From positions 2,046,001-2,110,000 of the forward strand of contig NZ_CP145608.1 in assembly GCF_036884295.1 (NCBI RefSeq): a stretch of DNA of 64,000 nt, written 5' to 3'. This document shows, one piece after another, positions 1 through 64,000 of the stretch. This DNA comes from Brochothrix thermosphacta DSM 20171 = FSL F6-1036. GTDB lineage: Bacteria; Bacillota; Bacilli; Lactobacillales; Listeriaceae. A program made the translations under genes and the position numbers. Numbering within the stretch: position 1 is the stretch's first letter; every line of letters starts with the position of its first letter. Under the pieces are notes generated by a model. That model was given only the letters and a program-made list of their open reading frames with translations. It made no database searches and was not told the origin of the DNA.

Positions 1-385
1 CAAATAAAATAATAAATAAATACATGAGCCCCACTGTTAGCAAGATATGCCCTAAACCTGCCATACCAGCTAAAGCACTCCCTGTTGTTCCACCTAAAAC
101 CGTAATACTGCCTTTAATCACAAACAAAGTGACTGTCACAATCAAACCAGCATTATAAAGATAATAAAACAACTTAAAATTCTTGCTGCTCATAATTTGA
201 AAGTTTTTTTCCAATACTAAAACAATCAAAAACATAAACATTCCCAACATTAGTAAATGTGTATGGATAACGCTTAACTGCGTATCCCCAGTAAAATCAT
301 TGTACTTCGTGAACTCACGATAATACACACCTGAAGCCAGGCCTAATAAACAATAAACGAATGACGTCATTAACAATTTTCTCAT
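1..385 (-). CDS. DUF2871-like membrane protein (partial, C-terminus cut by window edge)
   Basis: An open frame starts at ATG 385-383 behind a good ribosome site (GGAGA) and runs off the left edge, so about 128 codons are visible. The translation begins MRKLLMTSFVYCLLGLASGV and continues with YYREFTKYNDFTG and a THLLMLGMFMFLIVLVLEKN stretch. This gives at least three hydrophobic segments with conserved-looking Tyr/His positions. From memory it resembles the DUF2871 family of small integral membrane proteins, whose function is unknown to me. The C-terminus is missing. Membrane location is an inference from hydrophobicity. Confidence 0.7.
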   Translation of the reverse strand, partial: MRKLLMTSFVYCLLGLASGVYYREFTKYNDFTGDTQLSVIHTHLLMLGMFMFLIVLVLEKNFQIMSSKNFKLFYYLYNAGLIVTVTLFVIKGSITVLGGTTGSALAGMAGLGHILLTVGLMYLFIILF

Positions 386-498
386 GGTTCTCTCCTTTTT
401 AAAGCTTATTTGTAGATAAGTATGAAGAGTGTTACACCATTGATATTAGTCGTTATCACTTCGTTTTACAACCGCTCTTTCAATTTGTCCTAAAATGT

Positions 499-1491
499 TC
501 ACAGTTTCACAAGGTACCGTCCAACTGCTTGCCCTTTTAATAAGGTTGGCAATACTGTTGGTAAATCTTCTAATGTAATTTCTTCATCAATCAACTGTTC
601 CAAATTTTGTGGTTTTAAATCAGTCGCTAAACGTTGCCACAAAGCGCGTCGGTCTGTGCTTGGAAATTCAACTGAATCAATTCCCAATAGATTAATCCCC
701 CGTAAAATGAAGGGGAAAACCATCGTTGGCACGGCAGTTCCTGCTGTTAATCCACTTGCTGCTACACTGCCACCATACTTGATTTGACTTAAAAGCGAGG
801 CTAATACTTCTCCACCAACTGTATCAACTGCGCCCACCCATTTTTGTGTGCCTAAGGCTTTTATCTTCCCATCATAAACCGCTTCACGCGAAACGACTGA
901 GCTTGCTCCAATTTTTTGAAGAAACGCTGTTTGTTGTGCTTTACCCGAACTAGCGACGACATTGTAACCTTTATCGGCTAGTAAAGCGACTGCCATACTT
1001 CCAACGCCGCCTGTTGCACCTGTAACCAGTACTTCTCCTTGTTCTGGTTTCAAACCATTAGCTTCTAAACGATCAATCGATAGTGCAGCCGTAAACCCAG
1101 CTGTGCCATAAATCATCGCTTCTTTCATGGTTAATCCTTTCGGTAACGGTATCACCCATTCAGCAGGTAAAGCTGCATATTCACTGTAACCACCGAAATG
1201 AGAAACACCAATTCCATAACCCAATGCGATGACTTCATCTCCTGCTTTAAACGCGGCATTTTTTGATGAGACGACTGTTCCAGCAATATCTACACCTGGA
1301 ATAAACGGATACTCTTTCACAATATTACCATTCGGAATCGTGGCTAAGGCATCTTTATAATTAATGCTTGAATAGGCCACCTTAACAAGCACATCTTCTA
1401 CTGGTAGGTCTGCAAAAGTAATTTCCTCAATACCTACTTTAAAAGAATCTGCTTGCTTATCAACGATAAGTGCTTTGAATTTTTCTGTCAT
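499..1491 (-). CDS. YhdH/YhfP-family quinone oxidoreductase (MDR superfamily)
   Basis: A 330-residue medium-chain dehydrogenase/reductase. The N-terminal GroES-like half contains SSINYKDALA and PGVDIAGTV; the Rossmann half carries VTGATGGVGSMAVALL (about residues 157-172), the NADPH-binding motif. No zinc-ligand cysteines typical of alcohol dehydrogenases are seen, which fits the YhdH/AcuI (acrylyl-CoA reductase-like) group. The family reduces activated double bonds or quinones with NADPH; the actual substrate here is unknown. The start has GGAGG eight bases upstream. It lies just downstream of an acetyltransferase gene, stop to start, probably in one transcript. Confidence 0.88.
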   Translation of the reverse strand: MTEKFKALIVDKQADSFKVGIEEITFADLPVEDVLVKVAYSSINYKDALATIPNGNIVKEYPFIPGVDIAGTVVSSKNAAFKAGDEVIALGYGIGVSHFGGYSEYAALPAEWVIPLPKGLTMKEAMIYGTAGFTAALSIDRLEANGLKPEQGEVLVTGATGGVGSMAVALLADKGYNVVASSGKAQQTAFLQKIGASSVVSREAVYDGKIKALGTQKWVGAVDTVGGEVLASLLSQIKYGGSVAASGLTAGTAVPTMVFPFILRGINLLGIDSVEFPSTDRRALWQRLATDLKPQNLEQLIDEEITLEDLPTVLPTLLKGQAVGRYLVKL

Positions 1492-1493
1492 GT

Positions 1494-1979
1494 TTAGCTG
1501 CCTCCTTCAATTTTATGTACCATCTTACGACTATAAACCATTTGCTCACCTTTTATACCCCTAATACGTTGCGTTGTATCTTTAAAACCGCACGCTTGAT
1601 ATAATTTGATTGCTGGATGGTTCAGACAATTAACCAGTAATATAATTTCAGTAATGTTCGGAAAGTGCTTTTCAAGGTAGAATGGCAATGCCATCAATGA
1701 CTGTTTGGCGTACCCTCTTCCCTGATAATTTGAATCGGTAGAAAAAGAACGCAAAAGAATAGCATTCGAATTTTCTGTATAAATTTGGACTGCGTCTCCA
1801 ACTGACAAACTAAAAAAAGTAACAAGCTGTTCATCACTGATTGTTAAGACAGAAAAACGTTGACTATCGTCCTTTGCCTTTTGCACACAAACGGTCGGCA
1901 ATTCAGTAAACCGCTGATGTTCTTCTAATAGTTGATAAGCTTCAATGTGTTTCTGATAACTAGGTGTATAGGCTTTCAA
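1494..1979 (-). CDS. GNAT-family N-acetyltransferase
   Basis: A GNAT fold is indicated by the acetyl-CoA loop region STDSNYQGRGYAKQSL (the R-G-x-A part of motif A) and the C-terminal NHPAIKLYQACGFKD (motif B), typical of small-molecule or protein N-acetyltransferases. The substrate is unknown. The start is uncertain: the only strong Shine-Dalgarno is an eight-G run at 1995-2002. Candidate starts after it are TTG at 1979, chosen here, or an ATT at 1985; a GTG at 2006 lies before it and an upstream start at 2042 overlaps a hairpin. The G8 run is also a likely slippage or sequencing-error site. It precedes the YhdH-type gene with a two-base gap. Confidence 0.75.
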   Translation of the reverse strand: MKAYTPSYQKHIEAYQLLEEHQRFTELPTVCVQKAKDDSQRFSVLTISDEQLVTFFSLSVGDAVQIYTENSNAILLRSFSTDSNYQGRGYAKQSLMALPFYLEKHFPNITEIILLVNCLNHPAIKLYQACGFKDTTQRIRGIKGEQMVYSRKMVHKIEGGS

Positions 1980-2029
1980 CTGAATGATAAGCGTCCCCCC
2001 CCTCACATAATTACAGTATAACTTTTCTA

Positions 2030-2079
2030 AAAGCAAAATCAAAGGTGCCTGCCTTATACAAGACTAACGACACCTTTGA
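2030..2079 (-). terminator. putative terminator of the MFS gene
   Basis: A nine-base inverted repeat (TCAAAGGTG 2039-2047 and CACCTTTGA 2071-2079) is followed on the minus strand by TTTTGCTTTT. The loop is long (23 nt) and the T-run is broken, so it is a weak candidate. It lies between the MFS gene and the acetyltransferase. Confidence 0.4.
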
Positions 2080-2189
2080 CTTCTATTTTAATCCTTCTTG
2101 CTGTTTTATTCTACTACCTATCTGTTCAAGGAGTGAACACTTCCAAACAATTATTATGCTGTTTTAATCTTAATAAGATGCCCCTATTT

Positions 2190-3350
2190 TCACTTAGAAA
2201 AACCGGCTTTAGAGGCTGCGCCAGAAACAACCAATGCCCCTAATATAAGTACCAACATTACCCATGCAAAAGAAGCAGCGCCATAGTCATTTAACAACAA
2301 CGCACCAATAATCCCAGCAATACCAATTCCTGAATTCCATGCTGTGACTAGCATGGACTGTGCCACATTAGCCGATGCTTGACCAACATCAGCAATCGCT
2401 GTTTGTAGTAATGTCGGTGCGACACCAAAAGTTAATCCCCATAATCCCATTGAAATACCAATTAGTATAGGTGTTGTCGTATACAACCCAAATAAAAGTG
2501 CGCCCAAAGCAAAGATAGTTAATGAACTCAACACCAATATTCGTAAATGTCGATCGATTAATACCCCCACTAAAAACAAGCCTACGATTGTAGTAACACC
2601 AAAAATAAAGAGCATCACATCTACACGCGCTTCCAGTCCACCTAAAGTGAGATAAGGCCCAATATAGCTGTAAAGGATATTATGCGCAAGCATCCAAGTA
2701 AAGGTAACAAATAGAACACTCCGCACGCCCGGCAATAATAAAACTTGTTTTAACGTCGTACGTTGTCCGACGGGTTGTCCCTCAAAATTAGGCATGTTAA
2801 GACTAATCCATATCAATAAACCAGCTGCTATAACTGATATAGCAGCAAAGATAAATCGCCAGCCTACTAGATTACCAAAAAAGGTACCTATTGGGACGCC
2901 TAATGCTAAAGCTAGTGGCGTTCCCAACATCGCCACAGCCATCGCGCGTCCCTTTAATTCATAAGGGACTAAACGTCGTGCATAAATGGCAACAATCCCC
3001 CACAAAACACCCGCTACAACACCCACTAAAAAGCGTGCGATTAATAACACGGTATAATTTGTAGCGATAGCTGTAATGCTATTGAAAAGTAAAAAACCAG
3101 CGATACAAGCTAATAATAGTGGTTTACGAGACCAAGTTTGTGTTAATGCTGTTAATGGCATTGCTGTAAGAACTGATCCTATCGCAAAGACTGTGATAAG
3201 TTGACCTACTCTTCCTTCCGATATAGCTAGACTATCGCTCATAGGTAATAATAAGCCCGCCGGTAATGTCTCTGTTAAAATACAAATAAAACCTGATAAT
3301 GCCAAAGCCAATAATGGCGCCCAAGGTAAACGTTGTTGCTTTTCTCCCAT
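2190..3350 (-). CDS. MFS transporter, DHA1 drug/sugar-efflux type
   Basis: A 386-residue protein with about 12 hydrophobic segments. The loop after TM2 reads LTALTQTWSRKPLL, the MFS motif A region, and there is GRAMAVAMLGTPLALALGVPIG, a motif-C-like Pro/Gly-rich segment of drug:H+ antiporters. It is similar in style to AraJ/YdhP-type arabinose or drug efflux permeases; the substrate cannot be told. The start ATG has GAGGGG upstream. It is divergently transcribed from an Lrp/AsnC-type regulator starting at 3584, which may control it; this is an inference from position only. Confidence 0.85.
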   Translation of the reverse strand: MGEKQQRLPWAPLLALALSGFICILTETLPAGLLLPMSDSLAISEGRVGQLITVFAIGSVLTAMPLTALTQTWSRKPLLLACIAGFLLFNSITAIATNYTVLLIARFLVGVVAGVLWGIVAIYARRLVPYELKGRAMAVAMLGTPLALALGVPIGTFFGNLVGWRFIFAAISVIAAGLLIWISLNMPNFEGQPVGQRTTLKQVLLLPGVRSVLFVTFTWMLAHNILYSYIGPYLTLGGLEARVDVMLFIFGVTTIVGLFLVGVLIDRHLRILVLSSLTIFALGALLFGLYTTTPILIGISMGLWGLTFGVAPTLLQTAIADVGQASANVAQSMLVTAWNSGIGIAGIIGALLLNDYGAASFAWVMLVLILGALVVSGAASKAGFSK

Positions 3351-3583
3351 AATAAAACCCCTCTTCTTTTATATCAATGATTGACGATTCGAAAATCAAC
3401 ATCGTCTATCCATTATACGAGGGAAAAAGCTAGTTAAGAATCGCTTTTTAACGGAGTTTTAAATAATAAACCGTTAAATACAAAGTATTTCTATCAAAAA
3501 ACCTTTAATCTCTAAAACAGTAATTTAATGGTGTATCATGCTATACTTACGGTATTTTAAACCTAAGGAGTGAAACGTCCACT

Positions 3584-4030
3584 ATGGATACTATTGATAA
3601 AGAAATACTAAAACACTTACAAACAGACGCTCGTCTTTCAATGACAGCCATTGGGAAACGCGTTAATTTATCACAACCCGCTGTAACCGAGCGTATTAAA
3701 CGTTTAGAAGAACAAGCAATCATTGATTCTTACCAAGCTGTCATCAACCATGAAAAAATTGGCAAACCACTCGTGGCATTTATTATGTTCCGCACATACA
3801 GTTGCGATAACTTTTTGGCATTTTGTGAAACCTGCCCAGAAATCAGTGAATGTCATCGTATTAGTGGTGAATATAACTATTTAATAAAGGCTGTGGTGAG
3901 TGAAACAAAAGCGATAGAACGATTGGAAAATGAGTTGATTCCATTCGGATGTGCCTCAACACTTGTATCATTATCCTCACCGATTCCTTCCAAAATTTTA
4001 CTACCTGAAGATGCGTTTTTAAAACATTAA
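3584..4030 (+). CDS. Lrp/AsnC-family transcriptional regulator
   Basis: A 148-residue protein. N-terminal helix-turn-helix: IDKEILKHLQTDARLS followed by MTAIGKRVNLSQPAVTERIKRLE is the canonical AsnC-type HTH. The C-terminal part (about residues 65-140) is the RAM/AsnC ligand-binding domain, including SGEYNYLIKAVV. Length is normal for the family. These proteins form dimers to octamers and usually respond to an amino acid. It has AAGGAG upstream and faces away from the MFS gene, suggesting it regulates that exporter, as is common for Lrp-type regulators of amino-acid exporters (inference). Confidence 0.9.
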   Translation: MDTIDKEILKHLQTDARLSMTAIGKRVNLSQPAVTERIKRLEEQAIIDSYQAVINHEKIGKPLVAFIMFRTYSCDNFLAFCETCPEISECHRISGEYNYLIKAVVSETKAIERLENELIPFGCASTLVSLSSPIPSKILLPEDAFLKH

Positions 4031-4052
4031 AAGATACATCTTAACTCTTTAT

Positions 4053-4970
4053 TTATAGACTTTTTTGATATTTAGCACTGATTGAATCCATATTAACTGC
4101 CGTAGCCACTAGATTACCATCTGCTGCTGCAAGCATCAATGAACTGGACTTTAATGTTCTGTATTCACCAGCAACATAAAGATGAGGGATTGTTGTTCGT
4201 CCTTGATCATCTGTAATAATTTGTTGGTTATTATCAAAATCACACCCAAGTTCTTCAGCAAAAGTAACCGAACGTTCATAGTCAGGCACAACAAAACCAC
4301 CTTGGCGCTCAATGCTACGTCCTGTTGTAAAAGTTATCGCTTCTAACATCCCCTCTTTGCCTATTAAACTAGCAATTGGCGTGGTCTCAATTTCTATACC
4401 ATGCCTTTCAAACAAATCGTTAGTTTCATTTGATACAGGCTGTCCATTAGTAGCGATAATTAAATCATTTGTCCAATTACTCACTAACTGTCCAAGATGA
4501 CGAATAGTGCCTTCATTCTCTGCAATCACAACAAGTGCTTTATCTCGCAAAGGGTAAGCATCACAGTAGGGGCAACTGAATAAAGAACGCCCATAATATT
4601 GTTTGATCGGTAATTTCATCGAAAAACGTTCTTGAATACCAGTTGCCAATACCACACGTTCTGCTAAACAACGTCCACCTGCAGTGGTTTCAATCAAAAA
4701 CTGATGAGCCATGGTCTGTTTCAGCTCTATAACTGTTTCAGAAACCACCCTCACATTCTCGTAGGCGTCAACATCTTGACGTGCCTTATCACGCAACTCG
4801 CTTGGCGTAATACCATCACGTGTTAAAAAGCCATGTGATTTTTGTGTCACACGGTTACGATTGGTACTATTATCAAACACGACGACTTTTTTTAATGATA
4901 TACCCAAATAGAGCGCTGCACTTAAGCCAGCCGCGCCACCACCAATAATTGCAACTTCAAATTTCTCCAT
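4053..4970 (-). CDS. thioredoxin-reductase-like FAD/NAD(P)-dependent oxidoreductase
   Basis: About 305 residues. The N-terminus FEVAIIGGGAAGLSAALYL is the GxGxxG FAD-binding motif. CPYCDAYPL carries the redox-active CxxC in the thioredoxin-reductase position. HLYVAGEYR near the C-terminus is the second FAD-contact motif. Family members use NAD(P)H to reduce thioredoxin-like or low-molecular-weight partners, but this is not the standard TrxB (divergent NADPH site, no GGGNSA-like motif), so the electron acceptor is unknown. The ATG at 4970 is preferred over the upstream GTG at 4979 because of spacing to GCGAGAG. It is next to a Rrf2 regulator, suggesting redox control. Confidence 0.85.
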   Translation of the reverse strand: MEKFEVAIIGGGAAGLSAALYLGISLKKVVVFDNSTNRNRVTQKSHGFLTRDGITPSELRDKARQDVDAYENVRVVSETVIELKQTMAHQFLIETTAGGRCLAERVVLATGIQERFSMKLPIKQYYGRSLFSCPYCDAYPLRDKALVVIAENEGTIRHLGQLVSNWTNDLIIATNGQPVSNETNDLFERHGIEIETTPIASLIGKEGMLEAITFTTGRSIERQGGFVVPDYERSVTFAEELGCDFDNNQQIITDDQGRTTIPHLYVAGEYRTLKSSSLMLAAADGNLVATAVNMDSISAKYQKSL

Positions 4971-5095
4971 TCTATTCACTCTCGCTTTCTTATCGTGGAT
5001 ATTAAAGACTCTTATTATCCATGATTAGCATAAAAGAAAAAAGCGCACGCGTCAACCATTGTCGCTTTTCTTAGTCACACCTTTAGAACCAGAAA

Positions 5096-5488
5096 TTATT
5101 TTATTTGATGGGCAACATCGATAATTCGTTTTTGTTTAAGCTGCCGTTCCATTTCAGTCTCTGCTTCAAGCATCACTTGATGTACCAAACAATGTTCACC
5201 ATGCTGTGGATCACATTCAAATAATGATGCTTTCCCTTCAATTGCTTGAATCACATCGAGAAAAGAGACATCATTTTTATTTGCAGCTAAACTATAACCA
5301 CCCTGTGCGCCAGAACTTGAAAGAACTAATCCTTCTTTTACTAACTTTGCTAATATTTTTGATAAGTACGTCGTTGATACACTTAATTCAGTCGCTAAGC
5401 TTTGCACCCCAATACTTGTTTTCTCTGTTTTATTTGCTAAGGAGAGCATGGCATGTAATGCATAGTTTGTCGCTTTCGAATACTTCAT
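5096..5488 (-). CDS. Rrf2-family transcriptional regulator
   Basis: A 130-residue winged-helix protein. MKYSKATNYALHAMLSLA and LATELSVSTTYLSKILAKLV match the Rrf2 N-terminus and recognition helix, and GAQGGYSLA is the wing motif. Rrf2 proteins such as IscR and NsrR often bind an Fe-S cluster through three cysteines. Here only two, Cys92 and Cys100, are seen in the corresponding loop (ECDPQHGEHC), with histidines nearby, so cluster binding is open. It lies between two oxidoreductase genes on the same strand and probably controls one or both (inference). Confidence 0.9.
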   Translation of the reverse strand: MKYSKATNYALHAMLSLANKTEKTSIGVQSLATELSVSTTYLSKILAKLVKEGLVLSSSGAQGGYSLAANKNDVSFLDVIQAIEGKASLFECDPQHGEHCLVHQVMLEAETEMERQLKQKRIIDVAHQIK

Positions 5489-5583
5489 TGTTCATCCCTC
5501 TTTCTTACATCATTTCGCATAACTCCAGTATAGAACAAAATTGTCGTTATTTATAGTGAGGGGACTAACTACATTTCAAAATG

Positions 5584-6603
5584 CTAACTTCCCGAAAGAT
5601 GCCCCTTTACTGTAATAACGACTTTTCCTTTCGTCTTACCAGCCTCAACATAATCCAACGCAGCCTGTGTCTCTTCAAAAGTGAAAATTTTATCTATAAT
5701 AGGTTTGATGACACCTTTTTCTATCAAATGAGTAATTTTTTCCAATTGAATACCGTCGGCACGTTTCATAAAATAGTGATAGCTCACCTCATGTTTCTTC
5801 GCTAATGAGTGCACTTTGCGTGCATTAATTGCAAGCGCTAACTGAATCGCTTGTGGCAACTCTTCTCTTTTAGCAAAAGCTTTATCAGGTATGCCTGCAA
5901 TTGAAACGATTTTTCCTTTTGGCTTGAGAATTGAAAAAGCCTTGATAAGATCATCGCCACCTCGTGTATCAAATACACCATCATAATTAGTTAATTGTTT
6001 GCTAAAATCAGTTGTTTGATAATCGATAAAAAGGTCAGGATGTAATGAGTTTATCAATTCGCGCCCTCGTGGACTACCTGTTGTCGCCACATAAGCACCT
6101 AAGTGTTTTGCGATTGGAATCGCAACAACACCCACACCACCAGCACCCCCTGGAATAAAGATTTTTTGACTGGGTTGAACATCCAACCATTCAGTTAAAG
6201 CTTGATAAGCCGTTAATGCTGTCAGTGGTAATGAAGCGGCTTCTGTAAAGCTGAGATTACTTGGTTTCAAAGCCGCGTATTGTTCTCCAACGACAAAATA
6301 CTCTGCAAAACTGCCCCAACGGTCGGCACTCGCTGCCCCATAAACTGCATCACCCTCTTTAAAACGTGTCACCTCTACACCAATCTTCGTAATAATACCA
6401 GCAAAATCATTGCCTAATGTTAAGGGCAATTTTTTAGGACGCACAGCTTTTAATGCACCGTCACGTAATTTGTAATCAACAGGGTTCACGCTAGCCGCAT
6501 AGACTTCAATTAAAATATCATGAGCGCCAACAGCAGGTGTTTTTACCTCTGTTAAAATAACTTTTTCATCTTTGCCGTATTGACTAATTTGCATTGCTTT
6601 CAT
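5584..6603 (-). CDS. NADP-dependent alcohol dehydrogenase/quinone oxidoreductase (MDR family)
   Basis: A 339-residue medium-chain dehydrogenase/reductase. EVYAASVNPVDYKLRDG and LGNDFAGIITKIG are the GroES-like domain signatures; IFIPGGAGGVGVVAIPIAK is the nucleotide-binding loop. Structural zinc cysteines are absent, so it fits the zinc-independent quinone-oxidoreductase group. The substrate is unknown. It is followed at 95 bp by the Rrf2 gene on the same strand, consistent with a redox- or electrophile-responsive unit (inference). Confidence 0.88.
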   Translation of the reverse strand: MKAMQISQYGKDEKVILTEVKTPAVGAHDILIEVYAASVNPVDYKLRDGALKAVRPKKLPLTLGNDFAGIITKIGVEVTRFKEGDAVYGAASADRWGSFAEYFVVGEQYAALKPSNLSFTEAASLPLTALTAYQALTEWLDVQPSQKIFIPGGAGGVGVVAIPIAKHLGAYVATTGSPRGRELINSLHPDLFIDYQTTDFSKQLTNYDGVFDTRGGDDLIKAFSILKPKGKIVSIAGIPDKAFAKREELPQAIQLALAINARKVHSLAKKHEVSYHYFMKRADGIQLEKITHLIEKGVIKPIIDKIFTFEETQAALDYVEAGKTKGKVVITVKGHLSGS

Positions 6604-7000
6604 TCCGCTTCACTCCTATCAATTTATCGTGATTAAAGCTTTTAATTTCTACAATGCTAAGTGTAAAACAAGTAGGGATTGAACGCAAAAATAAGAACTT
6701 CATTCAAAAGATACATAATGAGATAAATGACTATAGTATTTTGACGATTTTAAAATTTTTTATTACATTCATTTAATTAATGATAATGTTAAATTAACAA
6801 CGTTATCGGTTGATACACGATTTCAATAAATATATAAACAAACTACGGTTGGAAAGGCATTTGTATCTTCGGTTTTACTATTAGTTTTTTAGCAATTATA
6901 TTTTGGTTAACCACTTACAACACTACCAAAAAGCTTATAAAATAGCTTCTCTTCAAGATTAAACTACCTAAAAATAAGCTAAAATAAAATTGTCGTCAAA
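6604..7000. other. 397-bp intergenic stretch, no gene recognised
   Basis: AT-rich. I see no ORF with a start and ribosome site and no RNA gene. The plus-strand stretch 6848-6945 reads as a hydrophobic peptide but has no start codon and an upstream stop. It presumably contains the promoter of the MDR gene starting at 6603. Confidence 0.5.
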
Positions 7001-7040
7001 AAAAAACCTTTTAGATAATAACACATCCAAAAGGTTTTTT
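7001..7040 (-). terminator. Rho-independent terminator of glmS
   Basis: AAAAAACCTTTT (7001-7012) is complementary to AAAAGGTTTTTT (7029-7040). On the minus strand the hairpin ends in a T-run about 10 bases after the glmS stop. The symmetric A/T tails could make it bidirectional. Confidence 0.8.
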
Positions 7041-7050
7041 AAAAATAACT

Positions 7051-8859
7051 CTATTCTACTGTCACTGATTTTGCAAGGTTACGTGGTTTATCAACATCAC
7101 AGCCGCGTGAAAGCGCTGCGTAATAAGCAAATAATTGCGTAAAGACAACAGATACAAGTGGTGTTAATTCAAGTGCAGTGTTTGGGATAACAAACGTATC
7201 GCCAGTTTGAGCCAATTCTTCCGTCACAACAATCGCTACTTTAGCGCCACGAGATTGTACTTCCGAACAGTTACTACGAATTTGTAATTGTGTATGAGGT
7301 TGCGTCACCAAAGCAATCACTGGTGTATCATCTTCAATCAAGGCGATTGTACCATGTTTTAGTTCACCACTTGAAAAGCCTTCTGCTTGAATATAAGAAA
7401 TTTCTTTTAATTTCAATGCCGCTTCTAAAGAGACAAAGTAATCAACGCCACGTCCTAAGAAAAACGCGTTACGTGTTGTTGCAACATAATCTAACACCAT
7501 TTGTTGGATTTGCTCTTTCTCATCAATGATTGTTTGCATAGCATTAGCTACAATACCTAATTCATGAGCCATATCATGCACTTGAACAATATCTTGAGCT
7601 TTGCCTAGAGTTTCAGCCAGAATGCTTAATACAGCTACCTGAGCTGTGTATGCTTTAGTTGATGCAACAGCAATTTCAGGTCCAGCATGTAATAACAATG
7701 TATAGTCTGCTTCACGTGATAACGTCGAGCCAGGTACATTTGTTAAAGTAATTGCGGGATGTCCTAATGCTTTTACTTTAACAAGGACTTGACGGCTATC
7801 TGCTGTTTCACCACTTTGCGAGATGAATAAAAATGCTGGTTTTTCAGATAATAAAGGCATATCATACCCAAACTCACTTGCCACAACCACTTCTACAGGA
7901 ATGCCCGCTTTTTCTTCAATCAATTTACGACCAATTAAACCTGCGTGATAACTTGTTCCACATGCTACGATGTATAAACGGTCAGCGTTGATAACAGCAG
8001 CTTGTAAATCTTCTGCAATCGTAAACGCACCTGTTTCATCTTGATATTTTTGAACAATACGGCGAATAACACCTGGTTGCTCATCGATTTCTTTCATCAT
8101 ATAATGCGGATACATACCTTTTTCAACATCGTCTGCATCAATTGAAGCTGTAAACGGTGCACGTTCAATGGCTTCATTTGTTGTTCCACTAAAAAGTTGG
8201 TATCTCTCTGCTGTTAAAATACCATATTCACCATCATTAATTTCAACAAATTGATCGGTTTCTTTGATAACAGCCATAGCATCACTTGCGAGCATATTGC
8301 ATTCAGCAGCTACACCGATTAGCAATGGACTTTTATTTTTAGCGAAAAAAAGTTCTCCTGGACGTTCACTATCAATTAAACCAAACGCAAATGAACCATC
8401 CAAAACATCTAACACATTACGGAAAATTTGTTCTGTTGATAAACCTTTTTCAGCAAATTTATCCATTAATTGCACAACAATCTCTGTATCTGTATCGCTT
8501 TGTAATGTAACCCCGTTTAAATACTGTTCTTCTAACTGACGGTAATTATCAATAACACCGTTATGAACAATCGTAAAACGACCTGATTGTGATTGATGTG
8601 GATGCGCATTTTCTTCATTTGGCACACCATGTGTCGCCCAACGTGTATGTCCAATTCCACAAGTACCAGTAGCGTCATTAGCTACGGCTTGACGTAAATC
8701 AGCGATACGTCCCTTAGTCTTAGTCGTAATAACTGTTTGATCATCAGCTACAAGGGCAATCCCCGCTGAATCATAACCACGATATTCCAATTTTTCTAAA
8801 CCATCCAACAAAATATTTTTTGCATTTAACTTTCCAATATAACCAACAATTCCACACAT
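7051..8859 (-). CDS. glmS: glutamine-fructose-6-phosphate aminotransferase (isomerising)
   Basis: Makes glucosamine-6-phosphate from fructose-6-phosphate and glutamine, the first step to UDP-GlcNAc. Starting at ATG 8859 the protein is 602 residues and begins MCGIVGYIG, placing the catalytic N-terminal Cys right after Met; an upstream in-frame Met at 8895 is rejected for this reason and because AGGAGG precedes 8859. The glutaminase domain ([17 protein letters not shown]) is followed by two SIS domains ([19 protein letters not shown]) and the C-terminal [12 protein letters not shown]. Expression is almost certainly fed back through the glmS ribozyme found upstream. Confidence 0.98.
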
Positions 8860-8890
8860 CTTATAATTCCTCCTAAAGTGTATTAAACGC

Positions 8891-9041
8891 TTCAAGAAAG
8901 ACCGTTGTTTACTCGGTTCTTGTGCAAACAGTCACCTGCTTGTTTTAACCTCGCATATCGACCCCAACAGGCCGGAAAGTATCCGCCGATTCCTCGATAA
9001 CTTTCTCCTCGTCTACTTATTTAACTATAAGTACTGGCGCT
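8891..9041 (-). ncRNA. glmS ribozyme (glucosamine-6-phosphate-activated self-cleaving riboswitch)
   Basis: In the glmS leader the minus strand reads AGCGCCAGTACTTA, then GACGAGGAGAAAGTTATCGA, then TCGGCGGATACTTTCCGGC, matching the conserved core of known glmS ribozymes (AGCGCCAGAACU, GACGAGGAGG, UUAUCGA, CGGCGGAUGCCUCC). The scissile bond should lie between A9041 and G9040 (plus-strand t and c). The 3' part contains an imperfect stem around 8893-8920 before the glmS ribosome site. Established function: cleavage when GlcN6P is high destabilises the mRNA. The exact 3' boundary is an estimate. Confidence 0.93.
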
Positions 9042-9098
9042 AGCAATTAAGCTTTCAATAAATTGGTACAGTCTTAAACGTTTTATGTAACAAAGTAA

Positions 9099-9128
9099 AT
9101 TTTACACCAATACGCTTATCAAAGTCAA
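9099..9128 (-). promoter_or_regulatory. putative sigma-A promoter of glmS
   Basis: On the minus strand TTGACT (9128-9123) and TAAAAT (9104-9099) are separated by 18 bases, with TG just before the -10. This lies about 60 bases upstream of the ribozyme cleavage site, so the transcript would include the whole ribozyme. Confidence 0.6.
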
Positions 9129-9150
9129 TTTTATTCATTATAAAATAAAC

Positions 9151-9188
9151 AAAAAAGACATAATTCTATGTAAGAATTATGTCTTTTT
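9151..9188 (-). terminator. terminator of deoB
   Basis: Near-perfect hairpin AAAAAGACATAATTCT / AGAATTATGTCTTTTT with a four-base loop and T-run on both sides, 40 bp after the deoB stop and upstream of the glmS promoter. Confidence 0.85.
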
Positions 9189-9228
9189 ATCAATTGGTAT
9201 AGCTCAATTCCGATGACTAATGGAAATA

Positions 9229-10413
9229 CTAGTTTAAATCACCTAAAAAGCTTTTTCCGTATGCTGGCATTTTAACACCAAAATTATCAGAAACTGTCGC
9301 TCCCAAATCAGCAAATGTTTCTCTTAATGCTAATTCACCGTTTCCTGTTAAGTTTTTCCCATAAACCAATAACGGTACATATTCACGTGTATGGTCTGTG
9401 CCTTTGTATGTCGGATCATTCCCATGATCGGCAGTGATAATCAAAAGATCATCCTCTTTCATGTTGGCGAATACCTCAGGTAAACGAGCATCAAATTCTT
9501 CCAATGCATCACCATAACCAATAGGATTACGACGGTGGCCATATACCGCATCAAAATCAACTAAGTTTAAGAAACTCATACCATGGAAATCAGATTTCAA
9601 CACTTCAACAAACTTATCCATTCCATCCATGTTTGATTGTGTGCGGACTGCTTTCGTTACACCTTCGCCATCAAAAATATCTGAAATTTTCCCAATAGCG
9701 ACAACATCTAAACCACCATCTTTAACATGATCCATAACTGTTTTATCAAATGGTTTGAGCGCATAATCGTGACGATTTGGCGTACGTGCAAAATCTGCTG
9801 CATTTGTCCCTAGATAAGGACGCGCAATAATACGTCCAAGCATATACGGGTCTTCACGTGTGATTTCACGACAGTACTCACAAATGCGGTACAATTCGTC
9901 TAATGGAATAACCTCTTCATGGGCAGCAATTTGCAACACTGAATCAGCTGATGTATAAACAATTAATGCACCTGTTTTCAATTGCTCTTCACCAAGTTCT
10001 TCTAGAATTTCTGTCCCACTGGCTGGTTTATTACCAATAACTTTTCGACCTGAGAAAGCTTCGATTTTTTCAATTAATTCATCAGGAAAACCATTTTCAA
10101 AGACACGGAAAGGCGTATCAATAAATAACCCCATGATCTCCCAATGACCTGTCATTGTATCTTTACCTGCTGATGTTTCTTGCATTTTTGTATAATAACC
10201 AAGTGCTGTTTCTGCTTTAGGAACGCTTTGTATTTCTTTAATATTCGAAAGACCTAAATCTGCTAAGTTAGGAACAGTTAAGCCGCCTTTTTCACGAGCT
10301 ATATGCCCAAGTGTATCAACATCAAAATCACCAAATTCAGCTGCATCTGGTGCTTCTCCAATACCGACTGAATCCATTACAACTACATGTATACGTTTGA
10401 ATTTTTCACTCAT
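9229..10413 (-). CDS. deoB: phosphopentomutase
   Basis: Interconverts (deoxy)ribose 1-phosphate and 5-phosphate in nucleoside catabolism; a two-metal enzyme of the alkaline phosphatase superfamily. The 394-residue length is standard. The N-terminal [19 protein letters not shown] supplies the first metal-binding Asp. [13 protein letters not shown] contains the phosphorylated Thr. [20 protein letters not shown] carries the C-terminal Asp/His metal ligands. It stands alone with its own terminator rather than beside deoC or pnp, so it is unclear which nucleoside operon it belongs to. Confidence 0.97.
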
Positions 10414-10454
10414 TTTTAAAACTTCCCTTCATTTTAAGTAATATGCCATCTTCA

Positions 10455-11012
10455 TTATACTATGTCTTTTAACTTTTTAGCAGGATTTCCACCCACAAGT
10501 GTATTAGCTACAACGTCCTTGGTTACAACAGAACCTGAAGCAATGACTGCATTATCTCCAATTGTAACACCTGGATTAATAATAGCGCCGCCACCAATCC
10601 AAACATTGTTGCCAATATTAATTTCTTTGCCAAATTCAGCACCTGATATTCTTGTCTGTGCATCTAATGGGTGTGTTGCTGTGTAGAGATGAACCCCCGG
10701 CGCCAACATGCAGTTATCACCGATACGAATGACACACACATCTAAAAAAACACAATCAAAATTGGCATAAAAATCAGCACCAACATGGATATTATACCCG
10801 TAATCACAACGAATATTAGGTTCAATATAAGTATTTGTATCTGATGTTCCTAATAATTGTTTTAACAATGCTTTTCGTTCTTGGATGTCTATCTCCGATG
10901 TAGCGTTATATAATCGTGTTTTCGTTCGTGCTTGTGTTCGTTCAAAGACAAGTTCTGCATCCATTGAATTGTGCAGCTTGCCCGCTAACATTTTTTGCTT
11001 CTCAGTTAGCAT
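10455..11012 (-). CDS. maltose/galactoside O-acetyltransferase family protein
   Basis: About 185 residues. The N-terminal [20 protein letters not shown] is the Maa/Lac-type acceptor domain and the rest is a left-handed parallel beta helix of hexapeptide repeats (for example [44 protein letters not shown]). The family transfers acetyl from acetyl-CoA to sugars such as maltose or glucose; the real substrate here is unknown. The start at 11012 is chosen because AGGAGG is seven bases upstream; the ATG at 11018 would be too close. It is 40 bp upstream of deoB on the same strand. Confidence 0.9.
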
Positions 11013-11161
11013 TATCATACCTCCTTATTAACTTTCTACTCTCTCATTTTAACATATAAAACGCTTTCATCACATCGTTTGAACAAATTCTCTCTAACAG
11101 TTTTTACTTTTGTTCACATCGCTTTCATCAGTTGCTTTCGATAGCTCATCATCGTATGCAT

Positions 11162-11201
11162 AAAAAAAGGGCTTCCTGCCAAAACTGTCAGCAAGAAACC
11201 C
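11162..11201 (-). terminator. terminator of the cdaA-cdaR-glmM operon
   Basis: GGGTTTCTTGC pairs with GCAGGAAGCCC on the minus strand (11-bp stem with one mismatch or wobble), followed by seven T. It lies 17 bp after the glmM stop. Confidence 0.85.
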
Positions 11202-11217
11202 ATTATATTTTATAATC

Positions 11218-12567
11218 CTATAAACCCATTTCTGTTTGTACAACTGCTACAATTTTATCGCAGTAATTTTCACAATCTTCTTCACTTGCCGCTTCAACCA
11301 TAACACGTACTAACGGTTCTGTTCCTGAAGGTCTAACAAGGACACGGCCTTTATCGCCCATCAAAGCTTCTACCTCAGCAATAACAGCTGCAACAGTTTG
11401 GTTATCAGTGACATGATGTTTATCGGTTACACGCACGTTTACAAGCTTTTGCGGGTATTTATCCATTTGTTCAGCAAGTTCTGACATCTTTTTGCCCGAT
11501 TGTTTTAAAATATCTACCAATTTGACCGCTACAAGCATACCATCACCTGTTGTATTATGATCTAATAAAACGATATGACCTGATTGTTCGCCACCAAAAT
11601 TGAAATTATTCTTACGCATTTCAGCAACAACGTAACGGTCACCGACTTGAGTCATTACATCGTTAATACCAGCTTCTTCTAAGCCACGATGGAAACCAAG
11701 GTTGCTCATGACAGTTGAGACAACTGTGTTGTTTTTCAACAAACCTTTTTCAGATAAGTAATTACCAATGATAAACATTAATTGGTCACCATCAACAATA
11801 TTACCTTTTTCATCAACTGCAATAATACGGTCACCATCACCATCAAACGCTACACCAACATCCGCTTCATTATCAACGACAAAACGTGCCAAAGCTTCTG
11901 GATGTGTCGAGCCAACACCATCATTAATGTTTAACCCATCTGGTGTAGAAGCCATTGTGAAGATATCAGCATCTAAGTCAGCAAACAATCGGTTAGCAAG
12001 TTGACTCGTTGCACCGTTAGCCATATCGATAGCTACCTTAACACCTGTAAACTCTTCACTTGCACAAGAACGTAGGTATTGTAGATATTTTGCTGAGCCT
12101 TCATAAAAGTCTTCAACTGATCCTAAACCATCGTCACTCGGGCGTGGTAGAGTATCCTCCGTTTGATCAAGCAACGCTTCAATTTCAAGTTCAGCTTCAT
12201 CACTCAATTTGAAACCATCAGGTCCAAAAAATTTAATCCCATTATCCTGTACCGGATTATGTGATGCAGAAATCATAATACTTGCAGCAGCATCTTGTAC
12301 GCGCGTTAGATAAGCTACACCAGGTGTCGAGATAACACCAAGACGCATTACTTCACAACCAACTGAAATAAGACCGGCAATTAGTGCCTGTTCTAACAAC
12401 ACACCTGATATTCTTGTATCACGACCTACAAGTACGCGCGGATGTTTTGTATCTGAGTGCTGCGTTAATACATAACCTCCAAAACGACCTAATTTAAAAA
12501 CTAGCTCCGGTGTTAATTCTTGGTTAGCTACACCTCGTACGCCATCTGTTCCAAAATATTTACCCAT
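11218..12567 (-). CDS. glmM: phosphoglucosamine mutase
   Basis: Converts glucosamine-6-phosphate to glucosamine-1-phosphate for UDP-GlcNAc. The 449-residue length is normal. [15 protein letters not shown] is the family N-terminus; ISASHNP contains the phosphorylated Ser102; DGDGDR is the Mg-binding loop; [12 protein letters not shown] is the phosphate-binding loop. It is the third gene after cdaA and cdaR, the conserved Firmicutes order. In related bacteria GlmM can bind and inhibit CdaA (family knowledge, not shown here). Confidence 0.98.
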
Positions 12568-12608
12568 TTTTTATTTCGCTCCTTTAAATTAATCCACGTT
12601 ACAACTTA

Positions 12609-13751
12609 TTATTCCGTTGTTTCTGAGGATGTATTAGTTTCTTTATTTTCAGTTTCACTATCAGACGTTGTTGCTTCATCAGTTGTGTTATTTTCAGCCT
12701 CTGTGTTTGTGTCTGTTGCTTTTTTTTCGCTACTTTCAATTACTTCTTCATTCTGTTCATTTGTTTCTTCTCTCACATTGTTTACTTTTTCCCCTGTACG
12801 AATTGTTACATTAATTGTTGGTGCTGAAACTAACTTTATGCCATCAGGCACCTGTATGTTAACTTTTTTTATGATATTACCACTCACATCACTCACATCA
12901 CTGACATCAACTGGTACTTCGAGCGATTTTATTTTATCGAGCTCTTTTTCATCACCTTCTAAAGTGACTTGTGAAACATTAGAAGTCAAACTAGAAATAG
13001 TCAGATTGTTTTTTGGCTCTCCCTTTTGAATTAATGAAATCGGGATGCTTTTACCTGATTTTGAAATCGGTACTGTAATTTCAACAGACTTTTTACTTAA
13101 TTGAACATTCGTGATTTTATTATAGTTATTATCAAGCACTGTTAAATTCGTTTTAATCGTTGTTGTCTCATTTAACGGTTGCTCAGATGTAACCTTAGCC
13201 TTTACAGCTGTAATATTTAAAATTGTATCTCGTGGTCCAGTCACCTTGATTTTATCGACATCTGAAGTAGGCGTTCCAGATTTATAGCCCGTAGCAATAA
13301 GCTGTGGTGATATTTCAGGTTCGACATTAAATTCCTTGGTGATTTTTTCTTGAATCGTTACAGTAATTTCAGCAGGCGTAACAGTCGCTTCGATACCCTC
13401 TGGTAAATTAGTCGGTTCCAGTTTGACTATCTGTGTACCTACAGATACATTCTGTAAATCAGCAACAACCGAAAAATCACCTTGCTGTTCCATCGCTTTA
13501 ATTACATTGCGTGAACCTTTAACTTCCATTGTTACCTCTGAAGGCACACCAGAAATAACGATACCATCTGAATCATTTAATACCTTAACTTGAACACCAG
13601 TAATGACTTCTGTATCATTGCCTAACAAAGACAGGCCACTCTCTTGTGTTTTACTTGCTGTAGAATCTGTTGTCACACTGTAGAGTACAAGCGTTAAAAC
13701 CAATGCTAACACTCTTAATGCCCAACGACTCGATAGTATGCGGTCAATCAT
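12609..13751 (-). CDS. cdaR: CdaR (YbbR-domain) regulator of diadenylate cyclase
   Basis: A 380-residue extracytoplasmic protein: a single N-terminal hydrophobic anchor (WALRVLALVLTLVLYSVTT) followed by several YbbR repeats (for example SGVPSEVTMEVKGSRNVIKA, VTGPRDTILNITAVKAKV). The tail is a low-complexity Glu/Thr/Ser region of about 65 residues. In other Firmicutes CdaR binds CdaA and tunes c-di-AMP synthesis. Its start overlaps the cdaA stop by four bases (13748-13751), implying coupled translation. The acidic Thr-rich tail is variable among relatives and may reach into the wall (inference). Confidence 0.93.
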   Translation of the reverse strand: MIDRILSSRWALRVLALVLTLVLYSVTTDSTASKTQESGLSLLGNDTEVITGVQVKVLNDSDGIVISGVPSEVTMEVKGSRNVIKAMEQQGDFSVVADLQNVSVGTQIVKLEPTNLPEGIEATVTPAEITVTIQEKITKEFNVEPEISPQLIATGYKSGTPTSDVDKIKVTGPRDTILNITAVKAKVTSEQPLNETTTIKTNLTVLDNNYNKITNVQLSKKSVEITVPISKSGKSIPISLIQKGEPKNNLTISSLTSNVSQVTLEGDEKELDKIKSLEVPVDVSDVSDVSGNIIKKVNIQVPDGIKLVSAPTINVTIRTGEKVNNVREETNEQNEEVIESSEKKATDTNTEAENNTTDEATTSDSETENKETNTSSETTE

Positions 13752-14557
13752 TTTTTACGCCCCCTTTTTGGGAATATCCATAGGGTTTGTTTGCTCTCTT
13801 GTTTTTCGAACGTTTTTTCAAGATACGCTCGTAAATCGCTTAAACTTAACTCTTGTTGCATTTTTCCATTCATTGTTGTTGAGATGCCACCCGTTTCTTC
13901 TGATACGATGACTGTCAATGAATCCGTTACTTCAGAAATCCCCATCGCAGCACGGTGACGTGTTCCTAGCGATTTAGAAATCAACGGACTTTCTGATAAG
14001 GGTAAATAACCTGCTGCTGCTGCAATCTTATTATCCTTAATAATAACGGCACCATCATGTAAAGGCGTGTTGGGTATGAAAATATTGATGAGTAATTGTT
14101 CGGAAATATCAGCATCTAAAGGAATTCCCGTTTCAATATAATCATCTAACCCCGTCGTTCTCTCAATTGAAATCAATGCACCAATACGACGCTTAGCCAT
14201 ATACGAAACAGCTTTTTCAATTGATTCAATCAAATTCATACGTTCTTTCTCAGCTTGGTTTCTCTTACGTCCAAAAATATTTCCACGACCAATTTGTTCT
14301 AATGCACGTCGCAGTTCGGGTTGGAAAATAATAATAAACGCTAAAAATCCCCAAGTAAGTGCTTGATCTACTAACCATTCAATTGTTTTTAACTCGAAAA
14401 AACTACTCAAAAGTTTAACGATAACAATAATTAAAATCCCTTTAAGTAATTGCACAGCTTTAGTGCCACGCACAAGTAAGATGATTTTGTAAATCACAAA
14501 CCAGACGACAAGTATATCAATTATACCCGCAATTCCCGGTAAATGTGATAGCAACAT
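13748..14557 (-). CDS. cdaA: diadenylate cyclase, c-di-AMP synthase
   Basis: Makes cyclic di-AMP from two ATP at the membrane. The protein is 269 residues: three N-terminal membrane helices (about residues 10-30, 38-55, 66-80), a linker, and the DAC domain with the catalytic DGA motif at 168-170 (PLHDGAVII) and RHR at 200-202 (LGTRHRAAMG). Length matches Listeria DacA and Bacillus CdaA. It is first in the cdaA-cdaR-glmM operon. c-di-AMP controls potassium and osmolyte uptake and wall homeostasis in this phylum (established knowledge). Confidence 0.97.
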   Translation of the reverse strand: MLLSHLPGIAGIIDILVVWFVIYKIILLVRGTKAVQLLKGILIIVIVKLLSSFFELKTIEWLVDQALTWGFLAFIIIFQPELRRALEQIGRGNIFGRKRNQAEKERMNLIESIEKAVSYMAKRRIGALISIERTTGLDDYIETGIPLDADISEQLLINIFIPNTPLHDGAVIIKDNKIAAAAGYLPLSESPLISKSLGTRHRAAMGISEVTDSLTVIVSEETGGISTTMNGKMQQELSLSDLRAYLEKTFEKQESKQTLWIFPKRGRKK

Positions 14558-14770
14558 AAGCCTTCCTCCAATAGCTAATTAGTTAAACAGTTTCTTATTA
14601 AAAAACTCTTCTCTATTATATCATACTCTTTAATATCTTTCGGGTGAAACCAAAAGCCTTTAATTCTAAGATACTTTTCCACTTTTATCTATTGTAATAA
14701 GCACAATTTTTGGATGTATCTTAAAAAGAGCTTACAATAGAAGTATTACACATAGAAAGTAGGTATAAAA

Positions 14771-15406
14771 ATGAATGTCTTAGTTATTGGAGCAAATGGT
14801 CAAATTGGGCAACAATTAGTTGCTAACATTGCAAAAAAAACAAAACATACGCCCTTCGCAATGATTCGTGATGAAAAACAGCGAGGTCACTTAGAAGCAT
14901 TAGGTGCTGAAATTATCATTGGTGATTTACTCGAAGATTTTAGTTTTGCCTACAACAATATGGATGCGGTTATTTTCACAGCAGGTAGTGGTGGCAAAGG
15001 CGGTCCTGAATTAACAAAAAAAATCGATCAAGAAGCCGCTATTAAAGCCGCCACCATTGCCCAAGAAAAAGGCATACAACGCTTTATACTTGTCAGCACT
15101 ATCCACTCCGGTGAAAGTGATAAAGTGCCTGAAGCGCTCGCTTACTACATGGAAGCAAAAGGTATTGCTGATCAAGCTGTTCTTGCAAGTGATTTAGCCT
15201 ACACCATAGTAAGACCCGGCACATTAACAGATGACGGTGCTACGAACAAGTTTGCGACTTTTACAAACGAGGGCAATAATGCAATTACTCGTGCTGACGT
15301 TGCGTCATTCCTTACAGCAATTCTGTTCAAGGAGAATACCTACCGTAAAATTTTAACGATTCGTAATGGTGAACTTTCCTTATCGGACTATTTATTGAAC
15401 ATGTAA
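14771..15406 (+). CDS. NAD(P)-binding SDR/NmrA-like protein
   Basis: A 211-residue atypical short-chain dehydrogenase. MNVLVIGANGQIGQQL is the GxxGxxG Rossmann motif, followed by DAVIFTAGSGGKGG, RFILVSTIHSG and YTIVRPGTLTDDG, a pattern of SDR_a5 / YwnB- or YhfK-like proteins. The usual YxxxK catalytic pair is replaced by a YYMEAKG-like segment, consistent with the family. The reaction is unknown. It is monocistronic with a strong terminator directly downstream. Confidence 0.85.
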   Translation: MNVLVIGANGQIGQQLVANIAKKTKHTPFAMIRDEKQRGHLEALGAEIIIGDLLEDFSFAYNNMDAVIFTAGSGGKGGPELTKKIDQEAAIKAATIAQEKGIQRFILVSTIHSGESDKVPEALAYYMEAKGIADQAVLASDLAYTIVRPGTLTDDGATNKFATFTNEGNNAITRADVASFLTAILFKENTYRKILTIRNGELSLSDYLLNM

Positions 15407-15422
15407 CCTTCTATTATTGATT

Positions 15423-15456
15423 AAAGCATTGGTGATAACTCATCAATGCTTTTTTT
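15423..15456 (+). terminator. terminator of the SDR gene
   Basis: AAAGCATTG (15423-15431) pairs with CAATGCTTT, followed by a T-run, 17 bp after the stop codon. Confidence 0.8.
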
Positions 15457-15548
15457 ATAAAAAAAGACGATTACAAGTTTTAGCACTAATCGTTGACTGT
15501 GTATCCCTATTATTTTTTCATCCTAATTTCTATGTGATAAAAAAAGAC

Positions 15549-15575
15549 AAAAAAATACCTCGGCTACTGCCGAGA
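15549..15575 (-). terminator. terminator of the tRNA cluster
   Basis: On the minus strand CTCGGC-agta-GCCGAG is followed by GTATTTTTTT, just downstream of the last tRNA (Lys). Confidence 0.8.
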
Positions 15576-15582
15576 TACTATA

Positions 15583-15655
15583 TGAGCCGTGCTGGGCTCG
15601 AACCAGCGACCCTCTGATTAAAAGTCAGATGCTCTACCAACTGAGCTAACGGCTC
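15583..15655 (-). tRNA. tRNA-Lys (anticodon TTT)
   Basis: Minus strand begins GAGCCGTTAGCTCAGTTGG, pairs with ACGGCTC at the 3' end, and has anticodon loop CTTTTAA giving TTT. Discriminator A; CCA is not encoded. Last of five tRNA genes. Confidence 0.96.
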
Positions 15656-15664
15656 TTATTATAA

Positions 15665-15739
15665 TGGCTGGGGTGGCAGGGATCGAACCTACGCATGATG
15701 GAATCAAAATCCATTGCCTTACCGCTTGGCTACACCCCA
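15665..15739 (-). tRNA. tRNA-Gln (anticodon TTG)
   Basis: Minus strand begins TGGGGTGTAGCCAAGCGG, with anticodon loop TTTTGAT giving TTG. The 3' acceptor CACCCCA is followed by G and an encoded CCA, unlike the other four tRNA genes of the cluster. Confidence 0.96.
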
Positions 15740-15748
15740 TTATAAGAG

Positions 15749-15829
15749 TGGAGGAGAGTGGATTCGAACCACTGAACCCTAAGGAACGGATTTACAGTCC
15801 GTCGCGTTTAGCCACTTCGCTACTCCTCC
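15749..15829 (-). tRNA. tRNA-Tyr (anticodon GTA)
   Basis: Minus strand starts GGAGGAGTAGCGAAGTGGC. The anticodon stem-loop GGACTGTAAATCC gives GTA, and there is a long class II variable arm. The acceptor pairs GGAGGAG with CTCCTCC. No encoded CCA. Confidence 0.95.
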
Positions 15830-15860
15830 ATATAAAATTAAAGTTGTTTTAAAAAAACAA

Positions 15861-15933
15861 TGGGGGATGACGGGCTCGAACCGCCGACCCTCTGCTTGTA
15901 AGGCAGATGCTCTCCCAGCTGAGCTAATCCCCC
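15861..15933 (-). tRNA. tRNA-Val (anticodon TAC)
   Basis: Minus strand starts GGGGGATTAGCTCAGCTGG. The anticodon arm CTGCCTTACAAGCAG gives TAC, and the acceptor pairs with ATCCCCC. Almost identical to the Bacillus tRNA-Val sequence as I recall it. No encoded CCA. Confidence 0.96.
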
Positions 15934-15963
15934 TGCTGCTAAATATAACTAATATATAAGCAA

Positions 15964-16035
15964 TGACCCGTACGGGATTCGAACCCGTGATACCGCCGTG
16001 AAAGGGCGGTGTCTTAACCGCTTGACCAACGGGCC
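15964..16035 (-). tRNA. tRNA-Glu (anticodon TTC)
   Basis: Minus strand starts GGCCCGTTGGTCAAGCGG. The anticodon arm CCGCCCTTTCACGGCGG gives TTC, and the acceptor pairs with ACGGGTC. First gene of the cluster in the direction of transcription. No encoded CCA. Confidence 0.96.
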
Positions 16036-16264
16036 TAAGATTTTTTGATGTGTCATTTGTTCCTTAACACAAAATCTATTATATAAAGAATAAACACATT
16101 TGTAAACCCTTTTTAACAAAATAAATCTTTTTCTTTTTTAAAATAGCTTTTACCCTTGATGTATATGGGTTCCTTCTTTTATATAATTTTCCAAACTCTC
16201 TTCTAAAAGCCCTTTTTTTGTTAAATCTGATATAATTTTATATAACTTAAAGGAGCTGATTATA

Positions 16265-16750
16265 GTGAAAAATTTAACGATTCGAAAAATACAAAAAGAA
16301 GATTATCCACAATTAGTTGCAATTGAAAATAGTGTGTGGACTGTCGAAAACACCCCGGGGATTGTTCACTATAATAATACTTCTGAATATATGAGTCGTT
16401 ACCCTATTGGATCAAATTTTGTCGCTGTCGACGAAAACAATCATGTTCTAGGTGTTTTACAATATGAAAACGCGACACCCTTACCCACAAGTAATAAAAC
16501 ACTGAGTTTAAGTATCGCCGTTTCTCAGACAGCTCAAAATGCTGGTGCTGGTTCCGCTTTAATGAACCGTGTAAAAGACTATGCACGTGAACATAATTAT
16601 AGAAAGCTAACACTACGTGCTTTAGGATCAAATGCACGCGCATTAGCTTTTTATCAAAAACATCAATTTGTGATTGAAGGACATCTCAAAGATGAATTTT
16701 ATATTGATGGAAAATTTGTTGATGATTATTTACTCAGTTATTTTCTGTGA
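16265..16750 (+). CDS. GNAT-family N-acetyltransferase
   Basis: A 161-residue single GNAT domain. It begins with GTG (KNLTIRKIQKEDYPQLVAIE) behind AAAGGAG. Motif A is seen as SIAVSQTAQNAGAGSALMNRV and motif B as NARALAFYQKHQFVIEGHL. Similar in layout to acetyltransferases annotated as RimI- or YhhY-like. The acceptor is unknown. It stands alone between the tRNA cluster and a convergent dehydrogenase gene. Confidence 0.85.
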   Translation: MKNLTIRKIQKEDYPQLVAIENSVWTVENTPGIVHYNNTSEYMSRYPIGSNFVAVDENNHVLGVLQYENATPLPTSNKTLSLSIAVSQTAQNAGAGSALMNRVKDYAREHNYRKLTLRALGSNARALAFYQKHQFVIEGHLKDEFYIDGKFVDDYLLSYFL

Positions 16751-16762
16751 AAATATGTAAGT

Positions 16763-17731
16763 TTACAACACTCGGTTTTGAGGTTCTTCACCGTTCAATA
16801 CTGCGGTTAAGTTAGCCACTGCATCACGTTCCATTCGATTTCTCGTTGCCAATGTAGCTGAGCCCATATGAGCTGTTACGACCACATTATCCAACGTTAA
16901 TAGCGGATGATTTTGATTGATCGGTTCTTTCTCAAATACGTCAAGACCCGCACCGGCAATTACACCTGTTTTTAAAGCCTCATACAGCGCTGTTTCATCC
17001 ACTGTTTTACCTCGACCAACATTAATGAAAAAAGCACTATCTTTCATTTTCGAAAAAGTTTTTTCATTCATTAAATGATGTGTTTCTTCACTGTATGGCG
17101 CAAGCATGACAACAAAGTCAGCTGCCTCTAAAAAACCATCTAAATCAGGGTAATGTTTGGCATCATATGCGACTTCAGCATTTTCATGACGAGATCTAGT
17201 ATGATAAATAACATCCATTCCAAACCCAGCATGAGCGCGTTGTGCCACCGCTGTGCCGATGCGCCCCAATCCAATAATACCGATTGTTTTCTGATAAACA
17301 TCTGTTCCGTAAAGGCCTGTTGCTGTATCGAGGGGGCCTTTTACCCATTCATTAGCCCTTATAGCACGATCAACAGTTGTTATCCTACGTGCCGCTGCAA
17401 GTAATAAGCCCATCGCTAAATCTGCCACAGTTTGAGTTAGTGCATCTGGCGCGTTAGTAATACTCACCTCTGCTTTATCAAAGGCATTCCAATCAAGCGT
17501 ATCAAAACCAGCTGTTATATTACTTACTACTTCTAATTGAGGCATTTTTTGTAATTCCTCTGCACCCATTACAATCCCTGCACCTAAAAGACCATTTACA
17601 GTTGGAAGAGCCTCTTCAAATTCTGCTTTTTGCGTGGTTAAATAATCTGGTAAGTATTTCACGTTAAAACTCTTTTTCAATTCTTATAATAAATGCGTTT
17701 GAATTGTTCGATAGACAATGATATTCTTCAT
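16763..17731 (-). pseudogene. D-2-hydroxyacid dehydrogenase with an in-frame TAA at codon 16
   Basis: The frame from ATG 17731, behind a good GAGGAGGAG ribosome site, reads MKNIIVYRTIQTHLL, then TAA at 17684-17686, then continues in the same frame as ELKKSFNVKYLPDYL to 16763. Apart from this stop the protein is a complete D-2-hydroxyacid dehydrogenase (glyoxylate/hydroxypyruvate reductase type): GLGRIGTAVAQRA Rossmann motif, NVGRGKTVDE with the catalytic Arg region, GLDVFEKEP, and TAHMGSATLATR with the catalytic His. A single G-to-T change (GAA to TAA) explains it. A 305-residue product from TTG 17680 is possible but lacks a ribosome site and would miss the first strand of the catalytic domain. 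Sequencing error is the simplest alternative. Confidence 0.75.
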
Positions 17732-17754
17732 TTTCTTCTCCTCCTCAAGCAAAT

Positions 17755-18036
17755 TTATTGGCGCACAAACAAACCTGCGTCGTTGTAATCAATAACAATA
17801 TTAGCTACTTTTTCATTAAGTTCTTTGTTCCAGGCGACATTTAAATACCCATTAATTGGCATCACAATATCATCTGGCAAAGGCGCTTCTAATGACAATG
17901 AAAGGTGATGATGGGTTGCGTCACCGTGTTCACTCCCACAATCACACGAAGAGTCAAACACACAGATGGTGTCTAACGCTTCGTAAGCTGCTAATATTGG
18001 TGCTAAAAAAGCTTGTGCTTCATCTGTTACTTTCAC
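17755..18036 (-). CDS. HesB/IscA-like iron-sulfur biosynthesis family protein
   Basis: A 93-residue small protein, MKVTDEAQAFLAPILAAYEA at the start and NIVIDYNDAGLFVRQ at the end, the general shape of the HesB-like domain found in Firmicutes (YqkB/YneR group). The usual CGC tail is absent. Potential metal ligands are instead in the middle: SSCDCGSEHGD and THHH. It lies 23 bp upstream of the interrupted dehydrogenase, and the two are probably cotranscribed. Function in cluster assembly is assumed from the family and is not certain. Confidence 0.65.
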   Translation of the reverse strand: MKVTDEAQAFLAPILAAYEALDTICVFDSSCDCGSEHGDATHHHLSLSLEAPLPDDIVMPINGYLNVAWNKELNEKVANIVIDYNDAGLFVRQ

Positions 18037-18139
18037 AATATCCCTCCTCTATGACTACGTTCTCTTATATTATAAGCACTGCTTAAAGTGATAGCAACAG
18101 CCGTGCATTCAGGTTTGACAATTTTAAGCTTTTACCTTA

Positions 18140-18154
18140 TGATTATCATTATGA
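18140..18154. promoter_or_regulatory. putative Fur-type box
   Basis: TGATTATCATTATGA matches the 7-1-7 Fur consensus TGATAAT-N-ATTATCA at 12 of 14 specified positions. It lies 48 bp upstream of a small membrane protein gene and about 100 bp from the divergent HesB-like gene. A PerR or Zur site is a less good fit. Confidence 0.4.
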
Positions 18155-18201
18155 CAACATCAGGATAAGCAGTTCAAACCTGTCTAAGAGGAGGGAGTCG
18201 T

Positions 18202-18375
18202 ATGAAATGGTTCGGCATTATATTATTAATCGTTGGTCTTGCCGCCATCTCAATTTCATTTAGCATTGCACACATCACTGGTTTAATTGTATGTGTAGCT
18301 GGCTTTTGCTTTGTTATTATCGGTACAATTCTATTATTTAAACATCAACCAAAAAGAACCAATCGATATTATTAA
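18202..18375 (+). CDS. small two-helix membrane protein
   Basis: A 57-residue frame starting at ATG 18202 behind GAGGAGG with seven-base spacing. It starts MKWFGIILLIVGLAAISISF, then has a second hydrophobic stretch GLIVCVAGFCFVIIGTILLF and a basic tail ending KRTNRYY. It looks like two membrane helices. I do not recognise the family. The strong ribosome site, hydrophobic pattern and dedicated terminator argue for a real gene. The upstream Fur-like box suggests metal-responsive control (inference). Confidence 0.65.
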   Translation: MKWFGIILLIVGLAAISISFSIAHITGLIVCVAGFCFVIIGTILLFKHQPKRTNRYY

Positions 18376-18405
18376 AAAAAACATCATCTGTACTTTTTTA
18401 TAAAT

Positions 18406-18441
18406 AAAAACGACTACTCCATATGGAGTAGTCGTTTTTTT
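18406..18441. terminator. bidirectional terminator
   Basis: Perfect hairpin AAAAACGACTACTCC-atat-GGAGTAGTCGTTTTT between the small membrane gene (plus) and the MATE gene (minus), with A-tract and T-tract on either side, serving both convergent genes. Confidence 0.9.
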
Positions 18442-18446
18442 ATTTA

Positions 18447-19787
18447 TTATAACGCCGTTAATTTATCTTTGCGCTTGATAAATATAAAGTAAACACTGAG
18501 TAAAATACAGATAATAAACTCTGCAATTGGTACCGCTAACCAAACACCTACTGTACCTAATAACGGTGTTAAAACAAGTAAGAATATAATAACCAACACG
18601 AATTCTCGAATAGCCGTAATAAAAATCGCAAAATTCACATGGCCACTTGTTTGCATAAATGTAATCAATACAAAGTTAGTTCCCATAAATAAATAGGCGA
18701 AGAAGAATATACGAATACTCTCAGTTCCTAACGCAATTAATTCTGGCGTAAATGAACCAAATAACGAGATAATCTGTGTCGTGAACACTTGACCTATAAC
18801 AATAATCACAAGACCAATGATCACTGATGACGTAATCCCATACTTCACAATCGCTTTTTGTTCCTTATACATTTTCGCACCTTGATAATACGAAATAAGT
18901 GGTTGTGTTGCTGAACTTAAACCTAGGAATAGTAATAAGGCGATACTGTGTGTGTAATTCACAATCGAAAATGCCGCCGCACCCATCGTTCCAGCTGCAC
19001 TTACAATCGCAATGTTATATGCAATCGTGAAAACTGAAATTCCCATTTCAGCTAAGAAACTCGGGAAACCGATATAAAAGAAACTCTTTAAATACCAATT
19101 GCCTTTAAATTTAAAATTAAACTTCAAATTATTAGATTTGTGCACAAAATGGGTAAGTAATACGAGGATACCTACTGCTGCAGCGATAATCAAACCTAAT
19201 GCCGCAGACATAATGCCCCACTTCAATACAATCAAGAAATAGTAATTCAAACCAATATTAACAACAGCAGTAACAATTAATACAATCATCGCTAACATCG
19301 GAGAACCATCGTTTCTAACGAATAAACTCAACATATTCTCTAAGGTTAATACAAATCCGAATAGTAAAAAGATATGTAAATACTCTGATGCCATGGGTGT
19401 AATTTCTGCATTTGCACCCAACCATGATAATAAATTATCACCTAATAATCCTAAAGTTGAACTCACTACTATTGATATACTAACAATTAAAAACACTGCT
19501 TGAGTGAAAATTGTCTGTGCTTTTTTTCTATCACCCTCACCCATTGCTTGTGAGTATCGAGTCGTCGCTCCTACACCAATCCATAATGACATTGCAACAT
19601 AAAAACTGTACACTGGAATAACGATATTAACTGCTGCTAAAGCAGTTGCGCCTAAAGCATGACCGACAAAAACACCATCCATCACGACATTTATCGCCAT
19701 CAGCATCATTCCGAACATTGAAGGTATCGCATATTTCGCAAATACCAACAATGGATTTTTATCTTTCATAGCATCTAATTTATTCAT
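18447..19787 (-). CDS. MATE-family multidrug efflux transporter
   Basis: A 446-residue integral membrane protein with about 12 helices in two repeated halves. AKYAIPSMFGMMLMAINVVMDG and FYIGFPSFLAEMGISVFTIA are the equivalent segments of the two MatE domains. The family exports cationic drugs using Na+ or H+. The start at 19787 is used because AAGGAGGAG precedes it; it overlaps the 3' end of the TetR gene by eight bases (ATGAATAA), pointing to translational coupling and to repression by that regulator. Confidence 0.9.
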   Translation of the reverse strand: MNKLDAMKDKNPLLVFAKYAIPSMFGMMLMAINVVMDGVFVGHALGATALAAVNIVIPVYSFYVAMSLWIGVGATTRYSQAMGEGDRKKAQTIFTQAVFLIVSISIVVSSTLGLLGDNLLSWLGANAEITPMASEYLHIFLLFGFVLTLENMLSLFVRNDGSPMLAMIVLIVTAVVNIGLNYYFLIVLKWGIMSAALGLIIAAAVGILVLLTHFVHKSNNLKFNFKFKGNWYLKSFFYIGFPSFLAEMGISVFTIAYNIAIVSAAGTMGAAAFSIVNYTHSIALLLFLGLSSATQPLISYYQGAKMYKEQKAIVKYGITSSVIIGLVIIVIGQVFTTQIISLFGSFTPELIALGTESIRIFFFAYLFMGTNFVLITFMQTSGHVNFAIFITAIREFVLVIIFLLVLTPLLGTVGVWLAVPIAEFIICILLSVYFIFIKRKDKLTAL

Positions 19788-20385
19788 TGTCTCCTCCTTC
19801 AAACCCATTAACATCTGTTTCTATTTTTTTAAGATATATCTCTAAGAACAATTTAAAAGCAGACATTATCTGCTCATCGCTTTCTTGACGCATTGTATCT
19901 GACATGCCATAAAGACTGCCAACGATGAGGTTCACATGCGTATTCATCTGTCCCGTTTCGATATTATAGTACCCTTCACTCACACCGCGAGACAATATAA
20001 AAGCAATAGATTCTTGATCGCATTCGACCCAGCGTTCCTTTTCTTTCTGCTTAGAATCTGCATCACCTAAAAATTCATCAAAGGCTTTGCGTAAGGGATG
20101 GCGTAAATCTTCGTAAATAAACACATGAAAAAAACCTTGTAACTGCACGCTAGGATGACAAGTTTCCGCTTTAATCCGTTCCCAAGTGACAACCCATTCA
20201 TCTTCCCAGTCTTTTAAAATGATTTCGAAAAGGGCTGCTTTACTTTTATAATGATACAAAATATTGCTACGGGTTGTCCCCACTTCATCTGCTATCATTT
20301 GCAACGATGCGTCGTTATAACCTTTCTCAACAAAAAGACGCTGCGCCGCTACTAGAATCGCTTGCTTTTTCAATTCTTTTTTCAT
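19780..20385 (-). CDS. TetR/AcrR-family repressor
   Basis: A 201-residue protein. The N-terminal HTH is KQAILVAAQRLFVEKGYNDAS followed by MIADEVGTTRSNILYHYKSKAALF. The C-terminal ligand-binding part is divergent as usual. It is cotranscribed with the downstream MATE exporter, and a 20-bp inverted repeat lies upstream of its start, so it probably represses its own operon and is released by an exported compound (inference from the standard arrangement). Confidence 0.92.
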   Translation of the reverse strand: MKKELKKQAILVAAQRLFVEKGYNDASLQMIADEVGTTRSNILYHYKSKAALFEIILKDWEDEWVVTWERIKAETCHPSVQLQGFFHVFIYEDLRHPLRKAFDEFLGDADSKQKEKERWVECDQESIAFILSRGVSEGYYNIETGQMNTHVNLIVGSLYGMSDTMRQESDEQIMSAFKLFLEIYLKKIETDVNGFEGGDNE

Positions 20386-20404
20386 GAATTAACCTCCTCA
20401 AAAA

Positions 20405-20424
20405 AACTGACCACCTGTTCAGTT
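20405..20424. promoter_or_regulatory. likely TetR-type operator
   Basis: AACTGA-CCACCTGT-TCAGTT: six-base perfect arms, with inner TGACCACCTGTTCA near-symmetric, 20 bases upstream of the tetR start codon. Confidence 0.6.
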
Positions 20425-20450
20425 TATGATATTTATAAAAAAATGTCAAT

Positions 20451-20480
20451 AAAAAAAGAACTATCTTTAGAAGATAGCTC
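20451..20480 (-). terminator. terminator of pyruvate oxidase gene
   Basis: Minus strand GAGCTATCTT-ctaa-AGATAGTTC followed by seven T, 55 bp after the stop codon. Confidence 0.8.
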
Positions 20481-20535
20481 CAATTTCACATACGTTCATC
20501 ACAATTGCTCTATTAAAAATTAAACACTCATCATT

Positions 20536-22266
20536 TTAAAAGAATTGGCGCATTACATCTTTTAACGGTGGCATTGACGCAATTCGTTTTTCCTCTAAAG
20601 CCGTTCTAATCTCAAATTTCGCAAAACCTTTTGCTTCATCCATCACAATTTTACCTGGTAGTGGTGCTGCTTCAGGATCAACAACAACATCGATAATTAC
20701 TGGACAATTATCTGCTTTCGCTGCTGTAAACACCGCTTCTAAATCAGCGGTGTTCTCAACACGGTAGCCCTTACCACCACACGCTTCTGCGTATTTGGCA
20801 AAATTGATATCGCCATGATCAATTCCATAATTCAACTGACCTTGAGCTTGTTGTTCATATTTAATAAACGATAATTGCTTATTGCTTAAAACAACATTAA
20901 TTATTGGTAAATCATAATAAACTGCTGTAGCAAAATCTTGCATTACCATTGAAAATGCACCATCTCCTTGTAAAGAGATAACTTGTCTATTTGGATAAGC
21001 AATTTTAGAAGCAATTGCTCCTGGTAAAGCACAACCCATTGTGCCTAACCAAGCCGACACAAGAAAATCATTTTTTTGACCTAGCTTCAAATAGCGAGTG
21101 CTCCATACAGTTGAAGTCCCAACATCTATTGAGAAAATAGCATCCTCATCAGCGATACGTTGCATTTGTTTAATGACTGCTTGTGGTGCGATTGGTGAAG
21201 TGTCACGAGCCATATGTTCTTCCATCCATTTCCACCACGTTTGCATATTTTTAGTACAAGCTTGTAAGAACGGACGGTTGGTTACTTCTTCACCATGAGC
21301 TGTTAAGTACGCCAACGCTTCTTTGGAATCGCCTACAATACCGACTGTAACATCATGTCTTTTCCCCATGCGTGAAGGTTCTATTTCAATTTGAATACAT
21401 TTAACATCTTTAGGTAAATAAGTTCCGTATGGATAATCGTTACCTACCATTAATAATAAATCAGCTTCTTGCATTGCTTCAAAAGCTGGTTTTGTTCCAA
21501 TTTTCCCAATGTTCCCTAAATAATTTGAATGTTCATCAGGCATAATTCCTTTTCCTGGCAAGGTTGACATCACTGGAATATCAAATCGTTCTGAAAAAGC
21601 CAAAACTTCAGCTTTCGCTTTTTTTGTACCCGTACCAATTAACATTACCGGTTTTTTTGACTCATTAATCAATGCCACTGCAGCTTCTAAATCAGGCGTA
21701 TTTAACCCTACTTGTGTTGGCTTTTTAGCTTCTTTAACACGTTCTACTGTATCAACAATTTTGTTAGCAGGAATATCATCAGGAATTATAACAACTGCTA
21801 CGCCTCGTTTCTCATATGCTGTACGAATCGCTTGATCAACAATAAGTGGTAATTGTTCTGGACGAGTAATTTCCTTGTTAAAGACAGCAACATCTTCGAA
21901 AATTGCTGAAGTATTTACCTCTTGAAAATAATCGCTATTTGCAAGGTCACTCGGTATTTGACCAACTAACACCAATTGCGGTACTTTATCCATTTTCGCA
22001 TCATACATTCCGTTTAATAAATGAATCGCCCCAGGACCACCGATTGATAACGCAACTCCGATTTTTCCTGTCAATTTTGTATAGGCTGCTGCCGAAAGTG
22101 AAGCAACTTCTTCATGACGCACATGGATGAACTTAATAGCTTCCTGTTCTTTTTGTAACGCATCAACGATATGATCAATTGAATCTCCTGGTAGTCCATA
22201 AACATGGTCTACATCCCAATTTTTCAATACATTCACTACTGCGCTACCTGCATTAATTTTCGCCAT
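20536..22266 (-). CDS. pyruvate oxidase (TPP/FAD-dependent, acetyl-phosphate forming)
   Basis: A 576-residue member of the thiamine-diphosphate enzymes. The N-terminal domain has VLKNWDVDHVYGLPGDSIDH and the catalytic Glu in VRHEEVASLSAAAY; the central domain binds FAD (LIGTGTKKAKAEVL); the C-terminal domain has the TPP motif GDGAFSMVMQDFATAV. This matches SpxB/PoxL-like enzymes that turn pyruvate, phosphate and O2 into acetyl phosphate, CO2 and H2O2. A quinone-linked PoxB role is the alternative. Listeria has a similar gene. Monocistronic. Acetyl phosphate made here could feed the Pta reaction encoded at 51.4 kb. Confidence 0.9.
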   Translation of the reverse strand: MAKINAGSAVVNVLKNWDVDHVYGLPGDSIDHIVDALQKEQEAIKFIHVRHEEVASLSAAAYTKLTGKIGVALSIGGPGAIHLLNGMYDAKMDKVPQLVLVGQIPSDLANSDYFQEVNTSAIFEDVAVFNKEITRPEQLPLIVDQAIRTAYEKRGVAVVIIPDDIPANKIVDTVERVKEAKKPTQVGLNTPDLEAAVALINESKKPVMLIGTGTKKAKAEVLAFSERFDIPVMSTLPGKGIMPDEHSNYLGNIGKIGTKPAFEAMQEADLLLMVGNDYPYGTYLPKDVKCIQIEIEPSRMGKRHDVTVGIVGDSKEALAYLTAHGEEVTNRPFLQACTKNMQTWWKWMEEHMARDTSPIAPQAVIKQMQRIADEDAIFSIDVGTSTVWSTRYLKLGQKNDFLVSAWLGTMGCALPGAIASKIAYPNRQVISLQGDGAFSMVMQDFATAVYYDLPIINVVLSNKQLSFIKYEQQAQGQLNYGIDHGDINFAKYAEACGGKGYRVENTADLEAVFTAAKADNCPVIIDVVVDPEAAPLPGKIVMDEAKGFAKFEIRTALEEKRIASMPPLKDVMRQFF

Positions 22267-22428
22267 TTTATATTCCTCCTCAGGTTGAAAACCTATTCTA
22301 TCTTCCTTGATTACACCCTCATACTAACAACAATATTTTTATTTTTCAACAATTCAATTCACAATCTCACTTTACAAACACATTGATAATACTATGTTAT
22401 AACAGTTAAATACCCTGTTTTTCACAAA

Positions 22429-22459
22429 TTAAAAACGATAGTAGTTACCTACTATCGTT
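22429..22459 (-). terminator. terminator of the pssA-dedA-psd-DJ-1 operon
   Basis: Perfect 11-bp stem AACGATAGTAG / CTACTATCGTT, loop of four, followed by T5 on the minus strand, 15 bp after the DJ-1 gene stop. Confidence 0.85.
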
Positions 22460-22473
22460 CACTTTAAAACTTA

Positions 22474-23022
22474 TTATTTATGCAAAATCGCTAACGAAAT
22501 TTCATTCGCTACATCAGGATAACCTAATTCTGAAACAAGTATTAAGGCGAATTCAATTGTTGTTCCAGCAGCACGTGATGTAATAATATGCCCTGAAATA
22601 ACCACTGACTTTTCTTCATAAATTGGTGTCACTATTTGCGGTTTCATCGCTGGAAAACTGGTAGCATGGTGCCCTTTTAAAATACCAGCTTCTTCCAATG
22701 CAATCGGTGCCGCACAGATTGCTGCGATTTTCAATTTCGCTTGGTGATGACGTTTAATTATCTGTTGCACAACAGGATCTGAGCGCAATGCTTCTGCACT
22801 GCCGCCACCACCTGGAAGGTAGATGAGATCAAATTGTTTTTCTGCGACTGTATCTAATGTAATATCCGCATTCACCTCAATTTGATGCGCACCCTTCACC
22901 GTTATATCATTGGTTAATGAGGCCACTTGTACATCAAACTCTGCTCGTCTAAAAATGTCAATTGCGCTAATAGCCTCTATTTCCTCAAAACCTTCAGCTA
23001 AAAATACCAATACATCTGTCAT
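22474..23022 (-). CDS. DJ-1/PfpI-family protein
   Basis: A 182-residue DJ-1/ThiJ/PfpI fold. MTDVLVFLAEGFEEIEAI contains the conserved Glu, and AAICAAPIALEEAG the nucleophile-elbow Cys. Lengths and motifs are those of the YajL/ThiJ group, which has been linked to protein deglycation or chaperone roles; the activity is debated for the family. It is 15 bp downstream of psd and ends the phospholipid operon, though a functional link is not obvious. Confidence 0.88.
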   Translation of the reverse strand: MTDVLVFLAEGFEEIEAISAIDIFRRAEFDVQVASLTNDITVKGAHQIEVNADITLDTVAEKQFDLIYLPGGGGSAEALRSDPVVQQIIKRHHQAKLKIAAICAAPIALEEAGILKGHHATSFPAMKPQIVTPIYEEKSVVISGHIITSRAAGTTIEFALILVSELGYPDVANEISLAILHK

Positions 23023-23037
23023 GTTATCAACACCCCT

Positions 23038-23802
23038 TTATTTATAGTCAGCAATCCCACTTCGTACTTTAATAAATTTACCTGGCGCAAGATCTTGCTG
23101 CCATTCTAGTTGTTTATCTGGTGACAGTAATACTACCGTTGATCCAAACGTAAAGTAGCCTACTTCTTGCCCTTGTTTTTCAGAACCTGCCTCATAACTA
23201 TCAACAATCGAATTGATATTCAATGCACCTACAGCAATCAATAGGGTCTCTTCACCAATTTGATAAGCAATACGATGATTTTTAACATATAATTTATCAA
23301 CGTTATCAAGTCCCCAATCATTGACAGGAAAACTGACCTTACCAAATTCAGCAAGCTTCTTTACTTTACCCGTTACTGGAGAATGATATCGATGGTATTG
23401 ACTTGGACTGAGGTAAACGATAATAAAACTGCCTCCATTACCAAATTTCCCAGCAGTTCGATCATCTAACAACTCATTTAATCGATACTTTGTTCCTTTG
23501 ACAGTAAATGTTTGTTCTTTATCAATTTCACCAAACTCTTGAACAAATCCGTCTACAGGACTTACCCAATCATTTGCTGCTATCGGACGTTTCTCTAAAT
23601 TAATTTCGCGTGCAAAAAATGCAGATAAACTCTTGTAACTTTTTATATCTGCTACCATATCACCTTGATTTATTTGATAATGCTTTGCAAAAACAGGGAT
23701 CAATGGACGACTTATTTTTGATAAAGTTAGCGCCTTCAACGGATATGAAAAAAAGCCTAATGAAAGAATACGTGCACCTATAATTAATAATTTATTAAAC
23801 AT
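23038..23802 (-). CDS. psd: phosphatidylserine decarboxylase proenzyme
   Basis: Decarboxylates phosphatidylserine to phosphatidylethanolamine at the membrane. The 254-residue protein has the GST self-cleavage site near the C-terminus (FTFGSTVVLL), where the Ser becomes the pyruvoyl group. Upstream it has the conserved SPVDGFVQEFG and SQYHRYHSPVTG segments with the catalytic Asp/His. It overlaps dedA by eight bases. With pssA two genes upstream it gives a full PS-to-PE pathway, a lipid known in Brochothrix. Confidence 0.94.
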   Translation of the reverse strand: MFNKLLIIGARILSLGFFSYPLKALTLSKISRPLIPVFAKHYQINQGDMVADIKSYKSLSAFFAREINLEKRPIAANDWVSPVDGFVQEFGEIDKEQTFTVKGTKYRLNELLDDRTAGKFGNGGSFIIVYLSPSQYHRYHSPVTGKVKKLAEFGKVSFPVNDWGLDNVDKLYVKNHRIAYQIGEETLLIAVGALNINSIVDSYEAGSEKQGQEVGYFTFGSTVVLLSPDKQLEWQQDLAPGKFIKVRSGIADYK

Positions 23803-24283
23803 TTAAAACTCCTATAAATTTACCAATGAGTATAAAAAACGAGCTCCATATAAGAGCACCTGCAAAGGCAAAAACCATATATTTTTTTAATGAAATCTTA
23901 GAAATTCCACAGAAATAACAAATTGCGTGTCGAAAACCAGGAATAAAATAACCAAAGGTTACTGTGTAATAACCAAACTTCATCATCCATTTTTCAACAC
24001 GTAAAAGTCTTTTGGTGGTTAAACCAATCCACTTCCCCACACGATAAATAATTGGGCGGCCTATTTTAGACCCAACAAAGTAACTGACAACCATCCCTAA
24101 AAAAGAACCTAAAGTTGCAATCAGTATTGCAACTGGTGTACTTAAAAAACCGACACTACAATAGTATCCGATCGTCGTCATTAAAACTTCATCGGGTACC
24201 GGCAGTCCAATAAGGCCTAAAAAAAGTGAAACAAAAATTGCAAGATACCCATAATTAAGAATAAACCATTCAATTTTATCCAT
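23795..24283 (-). CDS. DedA-family membrane protein
   Basis: A 162-residue protein with about four to five hydrophobic segments. The signature GLIGLPVPDEVLMTTIGYY and the later GYFIPGFRHAICYFCG correspond to the E/D and FxRxxR-like motifs of DedA. Some DedA proteins flip phospholipids such as PE or undecaprenyl phosphate (recent family knowledge). Its position between pssA and psd suggests a PS/PE translocation role (inference). It is rather short compared with the roughly 200 residues of typical DedA. Confidence 0.88.
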   Translation of the reverse strand: MDKIEWFILNYGYLAIFVSLFLGLIGLPVPDEVLMTTIGYYCSVGFLSTPVAILIATLGSFLGMVVSYFVGSKIGRPIIYRVGKWIGLTTKRLLRVEKWMMKFGYYTVTFGYFIPGFRHAICYFCGISKISLKKYMVFAFAGALIWSSFFILIGKFIGVLNV

Positions 24284-24286
24284 TAC

Positions 24287-24808
24287 TTAGACCTCTATTT
24301 CTTCTTTCGCATGCCCTAATTTTTTAACATGGATGTTACTAACCATCAAACCACCGAGTACTACGATAACTAACCCACATAAAATGCTCGGTAATATTTG
24401 AACAATAAGTAATGCAACTAATGCAGCAGCCGGAACTGGTAAACCAATAAAATAATTCAATTGTGACTGTGCCACGTTAAAACGTGCAAGCCTCACAATC
24501 GCTCCAATAGAAAATGCAAACATACTTAATATTGTCCAAAATCCCATGCCGTTGACTGCAAAATGGATAATCATCGGCGCTACACCAAATGTCACAACAT
24601 CAGCTAACGAATCGAGTTCTTTTCCAATCGGAGAACACACATTAAGAAGCCGAGCTGAGTAACCATCAAAACAATCAAACAGCATTCCCATTAATATCAT
24701 CACTACTGCATAGAATATATAACCGTGTGACGCAAATAAAATAGCACTGATTCCAGCTATAAAATTACTGATTGTAAGTATCGAAGGAACATATTTCACC
24801 ATCGACAC
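24287..24808 (-). CDS. pssA: CDP-diacylglycerol-serine O-phosphatidyltransferase
   Basis: Makes phosphatidylserine from CDP-diacylglycerol and serine. The 173-residue membrane protein shows the CDP-alcohol phosphotransferase motif DGYSARLLN...GKELDSLAD (D-G-x2-A-R-x8-G-x3-D-x3-D) between two membrane helices. It is first of a tight operon with dedA (gap three bases), psd and a DJ-1 gene. The serine-specific type is supported by psd in the same operon. Confidence 0.93.
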   Translation of the reverse strand: MSMVKYVPSILTISNFIAGISAILFASHGYIFYAVVMILMGMLFDCFDGYSARLLNVCSPIGKELDSLADVVTFGVAPMIIHFAVNGMGFWTILSMFAFSIGAIVRLARFNVAQSQLNYFIGLPVPAAALVALLIVQILPSILCGLVIVVLGGLMVSNIHVKKLGHAKEEIEV

Positions 24809-24944
24809 CTCCTTCCTAATCTCCCTATCATTATATACCTTTCTATAGTTCTTTCATACCGCTTTAATGATTTTTGCAGTAATATATACGTTGTAAGCAA
24901 AAAAAATAGTACATGAGCTCATTCAACAGAGATTATTCATTCAA

Positions 24945-25008
24945 TAAAAAAGAACATCTGCTAAAAATCAGCAGTTTTCATTTCTGCATTAATTTTTATA
25001 AGATGCTC
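24945..25008 (-). terminator. branched terminator-like structure after the LuxR-type gene
   Basis: On the minus strand an outer stem GAGCATCT / AGATGTTC encloses an inner GCAG...CTGC or alternative CTGCT...AGCAG hairpin and is followed by T6. It ends the LuxR-type gene. Confidence 0.55.
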
Positions 25009-25072
25009 TACTATTTATTTTATATTCATCATTGTTATTAAATAACACATGCTTGCAAGAAAAATTACGCCT

Positions 25073-25708
25073 TTATAATGAATACTCATATTCTTCTGTT
25101 GGATTTATATCACTATGTGAACGAACTTTTAAGATGACTTGATTACGACTTTTAACATTCATTTTTTGCAAAATATGACTGACATGATTTTTCACCGTAT
25201 TTTCACTTAAACCTAACTTATCAGCAATTTTTTCATTATTGAACTGTCCAATGATTAATTGTAATACATCACTTTCACGCGCAGTAAGCTTATAGCGTAT
25301 TGCACCATTAAGACCTCGATCTTTTTTCAATTCTATAACATTATTCATAAAAAAAGGATCAATAAAAGTTTCTTTATTTAGCACAGCCTCTAAACCACTA
25401 TGTAAATTTTCTTTGCTTATACTAAAAGAAAAGAACCCTTTTACTTTATTGTTGCATGATCTCGAATTAAATGATTGTGAAAAAAGCACGTACTTTGTTT
25501 TTGCTTCATTGTAATCGACCCGATTACTTCCTGAATATTCAGCATCTATCACACAAATTTTCGCCTCTGCTGTTCTTACATCTTCATACGCTCTATAATG
25601 CTTTGTTTTTATATGATTTTCCTGAATAACATTAACCAGTGACTCATCCAACATACTCTTTATGCCCTCACAAAAAATATTACGTCCTCGCAGCTCAATA
25701 TAAATCAT
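25073..25708 (-). CDS. LuxR/GerE-type transcriptional regulator with degenerate receiver
   Basis: A 211-residue protein. The C-terminus has a clear LuxR-type HTH (YKLTARESDVLQLIIG, then ADKLGLSENTVKNHVSHILQ). The N-terminal ~120 residues look like a response-regulator receiver in outline (Asp55 in ICVIDAEYSG, later KGFFSFSISKENLHSGLEAV). The acidic pair that binds Mg is missing, so normal phosphorylation is doubtful. No sensor kinase is adjacent. The regulated genes are unknown. AT-rich flanks of 264 and 335 bp isolate it. Confidence 0.85.
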   Translation of the reverse strand: MIYIELRGRNIFCEGIKSMLDESLVNVIQENHIKTKHYRAYEDVRTAEAKICVIDAEYSGSNRVDYNEAKTKYVLFSQSFNSRSCNNKVKGFFSFSISKENLHSGLEAVLNKETFIDPFFMNNVIELKKDRGLNGAIRYKLTARESDVLQLIIGQFNNEKIADKLGLSENTVKNHVSHILQKMNVKSRNQVILKVRSHSDINPTEEYEYSL

Positions 25709-25984
25709 TTTTTTGCCTCCCCATAAAGATTAAAATTTTAAAAAATAAAATTACATTTACCCTCGTACTTAGGTACATTCCCCTTTTTTAGAAAAAGAAA
25801 CTTATTACTAGCCATTTTTCGTAAATTTTATTTTAAAATCCGCTTCCTCTTTAAGTCTATCCTCTTAAAATACTAACAGTATGAGTCTTGAAAGTCCATT
25901 GTTAAAGAACAACAGCCGCTTGATTCGCCCTTATTAATTTTTCTGTGTCATTAGACCTAATTTTTTTAAAGAAAAAAATTTTAT
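25709..25984. other. AT-rich promoter region of the LuxR-type gene
   Basis: No gene seen. Together with the YceI terminator it makes a 335-bp gap. It presumably holds the promoter and leader of the regulator starting at 25708; no clear operator was recognised. Confidence 0.4.
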
Positions 25985-26024
25985 AAAAAAAACTCAAGAT
26001 GAGTAACGATACTCCCATCCTGAG
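25985..26024 (-). terminator. terminator of the YceI gene
   Basis: Minus strand CTCAGGATGGGAGTA-tcgt-TACTCATCTTGAG, a 13-bp stem with mismatches, followed by eight T, 20 bp after the stop. Confidence 0.8.
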
Positions 26025-26043
26025 GTTTCAGAAAATTATTTAA

Positions 26044-26580
26044 TTATTCAGCAGTTGAAACTTCAATTTCAACACTAATTTTAATATCATCACCAATAAG
26101 CACGCCACCTGTTTCTAATGGTGAATTGTAGACAATACCGAAATCTTTACGGCTAATTGTTGTATTTGCTGAAAAACCTGCAACTGTAGTGCCATCCATC
26201 GGGTTTTTACTTTGACCTTCAAAAGTGACATCAAATGTCACTGGTTGAGTCACACCAGCTAAACTTAATTCACCAGCCATGTTATATTTGTCACCAGATT
26301 TTTTTGTGATTTCAGTTGCTTTGAAATCAATTGTAGGGAATTTTTCAACGTTAAAGAAATCTTCACCTTTAATGTGTCCATCACGTTGTTCTTGTTTTGT
26401 ATTAACACTATCTGCTTCAATAGTAAAACTAATATCTGCAGTAGTTAAATCTTCAACATCCATTGTGATATCTGCACTAAATTTTTCGAATGTTCCTTTT
26501 ACTTTTGAAATCATCATGTGTTTTACTTGGAAATCCACTGAAGAATGTGCTGCATCTAAGATATATTTACTTTTTGTCAT
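26044..26580 (-). CDS. YceI-family protein
   Basis: A 178-residue lipocalin-like beta-barrel protein. KYILDAAHSSVDFQVKHMMI is the classical YceI start; TTISRKDFGIVYN and GVLIGDDIKISVEIEV close the barrel. Family members bind polyisoprenoids or similar amphiphiles. This copy lacks a signal peptide and is likely cytoplasmic. The start at 26580 (AGGAGG upstream) is preferred over an in-frame Met at 26631 preceding an unlikely sequence. Confidence 0.92.
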   Translation of the reverse strand: MTKSKYILDAAHSSVDFQVKHMMISKVKGTFEKFSADITMDVEDLTTADISFTIEADSVNTKQEQRDGHIKGEDFFNVEKFPTIDFKATEITKKSGDKYNMAGELSLAGVTQPVTFDVTFEGQSKNPMDGTTVAGFSANTTISRKDFGIVYNSPLETGGVLIGDDIKISVEIEVSTAE

Positions 26581-26779
26581 TTTAATTCCTCCTAATTTGT
26601 TTGTTATCTGTTTATATATGTATAATAACACACTTACTTTATGTAAGCAAGTTATTTATAGTATACACTATTTTATTTTCCCTCTTTTTATTGACACTAA
26701 ACATTTCTATAATTTCTAAGTACCTATTTCCGAAAAATTTTATGCTATAATTATGTAAAATATGAAACGAGGCGATTAT

Positions 26780-27775
26780 ATGATAAATTATGCAGTTATT
26801 GGAACAAGTATGATTACAGGAAAGTTCATTGAATCCGCACAAGCAACAAATAAATGGGACCTCACAACAATTTATTCACGAACTGCAGAAAAAGCAGAGA
26901 ACTTTATAGATTCAGAAGCTTTAAAGGATATTACAATTGAAACGGACTGGAATGTTTTTTTAAATTCTACTCATTTTTCAACCGTTTATATTGCCTCACC
27001 AAATAGTATCCATTTTCAACAAGCAATTGCTCTTTTAAAAGCAAAGAAAAATGTTGTTGTTGAAAAACCAATTTTCCCTACTGCTGCCGAATTAAAAGAG
27101 GCACAACGTATCGCTAAAGAAAATAATGTTTTCATTTTTGAAGCAGCACGTCATATTCATGAAGCGAACTTTAAAATTGTTAAAGAATTAGTAGCAAATA
27201 CACCTAACATAGAAGGCGCTACATTTGCCTATTCAAAATATTCATCTCGTTATGATCAAGTACTTAACGGTGAACAACCTAATATCTTTACCACTAAATT
27301 TGCAGGTGGCGCATTAGTCGATTTAGGCATTTATCTTGTTTATTCAGCTGTTGCGTGGTTCGGTGTTCCCGAGCGTTCACATTATTTTGCCAAAAAAATT
27401 GTAACTGGTGTTGATGGTTCTGGCACAATCATTTTAGAATATCCTGATTTCAATGTCACTTTACTTACAGGTAAAATAGTTCAATCATACCTAGGTTCTG
27501 AAATTTACAGCAACCAGTCAACCATTTTATTGGATGCTGTGAATGCAATCACAACAATTGATGTTTGGGACAGAAAAACAGATACTACAACAGCTAAAGG
27601 CGTAGAAGCTCCTGAGCTATTGCTTTATGATGAAGCGATTGCTTTTGCAAGTGTTATTAATAATCCAACAGATGCTAAAGCTCTTGAGGATTATCGTGAA
27701 TGGTCAGAATTAAGCCTTAACGTTACTACTTTAGTAGAAAGTTTACGTAAAGATGCTGGTATTGTATACGATTAA
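26780..27775 (+). CDS. Gfo/Idh/MocA-family oxidoreductase
   Basis: About 331 residues. The N-terminal Rossmann fold NYAVIGTSMITGKFIESA and the EKPIFPTAAE segment (Lys of the EKP motif) are standard; the C-terminal alpha/beta domain contains GGALVDLGIYLV. The family oxidises or reduces sugars and inositols with NAD(P). The substrate is not predictable. The start at 26780 is used; the earlier ATG at 26762 lies about where the transcript would begin (TATAAT at about 26745). Confidence 0.87.
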   Translation: MINYAVIGTSMITGKFIESAQATNKWDLTTIYSRTAEKAENFIDSEALKDITIETDWNVFLNSTHFSTVYIASPNSIHFQQAIALLKAKKNVVVEKPIFPTAAELKEAQRIAKENNVFIFEAARHIHEANFKIVKELVANTPNIEGATFAYSKYSSRYDQVLNGEQPNIFTTKFAGGALVDLGIYLVYSAVAWFGVPERSHYFAKKIVTGVDGSGTIILEYPDFNVTLLTGKIVQSYLGSEIYSNQSTILLDAVNAITTIDVWDRKTDTTTAKGVEAPELLLYDEAIAFASVINNPTDAKALEDYREWSELSLNVTTLVESLRKDAGIVYD

Positions 27776-27791
27776 GTGAAAATAAAAAAAT

Positions 27792-27816
27792 AGTAAACCG
27801 TTATGAACGATTTACT
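27792..27816 (-). terminator. terminator of luxS
   Basis: AGTAAA-tcGTTcataAACggTTTACT-type stem followed on the minus strand by ATTTTTTTATTTT. One of a back-to-back pair between convergent genes. Confidence 0.6.
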
Positions 27817-27824
27817 ACAACTCA

Positions 27825-27856
27825 GCAATTCACTTTTTAGTGAGTTGCTTTTTATT
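27825..27856 (+). terminator. terminator of the Gfo/Idh/MocA gene
   Basis: GCAATTCACT-tttt-AGTGAGTTGC followed by TTTTTATT on the plus strand. Confidence 0.75.
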
Positions 27857-27857
27857 T

Positions 27858-28319
27858 CTAAAAAATACGTTTAAAAGGATCGCGACTAATACCTTGATTT
27901 AAAACATTCTCGGCATAAATTTTAGCAGAAAATAAAGAATGATCTTTATAATTACCACATTCTAATGCTGAAACCGCAGGTACATCCACAGTTTCAATGA
28001 TACGTTTCAATGTTTTTTCTAAAGCGACAGCAATCTCTTCAGGTTCATGTAAATCCCATAAAATTAAGTAAAAGCCTGTACGGCATCCCATTGGCGAAAT
28101 ATCAATAATGCCTTCTACTTCGTCCCGTAAATAAGTAGCAAGTAAATGTTCTAAGGTATGAACTGCAGCTGTTGGTAGTGAATCTTCATTAGGTTGTAAA
28201 AAACGTAAATCATATTTTTGAACAGTACTTCCTTGCGGGCTTGTTTCCACACCTGCTGCTCTAACATAAGGTGCTTTTACAATCGTGTGATCCAATTCAA
28301 AACTCTCTACTCTCGCCAT
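27858..28319 (-). CDS. luxS: S-ribosylhomocysteine lyase (autoinducer-2 synthase)
   Basis: Cleaves S-ribosylhomocysteine to homocysteine and DPD, the AI-2 precursor. Counting from ATG 28319 the metal ligands are His54 and His58 in HTLEHLLATYLRD and Cys121 in ECGNYKDH; Cys79 in MGCRTGFYL is the catalytic Cys, and Glu57 the base. The 153-residue length is typical. The ATG at 28328 sits too close to GAGG, so 28319 is chosen. It is followed upstream by cutC on the same strand (gap about 34 bp). Confidence 0.96.
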   Translation of the reverse strand: MARVESFELDHTIVKAPYVRAAGVETSPQGSTVQKYDLRFLQPNEDSLPTAAVHTLEHLLATYLRDEVEGIIDISPMGCRTGFYLILWDLHEPEEIAVALEKTLKRIIETVDVPAVSALECGNYKDHSLFSAKIYAENVLNQGISRDPFKRIF

Positions 28320-28353
28320 ATCGCTCATCCTCTTTTCTAGTATTTTAAAATTG

Positions 28354-28977
28354 TTAAACTAAACGCGTACCATGAACTTCGTGAACAGCTAAATTTTCTG
28401 CTACAGATGCCATATTCTCTTTTGTAATCCCACCACCAGGTAATATAATTAGGCGATTACCAGCATATTCTTGATATTGGCGTAATCTGTCATAATTATC
28501 TGAAAGTGCAGTATTTAGTGGACCTCCATGTGTCAAGATACGATGTACTCCTTGCTCAGCTAACCAATCAATTGCCGCCAGTGGCTCGTTTAATTCGTCA
28601 AACGCCATATGAAAAGTTAATAAAGCACCCTGAGCTGCTGAAATAATTGCTTGATTGGCTGCTAAATCTAAGTTATTGTCAGCTGTTAAACAGCCAAAAA
28701 CAATACCATCCATACCAAGTTCACGATAAGCCGCCACATCTGTAAGCATGCTACGTAACTCCGCTTCTGAAAAAACAAAATTACCTTTACGTGGACGTAC
28801 CATGGCCATTATCGGCACTTTATGTTTCTTGCTAATACTAAGTGCCTCTTTAGCAACACCGATACTAACAGACGTTCCGCCTTCTGCTAGATTATCACAC
28901 AATTCAATGCGATCAACTTCTCCAATAATTTTCGGTAATCGTTCAAAATTTTCTACACAAACTTCTTTTAATAACAC
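28354..28977 (-). CDS. cutC: CutC-family copper homeostasis protein
   Basis: A 207-residue TIM-barrel protein. LLKEVCVENFERLPKI, DRIELCDNLAEGGTSVSIG, MAMVRPRKGNFVFS, FHMAFDELN and ILTHGG are conserved CutC segments. In Enterococcus CutC has been linked to copper tolerance, while its biochemical role remains unclear. Usually about 210-250 residues, so this is a compact form. It shares direction with luxS; no copper pump or chaperone is nearby. Confidence 0.9.
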   Translation of the reverse strand: MLLKEVCVENFERLPKIIGEVDRIELCDNLAEGGTSVSIGVAKEALSISKKHKVPIMAMVRPRKGNFVFSEAELRSMLTDVAAYRELGMDGIVFGCLTADNNLDLAANQAIISAAQGALLTFHMAFDELNEPLAAIDWLAEQGVHRILTHGGPLNTALSDNYDRLRQYQEYAGNRLIILPGGGITKENMASVAENLAVHEVHGTRLV

Positions 28978-29148
28978 AGACTAACCTCCTTTATAGTTTG
29001 TTTTATTATAGCTCAATTTCTCTTCTAAAAAAAATATTTTCGCTCCTTAACATTGAGATGTCACATACAACAAATATTGTTATAACAGTCAGCAATTTAT
29101 GTTATAATTAGCTCAACTTACAATCTACTGCAAGGAGGTCGGAATTAT

Positions 29149-29973
29149 ATGAAAAAACAGTTTCTTATTATGATAAGTCTGCTGCTTCTCTTCATTAGTG
29201 GTTGTCAATCAAACAAAACAGAAGCTGCTTTTTCTCCGAGAAAGGAAACAGCGATTCCAATTATTTTAGTGCCTGGCACCAATGCAACGGAAGATCGTTT
29301 TGATGAATTTACTGATGATTTAAAAATAAGTTATTTACATAAAGCCGATGCTCTTAAAGTAACTGTTAAAAAAGATCAAACATTATCATATAGTGGAAAA
29401 GCTTTAACATCTAAAAATCATCGTCCGTTTATTGTAATCGCTTTTGAAGATAACTCAGAGAAAGGTATTTTAAAACAAGCGGAATGGCTTGCGATTGCTC
29501 TAAATGATCTTTATGGAAAATATCATTTCTCTACTTTTGATGCTATTGGTCATTCTAATGGTGGTCTTGTTTTAACTAATTTTTTAGAATACCATAGCAC
29601 CGAAATTGAACCTCATCTCCGTAAATTGGTGACTGTATCAACACCTTATAACGACACAGATGAAAAAGATAATGGTAGCGCCCATGATTTGAAGAAATTA
29701 CCGAAAAAAACTAGTCTATTGCAGACGTTTATTGATCGTAAAGGTTTTATCCCAAAAAGTATTTCAGTATTGAATATTACTGGCGATTTAAAAAATAATC
29801 ATGTATCCGATGGAATAGTCCCAGTAAACAGTGCGTTAGCTGGTGAACTAATCTACAAAGGAACTGTCAGTTCATACTCGAGTAAGATATATAATGGGAA
29901 CGATACTGGACATAGCGATATTTTATCTAATAAACATGTTCAAACGCGTATCATCCATTTTCTATTCAAATAA
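29149..29973 (+). CDS. DUF915-like alpha/beta-hydrolase lipoprotein, copy 1
   Basis: A 274-residue predicted lipoprotein: signal MKKQFLIMISLLLLFISGC with lipobox Cys19, then an alpha/beta-hydrolase body with IILVPGTNATEDRFDEF and the nucleophile elbow IGHSNGG (Ser136), ending with an HSDILSN segment that may supply the catalytic His. It resembles DUF915 cell-surface hydrolases of Lactobacillales and Listeria. The substrate is unknown; it acts outside the membrane. Directly followed by a paralogue (gap 17 bp). Confidence 0.88.
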   Translation: MKKQFLIMISLLLLFISGCQSNKTEAAFSPRKETAIPIILVPGTNATEDRFDEFTDDLKISYLHKADALKVTVKKDQTLSYSGKALTSKNHRPFIVIAFEDNSEKGILKQAEWLAIALNDLYGKYHFSTFDAIGHSNGGLVLTNFLEYHSTEIEPHLRKLVTVSTPYNDTDEKDNGSAHDLKKLPKKTSLLQTFIDRKGFIPKSISVLNITGDLKNNHVSDGIVPVNSALAGELIYKGTVSSYSSKIYNGNDTGHSDILSNKHVQTRIIHFLFK

Positions 29974-29990
29974 TAATGAGGTGACCTTTT

Positions 29991-30830
29991 TTGAAAAATT
30001 ATCAACTGATCTTTTTTGCTTTGATAGCCTTACTCATACTTACCTCTTGTACAAAAGAGTCTGATTCAAAAGAGACTCGCGAGCAATTGCCTGTCACCAA
30101 AAATAGCCAACCGATTGTTCTAGTACCCGGGACAAATGGCACAGCAAATGATTTCGACGATTTTATAGCTGATGTTTCAAAAATATATGATTATCAACCT
30201 GAAATATTGCGTCTAACAGTTAATGAAGATAATAGCATCATCCACAGTGATGAGCCTCTTAAAAAAAATGCCTATCGACCTTTTATCGTAATTGCGTTTG
30301 AAAATGCGACGGAAGACGGTACATTAGAACAGTCTAAACGTCTAAAAACGGCATTAATGTCATTAGAAAAGAAGTATTCTTTTAAAAACTTTGATGCTGT
30401 AGGTTATTCTAACGGTGGTTTAGTTTTAACACATTTTCTAAAACACGACGCTAACACAACTAAAATCAAGCTTAGACGAATGGTCACTTTAGCAACACCC
30501 TATAATTATTTAAGCATGGACGAAAATGGAAAAGAAAAAAAGGTGACGCCTCTTCCATTTCATTATGAATTACTGACTGAACTATTAACCGATGATGATT
30601 CAATTCCGCAAAATATTTCCTACTTAAATATCACAGGTGATATCGACTCTGACCATGGTTCTGACAGTGTCGTTCCCGTTAACAGCGCCTTAGCTGGAAG
30701 ACTCATTTATCAAGATAAAATCAAGTCATATAAAGAACAAATCTTCTCTGGAAAACAATATAGTCATAGTGGCATTGTTAATGCGACAGCGAGCGAAAAA
30801 GCAGTCATGTCGTTTTTATACGGAGACTAA
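29991..30830 (+). CDS. DUF915-like alpha/beta-hydrolase lipoprotein, copy 2
   Basis: A 279-residue paralogue of the preceding gene. It starts with TTG behind GAGGTGA. Signal MKNYQLIFFALIALLILTSC puts the lipid on Cys20; IVLVPGTNGTANDFDDF and VGYSNGG (Ser140) are the equivalents of copy 1, and SHSGIVNATAS the probable His region. The two proteins share the same layout but differ widely between motifs, so the duplication is old. A strong terminator follows, so the two form one transcript. Confidence 0.87.
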   Translation: MKNYQLIFFALIALLILTSCTKESDSKETREQLPVTKNSQPIVLVPGTNGTANDFDDFIADVSKIYDYQPEILRLTVNEDNSIIHSDEPLKKNAYRPFIVIAFENATEDGTLEQSKRLKTALMSLEKKYSFKNFDAVGYSNGGLVLTHFLKHDANTTKIKLRRMVTLATPYNYLSMDENGKEKKVTPLPFHYELLTELLTDDDSIPQNISYLNITGDIDSDHGSDSVVPVNSALAGRLIYQDKIKSYKEQIFSGKQYSHSGIVNATASEKAVMSFLYGD

Positions 30831-30834
30831 AAAT

Positions 30835-30878
30835 AAAACCGTTGAACTCAGGAAATAAATGAGTTCAGCGGTTTTTTT
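30835..30878. terminator. terminator of the DUF915 pair (also usable by the convergent gene)
   Basis: AACCG-TTGAACTCA pairs with TGAGTTCA-GCGGTT around an eight-base loop, with T7 on the plus strand and A-rich sequence on the other side. Confidence 0.85.
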
Positions 30879-31656
30879 AATTAAATTTCAATTTTGATAA
30901 TTGTTTACCTTCGTTATCAAAATTTTCAGGTGATAACCATTTCACGTAGTTTTCTACCTGATTACGCCAAGCTATATCCGTCATTGCATACCAAGTGGTG
31001 TCACGATTACGTCCATGTGTCGTCGTAATTTGCTGAAAAAGACCTTCGTATGAAAATCCTAAGCGTTTAGCTGCTTTTTTAGAAGGTTCATTCAATGCAT
31101 CAGCTTTCCATTCATATCTCCTGAAACCAAGCGTTTCGAATACATAGCGCGCAAGTAAATAATGCGCCTCAGTTGAGACAACTGTTTGTCTCATTTTTTC
31201 CGAAAACGTAACCATTCCCACTTCGACAACACCGTTAACGATGTCTAAACGCATCAATGCAAATGTTCCAACTGCTTCATTGTTTGCGTTAATAATCGTA
31301 AAACAATCATAATCATTGCTGTTTTCCATTCCCAATACGTAATCATTAAATTCAGAATAGACTGTTGGTACAGCGCTCGGTAGATAAGTCCATTGTTGTG
31401 GTGACTGGTTCTGACTAAAAGAGTGAAAGAGACTTTCTGCGTGCGCTTCAGCATTAACTGGCTCTAAACGACAGTATTTACCCGTTAAAACAACTTTTTC
31501 AGGCTTTTTGAATGTCAGGGTATCTTCTGCTAAGGCGACTCCCACTGGCTGTCCATAGTCATTCATACGACTATTTATTTCATCAAACTGTTCGTCACCA
31601 CAGACACACCGAATCTTATCAATTCTACCTAAACCACAACTTTTACAAATCCTCAT
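30877..31656 (-). CDS. RimJ/RimL-type GNAT acetyltransferase with N-terminal zinc ribbon
   Basis: A 259-residue protein. The first 20 residues contain Cys4, Cys7, Cys17 and Cys19 (CKSCGLG...RCVCGD), a probable zinc ribbon. From MNDYGQPVG on it is a RimJ/RimL-like GNAT domain with VEVGMVTFSEKMRQ, YVFETLGFRRYEWK and NEPSKKAAKRLGFSYEG. The start is supported by AAGGGG eight bases upstream. Typical relatives begin at MNDYGQ, so the ribbon is an added module. The acceptor is unknown; the ribbon might bind protein or nucleic acid (inference). Confidence 0.85.
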   Translation of the reverse strand: MRICKSCGLGRIDKIRCVCGDEQFDEINSRMNDYGQPVGVALAEDTLTFKKPEKVVLTGKYCRLEPVNAEAHAESLFHSFSQNQSPQQWTYLPSAVPTVYSEFNDYVLGMENSNDYDCFTIINANNEAVGTFALMRLDIVNGVVEVGMVTFSEKMRQTVVSTEAHYLLARYVFETLGFRRYEWKADALNEPSKKAAKRLGFSYEGLFQQITTTHGRNRDTTWYAMTDIAWRNQVENYVKWLSPENFDNEGKQLSKLKFN

Positions 31657-31714
31657 TTCTTCATCCCCTTAACGCTATTATTTTCATATAACTTAACACG
31701 ATAACCAATATTAA

Positions 31715-31757
31715 CAAAAAAAGCCCCTGTAGAGCAAATTTATCTCTACAAGAGCTT
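31715..31757 (-). terminator. terminator of the PTS operon
   Basis: TGTAGAG pairs with CTCTACA inside a longer GCTC / GAGC-like stem, with T7 on the minus strand shortly after the IIA stop. Confidence 0.8.
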
Positions 31758-31763
31758 AATTTT

Positions 31764-32075
31764 TTATTTTTCCATACGTTTATAAACGTTAACAAACTCA
31801 ATCACGACTTCGCGTAATGTTTCAGTTGTAATTAAAAGATCCTCAGCATGTACTAATAAAAGTTGAATTTCGACTTTCTCACCTGATGCTTCTTTTTGGA
31901 TCAATTGGTGGTGCACACTGTGACCTGTTTTTAATGATTCGTTTCCTTCTTCAATTTTACTCTCAGCTTCTGTAAAATCGCCGGTTCTTGCTGCTCGCAA
32001 GCCCTCGAGATAGCTACTACGTGCTGAGCCGACATGGCTAATCATACCAAATATAATCGTTTCCATTTCATTCAT
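31764..32075 (-). CDS. PTS lactose/cellobiose-type EIIA
   Basis: A 103-residue helical protein of the Lac family EIIA. The phosphorylation site is His76 in LLLVHAEDLL. GHSVHHQLIQKEASG is a second conserved segment. It passes phosphate from HPr to the EIIB encoded at the other end of the operon. Last gene of the beta-glucoside operon, three bases after the ROK gene. Confidence 0.94.
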   Translation of the reverse strand: MNEMETIIFGMISHVGSARSSYLEGLRAARTGDFTEAESKIEEGNESLKTGHSVHHQLIQKEASGEKVEIQLLLVHAEDLLITTETLREVVIEFVNVYKRMEK

Positions 32076-32078
32076 CTT

Positions 32079-32966
32079 TTATTCCCCCTGTAGATAATGA
32101 TAAACTGCCCCTAACAATCCCGCTTGATTACGATGCGTCACTGCCTCAATCACAGTGTCACGTAAACCAAACCATGTCATTTGTTCCTTTAACTCCTCAA
32201 TAAATGTTGGACGACTGGTAATTCCACCACCAATAAAAATATGTGATGGATCAAAGAGATAGATTAAATTGTACAATCCTGTACAAATACCGTTATAAAA
32301 TGAAGAGACCAATCGCGTACAAACAACATCACCTGCATCATACCCTGCAAAAATTTCTTCACCTGTAATATCTTCCAATGCACGTTCTGTGTATGCTGCA
32401 TATTGCATTCTCATACGATAAATCGTCGTTGTATCATTAAGTGTTTGTGTACCCGGCAATGCTGTACCCGGTGTTTCAGTGAACATATAGCCAAATTCGC
32501 CCGCTCTATAGCGATTGCCACGAACTAGTTTATCATTCACATAAATGCCGCCACCAATTCCCGTTCCGATTGTTAAGCACAAGAAGTTTTCTAACGGTTT
32601 GGCTTTGCCCAACCATTTTTCTGCTAATAATGCACAATTAGCATCATTTTCAATTGCAGTTGGTAGCTTTAAATTTTTTTCTGACCATTCTAACATATTA
32701 AATTCATCAAAATCACGAATAGCACCACCCATTGAAATAACACCCGTTTTGGGATTAACGTAACCAGGCGCACTAATTGCAATTCCACTAACTTCTGGAT
32801 GTGCAATCACCCATTCTTTCATCTCTGATAAAATATGTAAACCATCAAAATGCTGAATCGTCACTTCTTTTGTTTCAACAATTTCGCCATCGGTTAGTAC
32901 AACGCCCATTTTGAGCGCTGTGCCACCAATATCGAATGCTGCAATACTACTACTCACTGCTATCAC
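32079..32966 (-). CDS. ROK-family sugar kinase (beta-glucoside kinase-like)
   Basis: A 295-residue kinase. IAAFDIGGTALKMGVVL is the ATP phosphate-1 loop; AIENDANCALLAEKWLG and LTIGTGIGGGIYVN are the ROK signatures. It lies between EIIC and EIIA of a cellobiose-type PTS. It could phosphorylate free glucose released by the GH1 enzyme, or act as a BglK-type beta-glucoside kinase (both inferences). No N-terminal HTH, so it is an enzyme and not a ROK repressor. Confidence 0.88.
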   Translation of the reverse strand: MIAVSSSIAAFDIGGTALKMGVVLTDGEIVETKEVTIQHFDGLHILSEMKEWVIAHPEVSGIAISAPGYVNPKTGVISMGGAIRDFDEFNMLEWSEKNLKLPTAIENDANCALLAEKWLGKAKPLENFLCLTIGTGIGGGIYVNDKLVRGNRYRAGEFGYMFTETPGTALPGTQTLNDTTTIYRMRMQYAAYTERALEDITGEEIFAGYDAGDVVCTRLVSSFYNGICTGLYNLIYLFDPSHIFIGGGITSRPTFIEELKEQMTWFGLRDTVIEAVTHRNQAGLLGAVYHYLQGE

Positions 32967-32988
32967 ATCCTATTACTTAAAATACAAT

Positions 32989-34326
32989 TTATGCTTCAGA
33001 AGCACGTTCTTCTGCATCAGCTGCGTTAACTTTATTCGATACCATTACAAACGGTAAGTAAATCAGAACTGATACTGCCAAACATAAGAGACCCACAGCT
33101 AAAGCTAAGAAATTACCACCGGTTCCTAAGAACGGAATTAACGGTCCAGGTGTTGTCCAAGGTACTTGATAAGCTATTGGCGGAATAATCTTTGTTGATA
33201 CAAAGAAGAAACCAATTAACGTATTAATTGCAGGTGTGATGATAAACGGAATAATAAGGATTGGATTCAATACAATCGGTAAACCAAAGATTACTGGTTC
33301 ATTGATATTGAATAATCCGGGTCCTATCGATAGTTTTGCTATATCACGATAATCCGCTCGACGAGATGCAATGAAGATGGCAATTAACAAACCAAGTGTC
33401 ATACCAGAACCACCATAGTTAGCGAATGCATCATTTAATCCACCCCATGTTTCAGGATATGGCGCGCCCCAAGCTGTACCATGTGCTGCAACATAAGATA
33501 AGTTTTCTAAGTTTGGCTCTGTGAAAATAGTATCGCGAATAGCTGCGATTGTATTTGGGCCGTGAATACCAAGCACCCATAAAATGTTGGAAATGAATCC
33601 AAGTAATAAGACTGAATAAATATTGGTACCCATATCTTTTAATGGTGATTGAATAACTGTATAAACCAAATCATTGATCCCTTTTGGTGAAACCAATGTG
33701 ATTAAATAGTTTAATACTGAGAATAGAATTGTGATAATTACAATTGGAATTAACACTTTAAACGAACGTGCGACTGCGGGTGGTACCTGATCAGGCATTT
33801 TTATTAGTAATTTAGGAGAACGTGATAGTCGACTGAAAACCTCGCCGACAATAATACCAACAATAATAGCAACGAAAAGACCTTGAGCTCCTAAAAACTT
33901 AACTGTCATATATGCTTGGTTATTTACTGTTTCATACGGTGTATAAACAATAAAGAACGCACCAACAGCTGTTAAACCTGCGAGTAAATCATCTTCCTTA
34001 AATGATATCGCCAAATTTCGGGCGACGAGGAAAACAATTAATATTGCCATAATATTCGTGGAACCTTGCATAACCGGTGTAAATAGTGCCTGTGCCGAAG
34101 CTAGATTCGGAAAAATCTTTCCTAAGAACAATATTTTCGCAATAAATCCATCTGGTGAAAGAACTGCAAAGTTTAGTAATGTAACAATTGATCCTGCCAT
34201 AATAAGCGGGAACACCAGGATAAAAGCATCACGAATCGCAGCAATATGGCGCTGCGAGTTTAATTTATTGGCAACTGGTACCAACATTTTTTCCATACCA
34301 CGTTCAAACTTTGTCATCATACTCAT
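32989..34326 (-). CDS. PTS cellobiose/lichenan-type EIIC permease
   Basis: A 445-residue membrane protein with about ten helices, of the Lac/CelB family. Conserved segments include FILVFPLIMAGSIVTLLNF, HGPNTIAAIRDTIF, FNINEPVIFGLPIVLNP and VPWTTPGPLIPFLGTGG, which form the substrate site. It imports and phosphorylates beta-glucosides such as cellobiose with the EIIB and EIIA of the operon. Start ATG 34326 behind GGGGGG. Confidence 0.94.
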   Translation of the reverse strand: MSMMTKFERGMEKMLVPVANKLNSQRHIAAIRDAFILVFPLIMAGSIVTLLNFAVLSPDGFIAKILFLGKIFPNLASAQALFTPVMQGSTNIMAILIVFLVARNLAISFKEDDLLAGLTAVGAFFIVYTPYETVNNQAYMTVKFLGAQGLFVAIIVGIIVGEVFSRLSRSPKLLIKMPDQVPPAVARSFKVLIPIVIITILFSVLNYLITLVSPKGINDLVYTVIQSPLKDMGTNIYSVLLLGFISNILWVLGIHGPNTIAAIRDTIFTEPNLENLSYVAAHGTAWGAPYPETWGGLNDAFANYGGSGMTLGLLIAIFIASRRADYRDIAKLSIGPGLFNINEPVIFGLPIVLNPILIIPFIITPAINTLIGFFFVSTKIIPPIAYQVPWTTPGPLIPFLGTGGNFLALAVGLLCLAVSVLIYLPFVMVSNKVNAADAEERASEA

Positions 34327-34381
34327 TTCAATTACCCCCCATAGGTCTGATTTTCATTCATCATCACTGATGATTTACCCC

Positions 34382-34687
34382 TTAGCCTTCGATTGCTTTT
34401 AATGCAGTTTCTAAAACGGCTTTCCCATTAATCATTCCATAATCTTTCATTTCAATCACAAGTACAGGAATACGACCAGCTACCATTTCATCAACTTGTG
34501 GTTTTTGATAACGTACTTGAGGCCCTAACATTACGATATCTGCTGTATCAATTTTTTTTGATGCTTCTGAAATTGATAAAGCTTCAATCGATACTTCAAC
34601 GCCAACTTCGTCTGCATGCGCTTTCATTTTGTTAACCAATAAACTTGTAGACATTCCTGCTGCACATACTAATAATATTTCCTTCAT
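34382..34687 (-). CDS. PTS cellobiose-type EIIB
   Basis: A 101-residue protein. MKEILLVCAAGMSTSLLVNK carries the phosphorylated Cys8 in the P-loop-like C-x-A-G-M-S-T-S motif typical of Lac/CelB EIIB. It is 55 bp upstream of EIIC. It has its own long leader region, with an inverted repeat close to the start, behind the 648-bp gap from the GH1 gene. Confidence 0.95.
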   Translation of the reverse strand: MKEILLVCAAGMSTSLLVNKMKAHADEVGVEVSIEALSISEASKKIDTADIVMLGPQVRYQKPQVDEMVAGRIPVLVIEMKDYGMINGKAVLETALKAIEG

Positions 34688-35335
34688 AATAAATTCCTCC
34701 TCTAAGTGATGTTCATTGATTGATAGATAGACTGATTCGTTATGAATCAGTCTATCCTAAATAAAATTCCTAGTCTAACGAGTATTGAACATATTTTCTC
34801 AAACTACAACAACCGATGTTTTTAGCTATTTCAAAAAAATCATTAGACACAGATAGCCTTCTTCATTTTTCTACAATATCTTCAACACCAACCAGGTTGT
34901 TTTCGTTCTCAAAGATTCCAATTTATCAGTGTTTTACAAGGTTGAAGATGCTTTTACTCTTCTCTAGCACTTCAACCTAAAACACCTTTAAATTTCATAC
35001 CCTTATAAAATCTCAAGTACTAGACCTGAAATTTGTATGATAACGTCGAAACATTTCCAGAAAAACTAAGCTGTCTTTATCGAAATTTCATAACGGGATT
35101 AAATAATATAACGAGACCTGAAATTTAAGTTTTAAATAGACGTGAATCAGTCTATCCTAACTGAAATTTCTAGTCTAATATGTTATATTTCTAATCCATT
35201 CCAATTTGGATAAAGTAGAACGAGCTTATTTTTCTTTCAATAATCAGTCGACGCTCATTAAAATTTCTAGTCTAACGAGTATTGAACATTTTAAAGATTC
35301 CAATTTATAAGTGTTTTACAAGGTTGAAGATGCTT
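34688..35335. repeat. 648-bp repeat-rich intergenic region inside the PTS locus
   Basis: No gene seen. It contains three sets of direct repeats: an 18-bp unit (34743-34760 and 35143-35160), a 23-bp unit (34770-34792 and 35267-35289, with a shorter version near 35167), and a 49-bp unit (34911-34959 and 35293-35341, one mismatch). The second 49-bp copy covers the bglA stop codon, so part of the gap is a degenerate duplication of the bglA 3' end. The offsets differ (400, 497 and 382 bp), implying several events. Confidence 0.8.
34726..34756. promoter_or_regulatory. 13-bp perfect inverted repeat in the EIIB leader
   Basis: GATAGACTGATTC (34726-34738) and GAATCAGTCTATC (34744-34756) around a five-base loop, 39 bp upstream of the EIIB start. 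It could be an operator or an RNA hairpin. A T-run does not follow on the minus strand, so it is not a terminator. A shortened version occurs near 35137-35156. Confidence 0.6.
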
Positions 35336-36820
<1,485 letters not shown>

Positions 36821-36823
36821 TTA

Positions 36824-36838
36824 ATGTATACGCTTTCT
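36824..36838. promoter_or_regulatory. putative cre (CcpA) site
   Basis: ATGTATACGCTTTCT matches the cre consensus WTGWAARCGYTWWCW with one mismatch. It lies 43 bp upstream of the bglA start and overlaps a possible -10 (TATACA on the minus strand), a position suited to carbon catabolite repression. Confidence 0.6.
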
Positions 36839-36896
36839 TTACTTTGAACAACTGTTTCTGAAGGTTCTGACGATTGTTTCACACGTTAGGAAATTA

Positions 36897-36910
36897 TTTC
36901 AGAGCTGAAA
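36897..36910. promoter_or_regulatory. palindrome, possible RpiR operator
   Basis: TTTCAG-AG-CTGAAA, a perfect six-base inverted repeat, flanked by further GTTTCA half-sites at about 36876 and 36918. It lies between rpiR and bglA, about 60 bp upstream of the cre site. Confidence 0.45.
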
Positions 36911-37004
36911 CACAGCGTTTCACTGTCAAAAACCTTTATTACCAAGGACTATCGTCTTTTTTTAACGTTTTTATCATTTTAAAGCGTTCTCAATACAGTC
37001 AAAT

Positions 37005-37034
37005 AAAAAACAGTGTATCTATTTCATACACTGT
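37005..37034 (-). terminator. terminator of the rpiR gene
   Basis: Minus strand ACAGTGTAT-gaaatag-ATACACTGT followed by T6, 13 bp after the stop. Confidence 0.75.
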
Positions 37035-37047
37035 AACTGGCACCCCG

Positions 37048-37782
37048 TTAATCATTATGCTCACGATCGTAATTCTTTTTAGCCATTGCTTCTAAAATAA
37101 AAAGGACAGGAATTTGAGTGGTGATATTCGTTCGATCAACCATTTCTTGCGTTACATAGTATGAAATATTAACATCAGATAACCCTGCTAATGTATTATG
37201 CGTTGTATTTGTAATACTGATAATTTTACTACCGTAATCTAACATGTTATGAGCCTGCTCCAACACCTGATCTGTTTCACCCGATACGGATAATATAATC
37301 ATGACGGCATTTTTAAATTGTTGTCCTGCATTTGGATAAAAGGGATCCTTTATAAAAAAAGTACGTTGTTTCATATTAGAAAAGAAACGTGAACCATACT
37401 CTGCTAAAATGCCTGATGTTCCAATACCAAAGAAAACCACTAAATCAGCTTCATTAATCATATCAACCGCTTCATCTAATATTTCATCATAACCACGGTT
37501 CATTGTTCGCTCAAAAAATTCTTCCAACACTTCAACTGTATCGATTGTTTGTGCTTTTTCTTTTTTGACAGCTTCTTGTTTTAATTTAACTTTAAATTCT
37601 GAAAAACCTTCACAACCTACTTTACGTGTAAAACGAACAATTGACGCTGGAGAAACATGAGTTGCCTCGGAAAGTTCACGCACTCGCATAAACATCACTT
37701 TATCTCGATTATCTCGGATATAGCGATACAAGTGATGTTCCGTTTCAGTGAATTGTCTAACTTCTTCATTTGTAAACATCAT
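37048..37782 (-). CDS. MurR/RpiR-family transcriptional regulator
   Basis: About 244 residues. The N-terminal HTH_6 domain (RELSEATHVSPASIVRFTRK) is followed by a C-terminal SIS domain (VVFFGIGTSGILAEYGSR, MIILSVSGETDQV) that binds a phosphosugar. It lies directly upstream of the bglA/PTS genes on the same strand and most likely controls them in response to a phosphorylated beta-glucoside (inference). The ATG at 37782 is chosen for its eight-base spacing to AAGGAG. Confidence 0.92.
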   Translation of the reverse strand: MMFTNEEVRQFTETEHHLYRYIRDNRDKVMFMRVRELSEATHVSPASIVRFTRKVGCEGFSEFKVKLKQEAVKKEKAQTIDTVEVLEEFFERTMNRGYDEILDEAVDMINEADLVVFFGIGTSGILAEYGSRFFSNMKQRTFFIKDPFYPNAGQQFKNAVMIILSVSGETDQVLEQAHNMLDYGSKIISITNTTHNTLAGLSDVNISYYVTQEMVDRTNITTQIPVLFILEAMAKKNYDREHND

Positions 37783-37900
37783 GCCACCCACTCCTTCTTA
37801 CACTCTTCTTTTATTTAATTATAACTGACAAAACAACAATCACAATATGTTTTTATTTCTAAATGCCTTCTATTAATAATAGTTCGCATAAATTTCCAAC

Positions 37901-37938
37901 AAAAAACCGCCATGAAGTTTTAATTCTTCAATGACGGT
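37901..37938 (-). terminator. terminator of the ABC exporter operon
   Basis: ACCGTCATTGAAG pairs with CTTCATGGCGGT (one bulge and a wobble), followed by T6 on the minus strand, just after the stop at 37947. Confidence 0.85.
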
Positions 37939-37946
37939 CATACTAA

Positions 37947-39755
37947 TTATTCAGTTACACCAAATTGGCTATTGTACAAATCAGCATAAAAACCTTTTTG
38001 TTCAATTAACTCTTGATGATTACCACGTTCGATAACATCGCCTTCTTTCATGACTAATATTAAATCAGCATCTCTGATTGTAGATAGTCTGTGTGCAATA
38101 ACAAAGCTGGTACGACCACTTCGTAAATTATCCATTGCTTTTTGTAGGTTAACTTCTGTTCGTGTATCAACTGAAGAAGTGGCTTCATCTAACACAAGCA
38201 TATCCCGGTTAGCGATAATTGCACGTGCGATTGTTAACAATTGTTTTTGACCTTGTGAAATATTATTACCATCTTCATCTAGTACTGTGTCATAACCTTC
38301 AGGTAATTTTCGAATAAAGTCATCAGCATATGCAGCTTTTGCTGCTTCGACTATCGTTTCATCATCTGCATCATTGTTACTGTATCTAATATTCTCACGT
38401 ATTGTTCCTTTAAATAACCAAGTATCTTGTAACACCATACCAAACTTCGCACGAATTTCTTCACGCGTTTGACTTTGAATATCGTAGCCATCAATAAAAA
38501 TATGGCCTTTGTTCACATCATAAAAACGCATCAGTAAATTGATAATCGTCGTCTTACCTGCACCAGTTGGCCCAACGATAGCCACAGTCTGGCCTTTATT
38601 AACCGTGAAATCAAGATTTTCCATCAATAATTCTTTACCGTTATAACCAAAAGCAACGTTCTCAAATGCTACTGCATCTGCATATTTTGGTGTATAAACT
38701 GCTGGTACTGTTGCTCTTGTATCAATCTCATCAGGTTCATCTAACATTTCGAATACACGCTCAGCTGATGCAATAGTTGATTGGATAATATTTGCAATAT
38801 TTCCGACATCTGCAAAGGGTTGATTAAACTGACGTGAATATTGAATGAATGCCTGAATATCACCTACGTTGATGCGACCATTTAAGGCATAAAAACCACC
38901 GACTAAGGCCACACCAACATAACCAAGATTACCTACAAAACGCATGAGCGGCATTATCAAACCAGAAATAAATTGTGCTCGACGTGCTGCTTTGAAATAT
39001 TTTTCATTTCCTTCGTTAAAAACAGTAAGAGATTCATCTTCTCTTTGGAAAGCTTTTACTAATTGATGACCACTGTACATTTCTTCTATATGGTTATTTA
39101 GTAAACCTAGCTCTTTCTGTTGTGATTTAAAAGCTGATTGTGATTTTTTAGCAACAAAGATAACCACAATAAGGCTCAAAGGAACCGTCAACAAAACAAT
39201 CAGTGTTAGATTGAAGTTAATCGTAAACATCATGATTGTGATACCAATTATGGTCACGATTGATGTTATCGCAGTCGTTAATGATTGTTGTAATGTATTA
39301 GCGATGTTATCCATATCGTTAACAGCTCTTGATAATAAATCACCGTTATTACGTTGATCATAGTAATTCAATGGCAAACGATCCATTTTTTCTTTTAATT
39401 GTTTACGCATGTCATATACAGTATTTTGCGCGACTGAACTCATTATGTACTGTTGAACAAAACTAAAGATTGAGCTTAGTAAGTAGAGCGCAATTAACCA
39501 AATGACAATCGTTCCTACTGCCTCGTAATCAACATGACGTTCTGGACTCATTACACCTTTAAAAATCAAAGTTGTTGCTTCACCTAATATTTTTGGTGAA
39601 ACAATTGTAAATAACGTCGAGAGTATTGCAAATATAAACACGATAATAAGATTCAGACGATAAGGTTTCAGATAACCTAGCAATCGCTTAAAACTCGTTT
39701 TAAAATCCTTTGGCTTCTCTACTTTATTCATACTATTTCCAGGTCCATGACTCAT
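37947..39755 (-). CDS. ABC exporter half-transporter, subunit 2 (YfiC/LmrD-like)
   Basis: 602 residues: six membrane helices (about residues 30-330) then an ATP-binding domain with Walker A GPTGAGKTT, signature ISQGQKQ and Walker B LVLDEATSSVD, which keeps the catalytic Glu. A sister subunit lies directly upstream. The start ATG at 39755 overlaps the partner's TGA (ATGA), showing translational coupling. Heterodimeric exporters of this kind move drugs or lipids; the cargo is unknown. Confidence 0.92.
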   Translation of the reverse strand: MSHGPGNSMNKVEKPKDFKTSFKRLLGYLKPYRLNLIIVFIFAILSTLFTIVSPKILGEATTLIFKGVMSPERHVDYEAVGTIVIWLIALYLLSSIFSFVQQYIMSSVAQNTVYDMRKQLKEKMDRLPLNYYDQRNNGDLLSRAVNDMDNIANTLQQSLTTAITSIVTIIGITIMMFTINFNLTLIVLLTVPLSLIVVIFVAKKSQSAFKSQQKELGLLNNHIEEMYSGHQLVKAFQREDESLTVFNEGNEKYFKAARRAQFISGLIMPLMRFVGNLGYVGVALVGGFYALNGRINVGDIQAFIQYSRQFNQPFADVGNIANIIQSTIASAERVFEMLDEPDEIDTRATVPAVYTPKYADAVAFENVAFGYNGKELLMENLDFTVNKGQTVAIVGPTGAGKTTIINLLMRFYDVNKGHIFIDGYDIQSQTREEIRAKFGMVLQDTWLFKGTIRENIRYSNNDADDETIVEAAKAAYADDFIRKLPEGYDTVLDEDGNNISQGQKQLLTIARAIIANRDMLVLDEATSSVDTRTEVNLQKAMDNLRSGRTSFVIAHRLSTIRDADLILVMKEGDVIERGNHQELIEQKGFYADLYNSQFGVTE

Positions 39756-41476
39756 GCCCACTCCTCCTCTGACAGTTGTGAACGCATAATCTCTTGATAC
39801 ACTTGGTTAGTATTTTTTAACGTTTCATGTGTTCCCACGCCAACCAGATGACCTTCGTCCATCACTAATATTTTTGTTGCTGACATTACTGATGTAATGC
39901 GCTGTGCAATTGTAATCATAATTTTTTCATCTTGATAAGCAGTTAATGCTTTACGCAATTTCGCATCCGTTTTAAAATCCAATGCAGAGAAACTATCATC
40001 AAAGATATAAATTCCAGCATCTTTAACTAACGCTCTTGCAATTGCCAAACGTTGTTTCTGACCACCTGAAAAGTTATCGCCACCTTGCTCAACTGGTGCT
40101 TCTAATTGTTGCTCTAATTCACGCACAAAATCAGCTGCCTGAGCAATTTCTAAAGCTTTCCATAAATCACTGTCGCTTGCATTGGGATTACCGTAACGTA
40201 AGTTATCAGCAATAGAACCCGTGAACAATAACGCTTTTTGTGGCACAAGACCGATTTTAGATCTTAATTCAAGTTGAGTTAAGTTTTTTATGTCCACACC
40301 ATTGATCGATACCTTACCTGCAGTTGCTTCATAAAAACGAGTAATCATATTAATAACAGTCGTTTTCCCTGAACCAGTACTACCGATAATCGCTATTTGA
40401 TCACCTTTATTTGCAGAAAAGCTGATGTTTTCAATTGCTGCTTTTTCGGCATTTTCAAAATTAAATGACACATTGTCAAACACTAATTGTTCAACACTAT
40501 TAGTGGTTTGAGGTTGTTTAGGATCATGAATTTCTGTTTCTAACGCTAAGACATCATTAATACGTTGTGCCGAAGCAGCTGCTCTAGGAATAAGTACAAA
40601 CATCATTGCTAACATCATGAATGAAAATAACACTTGCATGCCATATTGGATAAAGGCCATCAAGTTACCTACTTCCATTTCACCTTGTCCAATTAATTTA
40701 CCACCAAACCATACAATTGCTATGCTTGTTACATTCATTATTAACATAATAACAGGCATTGCAAATGCCATGACTTTGTTTGCATAAATTGCTGTATCAG
40801 AATATGAACGGTTAACATCATCAAAGCGTTGACGTTCATCACCACTTTTATTAAATGCTCTTATAACACGAATCCCATTTAAACCTTCACGAATAACGCG
40901 GTTTAATGCGTCTGTTTTTAACTGTAATTTCTTAAATATTGGGGTTACTTTCATACCTATAAATATCATTACTAAAATCAAAATCGGCAATACAACGCAA
41001 AATACTAATGATAATTTTGCATTTCGTGATACTGCCATTACAATACTTCCCACTAACATAATGGGCGCAGTTAGCATCATTCTTAATACCATCATTGTTA
41101 AAGTTTGCATTTGTACCACATCATTCGATGTTCTTGTAATCAATGACGCGGTTCCAACTTTATTAAATTCTTGCAAAGAAAATGATGTCACTTTCTTAAA
41201 GATTGCATCTCTCAAATCACGGCCATATGACATGGATACTTTCGCTGAGAAAAATACAATAAATACCATTAATATGATACTGATTAATGTTAACACCATC
41301 ATTTGAATACCACTTTGCCAAATGTAAGCTGTATCAGCTTGAACAATTCCTTTATCAACGATATTTGCCATTACAGTAGGTAAGTACAATTCTGCAATAA
41401 CCTCCGCAAAAGTCAAAATGACAATAATCATAATCGACCACTTATAAACTTTTAATCGTGAGAGTAGTTTAATCAT
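39752..41476 (-). CDS. ABC exporter half-transporter, subunit 1 (YfiB/LmrC-like)
   Basis: 574 residues: six membrane helices, then an ATP-binding domain with Walker A GSTGSGKTT and signature FSGGQKQ. Walker B reads IYIFDDSFSALD, with Asp where the catalytic Glu normally sits. This marks the degenerate site of asymmetric heterodimeric exporters such as TM287/288, LmrCD and BmrCD (family knowledge). The partner has the consensus Walker B, so one ATP site should be active and one degenerate. Confidence 0.92.
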   Translation of the reverse strand: MIKLLSRLKVYKWSIMIIVILTFAEVIAELYLPTVMANIVDKGIVQADTAYIWQSGIQMMVLTLISIILMVFIVFFSAKVSMSYGRDLRDAIFKKVTSFSLQEFNKVGTASLITRTSNDVVQMQTLTMMVLRMMLTAPIMLVGSIVMAVSRNAKLSLVFCVVLPILILVMIFIGMKVTPIFKKLQLKTDALNRVIREGLNGIRVIRAFNKSGDERQRFDDVNRSYSDTAIYANKVMAFAMPVIMLIMNVTSIAIVWFGGKLIGQGEMEVGNLMAFIQYGMQVLFSFMMLAMMFVLIPRAAASAQRINDVLALETEIHDPKQPQTTNSVEQLVFDNVSFNFENAEKAAIENISFSANKGDQIAIIGSTGSGKTTVINMITRFYEATAGKVSINGVDIKNLTQLELRSKIGLVPQKALLFTGSIADNLRYGNPNASDSDLWKALEIAQAADFVRELEQQLEAPVEQGGDNFSGGQKQRLAIARALVKDAGIYIFDDSFSALDFKTDAKLRKALTAYQDEKIMITIAQRITSVMSATKILVMDEGHLVGVGTHETLKNTNQVYQEIMRSQLSEEEWA

Positions 41477-41515
41477 TTTTTCACCTCTTCATGTTATTGT
41501 TTCTATTTAAGATAA

Positions 41516-41995
41516 TTATAAAACATCTTTTAATGCTTCTTTTAAACGTTGAATTCGCTCACCAATCAACTCATCGTCTTTTCGCATCGTTTCATTAAAT
41601 AATTTAATATCTTCATCAATATGTTCATTATTTGTGCATATCCCTAAACGCATCGCATTCCCTTGCAATGCTACCTTAGCTATTTCAACCTGTTCAGGAT
41701 CATACAATTTTTCATGTTGATAAGCCTCTTGTAAATATTTTTTTGCTTCAGCAATCATAATTGCCAAATCTAACACCCGATGCAAAGGTAATTCCTCTGA
41801 TTGACGAGACCACTTTTCGCCCGTATAACGCCATACTTTAGCTGAAACGTCATAATTACCACGCTTACTCCACTGTGCTATCCCTAAAGATAACCCTTTA
41901 GTATCAGTTTCTTCTTTTGTTAGTCTTCCGTCGATGTCATCATAGTTCTCTACTGTAAACACAGGTGCATGCTTTAAATTTGTTGGAATCTCCAT
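41516..41995 (-). CDS. conserved hypothetical protein, DUF6530-like
   Basis: A 159-residue soluble protein. It starts MEIPTNLKHAPVFTVENYDD and contains GLSLGIAQWSKRGNYDVSAK, VWRYTGEKWSRQSEELPLHR and a helical acidic C-terminus. I associate it from memory with DUF6530; function unknown. ATG 41995 follows AAAGGAGG; the frame continues upstream but that part overlaps the regulatory palindromes. It is 39 bp upstream of the ABC exporter pair on the same strand and may be cotranscribed. Confidence 0.7.
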   Translation of the reverse strand: MEIPTNLKHAPVFTVENYDDIDGRLTKEETDTKGLSLGIAQWSKRGNYDVSAKVWRYTGEKWSRQSEELPLHRVLDLAIMIAEAKKYLQEAYQHEKLYDPEQVEIAKVALQGNAMRLGICTNNEHIDEDIKLFNETMRKDDELIGERIQRLKEALKDVL

Positions 41996-42008
41996 AACAT
42001 CCTCCTTT

Positions 42009-42038
42009 ACTAAAATTAGTAATTTCACTAAACTTAGT
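42009..42038. promoter_or_regulatory. two tandem 12-bp palindromes in the DUF6530-like leader
   Basis: ACTAA-AA-TTAGT (42009-42020) and ACTAA-AC-TTAGT (42027-42038), centres 18 bp apart, directly before the ribosome site of the gene starting at 41995. This is the form of a dimer-binding operator pair; the regulator is unknown. Confidence 0.55.
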
Positions 42039-42214
42039 AGCACTAATGCATAATACCATTTATTTTTTCGATAAGCAAACAATAATATACTACTAAATAA
42101 TAACTAATAAACGGTATTATACAGTAGTATATATCAATTTTTTTATGCCATTGTAACTTTCATGTTTTTCATCTACAATAAGCATATAATGTATTTATGA
42201 AAGGGATGTTTTTT

Positions 42215-42595
42215 ATGCGTTTTGTCGTAACTTTTTTAGCGACGATTGTACAGTTTATCATCTTCGCTTTTATCGCTTATATGATTGTTTTCAGAGAAAA
42301 TTACACACTCGGGATTCTGATGTGTGTGTTGATTAGTGCACCTGTTGTTTTTATTGGCGCAACTGCTGCAGAATTATATTACGGTTTACGTAAAGGTACC
42401 CCTATACGTTTCGCAATGTATGGCGCTGCTTATGGTTTTTTTGTTGGTTTATTAGTAGCTTCTTTATTCCAACTCTCAACGGCTTTGTTGATACTTACTT
42501 GCTTATTAGGTGTCGTTTTCGTTGGTATTTTAGGCGTTACATTCTACTATATCCGCGGTGCTAATCCTGGACAAGCTCGTAAAAAAATTGCTTAA
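42215..42595 (+). CDS. small four-helix membrane protein, unknown family
   Basis: About 126 residues with four hydrophobic segments: VVTFLATIVQFIIFAFIAYM, LGILMCVLISAPVVFIGA, MYGAAYGFFVGLLVASLF and TALLILTCLLGVVFVGILGV, ending in a basic RKKIA tail. I do not recognise it. ATG 42215 is chosen because AAAGGG lies nine bases upstream, whereas the ATG at 42197 lies only seven bases after a TATAAT (42185-42190), about where the transcript starts. It is divergent from the DUF6530-like gene. Confidence 0.75.
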   Translation: MRFVVTFLATIVQFIIFAFIAYMIVFRENYTLGILMCVLISAPVVFIGATAAELYYGLRKGTPIRFAMYGAAYGFFVGLLVASLFQLSTALLILTCLLGVVFVGILGVTFYYIRGANPGQARKKIA

Positions 42596-42612
42596 TAGAA
42601 ATTCGGCTCACT

Positions 42613-42654
42613 TAATAGTGTTGATGACATTTTGTCGTCAACACTATTTTTATT
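42613..42654 (+). terminator. terminator of the membrane protein gene
   Basis: AATAGTGTTGA-TGAC pairs with GTCG-TCAACACTATT, then TTTTATTT, on the plus strand. Confidence 0.85.
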
Positions 42655-42699
42655 TACTTTTCACAGTACAACTTATCTTTTTTAGAAATTTATATTATT

Positions 42700-42736
42700 A
42701 AAAAACACCCCTCTGATATAACTATTAGAAGGGTGC
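42700..42736 (-). terminator. terminator of secA2
   Basis: Minus strand AGCACCCTTCT pairs with AGAGGGGTGTT-type arm, then T6, a few bases after the secA2 stop. Confidence 0.8.
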
Positions 42737-42741
42737 TAATT

Positions 42742-45162
42742 TTATTTTTTATTATACGATTCATGTAGCATACGAATAGATTCTTCTTCTGAGTCTGCCT
42801 CAATCCCTAACTCTTTCATCACGCGTTTAACCTCATTAATATCTAAAGCCAATGTCGTTTCTGCTGGTGACGAAGGCACTGGTAGAGTAAGGATTTTAGT
42901 TACATAAGCTGCATTGCATGCTTCAATAAAACGGTTATAAAGAATGTTAGTTTCTCTTTGGAACGTCACTAATGGATCAATTTGCCCATAAGCTCTTAAT
43001 CCAATACCTTCCTTAATTGCCTCAACTTGATAAAGATAATCGATCCATTGTTCATCTATCGTTTCAATAAACATTTCACGCTCCATTTGATTAATTGAAT
43101 AAGCATTAAAACGCAAACGATTCTCATTATACCATTTCAGCATAAACGTTACACCCTCACGTTTACCCATATCAACTAGTTCATCGACCGGTAGTGGCAA
43201 AGCGATACCATCAAACAAATCAAAAATAGCAACTTTTTTTGCTTCATCTGTCTTTTCTTTTATAAATATCGTTGTCAAAATTTCTTCCATAATTGCTTCA
43301 GTAAAAGCTTTTGTTGTTGTCATATCTAAAATTTTGCGTCTTTCAGCATAAACTGTCTGACTTTGAACATGTAAAATTTCATCGTATTGCAACAATTGTT
43401 TACGCACATCAAAATTATGTGCTTCCATTGCTTCTTGAGCATTACGCATTAACTTTTTGATGAATTTACCTTTAAGTGGTTGATAGGTCAGTTCTCGTTT
43501 TTTTAATTTGTAGCGTTCCCATCGTTTACTATCAAATTGCTTCAGAAGCTCGTCTTCTAACGATAAAATAAATTTGCTGTAACCTGGATCACCACGACGG
43601 CCTGAACGACCAATTAATTGTAAATCAATGCGACGACTATCAAAACGAGAGGCTCCAATCACACATAAGCCACCGCGTTTTAAAGATGCTTGATCTAATT
43701 TAATATCTGTACCGCGACCTGCCATATTGGTTGCTATGGTCACCGTTCCTACAGTCCCAGCTTTTGATATAATAGCTGCTTCTAATCGATGATTTTTAGC
43801 ATTTAAAATGTTATACGGGATGCCTTCAATGTTAAGTAATTCCCCAAGCCACTCACTATCTTGAATAGAATTAGTACCTACTAAAGACGGTCTACCTTCT
43901 TTCAAATTGTGATAAACTTCTTGTACTATTGCTTTTCCTTGCTCTTCTCGTGTTCGATATATTTCCTCTGCTTTATCTTTACGATTTATTCTCATGTTGG
44001 TCGGGATGACCACAACATCCAAATTATAAATATTATGAAATTCTTCTGCCTCTGTTGATGCAGTTCCAGTCATACCAGATACTTTTTGATACATTCTAAA
44101 ATAGTTTTGAATCGTAATCGTTGCTAAAGTTGTTGATTCATAGTTAATTTCAACACTTTCTTTTGCTTCAAGCGCTTGATGAATACCATCATTATAACGA
44201 CGGCCTGGTATTGCTCGACCAGTATTTTCATCCACGATGACAACTTTACCATCCATTACAACATAGTTTTTATCCTTTTTCATTAAAATATGTGCTCTCA
44301 GAGCTGTCATTGTTGCGCGTATTAAATGTTGATTCTCTGAAGAAAACAAATCTTTCACTTGCCAAAAATACTCTGATTTTTCAATACCATTTTCTGACAA
44401 CCATACTGTATGATGAATTTCATCAAAATTATAGTCTGACTGATTAAATGTTGACAACAAGCGGTTGGCACGTTGATATAAAGATAAATCTTCTGTTTTA
44501 GTACTTGAGATAATTAACGGTGTCCGTGCTTCGTCAATTAGAATAGAGTCTGCTTCATCTAATAAAACAAAATCCAATCCAGTCTGAACACGATCTTCGT
44601 TGTTTTTTATCATATTATCTCGCAGATAATCAAAGCCGAATTCTGAAGCCGTGCCATAAATAACATCACCTTCATAAATCGCTTTTTTTTCTCCGATGGA
44701 TGCTTCAGCTATATTTAAAGTAACCGTTAAACCCATAAATTCAAGGATACGTCCAATTTCTTCCCGGTCTCTTTCAGCAAGATATGTATTTGCAGTCATA
44801 AGATGTACTTTATTCCCTTTTAAAACTTCTGAATACAATACAAATAATGATACGAGCGTCTTTCCTTCACCCGTTTTCATTTCAGCAATACAACCATCCT
44901 CGAGTGCAAGTGCTCCTATAAGCTGCACATAAGCCGCTTCAAAACCAATAACACGGTGGATCGCTTCACGCAGTAAGGCAAAAGATTTCACAAGATCATC
45001 CTCAGTTAAGGGTTGACCTTCTTTATATTTAATTCGCCAAAAGGCTGTTTGTTCACTAAATTCACTATCATCAAAATAAGTATAGAGTTTACTTTGCTTC
45101 AAAACACGACGGGCTAGACGGCGGTATTCTGTCATCTGTTTATTATGTTTACCAATGTTCAT
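42742..45162 (-). CDS. secA2: accessory Sec translocase ATPase SecA2
   Basis: An 806-residue DEAD-type motor for export of a subset of proteins. Walker A lies in AEMKTGEGKTLVSLFV; FVLLDEADSILIDEARTPLI is Walker B; TNMAGRGTDIKLD and LQLIGRSGRRGDPG are the second motor domain motifs. It is shorter than housekeeping SecA and lacks the C-terminal zinc-binding CxC region. In Listeria SecA2 exports p60/Iap and NamA, and here it is divergent from a p60-like gene, so the partnership is probably conserved (inference). No secY2 is present. AGGAGG precedes ATG 45162. Confidence 0.95.
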   Translation of the reverse strand: MNIGKHNKQMTEYRRLARRVLKQSKLYTYFDDSEFSEQTAFWRIKYKEGQPLTEDDLVKSFALLREAIHRVIGFEAAYVQLIGALALEDGCIAEMKTGEGKTLVSLFVLYSEVLKGNKVHLMTANTYLAERDREEIGRILEFMGLTVTLNIAEASIGEKKAIYEGDVIYGTASEFGFDYLRDNMIKNNEDRVQTGLDFVLLDEADSILIDEARTPLIISSTKTEDLSLYQRANRLLSTFNQSDYNFDEIHHTVWLSENGIEKSEYFWQVKDLFSSENQHLIRATMTALRAHILMKKDKNYVVMDGKVVIVDENTGRAIPGRRYNDGIHQALEAKESVEINYESTTLATITIQNYFRMYQKVSGMTGTASTEAEEFHNIYNLDVVVIPTNMRINRKDKAEEIYRTREEQGKAIVQEVYHNLKEGRPSLVGTNSIQDSEWLGELLNIEGIPYNILNAKNHRLEAAIISKAGTVGTVTIATNMAGRGTDIKLDQASLKRGGLCVIGASRFDSRRIDLQLIGRSGRRGDPGYSKFILSLEDELLKQFDSKRWERYKLKKRELTYQPLKGKFIKKLMRNAQEAMEAHNFDVRKQLLQYDEILHVQSQTVYAERRKILDMTTTKAFTEAIMEEILTTIFIKEKTDEAKKVAIFDLFDGIALPLPVDELVDMGKREGVTFMLKWYNENRLRFNAYSINQMEREMFIETIDEQWIDYLYQVEAIKEGIGLRAYGQIDPLVTFQRETNILYNRFIEACNAAYVTKILTLPVPSSPAETTLALDINEVKRVMKELGIEADSEEESIRMLHESYNKK

Positions 45163-45524
45163 AGTTTAATACCCTCCTGATTGCTACTCTTTCATTATAC
45201 AATGATTAAAATTTAAATGGTATTTTTATATTATAATATCTAATAACTTACCATTGTTGCATCAATAATTATACTTTTCAATACAATAATGCGATATAAC
45301 TCATAAATATATGACATATTATTCAATTTCAAGTCGAAATTAATTAGGTCTTAAGACCCTTAAATATTTCAAGTATGTGACATTCGTTGTAATTATGTTC
45401 TTTTCACTGTAGAATTAGTATGTAGATTGAATGTTATGATGAGATAGGTTTATTTCAAATTATTAGCATTACAATTATTTGTACATGAACACACTATTAC
45501 GAGCATGAAAGGGAGAGAGAAAAC
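45163..45524. promoter_or_regulatory. 362-bp divergent promoter region of secA2 and the p60-like gene
   Basis: No gene. AT-rich and presumably holds both promoters. A perfect 12-bp palindrome GGTCTTAAGACC sits at 45347-45358, about in the middle; it could be an operator shared by both genes. Confidence 0.5.
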
Positions 45525-47327
45525 ATGAAAAAATTAACGTTATCTTTAGCTTCAGCTAGTATCGCTGCAACATCTATTGTAGCACCAACAGCAGCGGCAG
45601 CCTCAACCGATATCACAGTTGAAAAGAACGATACACTTTGGGACTTGGCAAATAAACATAAAACAACCGTAAAAGATTTAAAAGAGATTAACAATTTAGA
45701 CTCAGATAATATCCAAATCGGTCAACAATTAAAAGTGGCACAAAATAAAGACACATATGTCGTTAAAAGTGGTGATTCTCTTTGGAAGATCGCTCAAGCA
45801 AACCATACTTCTGTTGAAGAATTAAAAAACATCAATAAGTTAACATCTAATACTATTTTTGTTAATCAAAAATTAGAGATACCAGGAATTGATTATGTAA
45901 TGGATACGACAGCTGTTGTTCAAAAAACATCAGACGTTTCAACCTCTGCACAAACTCCTGTTGCTGAAGAAGTAGCTCCTGTTGCTGAAGAAACTGCTCC
46001 TGTTGCTGAAGAAACTGCTCCTGTTGCTGAAAAAGCAGCTCCTGTTGCTGAAGAAGCAGCTCCTGTTGCTGAAGAAACTGCTCCTGTTGCTGAAGAAACT
46101 GCTCCAGCCGCTGAAGAAACTGCTCCTGTTTCTGAAGAAACTGCTCCAGCCGCTGAAGAAGCAGCTCCTGTTGCTGAAGAAACTGCTCCAGCCGCTGAAG
46201 AAGCAGCTCCTGTTGCTGAAGAAGTTGATACAAATGCTTCCACTTATGAAGTTAAAGCGGGTGATTCATTAAGTAAAATTGCTGATTTATTCAATACATC
46301 TGTGAATAAAATTGCCGCACTCAATGAATTAACAAATTCTGAAACTTTATCTGTCGGACAAGTTCTCGCTGTAAAAGGTGAAGTTAAAGCCCCTACAGTT
46401 TCAGAAACACCAAAAGAAACAAAACCTGTTGCCGAAGAAAAAACGGAAGCTACAGTTAATACTAATGCTTCAACTTACAAAGTTAATGCTGGTGATACAT
46501 TAGCAGTTATCGCTAGTCAATTTGGAACAACGACTTCTAAATTAGTCGCTCTTAATAACCTTTCAAATGCTAACTCGCTTACAGTAGGACAAACATTAAA
46601 AGTTAAAGGTTCAGTTCCAGCACCAACAGTTACTGCACCAAAACCTACACAAACAGTAGCTACACAAACACCTTCAACACAAACAGTAGCAAAACCTTCT
46701 GTATCAGCTTCAACTCATACTGTAAAATCTGGTGATTCATTAGGTAAAATCGCATCACAATATGGTGTATCTGTAAGTTATCTTGTTAACCGCAATAATC
46801 TTTCAAATGCTAACGATTTATCTGTCGGACAAGTACTTCAACTTAAAGGTGCTGCTTCATCATCAGTAACACCTAAACCAACTACACCTAAACCAACTAC
46901 ACCTACAACAACTTATAAACCTTCTAAGCCTTCTGCACCTTCAACAAGTGGCTTAAGTTTTAATACACTGTTTAGTTTTGCTCAACAATTCAGCGGTACT
47001 CCTTATGTTTGGGGCGGTACAACACCATCTGGATTTGATTGTTCAGGATTTACACAGTATGTTTACGGAAACTCAGGTGTTTCGTTAAACCGTACTGCTG
47101 GAGATCAAATGAACCAATCAACTAAAATTTCTGAAGGCCAAGCTAAACCCGGAGATTTAGTATTCTTCTCTTACAACGGTGGTTCTTCAATCGATCATGT
47201 TGGTATTTACATGGGTAACGGCCAAATGATCAATGCTCAAAATAATGGTGTTAAAATTGACAACATTCACGGAAACGGCTGGGGCGAGTTCCTTGTTGGA
47301 TTCGGAACTGTTGGTAACTTTAACTAA
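45525..47327 (+). CDS. p60/Iap-like secreted peptidoglycan hydrolase (five LysM + NlpC/P60)
   Basis: 600 residues. Signal peptide to about residue 26 (PTAAAA). LysM domains at about 29-72, 77-121, 241-285, 318-362 and 398-442 (for example VVKSGDSLWKIAQANHTSVE). Residues 145-235 are a PVAEETA heptad repeat. A Pro/Thr/Lys linker follows, then NlpC/P60 from about 475 with Cys506 (FDCSGF), His558 (DHVGIY) and Asn570 as catalytic triad. NlpC/P60 enzymes cut D-Glu to mDAP bonds. Listeria p60 has two LysM plus an SH3 domain; here the SH3 is missing and there are five LysM. Likely a SecA2 substrate and needed for daughter-cell separation (inference). Confidence 0.93.
   Translation: MKKLTLSLASASIAATSIVAPTAAAASTDITVEKNDTLWDLANKHKTTVKDLKEINNLDSDNIQIGQQLKVAQNKDTYVVKSGDSLWKIAQANHTSVEELKNINKLTSNTIFVNQKLEIPGIDYVMDTTAVVQKTSDVSTSAQTPVAEEVAPVAEETAPVAEETAPVAEKAAPVAEEAAPVAEETAPVAEETAPAAEETAPVSEETAPAAEEAAPVAEETAPAAEEAAPVAEEVDTNASTYEVKAGDSLSKIADLFNTSVNKIAALNELTNSETLSVGQVLAVKGEVKAPTVSETPKETKPVAEEKTEATVNTNASTYKVNAGDTLAVIASQFGTTTSKLVALNNLSNANSLTVGQTLKVKGSVPAPTVTAPKPTQTVATQTPSTQTVAKPSVSASTHTVKSGDSLGKIASQYGVSVSYLVNRNNLSNANDLSVGQVLQLKGAASSSVTPKPTTPKPTTPTTTYKPSKPSAPSTSGLSFNTLFSFAQQFSGTPYVWGGTTPSGFDCSGFTQYVYGNSGVSLNRTAGDQMNQSTKISEGQAKPGDLVFFSYNGGSSIDHVGIYMGNGQMINAQNNGVKIDNIHGNGWGEFLVGFGTVGNFN
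45957..46229 (+). repeat. in-gene 21-bp tandem repeat (13 copies)
   Basis: Thirteen contiguous units encoding PVAEETA-type heptads (variants PVAEKAA, PAAEETA, PVSEETA). Synonymous variation is low, so copy number is likely unstable between strains. The repeat forms a negatively charged, Pro-rich spacer between LysM2 and LysM3. Confidence 0.9.
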
Positions 47328-47342
47328 ACTAAATTATTATTC

Positions 47343-47372
47343 AAAAGCCACACATAATGTGTGGCTTTTTTT
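47343..47372 (+). terminator. terminator of the p60-like gene
   Basis: Perfect stem AAAAGCCACAC-ataa-style loop-GTGTGGCTTTT with T7, 15 bp after the stop codon. Confidence 0.9.
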
Positions 47373-47377
47373 GTTGC

Positions 47378-47581
47378 TATCATCGTTGTAAATTTATTTG
47401 CTTACGAGGATAGTATGGGACGGAGCGAAAGCGAGTACCACTCCTTTGTTATCATCGTTGTAAATTTATTTGCTTACGAGGATAGTATGGGTGCTGACAT
47501 TGTTGCGAATACATGAGCTTACAAAGACAGTATGGGTGCTGACATTGTTGCGAATATATGGGCTTACAAAGACAGTATGGG
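47378..47581. repeat. 72-bp and 45-bp tandem duplications next to the minisatellite
   Basis: An identical 42-bp segment occurs at 47378-47419 and 47450-47491 (period 72). It is followed by a 45-bp period (47491-47535 and 47536-47580, two mismatches, starting GTGCTGACATTGTTGCGAAT). The parts share GAGTACCAC and CCTTTTGTTA with the 27-bp units downstream. No start or ribosome site supports coding. Confidence 0.85.
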
Positions 47582-47601
47582 ACGGAAATTTCCAAAGGAA
47601 A

Positions 47602-48267
47602 TTGAGTACCACACCTTTTGTTAGTTGCTTGAGTACCATTCCTTTTGTTAGTTGCTGAATACCACACATTTTGGTAGTTGCTGAATACCACACATTTTGG
47701 TAGTTGCTTGAGTACCACACCTTATGCTAGTTGCTTGAGTACCACACCTTTTGTTAGTTGCTTGAATACCATTCCTTTTGCTAGTTGCTTGAGTACCACA
47801 TCTTTTGCTAGTTGCTTGAGTACCATTCCTTTTGTTAGTTGCTTGAGTACCATTCCTTTTGTTAGTTGCTTGAATACCGTTCCTTTTGTTAGTTGCTTGA
47901 ATACCATTCCTTTTGCTAGTTGCTTGAGTACCACATCTTTTGCTAGTTGCTTGAGTACCATTCCTTTTGTTAGTTGCTTGAATACCATTCCTTTTGCTAG
48001 TTGCTTGAGTACCACATCTTTTGCTAGTTGCTTGAATACCATTCCTTTTGTTAGTTGATTGAGTACCACACCTTTTGGTAGTTGATTGAGTACCACACCT
48101 TATGCTAGTTGCTTGAGTACCATTCCTTTTGTTAGTTGCTTGAGTACCATTCCTTTTGTTAGTTGCTGAATACCACACATTTTGGTAGTTGCTTGAGTAC
48201 CACACCTTATGCTAGTTGCTTGAGTATAGTTCCTTTTGTTAGTTGCTTGGGTACCGTTCCTTTTGTT
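47602..48267. repeat. 27-bp minisatellite, about 25 units, with 81-bp higher-order units
   Basis: Contiguous units of the form TTGCTTGAGTACCATTCC plus TTTTGTTAG. Variable sites are GAG/GAA, ATTCC/ACACC/ACATC and T/C/G before TAG. Three units (near 47659, 47685 and 48170) are 26 bp long. Blocks 47764-47844 and 47899-47979 are identical over 81 bp, and 47980-48060 differs at two positions. There are no unique spacers, so it is not CRISPR. Open frames exist on both strands only because 27 is divisible by three; the 26-bp units break them. Position: after the p60 gene terminator and before an acetyltransferase gene. Confidence 0.92.
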
Positions 48268-48306
48268 AATAATGTATGATTCCGTATGCCGACGTATTCT
48301 TTTGTG

Positions 48307-48342
48307 AAAAATAGGCATCAGTGAAACTTCACCCACACCATA
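48307..48342 (-). repeat. 36-bp intergenic motif, copy 1
   Basis: 32 of 36 bases match a second copy at 52505-52540, same orientation. On the minus strand it reads as YGVGEVSLMPIF, preceded by an open frame from 48381. It also contains GTGA-N4-TCAC. Function unknown. Confidence 0.7.
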
Positions 48343-48382
48343 GATAGAATCTTTAAACACAGTCATTGTAAATGATAACACT

Positions 48383-48437
48383 AAAAAAACAGACTATCTA
48401 TTGACGAATAAAAATTCGTAATACATAATCTGTCTAT
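48383..48437 (-). terminator. terminator of the lactonase-acetyltransferase operon
   Basis: A long imperfect stem on the minus strand (AGACAGATTATGTATTACGAAT against ATTCGTCAATAGATAGTCTG, split here as two arms) followed by T7. Confidence 0.75.
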
Positions 48438-48473
48438 TAATTGAAACACTAACATGTTCTCTATTTATTAAAC

Positions 48474-48947
48474 TTAGAGAGCTTTACTTAATGTGATATT
48501 CTCTTCCGTCTCAGTTAGTACAGAGTAACCTAATTTTTTCCAGAATGAAATACCAACGTCGTAACTTGATGGAAACGTAATATCAAATTGCTTCCCACCA
48601 TCATCTTTTGCCCATTGAAGAGCAACTTTTTCTAGTAGTTCATCAAGACCTTCTTCAACTACATCTTCAGCAATAACTAACCATTCTATTGTAAAATGTG
48701 TACTTTCATTTGGATTTTGTAAAATATCCAACAAGCCTTTTGCATTGTCTTCACCGTCCAAAAGTGCAAACGTATACTTATTGAAATTCGGTTTATTCGT
48801 TCCAAGAACTAGTTCGATATCCGCTTCAGTAAATAAACGTTTTTTTGTTTCTTTAAAATAATTAGGTGCTTTTTCAAATACAGATCGTACTGTATTTTCA
48901 TCTGCTGGATGTAAAACTTGGATATGGAAACCTTGATAATTTGACAT
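48474..48947 (-). CDS. GNAT-like hypothetical protein
   Basis: A 157-residue protein. MSNYQGFHIQVLHPADENTV at the start and DVGISFWKKLGYSVLTETEE near the end resemble the first and last parts of a GNAT fold, but the acetyl-CoA loop (Q/R-x-x-G-x-G/A) is not evident, so activity is doubtful. It is directly downstream of the lactonase gene (12-bp gap) on the same strand. The substrate is unknown. Confidence 0.65.
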   Translation of the reverse strand: MSNYQGFHIQVLHPADENTVRSVFEKAPNYFKETKKRLFTEADIELVLGTNKPNFNKYTFALLDGEDNAKGLLDILQNPNESTHFTIEWLVIAEDVVEEGLDELLEKVALQWAKDDGGKQFDITFPSSYDVGISFWKKLGYSVLTETEENITLSKAL

Positions 48948-48959
48948 AGAGAGACTCCT

Positions 48960-50009
48960 TTAGTTAATGTTATTTAAAAATGATACTGCCACTGTTTCAG
49001 GGACACTCACTTCTTTACTGACTGCTGTTAATTCACCAGATTCTGCATTAATTTTATACGATGTTGCAGTTCCTGTATCCTCATTTGCTGCAATCAGAAC
49101 AGTTCCTGCTGCATTGACATTAATATCTCGTGGACCAACTCCGAATGATGAAATAAATTGTTTAACTGACAACGTGCCATCCGCTGCGATATCAAAAGCA
49201 GTAATCCCATCATAACCACGGTTTGAAACATATAATGTTTTTTCGTTTGGCGTAATACGGATAGCTGAACCTTTGTTAGCTCCTTTAAAATCTTCAGGGA
49301 GTGAGTAAATTGTTTGTTTTACTACAAGACCACCTGTCTCTTTGTTGAATTTAGCAACAATTACTTCGTTAGATAACTCTGTCATGATATACACTGTTTC
49401 ACCATCTTTTGTGAAAACAAGATGACGAGGGCCACTTCCTGGCTTAACAGATAGTATAGCAACACGTTCTAATTCCGCTCCATTTACTTTATATGAATAA
49501 ATCTCATCCGTTCCTAAATCTACACCTAAGACAAATTTACCATCAGGTGTTAAGTCTGAATAGTGAGCATAAGCTTTATCTTGACGTTCAGGATTAATGC
49601 TATTACCTTCATGTGCATCTCTTGAAACCACACGATCAATTGATCCATCTTCATTCAAAGCGACTGAATCAATTAAACCACGGTGATAGTTTGCTGTATA
49701 CAATACATTACCTGCATTATTAATTGCAACATAACAAGGTGGTGCTCCCTCTTCTGAAATATTATTTAATGGTGTTAATGTTGCATCTTCATTAATTTTA
49801 AAAGATTGAATTCCACCTTTACCATCTACCTTAGCAATTGAATAAAGGTAACTATTAGTAGGATCAATTGTTAAATAGGTCGGATTATCTACCTTACCTG
49901 CAACAGCAACATTGCTTAATTCAGCTGTTTCATTATTAACCGTCGCTGTGTAAATGCCTTGGCTTGCTTTTTTTGTGTATGTTCCAAAATAAACGCGTTC
50001 ATTACTCAT
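48960..50009 (-). CDS. lactonase-family beta-propeller protein (YkgB/Pgl type)
   Basis: A 349-residue seven-bladed propeller. VYFGTYTKKASQGIYTATV, PPCYVAINNAGNVLYTANY, GPRHLVFTKDGETVYIMTE and GPRDINVNAAGTVLIAANE are repeated blade motifs of the lactonase family. Members include 6-phosphogluconolactonase of the propeller type in the oxidative pentose phosphate pathway. That role is plausible here but not proven, since no zwf or gnd is nearby. Likely cytoplasmic: no signal peptide. Confidence 0.9.
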   Translation of the reverse strand: MSNERVYFGTYTKKASQGIYTATVNNETAELSNVAVAGKVDNPTYLTIDPTNSYLYSIAKVDGKGGIQSFKINEDATLTPLNNISEEGAPPCYVAINNAGNVLYTANYHRGLIDSVALNEDGSIDRVVSRDAHEGNSINPERQDKAYAHYSDLTPDGKFVLGVDLGTDEIYSYKVNGAELERVAILSVKPGSGPRHLVFTKDGETVYIMTELSNEVIVAKFNKETGGLVVKQTIYSLPEDFKGANKGSAIRITPNEKTLYVSNRGYDGITAFDIAADGTLSVKQFISSFGVGPRDINVNAAGTVLIAANEDTGTATSYKINAESGELTAVSKEVSVPETVAVSFLNNIN

Positions 50010-50089
50010 AGTATATCTCTCCCTTACAATCTGTTTTCCTCTATATTATAACACCATTTTAACTTACCGTCTGTTCATAATGGGTGCGC

Positions 50090-50539
50090 TTACTTTAATT
50101 TATTAGTATCTAACCATTTTTCTGTTTGCGTCGCTGATTTATCTGCTGCATTAAAAGAGGCCTGTTTTTTATTATCTTTAATAACCATAAGTGTCGGTAC
50201 GGAGGAAACATCTAAATTATTAAGCAGTTTAGTCAACGATTTATCATCACTTTTACGCGCTTTATCTGTATTGTAATAATAAACTGTCAGTTTTTTATCT
50301 TTTGCGATTTTTGCAAGCTTAGGTGTAAAAGCTCGGCAATATTTACACGTTGGTCGACCTATATAAACAACAAATCCATCTTTAGATTCTTTCATCGTCT
50401 CAAACTCAGTTGTTGTAATCGCTTTGAAGGTTGATGTATCCATTTCTTTCGTTGCAAAAGGTTTGAAAATCAATACTCCACTACCTATGACAAGTATTGC
50501 TACAACAATAATCATCCACCATTTTATCTTGTTAATCAC
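50090..50539 (-). CDS. membrane-anchored thioredoxin-like protein
   Basis: 149 residues: one N-terminal membrane helix (WWMIIVVAILVIGSGVLIF) then an extracytoplasmic thioredoxin fold with active site PTCKYCRAF and the cis-Pro loop SSVPTLMVIK. It resembles bacteriocin-accessory and BdbA-like thiol oxidoreductases. Probably assists disulfide chemistry outside the cell, but the partner is unknown. No bacteriocin genes are nearby. AGGGAGG-type ribosome site upstream. Confidence 0.88.
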   Translation of the reverse strand: MINKIKWWMIIVVAILVIGSGVLIFKPFATKEMDTSTFKAITTTEFETMKESKDGFVVYIGRPTCKYCRAFTPKLAKIAKDKKLTVYYYNTDKARKSDDKSLTKLLNNLDVSSVPTLMVIKDNKKQASFNAADKSATQTEKWLDTNKLK

Positions 50540-50702
50540 AACTTTCCCTCCCTATTCTTAACTGCTTTAAGAATAACGTTTATTATGCTTAATTGCAATT
50601 GTATTTTTTATCGTTTCTTCATTGATTTCTAGATGTTTAATCACCTTTTTTATGATACAATTGTACTATGGGGCAAATTTATAAGAATTGGAAGGTGTTA
50701 CA

Positions 50703-50960
50703 ATGTCAACGTTTAAAATCATTGATGCCATTCAAACAGAATGTCTTTTGGCTAAAGAAGCCACAGGTAGTGAACAAGCAAAACACCTCTATACTATCAA
50801 ACAACTGGCACTGTTGATTGAGGATGTTTCATCACCCTCGAATACGTCCACAATGGAACTCCCTAAACCAATCGCAACTGTTGCGTCTCACTCACCAACT
50901 GAATCTCTGACTGTCACTTCAGAAAGCGATCACTCATCAGGTTCATTACTAGACTTCTAA
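50703..50960 (+). CDS. YwdI/DUF5327-family protein
   Basis: An 85-residue protein starting STFKIIDAIQTECLLAKEAT and containing KHLYTIKQLALLIED, with a Ser/Thr-rich tail. The N-terminal half matches the YwdI (DUF5327) pattern as I recall it. Function unknown. ATG 50703 follows GGAAGG. It lies just before a ywdK-like gene, the same order as in Bacillus. Confidence 0.7.
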   Translation: MSTFKIIDAIQTECLLAKEATGSEQAKHLYTIKQLALLIEDVSSPSNTSTMELPKPIATVASHSPTESLTVTSESDHSSGSLLDF

Positions 50961-50999
50961 CACGCATTTATTTCAAGCTACATGAAATGAGGAGCTCAC

Positions 51000-51383
51000 A
51001 TGAAAAAATTTGCTATTATTGGTGCAGTATTTGCAATGCTAGCCGTTGCACTTGGTGCATTTGGAGCACACGCCTTAAAAGAACAACTTGGCAGCTCTCG
51101 TTCCGTTTGGGAAACTGCAGTGCAATATCAAATGTTTCATGCACTCGCACTATTAGTAATTGCTATTTTACTTCATCTCTTCCGTGATTCGTTTTTTTCG
51201 ATTGCGGCATGGTTGATGGTTATAGGTACTTTATTTTTCTCAGGTAGCCTTTATACACTTAGTCTTATAAAAATCACTGCAATTGGTATCGTTACACCTA
51301 TTGGTGGCGTCTTTTTTATTCTTGCATGGCTATTTGTAATTTTGGGTATCTTTAGAATTCGCACATCACGTTTTAACTATTAA
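51000..51383 (+). CDS. DUF423 membrane protein (YwdK-like)
   Basis: A 127-residue protein with four hydrophobic segments. MKKFAIIGAVFAMLAVALGA, FGAHALKEQL and VQYQMFHALALLVIA are the DUF423 signature, and the C-terminal IGGVFFILAWLFVI follows. The function of the family is unknown. Tightly placed between ywdI-like and pta. Confidence 0.92.
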   Translation: MKKFAIIGAVFAMLAVALGAFGAHALKEQLGSSRSVWETAVQYQMFHALALLVIAILLHLFRDSFFSIAAWLMVIGTLFFSGSLYTLSLIKITAIGIVTPIGGVFFILAWLFVILGIFRIRTSRFNY

Positions 51384-51404
51384 AAAATTTTAGGAGGCAA
51401 CATT

Positions 51405-52382
51405 TTGAAAACATTAATCAATGAGTTAAAAGAAAAAGTTGTAGGGAAAGATATTCGTATTGTCTTCCCAGAAGGAAACGATACACGTATTGTATCAACT
51501 GCTGCACGTTTACAAGCAGAAGGAAGTGTTATCCCTGTATTATTAGGTAATCCTGAAGTCATTGCAGCCACAGCAAAAGAAGCTGGTGTTATTATTGATA
51601 ACATTGAAACTCATGATCCAGCTAATGATGAATTATTTGAAGAATTGGTAACAGCCTTTGTTGAACGCCGCGCTGGTAAAACAACTGAGGAACAAGCTCG
51701 TAAAATGCTACTAGATCCAAACTATTTTGGCACAATGCTTGTGCATACTGACAAAGTACAAGGTCTTGTAAGTGGAGCAGTTCACTCAACAGGTGATACT
51801 GTTAGACCTGCTTTACAAATCATCAAAACTAAGCCAGGGATCAAAAAAACTTCTGGTGCTATGATGATGCTTGGTCGTTCATCACGTTTTATCTTTTCAG
51901 ATGTTGCAATCAACATCAGTCCAGATAGTATTGACTTAGCTGAAACTGCTATTGCAAGTGCTGAAACTGCAAGTATTTTCAACATTGAGCCTAAAATTGC
52001 TATGTTGAGTTTCTCAACTCATGGTTCGGCAAAATCTCCAGAAGCAGAAGCTGTTGCTGAAGCAACTCGCCTTGTCAAAGAGGCACGCCCTGATTTAATA
52101 GTTGATGGTGAAATTCAATTTGACGCTGCATTTGTTCCAGAAGTTGCACAATTAAAAGCACCTGATTCACCTTTATTAGGTAATGCTTCTGTTTTCGTTT
52201 TCCCTAATCTTAGTGCAGGTAATATCGGATATAAATTAGTACAACGTTTTGCTAAATTAGAAGCAGTTGGACCTATTCTACAAGGTTTAAACAAACCTGT
52301 GAATGATTTATCGCGTGGTTGTACTGCAGATGATGCTTATAAATTAGCATTAATTACTGCAGCTCAAGCTGTCGCTAAATAA
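51405..52382 (+). CDS. pta: phosphate acetyltransferase
   Basis: Interconverts acetyl-CoA and acetyl phosphate. A 325-residue short-form Pta. TTG start behind AGGAGG. Motifs: DIRIVFPEGNDTRIVSTAAR, GLVSGAVHSTGDTVRPALQI, MLSFSTHGSAKSPEA and VFPNLSAGNIGYKLVQR, the last two forming the active site. With pyruvate oxidase (20.5 kb) it links pyruvate to acetyl-CoA/acetate metabolism. The ackA partner is not in this window. Confidence 0.96.
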   Translation: MKTLINELKEKVVGKDIRIVFPEGNDTRIVSTAARLQAEGSVIPVLLGNPEVIAATAKEAGVIIDNIETHDPANDELFEELVTAFVERRAGKTTEEQARKMLLDPNYFGTMLVHTDKVQGLVSGAVHSTGDTVRPALQIIKTKPGIKKTSGAMMMLGRSSRFIFSDVAINISPDSIDLAETAIASAETASIFNIEPKIAMLSFSTHGSAKSPEAEAVAEATRLVKEARPDLIVDGEIQFDAAFVPEVAQLKAPDSPLLGNASVFVFPNLSAGNIGYKLVQRFAKLEAVGPILQGLNKPVNDLSRGCTADDAYKLALITAAQAVAK

Positions 52383-52409
52383 TTAACACCCCAATATTAC
52401 AGTATTTTT

Positions 52410-52438
52410 ACAGCTGCACTTTGTGTGGCTGTTTTTTT
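52410..52438 (+). terminator. terminator of pta
   Basis: ACAGC-TGCAC pairs with GTGTG-GCTGT around TTT (two wobbles), then T7, about 30 bp after the stop. Confidence 0.75.
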
Positions 52439-52504
52439 GTATCGACATTCAAAATTTTCATTTGAATATCAATCAGTCCAATTGAGTGGTTCTCTTTTCC
52501 CACA

Positions 52505-52540
52505 AAAAATAGGCATCAGTGAATACTCACCAACACCATA
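52505..52540 (-). repeat. 36-bp intergenic motif, copy 2
   Basis: Second copy of the motif at 48307-48342. Minus-strand reading YGVGEYSLMPIF within a 25-codon frame that has no start codon. Same GTGA-N4-TCAC core with a different loop. Confidence 0.7.
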
Positions 52541-52575
52541 ATACGCTTACTTATAAATTAGAAAGTAAAGTTATC

Positions 52576-52620
52576 AAAAAAAGACCGTATATCACCATCA
52601 AATATCGGCAATATACAGCC
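52576..52620 (-). terminator. terminator of the 77-residue gene
   Basis: Minus strand GGCTGTATAT pairs with ATATACGGTC, loop about 24, then T7. It lies directly after the stop at 52632. Confidence 0.75.
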
Positions 52621-52631
52621 TAAAATAATTT

Positions 52632-52865
52632 TTATGAAAATATTTGATTTTTAGGTAGCCAAGCAAAATTATGTTCGTGTATTCCAATAATGTTAATATC
52701 TTGTTGGATTGTATCCCTAAAACGCTTTTCTATTTGTATTTTTGTCCAATCGACTGGAAAAATACAATATCTATGTATTTTTTTCACTTCTTTATTTAAG
52801 TCTTTTTTAGAAGTAAAGACGATTGAATAAATCAAAACATCATCCCAATTATCTTCTATGCGCAT
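52632..52865 (-). CDS. hypothetical protein, 77 residues
   Basis: MRIEDNWDDVLIYSIVFTSK, KKDLNKEVKKIHRYCIFPVD and a C-terminal GIHEHNFAWLPKNQIFS. No family recognised. AGAGGAG stands eight bases before the ATG and a clear terminator follows, so it is probably a real monocistronic gene. No signal or membrane segment. Function unknown. Confidence 0.6.
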   Translation of the reverse strand: MRIEDNWDDVLIYSIVFTSKKDLNKEVKKIHRYCIFPVDWTKIQIEKRFRDTIQQDINIIGIHEHNFAWLPKNQIFS

Positions 52866-53053
52866 CTTTATTCTCCTCTCTGATTTATATATATACCACC
52901 TTCATACAACTTGATTTTAACATAGAAACACCTCCTCATATAGCTCATTAAATACCTAAAAAGAAGCAGTTTATGGAAAAACAATCACCTTGTTATCACT
53001 TTATCCTTATTTATTCTTATGCACTATATATATTTAGCGAATATAAGTCATTC

Positions 53054-53103
53054 AAAAAAACTTTTCATCTGATTCAGATTATCTCCAAATCAAATAAAAA
53101 GTT
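53054..53103 (-). terminator. terminator of the hemH-hemY operon
   Basis: AACTTTT pairs with AAAAGTT and an inner GATT/AATC, followed by T7 on the minus strand, next to the hemY stop. Confidence 0.6.
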
Positions 53104-53108
53104 CTTGT

Positions 53109-54464
53109 TCACATATTCTTTACTGTTTCTTTAGCTAATTGAATACAATCTGGAATACCTACACCCTCGTATGACATACCAATAAAATGCAGTCCTTCTC
53201 GTTGGTGTTTTGTCTTTTCTAATAACGAAGCTACTCTTTCAGTATGTCCAATATCGTATTGAGGCATTGCCATATTCATCTTACTTATTTCAGTAACTTC
53301 TGGTTCCGCCGTAACACCCATTATATCTTGTAGATAAGTACGTGCTAAGCTGATTAATTCATCATCTGCTAACTCAGTAACGTTAGATAGATTGCTTCTG
53401 CCTAAAAACACACGTAATAATATACGATTTTCTGGTACCATATGTGGCCATTTTGTATGGACCCATGTACAAGCTGTCATATGTTCGTCTTTTTCACGTG
53501 TCATTAAAAATCCTGTTCCGTCAGGTAGACTGGGAACATCATCTATCTTGAAACCAAATGACAATGTCGCTGAAGAAGCAATTTTTTGATTTTTTAATGG
53601 TGACTCATATTGAGGCATTAGTTCTAATGCTCTTAAATGATTAATTCCGAAGATAATCTCATCTACAACTTCTATTTCTCCATTTTTGAATAGTAAATGA
53701 TATCTATCTTCTTTTTTTTCAATATTTTCAATTGCCTTATTAAGATGACATCGTTCTGTTGGAAGTTGTTTCACCAACTCATCAACAAGTTGAGTCATTC
53801 CACCCTTTAGTGTTCGAAATGCACCAATTGTTTGCTTTGTTCCTGTCGTTTGTACTCGTTGCTTTCGCAAACCTTTTAGTATACTACCATTTTCATTAAG
53901 AAGGGTTTCCATTGCCGGATAAGTTGCTCTCAAACTCATTTGATAGAGATTACCTGCATAAATACCTGAAAAAAGAGGTTCAATTAAATGAGTAACCATT
54001 TCTTTACCAAATCGCTTCTCAAAAAAATCACCTAATGATTGATCTTCTTTTGATCTATCTGCTGGTTTGATTAGTTCATATAATACCCTTACTTTACCAA
54101 GTGGCGAAAACAGTTTACTTTTTAAAAAGGGTTTTAACTTTGTAGGTATACCCATGATTGAACCATCAGGTATTGGGTGGAAAATTTTATTTTGATAAAT
54201 GTATGACTGTCCCGTTGCATTTTTCACTAGTTCTGAATCTAGTTTCAAGTCATGAATCAACTGCATCCCTGCTGGTTTACGTGCTAAAAAAGAGTCTGGC
54301 CCTTTTTCAATGATATAACCTTGCTTATGAACAGTTTTTATATGACCTCCAAAACGTGCACTTGCTTCATACACTTGCCAATCTATGTTTTTATTTTGAC
54401 GGGCTAAATAGAAAGCAGCCGTTAATCCAGACAAACCGCCACCAATAATAGCTACTTTTTTCAT
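53109..54464 (-). CDS. hemY: coproporphyrinogen III oxidase, HemY/CgoX type
   Basis: A 451-residue FAD enzyme that oxidises coproporphyrinogen III to coproporphyrin III in the Firmicutes heme pathway. KVAIIGGGLSGLTAAFYLAR is the FAD-binding GxGxxG motif, GGHIKTVHKQGYIIEKGPDS the FAD/active-site region, and FIGMSYEGVGIPDCIQLAKE the C-terminal FAD motif. It overlaps hemH by four bases. With HemQ encoded divergently, all three late steps of the coproporphyrin route are here. Confidence 0.95.
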   Translation of the reverse strand: MKKVAIIGGGLSGLTAAFYLARQNKNIDWQVYEASARFGGHIKTVHKQGYIIEKGPDSFLARKPAGMQLIHDLKLDSELVKNATGQSYIYQNKIFHPIPDGSIMGIPTKLKPFLKSKLFSPLGKVRVLYELIKPADRSKEDQSLGDFFEKRFGKEMVTHLIEPLFSGIYAGNLYQMSLRATYPAMETLLNENGSILKGLRKQRVQTTGTKQTIGAFRTLKGGMTQLVDELVKQLPTERCHLNKAIENIEKKEDRYHLLFKNGEIEVVDEIIFGINHLRALELMPQYESPLKNQKIASSATLSFGFKIDDVPSLPDGTGFLMTREKDEHMTACTWVHTKWPHMVPENRILLRVFLGRSNLSNVTELADDELISLARTYLQDIMGVTAEPEVTEISKMNMAMPQYDIGHTERVASLLEKTKHQREGLHFIGMSYEGVGIPDCIQLAKETVKNM

Positions 54465-55393
54465 AGGTTAGTTTCACGGGCTTTCATAACAATATCAGTT
54501 AATGCTTCAATAAAAAGCGGATCTGTATTCGGCATCTCTAAACGGTGATAATTTGCACCGATTTCGGCTACAACATCTTTACATTCGATATCATTATCAT
54601 AAAGAACTTCTAAGTGTTCTGCTACAAAACCAACGGGTAAGTATATGTACTCCGTATAATTATTTTCACTAAGTTCTCGTGTTAAATCTAAAACATCTGG
54701 ACCGATCCATTCATCAGCTGTTCTACCAGCACTTTGCCACCCTACAACAAAATTCGTAATACCTGCTCGTTCAGCAATTAATTCCGCAGTTCGTTTCACT
54801 TCTTGAGGATAATAATCACCATCTTTTAAAATTTTCACTGGTAAACTATGAGCAGAAAAAACATACATTGCATTTTTTCTTTGTTCATCTGTAAATGAAT
54901 GATTCAATGCTTTAATTTGATTTGCCCAAAAATCTAAGAATTTAGGTTCTTCAAACCAACGTAATATTTTTGTTAATTTAATTTCCGAACCAATTTCATC
55001 AATTTTTTTCTGAGCACGAGAATGATAAGATTGTGTACTAAAACCAGAATATTGTGGAGCTAGTACTATACCATAAGCCTCTTTAATGCCATCATTTTCC
55101 ATCTCGACAACAGCCTCTTCAATCCAAGGTTCGATATGTTTTAGCCCAATATAAACCTGGTATTGAACATCTTCATTTTTACTGTTCAAACTTGAACCAA
55201 GTGCTGCAGCCTGTTCATCTGTAATACGTGCTAAAGGAGAAATCCCACCAATATCACGATAACGTTCTGCTAAATCATCATATAGTTCTTGCGTAGGTGC
55301 ATGACCATGACGAATATCTGTATAATATCTTAAAATATCTTCTTCTTTATATGGTGTCCCGTAGGCCATCACCAATAAACCAATTTTTTTCAA
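54461..55393 (-). CDS. hemH: coproporphyrin ferrochelatase
   Basis: Inserts Fe2+ into coproporphyrin III. 310 residues. GLLVMAYGTPYKEEDILRYY at the N-terminus, MYVFSAHSLPVKIL with the metal-binding His, and LPVGFVAEHLEVLYDNDIEC with the second conserved Glu are ferrochelatase motifs. No C-terminal extension. First gene of the hemH-hemY unit, overlapping hemY by four bases; divergent from hemQ with a 191-bp gap. Confidence 0.96.
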   Translation of the reverse strand: MKKIGLLVMAYGTPYKEEDILRYYTDIRHGHAPTQELYDDLAERYRDIGGISPLARITDEQAAALGSSLNSKNEDVQYQVYIGLKHIEPWIEEAVVEMENDGIKEAYGIVLAPQYSGFSTQSYHSRAQKKIDEIGSEIKLTKILRWFEEPKFLDFWANQIKALNHSFTDEQRKNAMYVFSAHSLPVKILKDGDYYPQEVKRTAELIAERAGITNFVVGWQSAGRTADEWIGPDVLDLTRELSENNYTEYIYLPVGFVAEHLEVLYDNDIECKDVVAEIGANYHRLEMPNTDPLFIEALTDIVMKARETNL

Positions 55394-55584
55394 AACATAG
55401 CCCCCTTATTTTTAATCACAATTAGCTTAACATACTTATTTAGAATAATTATTAGTAAATATCCGTCAAATGTTTCAATTTAGTGTCTAAATTCAAAATT
55501 TTTTCAGAGAACTTCCCTCTATTTTGGTTTTATAATCTGCTATCCTTTATAATTGAGGTATTAATATATAGAGGAGAGATAATA

Positions 55585-56328
55585 ATGGTAGAAGCAGTTA
55601 AAACCCACGATGGCTGGTATTGCCTTCATGATTTCCGCACAATAAATTGGGCAAAATGGCGTATTTTAAGTTCTGAAAAACGTTCACAATTAACAAATGA
55701 TTTTATCAACTTCATCACTTCACTTGAGAACGTTAGTGCTGAAAATAATGGTAGCCACTATTTCTTTGATGTTACTGGTCACAAAGCAGACCTAGGTTTA
55801 ATGCTTTTACGTCCTGAGTTAAGCGACTTAAACAATGTTGAAAATCAATTCAATAAATTGGAAATTGCTGATTATTTTGTACGCACACATTCCTATATTT
55901 CTGTCATTGAATTGAGTACTTACTCAGGCGATTCATCAAATCCCAAAGTTATGAAACACATCCAAAATAGACTTTATCCGCAGTTGCCAAAAAATAAATA
56001 CGTTTGTTTTTATCCCATGAATAAAAAACGTGATGGCGATGATAACTGGTTCCGTTTGTCGATGGAAGAGCGTCAAAAATTAATGTATGATCATGGCATG
56101 ATTGGTAGACAATACGCTGGGCAAATACGCCAATTCATTACTGGCTCAATTGGTTTTGATGATCACGAATGGGGTGTTACGCTTTTCAGTAATGATGCTC
56201 TTCAATTCAAAAAAATCGTCTATGAAATGCGTTTTGATGAAGCGAGTTCTCGATATGGAGATTTCCCTTATTTTATGGTTGGTGTTCATTTACCAAAAGA
56301 AAATATCCCCACTTTTCTTTCACTATAA
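55585..56328 (+). CDS. hemQ: coproheme decarboxylase (chlorite-dismutase family)
   Basis: Final step of the coproporphyrin pathway: decarboxylates coproheme to heme b with peroxide. 247 residues from ATG 55585, behind GAGGAGAG; an upstream in-frame ATG at 55483 is rejected. YPMNKKR holds the catalytic Tyr143 and KLMYDHGMIGRQYAG the proximal heme His170, matching the spacing of other HemQ proteins. DFPYFMVG closes the active site. Divergent from hemH-hemY. Confidence 0.96.
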   Translation: MVEAVKTHDGWYCLHDFRTINWAKWRILSSEKRSQLTNDFINFITSLENVSAENNGSHYFFDVTGHKADLGLMLLRPELSDLNNVENQFNKLEIADYFVRTHSYISVIELSTYSGDSSNPKVMKHIQNRLYPQLPKNKYVCFYPMNKKRDGDDNWFRLSMEERQKLMYDHGMIGRQYAGQIRQFITGSIGFDDHEWGVTLFSNDALQFKKIVYEMRFDEASSRYGDFPYFMVGVHLPKENIPTFLSL

Positions 56329-56416
56329 AATTAAAAAAATGAATCCTTAACTGCCTATATATTAACGAAACGTGGTAGACTAGGTATAGGTATGCATAAA
56401 ATTTAAGGAGGATTCT

Positions 56417-57289
56417 ATGATTCAATTAATTGCAACAGATATGGACGGAACATTGCTTGGAAGTGAGGCTAAAATCACTGATGATAATGCCCGTGCTATT
56501 AGAGATGCTCAAGCAGAAGGTTTTAAAGTTGTTGTGGCAACCGGAAGAGAATACGCAAGTGCTTCTGAGCTTTTAGCTGAAAAAAAATTGGAAAACATTC
56601 AAATGATTTGTTTAAACGGTGCTCAAACGCGGTCTGAAAAAGGCGAGTTAATTGAGGAAATCGTTCTTCCATCTAAAGAGATATTAGCTGTCTATAACGC
56701 TATTAAAAATGAGAAAGTTATCTTTCAAGTTTACACATCAGATGATGTTTTTGGCGAAAAACGCGAAGAAACAATCAGTCTACTAACTGAATATTTTTTA
56801 AGTATCAATGAAGAAATGACTAAAGATGGTGCTGAGAAGCTTTCTACAAAATTTACCGATGCTCATATTCCTCATTTTGTAGATGACTTCCAAGAATTTT
56901 TAAACACCTATACTGAAAATAGTTTCTTGAAAATTATTGTTTCAGGATATCATGCAGATATGATTGGTTATTTGAGTCCTAAATTAGATCATATTGAAAA
57001 TATTGCTATTTCTGCTTCTGGTGGAAATAATATCGAAATCACACATATAAATGCACAAAAAGGAATTGCCTTAACTAACTTGGCCGATAATTTAGGAATT
57101 GATATTACTAATGTAATGGCTCTCGGTGACAATCTAAATGACATTTCTATGTTATCAATCGTAGGGCATTCTGTTGCTATGGGGAATGGTGTACAGGAAG
57201 TCAAAAATACTGCGCTTTATACTACAAAACCAAACTACGAAAGTGGCGTTGCTCACGCAATCGATAAATATGTTTTAAATAAAAAGTAA
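56417..57289 (+). CDS. Cof-type HAD-superfamily hydrolase
   Basis: A 290-residue HAD phosphatase. LIATDMDGTLLG has the nucleophile Asp, VVVATGRE is motif II, and MALGDNLNDISML motif IV, with a large C2B cap between. Cof-type enzymes dephosphorylate sugar phosphates, FMN or PLP. The substrate is not known. AAGGAGG upstream. It is followed by thiD with a 32-bp gap, so a vitamin-related phosphatase is possible (inference). Confidence 0.93.
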   Translation: MIQLIATDMDGTLLGSEAKITDDNARAIRDAQAEGFKVVVATGREYASASELLAEKKLENIQMICLNGAQTRSEKGELIEEIVLPSKEILAVYNAIKNEKVIFQVYTSDDVFGEKREETISLLTEYFLSINEEMTKDGAEKLSTKFTDAHIPHFVDDFQEFLNTYTENSFLKIIVSGYHADMIGYLSPKLDHIENIAISASGGNNIEITHINAQKGIALTNLADNLGIDITNVMALGDNLNDISMLSIVGHSVAMGNGVQEVKNTALYTTKPNYESGVAHAIDKYVLNKK

Positions 57290-57321
57290 ACCAATCGAAT
57301 TATTTAATAGGGGGATTTTTA

Positions 57322-58134
57322 ATGTCAATCAAAAAAACACTAACCATCGCCGGTTCTGATTCTAGTGGCGGAGCAGGTTTACAAGCTGATTTAAAAACAT
57401 TTCAAGAGTATGGAACATTTGGTTTTTCTGCAGTAACTTCAATTGTAACCATGGATCCTGATAATAATTGGAGCCATGGTGTAACAATCATTGACTCTGA
57501 AGTTGTTAGGGCAGCTCTTAAAACGGTTCTTTCTGGTGGGCCAGTCGATGCAATGAAAACAGGTATGTTAGGTTCTGTAGAAAACACAAAAGCCGCAGCT
57601 GACGCAATTGAACAACATCAATTAAAAAATGTTGTTATTGATCCAGTTATGGTCTGTAAAGGTGAAGACGAACTTATGCAACCAGAAAACGCTGCTGCTA
57701 TCCGTGATTTATTAGTTCCCTTAGCGACAGTGGTGACACCAAATCTATTCGAAGCAAGCCAACTAGCGCAGACTGCTCCTATTACCGATCTTGAAGGTAT
57801 GAAAGTTGCGGCTGCCAAAATACATGCTTTAGGTGCTAAATACGTTGTTATTAAAGGCGGAAAAGCCTTGCAAACTGATAAAGCTATCGACTTGCTCTTT
57901 GATGGTAGTAACTACACTGTATTAGAAGCTCCAAAGGTACCTGGTAATCATAATCATGGTGCAGGTTGTACATTTGCAGCAGCAATTACTGCAGGACTTG
58001 CTAATGGTATGACTGTTTCAGAGTCTGTTGCTAAAGCAAAAGACTTTGTTACTGCAGCAATTAAAGATGGTTTTGCGCTTAACCAATTTATTGGACCTGT
58101 ATGGCACGGTGCATATAACCGTCAAAAAAGCTAA
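57322..58134 (+). CDS. thiD: hydroxymethylpyrimidine/phosphomethylpyrimidine (or pyridoxal) kinase
   Basis: A 270-residue ribokinase-family enzyme. LTIAGSDSSGGAGLQADLKT is the ThiD/PdxK N-terminal motif; DPVMVCKGEDEL, YVVIKGGKAL and NHNHGAGCTFAAAITAGLA (with the catalytic Cys/anion-hole region GAGC) follow. In this group (ThiD1/PdxK-like of Bacillus) it may phosphorylate HMP in thiamine synthesis or pyridoxal. No other thi genes are adjacent, so a pyridoxine-kinase role is as plausible. Confidence 0.9.
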   Translation: MSIKKTLTIAGSDSSGGAGLQADLKTFQEYGTFGFSAVTSIVTMDPDNNWSHGVTIIDSEVVRAALKTVLSGGPVDAMKTGMLGSVENTKAAADAIEQHQLKNVVIDPVMVCKGEDELMQPENAAAIRDLLVPLATVVTPNLFEASQLAQTAPITDLEGMKVAAAKIHALGAKYVVIKGGKALQTDKAIDLLFDGSNYTVLEAPKVPGNHNHGAGCTFAAAITAGLANGMTVSESVAKAKDFVTAAIKDGFALNQFIGPVWHGAYNRQKS

Positions 58135-58157
58135 TTATAATTAAGGAGGACATTTAA

Positions 58158-58712
58158 ATGTCTCAGGAACACCACCCAAAGAGTAAAAAAAATCACGTTG
58201 GTTTAATCATAACAGTCTCTATTCTAGCCGACATATTCATTCTACTACTCTTTTTCTCACCACTTGTTGGATACAGTGGAAAAGTATCATTCGATCTCTA
58301 TCTTTTCCCTCGATTCAACGCTGTGTTTAACAGTTTTACTTTCATTTTCTTATGCTTTGCATTGTGGGCGATTATTAAGAAGAAAAACATTAAATTACAC
58401 CGCGGCTTTATCTTAGCAGCGTGGGTAACGACAATGCTCTTTTTATTCTCTTATCTTACATTTCACTTTCTCCAAAGTGAACCACCTAAATTTGGTGGAC
58501 AAGGTGTTGTTCGTCCGATTTACTTCTTTATTTTAGTAAGTCACAGTATATTAGCTGCACTTGTTGTGCCACTTGCTTTATTTTCTACATGGTGGGGTTG
58601 GTCAATGCAAACAGTCAAACATAAAAAAATTGTTCGTTGGACAATGCCTATATGGCTATATGTTAGTATAACTGGTGTAATCGTTTATCTCTTTATGGCA
58701 CCCTATTATTAA
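58158..58712 (+). CDS. DUF420 membrane protein, CtaM/YozB-like
   Basis: 184 residues with five hydrophobic segments. FPRFNAVFNSFTFIFLCFAL, LHRGFILAAWVTTMLFLFSY and SHSILAALVVPLALFS with conserved His are the DUF420 features. In Bacillus and Staphylococcus the homologue CtaM is needed for making aa3-type terminal oxidases (established for YozB and CtaM). This implies such an oxidase elsewhere in the genome. AAGGAGG upstream. Cotranscribed with thiD, gap 23 bp. Confidence 0.88.
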   Translation: MSQEHHPKSKKNHVGLIITVSILADIFILLLFFSPLVGYSGKVSFDLYLFPRFNAVFNSFTFIFLCFALWAIIKKKNIKLHRGFILAAWVTTMLFLFSYLTFHFLQSEPPKFGGQGVVRPIYFFILVSHSILAALVVPLALFSTWWGWSMQTVKHKKIVRWTMPIWLYVSITGVIVYLFMAPYY

Positions 58713-58723
58713 GGTGCTTGGTA

Positions 58724-59260
58724 ATGACACCTATCACAATTACTAAAAATGATAGCTCTTATCAAATTACACCTCGCTGGGCGACACCAGACGACTATCA
58801 CTCTGTTTGGAACCTATTACTGCAAAAAGCTAAAGCGTTCAAAGAATCAGGTTCTAGTCAGTGGTCAGCGTTGTTAGATGGTGTTGACTCTCATAATACA
58901 AAATATCGAATAACTAATAATGAAGTTATGGTTTATGAATATAATAGTCAAATTATTGGTGCTGTGATATTACTTCACGAACAAAGTACTTGGGACACTA
59001 AACTATGGGGAAAAGATAAAGCCAAAGTCTTTTATATCCATCGTTTAATGGTTAGCAATGAATTTAATGGTATGAATCTCGGTTCACACATGTTAAAACA
59101 CATTGAAGAGATTGCAGAAAGTTTATCTATCTCTTCACTAAGACTAGATTACTTAAATAGCAATAAATTTTTAAAACAGTTCTATACAATAAATGGTTTC
59201 ACTGTTAAAAAAAAGCATCAAGAATTTACTACAATGCAAAAAGCAGTTTCTCTCAACTAA
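58724..59260 (+). CDS. GNAT-family N-acetyltransferase
   Basis: 178 residues. HRLMVSNEFNGMNLGSHMLKH is motif A with the acetyl-CoA loop, and LRLDYLNSNKFLKQFYTINGFTV is motif B. ATG 58724 follows AAGGTG by seven bases; the in-frame TTG at 58718 is rejected. It is immediately downstream of the DUF420 gene. The acceptor is unknown. The 3' end of the gene forms one arm of the terminator. Confidence 0.87.
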   Translation: MTPITITKNDSSYQITPRWATPDDYHSVWNLLLQKAKAFKESGSSQWSALLDGVDSHNTKYRITNNEVMVYEYNSQIIGAVILLHEQSTWDTKLWGKDKAKVFYIHRLMVSNEFNGMNLGSHMLKHIEEIAESLSISSLRLDYLNSNKFLKQFYTINGFTVKKKHQEFTTMQKAVSLN

Positions 59261-59283
59261 TTTTGAGAGAAACTGCTTTTTTA
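59238..59283. terminator. bidirectional terminator overlapping the acetyltransferase 3' end
   Basis: AAAGCAGTTTCTCTCAA pairs with TTGAGAGAAACTGCTTT, loop of about six, with A and T tails on both sides. It includes the last codons of the plus-strand gene and serves the convergent trhO. Confidence 0.9.
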
Positions 59284-60246
59284 TTATTTACCATCTGTTA
59301 TTAATAATAGACGTTCTTGATACTCTTCTTCAGACATATTATGGCGTTTAGTATAAATATTGTCTTCATGTACACGACATTCATGTGAACAACTTCCCAA
59401 GTATTTTAATTCATTTGATTCATTAGTTAAAATTTGTTTATTACAACGTGGATTCGCACAGTTAATATAACGTTCACAAGGTGTACCATCAAAATAATCG
59501 ACACCAACAATAACTTCTTCTACTTGGTTGATTGGAACTGATATGCGCTTATCAAAGACGTACATTTTACCATCCCATAAATCGCCTTTAACCATTTCAT
59601 CTTTACCATAAGTAGCAATACCACCATCAAGCTGTCCAACATCTTTAAAACCTTCACGTACAAGGTAACCAGAGAATTTTTCACAACGAATACCACCTGT
59701 ACAATAAGTAACTACTCTTTTTTCCATCAATTCATCTTTATGATCCTGAACCCATTGAGGTAACTCACGGAAAGAGCGTATATCTGGGCGAATTGCGCCA
59801 CGAAAATGCCCTAAATCATATTCATAATCATTACGAGCATCCAATACAACAGTATTTTCATCTAGTAATGCTTCACGGAACTTATCAGCATTTAAATACT
59901 CACCTGTTACTTCATGAGGGTTAATATCATCCTCTAACTCTAGAGCTACAATTTCAGTTCGTGGACGACAATGCATTTTATTAAAAACATGACCGTCTGC
60001 TTGATCAATTTTAAATTTTATGCCTTTAAATAGTGGATTCGCTTGCATATCTTTAACATATTGATTTGTTTTCTCTACAGTACCTGAGACAGTACCATTG
60101 ATACCCTCATCACCAATTAATATACGACCCTTCAATTCCAAATCCTTACAGTATGCCAAATGATTTTGTGCGAATTCTGTTGGATTTTCGATTGGTGTGT
60201 ATAAATAATAGAGTAAAACCTGGTAAGCTTCTTTTGTTTCTTGCAT
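59284..60246 (-). CDS. trhO: tRNA uridine-34 hydroxylase (rhodanese family)
   Basis: 320 residues. It makes 5-hydroxyuridine at tRNA position 34. An N-terminal acylphosphatase-like domain ([13 protein letters not shown]) is followed by a rhodanese domain with active Cys in [14 protein letters not shown] and a C-terminal cysteine-rich domain ([23 protein letters not shown]) likely to bind zinc. ATG 60246 follows AAAGGAG; the ATG at 60264 is rejected. Known as YbfQ/YceA in Bacillus and E. coli. Confidence 0.93.
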
Positions 60247-60499
60247 AAAAATAACTCCTTTCACTATATATATAATAGATTACAACTAATATATTATACC
60301 ATGAAAATGTCACAATAAACTAATATTTTACACCAAATTAATTTTGTGTATTACTAATAAGTACAGTTGCTAAATTGGTAATTCTAATGATACTTTGCTA
60401 TACTGTACTAGACTATTAGAAACATTCAAATACTTATAATTAAACTGTATTTTTAGTTTCTATCCAATGATAATAAAGATATTAAAAGGAGACTGACAT

Positions 60500-60964
60500 A
60501 TGTCATCATATAAAAATAATGATAGTACTGAACAAATTGCACACGAATTAGCACATACTTTTAGATTGGGCACTTTCAAAACAAAAATTAATGAATCGGA
60601 AACAAACTTAAAATGGTCTACGTATTTGATTCTTGATTTGTTAGCTGAAACACCAAAATTATCTGCTGATAAAATTTCAGAAATTTATCATATAGAATTA
60701 GAAAAAGTCAAAAAACAACTAAAAGATATGGTTAGTGAAGGTGTCCTTCGTGTCGAAACTAGCATCGAAGATAAAAAGTCAAAAAAATATTCTTTAACAG
60801 AAAGCGGACGTTATTTTTTAAAGAAAGCTCATCAAGCACGCCATAAAATTTATGAAAGCCTATTAGATGAATGGTCTGAAGCAGAGCGCCTCCAATTCTC
60901 TGGCCTCATTCAAAAATTCAACGGGGAACTAAACAAAACTGATTTTATGTCTCCAGTTAATTAA
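60500..60964 (+). CDS. MarR-like winged-helix regulator
   Basis: 154 residues. The centre (LKWSTYLILDLLAETPKLSA, SEIYHIELEKVKKQLKDMVS, then GVLRVETSIEDKKSKKYSLT) matches a winged helix with a basic wing, and the helices before and after could form the dimer interface as in MarR. No ligand can be named. Monocistronic with its own terminator. AAGGAG upstream. Confidence 0.8.
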   Translation: MSSYKNNDSTEQIAHELAHTFRLGTFKTKINESETNLKWSTYLILDLLAETPKLSADKISEIYHIELEKVKKQLKDMVSEGVLRVETSIEDKKSKKYSLTESGRYFLKKAHQARHKIYESLLDEWSEAERLQFSGLIQKFNGELNKTDFMSPVN

Positions 60965-61014
60965 TTTAGAAAATAAAAACACTTAATGTAGTAACCAAAA
61001 AAGCTAGACTTTTT

Positions 61015-61043
61015 ACAGAGTAGATTTTCTACTCTGTTTTTTT
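61015..61043 (+). terminator. terminator of the MarR-like gene
   Basis: ACAGAGTAG-atttt-CTACTCTGT followed by T7, perfect nine-base stem. Confidence 0.9.
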
Positions 61044-61059
61044 ACGTAGTTCCGCTCAT

Positions 61060-61505
61060 TTTCTTTATGAATTGAGCCACACTTTGCTAGTTTAATTTTT
61101 ATTTCATTTGAGAATGATGATAGTATGCTATATAATTTTCAATCCCTGATTTTAATTCCTGATATTTTTTATAGATAATGCCCTGGTAAAGTTCTAGTTT
61201 GAGTATGCTAAAGAAATTCTCCTATGGATAATTTCTAAGCAGTTTCGTTTACGAGACATACTTTGAAAAATATGCTTTTTTTAGTTCATTGTTAAAAACT
61301 TTCATTTGCTATCTCCATCCTTTATTTGAATAAAAAGTTCGATGATAAGTACCATCACTTTTTTCTCAATTGTTTATTTCAATGCAGTCATAACCGAATG
61401 ATCTCTTGGCTTCACTGAAATTGCAGAAGAGAAAATCTCGTTATTATACATCTTCATGAATGGATTTAAATAAAGTTTCTTAATAAGCAAACTCCCTGAG
61501 TTATT
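61060..61505 (-). pseudogene. decayed IS3-family transposase (OrfB C-terminal part)
   Basis: In shifting minus-strand frames, parts of an IS3-type DDE transposase can be read: KKLYLNPFMKMYNNEIFSSA (61481 downward), YSNKGWR-stop-QMKVF, QSMSRKRNCLE and ENFFSILKLELYQGIIYKK followed by LKSGIENYIAYYHHSQMK. These correspond to YLSPIMDLYNGEI, HSDQGWQYQM, QSMSRKGNCLDNA and ENFFSILKTE of intact relatives. At least two stops and two frameshifts are present, and no terminal inverted repeats or upstream orfA were seen. It is a dead remnant between the MarR-like gene and the rRNA operon end. Confidence 0.8.
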
Positions 61506-61564
61506 TTTTCATAATATATAAATATTTTCAGGTCTAATTTTTTGGGGAGCGGTTAATATTTTCG

Positions 61565-61592
61565 AAAAAAAAATACCCATAAGGGTATTTTA
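61565..61592 (-). terminator. terminator of the rRNA operon
   Basis: Minus strand AAATACCC-ttat-GGGTATTT then a T-run, just after the last 5S gene. Confidence 0.85.
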
Positions 61593-61597
61593 AGTTT

Positions 61598-61713
<116 letters not shown>

Positions 61714-61716
61714 CTT

Positions 61717-61832
<116 letters not shown>

Positions 61833-62090
61833 CGTTTTTTTGATGCCATTCTCTTAGTAAGCTGTGTATTTCGTTGTTGTCTTATCGTCTCAATTGTCAC
61901 ATACCATAAGTATGCTCCTCAATCGACTCAAAGCCGTCTAGAAATCCTTCGCTTCATAAGTGAATTCATCTCACTTGCTTGGATAATATGAAATTATCAA
62001 GAGAATTTGCACTCTCAAAACTGAATACTTATTGATATAGAAAGAATTTGCGACAACCAATCGTCATTTTCGCTTTTTTAAAAATTAATA
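61833..62090 (-). other. 23S-5S spacer
   Basis: 258 bp with no tRNA gene. It contains the minus-strand CAGTTTTGAGAG element and short complementary stretches typical of rRNA processing stems around 23S. Nothing else recognised. Confidence 0.7.

Positions 62091-64000
<1,910 letters not shown>

What the first reader, a model, noticed from the sequence alone, without database searches (positions are those of the whole stretch)
47602..48267. 27-bp intergenic minisatellite with 81-bp higher-order units next to the p60 gene
About 25 contiguous 27-bp units follow the p60-like gene terminator. Unit variants are not random: a three-unit block (81 bp) is identical at 47764-47844 and 47899-47979 and nearly identical at 47980-48060, showing amplification in blocks. 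Three 26-bp units break any reading frame, and there is no ribosome site, so it is probably not a protein gene. Long non-coding satellites of this kind are rare in small Firmicutes genomes; it could be a protein-binding array or a hypervariable typing locus.
Basis: partly seen in the sequence, partly recalled or inferred. Interest (0 to 1): 0.6.

Follow-up and report, generated by a model that had tools for sequence, protein, structure and literature searches.

The report
Overgrown tail of dispersed hairpin repeat
The 27-bp array beside the p60 gene is the 25-fold amplified tail of a small non-coding repeat element that is scattered over about 52 places in this genome, mostly behind genes, and whose two-hairpin core also sits, usually as one copy, right behind the ribosomal protein gene rpsI in about one in seven of the related genomes searched.

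Summary
In detail: 25 units of 27 bp (three of 26) lie at 47602-48273, with block duplications and no sign of a protein gene. The reading as a free-standing satellite is incomplete. The 230 bp between the p60 terminator and the array hold four P hairpins (about 45 bp) and two C hairpins; the array starts inside the 3' arm of the second C hairpin. The same P-C-tail element occurs in about 52 clusters (74 C and 129 P hits) across this 2.56-Mb genome, probably Brochothrix thermosphacta, mostly downstream of a co-oriented gene. Both hairpins show clear compensatory changes. Tails elsewhere reach at most 6.5 copies; this one is the outlier. The array folds less well than shuffled sequence and lies between two convergent terminators, so slippage or unequal exchange of a silent tail is the likeliest origin. 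Unexpectedly, a covariance model of C hits 56 of 395 genomes of the order, mostly once; of 30 loci inspected nearly all lie directly after rpsI or an rpsI remnant left by an integrated island. No Rfam family matches it. This genome also has rpsI-type copies at 828 and 834 kb, the second beside an rpsI fragment. Strain variation of this array could not be tested.

The parts
45525..47327 (+). p60-like secreted hydrolase gene (LysM repeats + NlpC/P60), the upstream neighbour
   Evidence: ORF; Pfam LysM 6e-76, NLPC_P60 6e-35
47343..47369 (+). intrinsic terminator of the p60-like gene
   Evidence: 12-bp stem followed by T run; folding z -5.5
47374..47419 (+). P hairpin module 1, directly after the terminator T run
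   Evidence: covariance model R1 hit; folds to the consensus
47414..47446 (+). C hairpin module 1, short type (GCGAAAGC)
   Evidence: covariance model R2 hit, 52.9 bits
47446..47491 (+). P hairpin module 2
   Evidence: R1 hit
47491..47536 (+). P hairpin module 3
   Evidence: R1 hit; 45-bp tandem repeat
47536..47581 (+). P hairpin module 4
   Evidence: R1 hit; 45-bp tandem repeat
47576..47617 (+). C hairpin module 2, long type (AATTTCCAAAGGAAATT); its 3' arm is the start of the array
   Evidence: R2 hit, 55.3 bits; alignment A2
47602..48273 (+). amplified tail: 25 units of 27 bp (three of 26), core TTGAGTACCANNCCTTTTG
   Evidence: TRF; unit split
47747..47846 (+). first copy of the longest exact repeat inside the array (100 bp)
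47882..47981 (+). second copy of the 100-bp exact repeat, 135 bp (5 units) downstream
48378..48445 (-). terminator-like hairpin with T run of the convergent gene, closing the interval
   Evidence: folding z -6.6
48474..48947 (-). convergent neighbour gene (157 aa, no Pfam match)

Best explanation
The array is the overgrown 3' tail of one copy of a dispersed, non-coding, modular repeat element. Each element consists of one or more P hairpins, a C hairpin (TATGGGACGGA-hairpin-GAGTACCANTCCTT) and often a tail that repeats the 3' arm of C plus a short spacer (shown). Behind p60 the tail has grown to 25 units by replication slippage or unequal exchange, partly in blocks of several units (inferred from unit order). 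The element is a non-autonomous small interspersed repeat that accumulates downstream of genes, where it does little harm (placement shown, cause inferred). Its core is homologous to a conserved two-hairpin structure that lies between the rpsI stop codon and its terminator in many genomes of the order (shown); the family here probably arose from such a unit brought in by an rpsI-targeting island (inferred). The array itself most likely has no function (inferred).
For: Dispersal: blastn finds 43 places in the own genome and none in 20 relatives; the pattern TATGGGACGNA occurs 68 times against 2 for the reversed control; R2 finds 74 C and R1 129 P modules in 52 clusters. Shared make-up and tails at other loci: tail units of 23-45 bp, up to 6.5 copies, same GAGTACC core. 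The array begins inside the C module. Compensatory changes: P, 89 cells changed on both sides against 36 in shuffles and 4-16 in slid controls; C, 98.7% of cells paired, 37 against 14 and 0-4. Placement: upstream neighbour co-oriented in 38 of 48, convergent 19 against divergent 3. Array less structured than shuffles on both strands (z +3.7, +5.7) and enclosed by convergent terminators. rpsI link: 56 of 395 genomes, rpsI 3' end just upstream, covariation, rpsI-type copies at 828 and 834 kb in the own genome.
Against: No mobiliser was found: no Y1 transposase and no reverse transcriptase; other transposases were not searched. No target-site duplication or clear terminal inverted repeat could be shown, so mobility is inferred from copy number and patchy distribution only. 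Lack of function of the array is inferred from position and folding, not measured. The sense-over-antisense bias between tandem genes is weak (19 against 7, p 0.03).
Confidence: 0.85

Rival explanations
1. The array is a functional protein-binding or regulatory array (for example a chromosome-organising or titration site) selected for its copy number.
For: The core GAGTACC is well conserved across units and loci; the array is uninterrupted over 672 bp.
Against: Core conservation is already explained by descent from the C hairpin; other loci have only 2-6 copies with different spacers; it lies in a convergent, doubly terminated interval; no such array in relatives.
Confidence: 0.07
2. The array is transcribed as a 3' extension or antisense RNA that regulates p60 or the convergent gene.
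For: Elements are mostly in sense behind genes, and the P and C hairpins covary, as expected for RNA.
Against: A strong terminator precedes the element here; the array itself folds less than shuffles on both strands; promoter-like matches are at chance level.
Confidence: 0.06
3. The array is a repeat-protein gene.
For: A 185-aa frame is open on the minus strand.
Against: 26-bp units shift the frame; open frames follow from a unit without stops; no Pfam match; homologous tails elsewhere have periods of 23, 29, 42 and 45 bp, of which 23 and 29 are not multiples of 3.
Confidence: 0.01
4. The copies of the P-C family come from gene conversion and duplication among an older set of 3' elements more than from new insertions.
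For: At the rpsD locus two strains share the flank and terminator but carry different P and C modules, as conversion between copies would give; P, C and whole P-C units are also tandemly duplicated.
Against: The other species of the genus and the other family members searched lack the family, so new sites were probably filled within this lineage.
Confidence: 0.25

Closest known systems
BOX elements of Streptococcus pneumoniae (PMC3049150)
   Same: Modular small interspersed repeats (125 elements, 422 modules), intergenic, with hairpin structure, variable number of one internal module, enriched between convergent genes, nearly restricted to one species group.
   Different: No sequence comparison was made; BOX amplifies the internal B module, here P, whole P-C units and above all the 3' tail are amplified; BOX has terminal inverted repeats and target duplications according to the paper, not shown here.
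BrickBuilt, a minisatellite inside a MITE of Porphyromonas gingivalis (PMC4596501)
   Same: A 23-bp spacer-less minisatellite as part of a dispersed intergenic element with leader and tail parts.
   Different: There the minisatellite is a standing part of the element (19 copies); here large expansion is seen at one locus. Terminal inverted repeats not found here.
rpsI-targeting islands: IMESag-rpsI (PMC5090054) and McRImecD (PMC5341023)
   Same: Integration at the rpsI 3' end, leaving an rpsI fragment; the P-C structure lies immediately beyond that site in several genomes, with a tyrosine-type integrase gene next to rpsI in two of them.
   Different: The passages read of those papers describe the islands and a 61-bp core att site, not a two-hairpin structure; P-C is also present behind intact rpsI.
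REP/BIME elements with RAYT transposases (own knowledge)
   Same: Extragenic palindromes in many copies.
   Different: No Y1 transposase in this genome.

Membership tests
Small interspersed repeats of the BOX kind | Dispersed intergenic copies in one genome | tested here: met
   52 clusters
Small interspersed repeats of the BOX kind | Modular build with variable copy number of modules | tested here: met
   module strings PC to PCPPCPPPC; tandem arrays
Small interspersed repeats of the BOX kind | Conserved hairpin structure | tested here: met
   covariation
Small interspersed repeats of the BOX kind | Terminal inverted repeats and target-site duplication | tested here: inconclusive
   element ends are ragged on inspection; no empty orthologous site available
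BOX family proper (S. pneumoniae) | Homology to boxA, boxB, boxC | not tested
   no BOX sequence was aligned
REP/BIME (RAYT-mobilised) | Y1 transposase in the genome | tested here: not met
   PF01797 absent
Known RNA families (Rfam 15) | Match to an Rfam model | tested here: not met
   none in window 44000-50000; only the L13 leader near the rpsI loci
VNTR/MLVA locus | Unit number differs between strains | not testable with these tools
   one genome per species held; no array unit in viral contigs

The most novel reading that the evidence does not exclude
The P-C pair is an undescribed structured element of the rpsI 3' region of Lactobacillales (a 3'-UTR RNA, or a folded single-strand DNA site used at the rpsI attachment site) that was carried by rpsI-targeting islands into an ancestor of this species and there became a multicopy genomic parasite, with tails that turn into minisatellites.
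Probability: 0.35. Interest if true: 0.75.

Novelty: new variant of a known kind. Interest (0 to 1): 0.5.

Why it matters
It turns an isolated minisatellite into part of a family with a traceable origin: a conserved two-hairpin structure at a well-known island insertion site (rpsI), which apparently multiplied in one species. This gives a testable case of a gene-end structure becoming a genomic parasite, a candidate RNA family missing from Rfam, and a set of likely variable loci for typing what is probably a meat-spoilage bacterium.

Tried and rejected
Plasmid search with the array and flank, phage search with the flank: no match. Sister species and other family members by DNA: no match; by C model: none above noise in the family. 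Rfam on the window and on rpsI loci: nothing for P-C. Y1 transposase and reverse transcriptase as mobiliser: absent. p60 protein as a bait for other strains in genome contigs: only remote relatives. Viral contigs with array unit, P and rpsI-type C patterns: none; a C pattern gave one prophage contig. A synonymous/non-synonymous test on unit pairs was not possible (no pairs of distinct 27-bp units with a single difference). I first suspected that the conserved peptide upstream of the G028 and G016 copies was a transposase end; it is the C-terminus of ribosomal protein S9. Papers searched for an earlier description of these repeats or of an rpsI 3' structure: none seen.

Full report
CHECK OF THE OBSERVATION. 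The array is real: TRF finds 47602-48268, period 27, 24.8 copies, 87% matches. Split into units there are 25, of 13 kinds, three of them 26 bp long. The longest exact repeat is 100 bp (47747 and 47882, five units apart), and units 2-5 recur nearly unchanged at units 21-23. Repeated blocks are commoner than in shuffled unit orders (p about 0.005).

WHAT LIES BESIDE IT. The p60-like gene (LysM and NlpC/P60) ends in a terminator at 47343-47369. Between this and the array lie six hairpin modules: P (47374-47419), C (47414-47446), P, P, P (47446-47581) and C (47576-47617). The first array unit is part of the 3' arm of the last C hairpin. On the other side the convergent gene has its own terminator-like hairpin (48378-48445, z -6.6). 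The array is thus in a doubly terminated interval.

A DISPERSED FAMILY. Blastn with the flank and array finds 43 places in the own genome and none in 20 relatives, including the one other species of the genus held. The motif TATGGGACGNA occurs 68 times against 2 for its reversed control. Covariance models built here find 74 C and 129 P modules, in 52 clusters. Module strings range from PC to PCPPCPPPC. The genome is one contig of 2.56 Mb. I take it for Brochothrix thermosphacta because the only congener held (130 contigs, 85% complete, 2.4 Mb) resembles the 128-contig B. campestris assembly described in PMC12562394 and the size fits; this is inference.

STRUCTURE. The P alignment (65 sequences) gives 89 cells with changes on both sides of a pair, against 36 in shuffles and 4-16 in slid controls. 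The C alignment has 98.7% of cells paired and 37 double changes against 14 and 0-4. C occurs with a short stem (GCGAAAGC) or a long one (AATTGCnnnnGCAATT). The array in contrast folds worse than shuffles on both strands (z +3.7 and +5.7).

PLACEMENT. In 38 of 48 clusters with sequence the upstream neighbour is co-oriented with the element; 19 lie between convergent and 3 between divergent genes; between tandem genes 19 are sense and 7 antisense. Gene calls were simple ORFs, so single rows may be wrong. Many elements begin at the T run of a terminator or at a stop codon.

TAILS ELSEWHERE. Other clusters have tails with units of 23, 29, 42 or 45 bp built on the same core, in 2 to 6.5 copies; P modules reach 6 copies and whole P-C units 3.5. 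The array behind p60 is the extreme of a common behaviour. Slippage or unequal exchange is inferred from the unit order.

VARIATION BETWEEN STRAINS. One viral contig (L096) carries a prophage joined to the 3' end of rpsD. There the rpsD end and terminator equal those of the own genome, but the following element has a different first P, the short instead of the long C stem, and another tail. The source strain is unnamed; near identity of the flank suggests the same or a very close species. The genes further downstream differ. So module content changes between strains at what looks like one locus. The p60 array itself could not be compared.

THE rpsI LINK. The C model hits 56 of 395 genomes of the order, in 23 of 80 genera, mostly once, never more than 5 times outside the own genome, and one further genome outside the order among 398 sampled from the class, where rpsI sequence again lies next to it (read). 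In 25 of 30 loci inspected an rpsI 3' end lies within 120 bases upstream: 18 were scored full-length and 7 fragments by a simple stop-free test; four of the other five keep a short piece of the sequence around TCAAAACGTTAA (read). The order is rpsI stop codon, P, C, and as a rule a terminator. 25 pairs were tested on 29 sequences: 97.1% of cells paired, 32 double changes against 8 in shuffles and 3-6 in slid controls. Fragments mark islands integrated at rpsI: in G028 and G016 an integrase gene stands near intact rpsI and the fragment with P-C lies at the far end. Such islands are known (PMC5090054, PMC5341023). No Rfam family covers P-C. In the own genome native rpsI has no P-C, but an rpsI fragment followed by P-C lies at 834 kb behind a long ORF, and a copy at 828 kb matches the rpsI type over its whole 128 bases including the terminator. 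Origin of the family from such a unit is therefore likely but not shown.

MECHANISM AND LIMITS. No Y1 transposase or reverse transcriptase was found; the mobiliser and the element ends are unknown. Closest known kinds are BOX repeats (PMC3049150) and the minisatellite-bearing BrickBuilt element (PMC4596501). My verdict: the array is the overgrown, probably functionless tail of a non-autonomous interspersed repeat; the more interesting object is the P-C core and its rpsI relatives.

Noticed in passing
L098:1440-1660 (own genome, about 834.0-834.2 kb): rpsI 3' fragment (38 codons, 68% identical to native S9) followed by a P-C unit, behind a long ORF; looks like the remnant of an rpsI-targeting island in a genome whose native rpsI is intact.
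   Followed up: partly
L140-L142 (G149:C4, 60-110 kb): Five C modules on one strand within 36 kb, several directly after rpsI 3' ends: looks like tandem rpsI islands.
   Followed up: partly
L101: Vagococcus plasmid with an rpsI 3' fragment close behind Qat anti-phage genes; rpsI fragments also on many Enterococcus plasmids.
   Followed up: no
L148, L149 (G168): Tandem P-C units in two intergenic regions without rpsI, with varying C stems that keep their pairing: another lineage with modest spread.
   Followed up: no
L082:2438-2822 and L074:4199-4418: 97-bp tandem repeats (4.0 and 2.3 copies) of different sequence near P-C elements; a separate repeat family.
   Followed up: no
window 45955-46224: 21-bp coding repeats (APVAEET type) inside the p60-like gene, with a higher-order 84-bp period.
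   Followed up: no
window 61596-61822: 119-bp repeat in 1.9 copies that reads like tandem 5S rRNA genes.
   Followed up: no
L096:3100-4660: Prophage integrated at the 3' end of rpsD with its integrase next to the junction, in another strain.
   Followed up: partly
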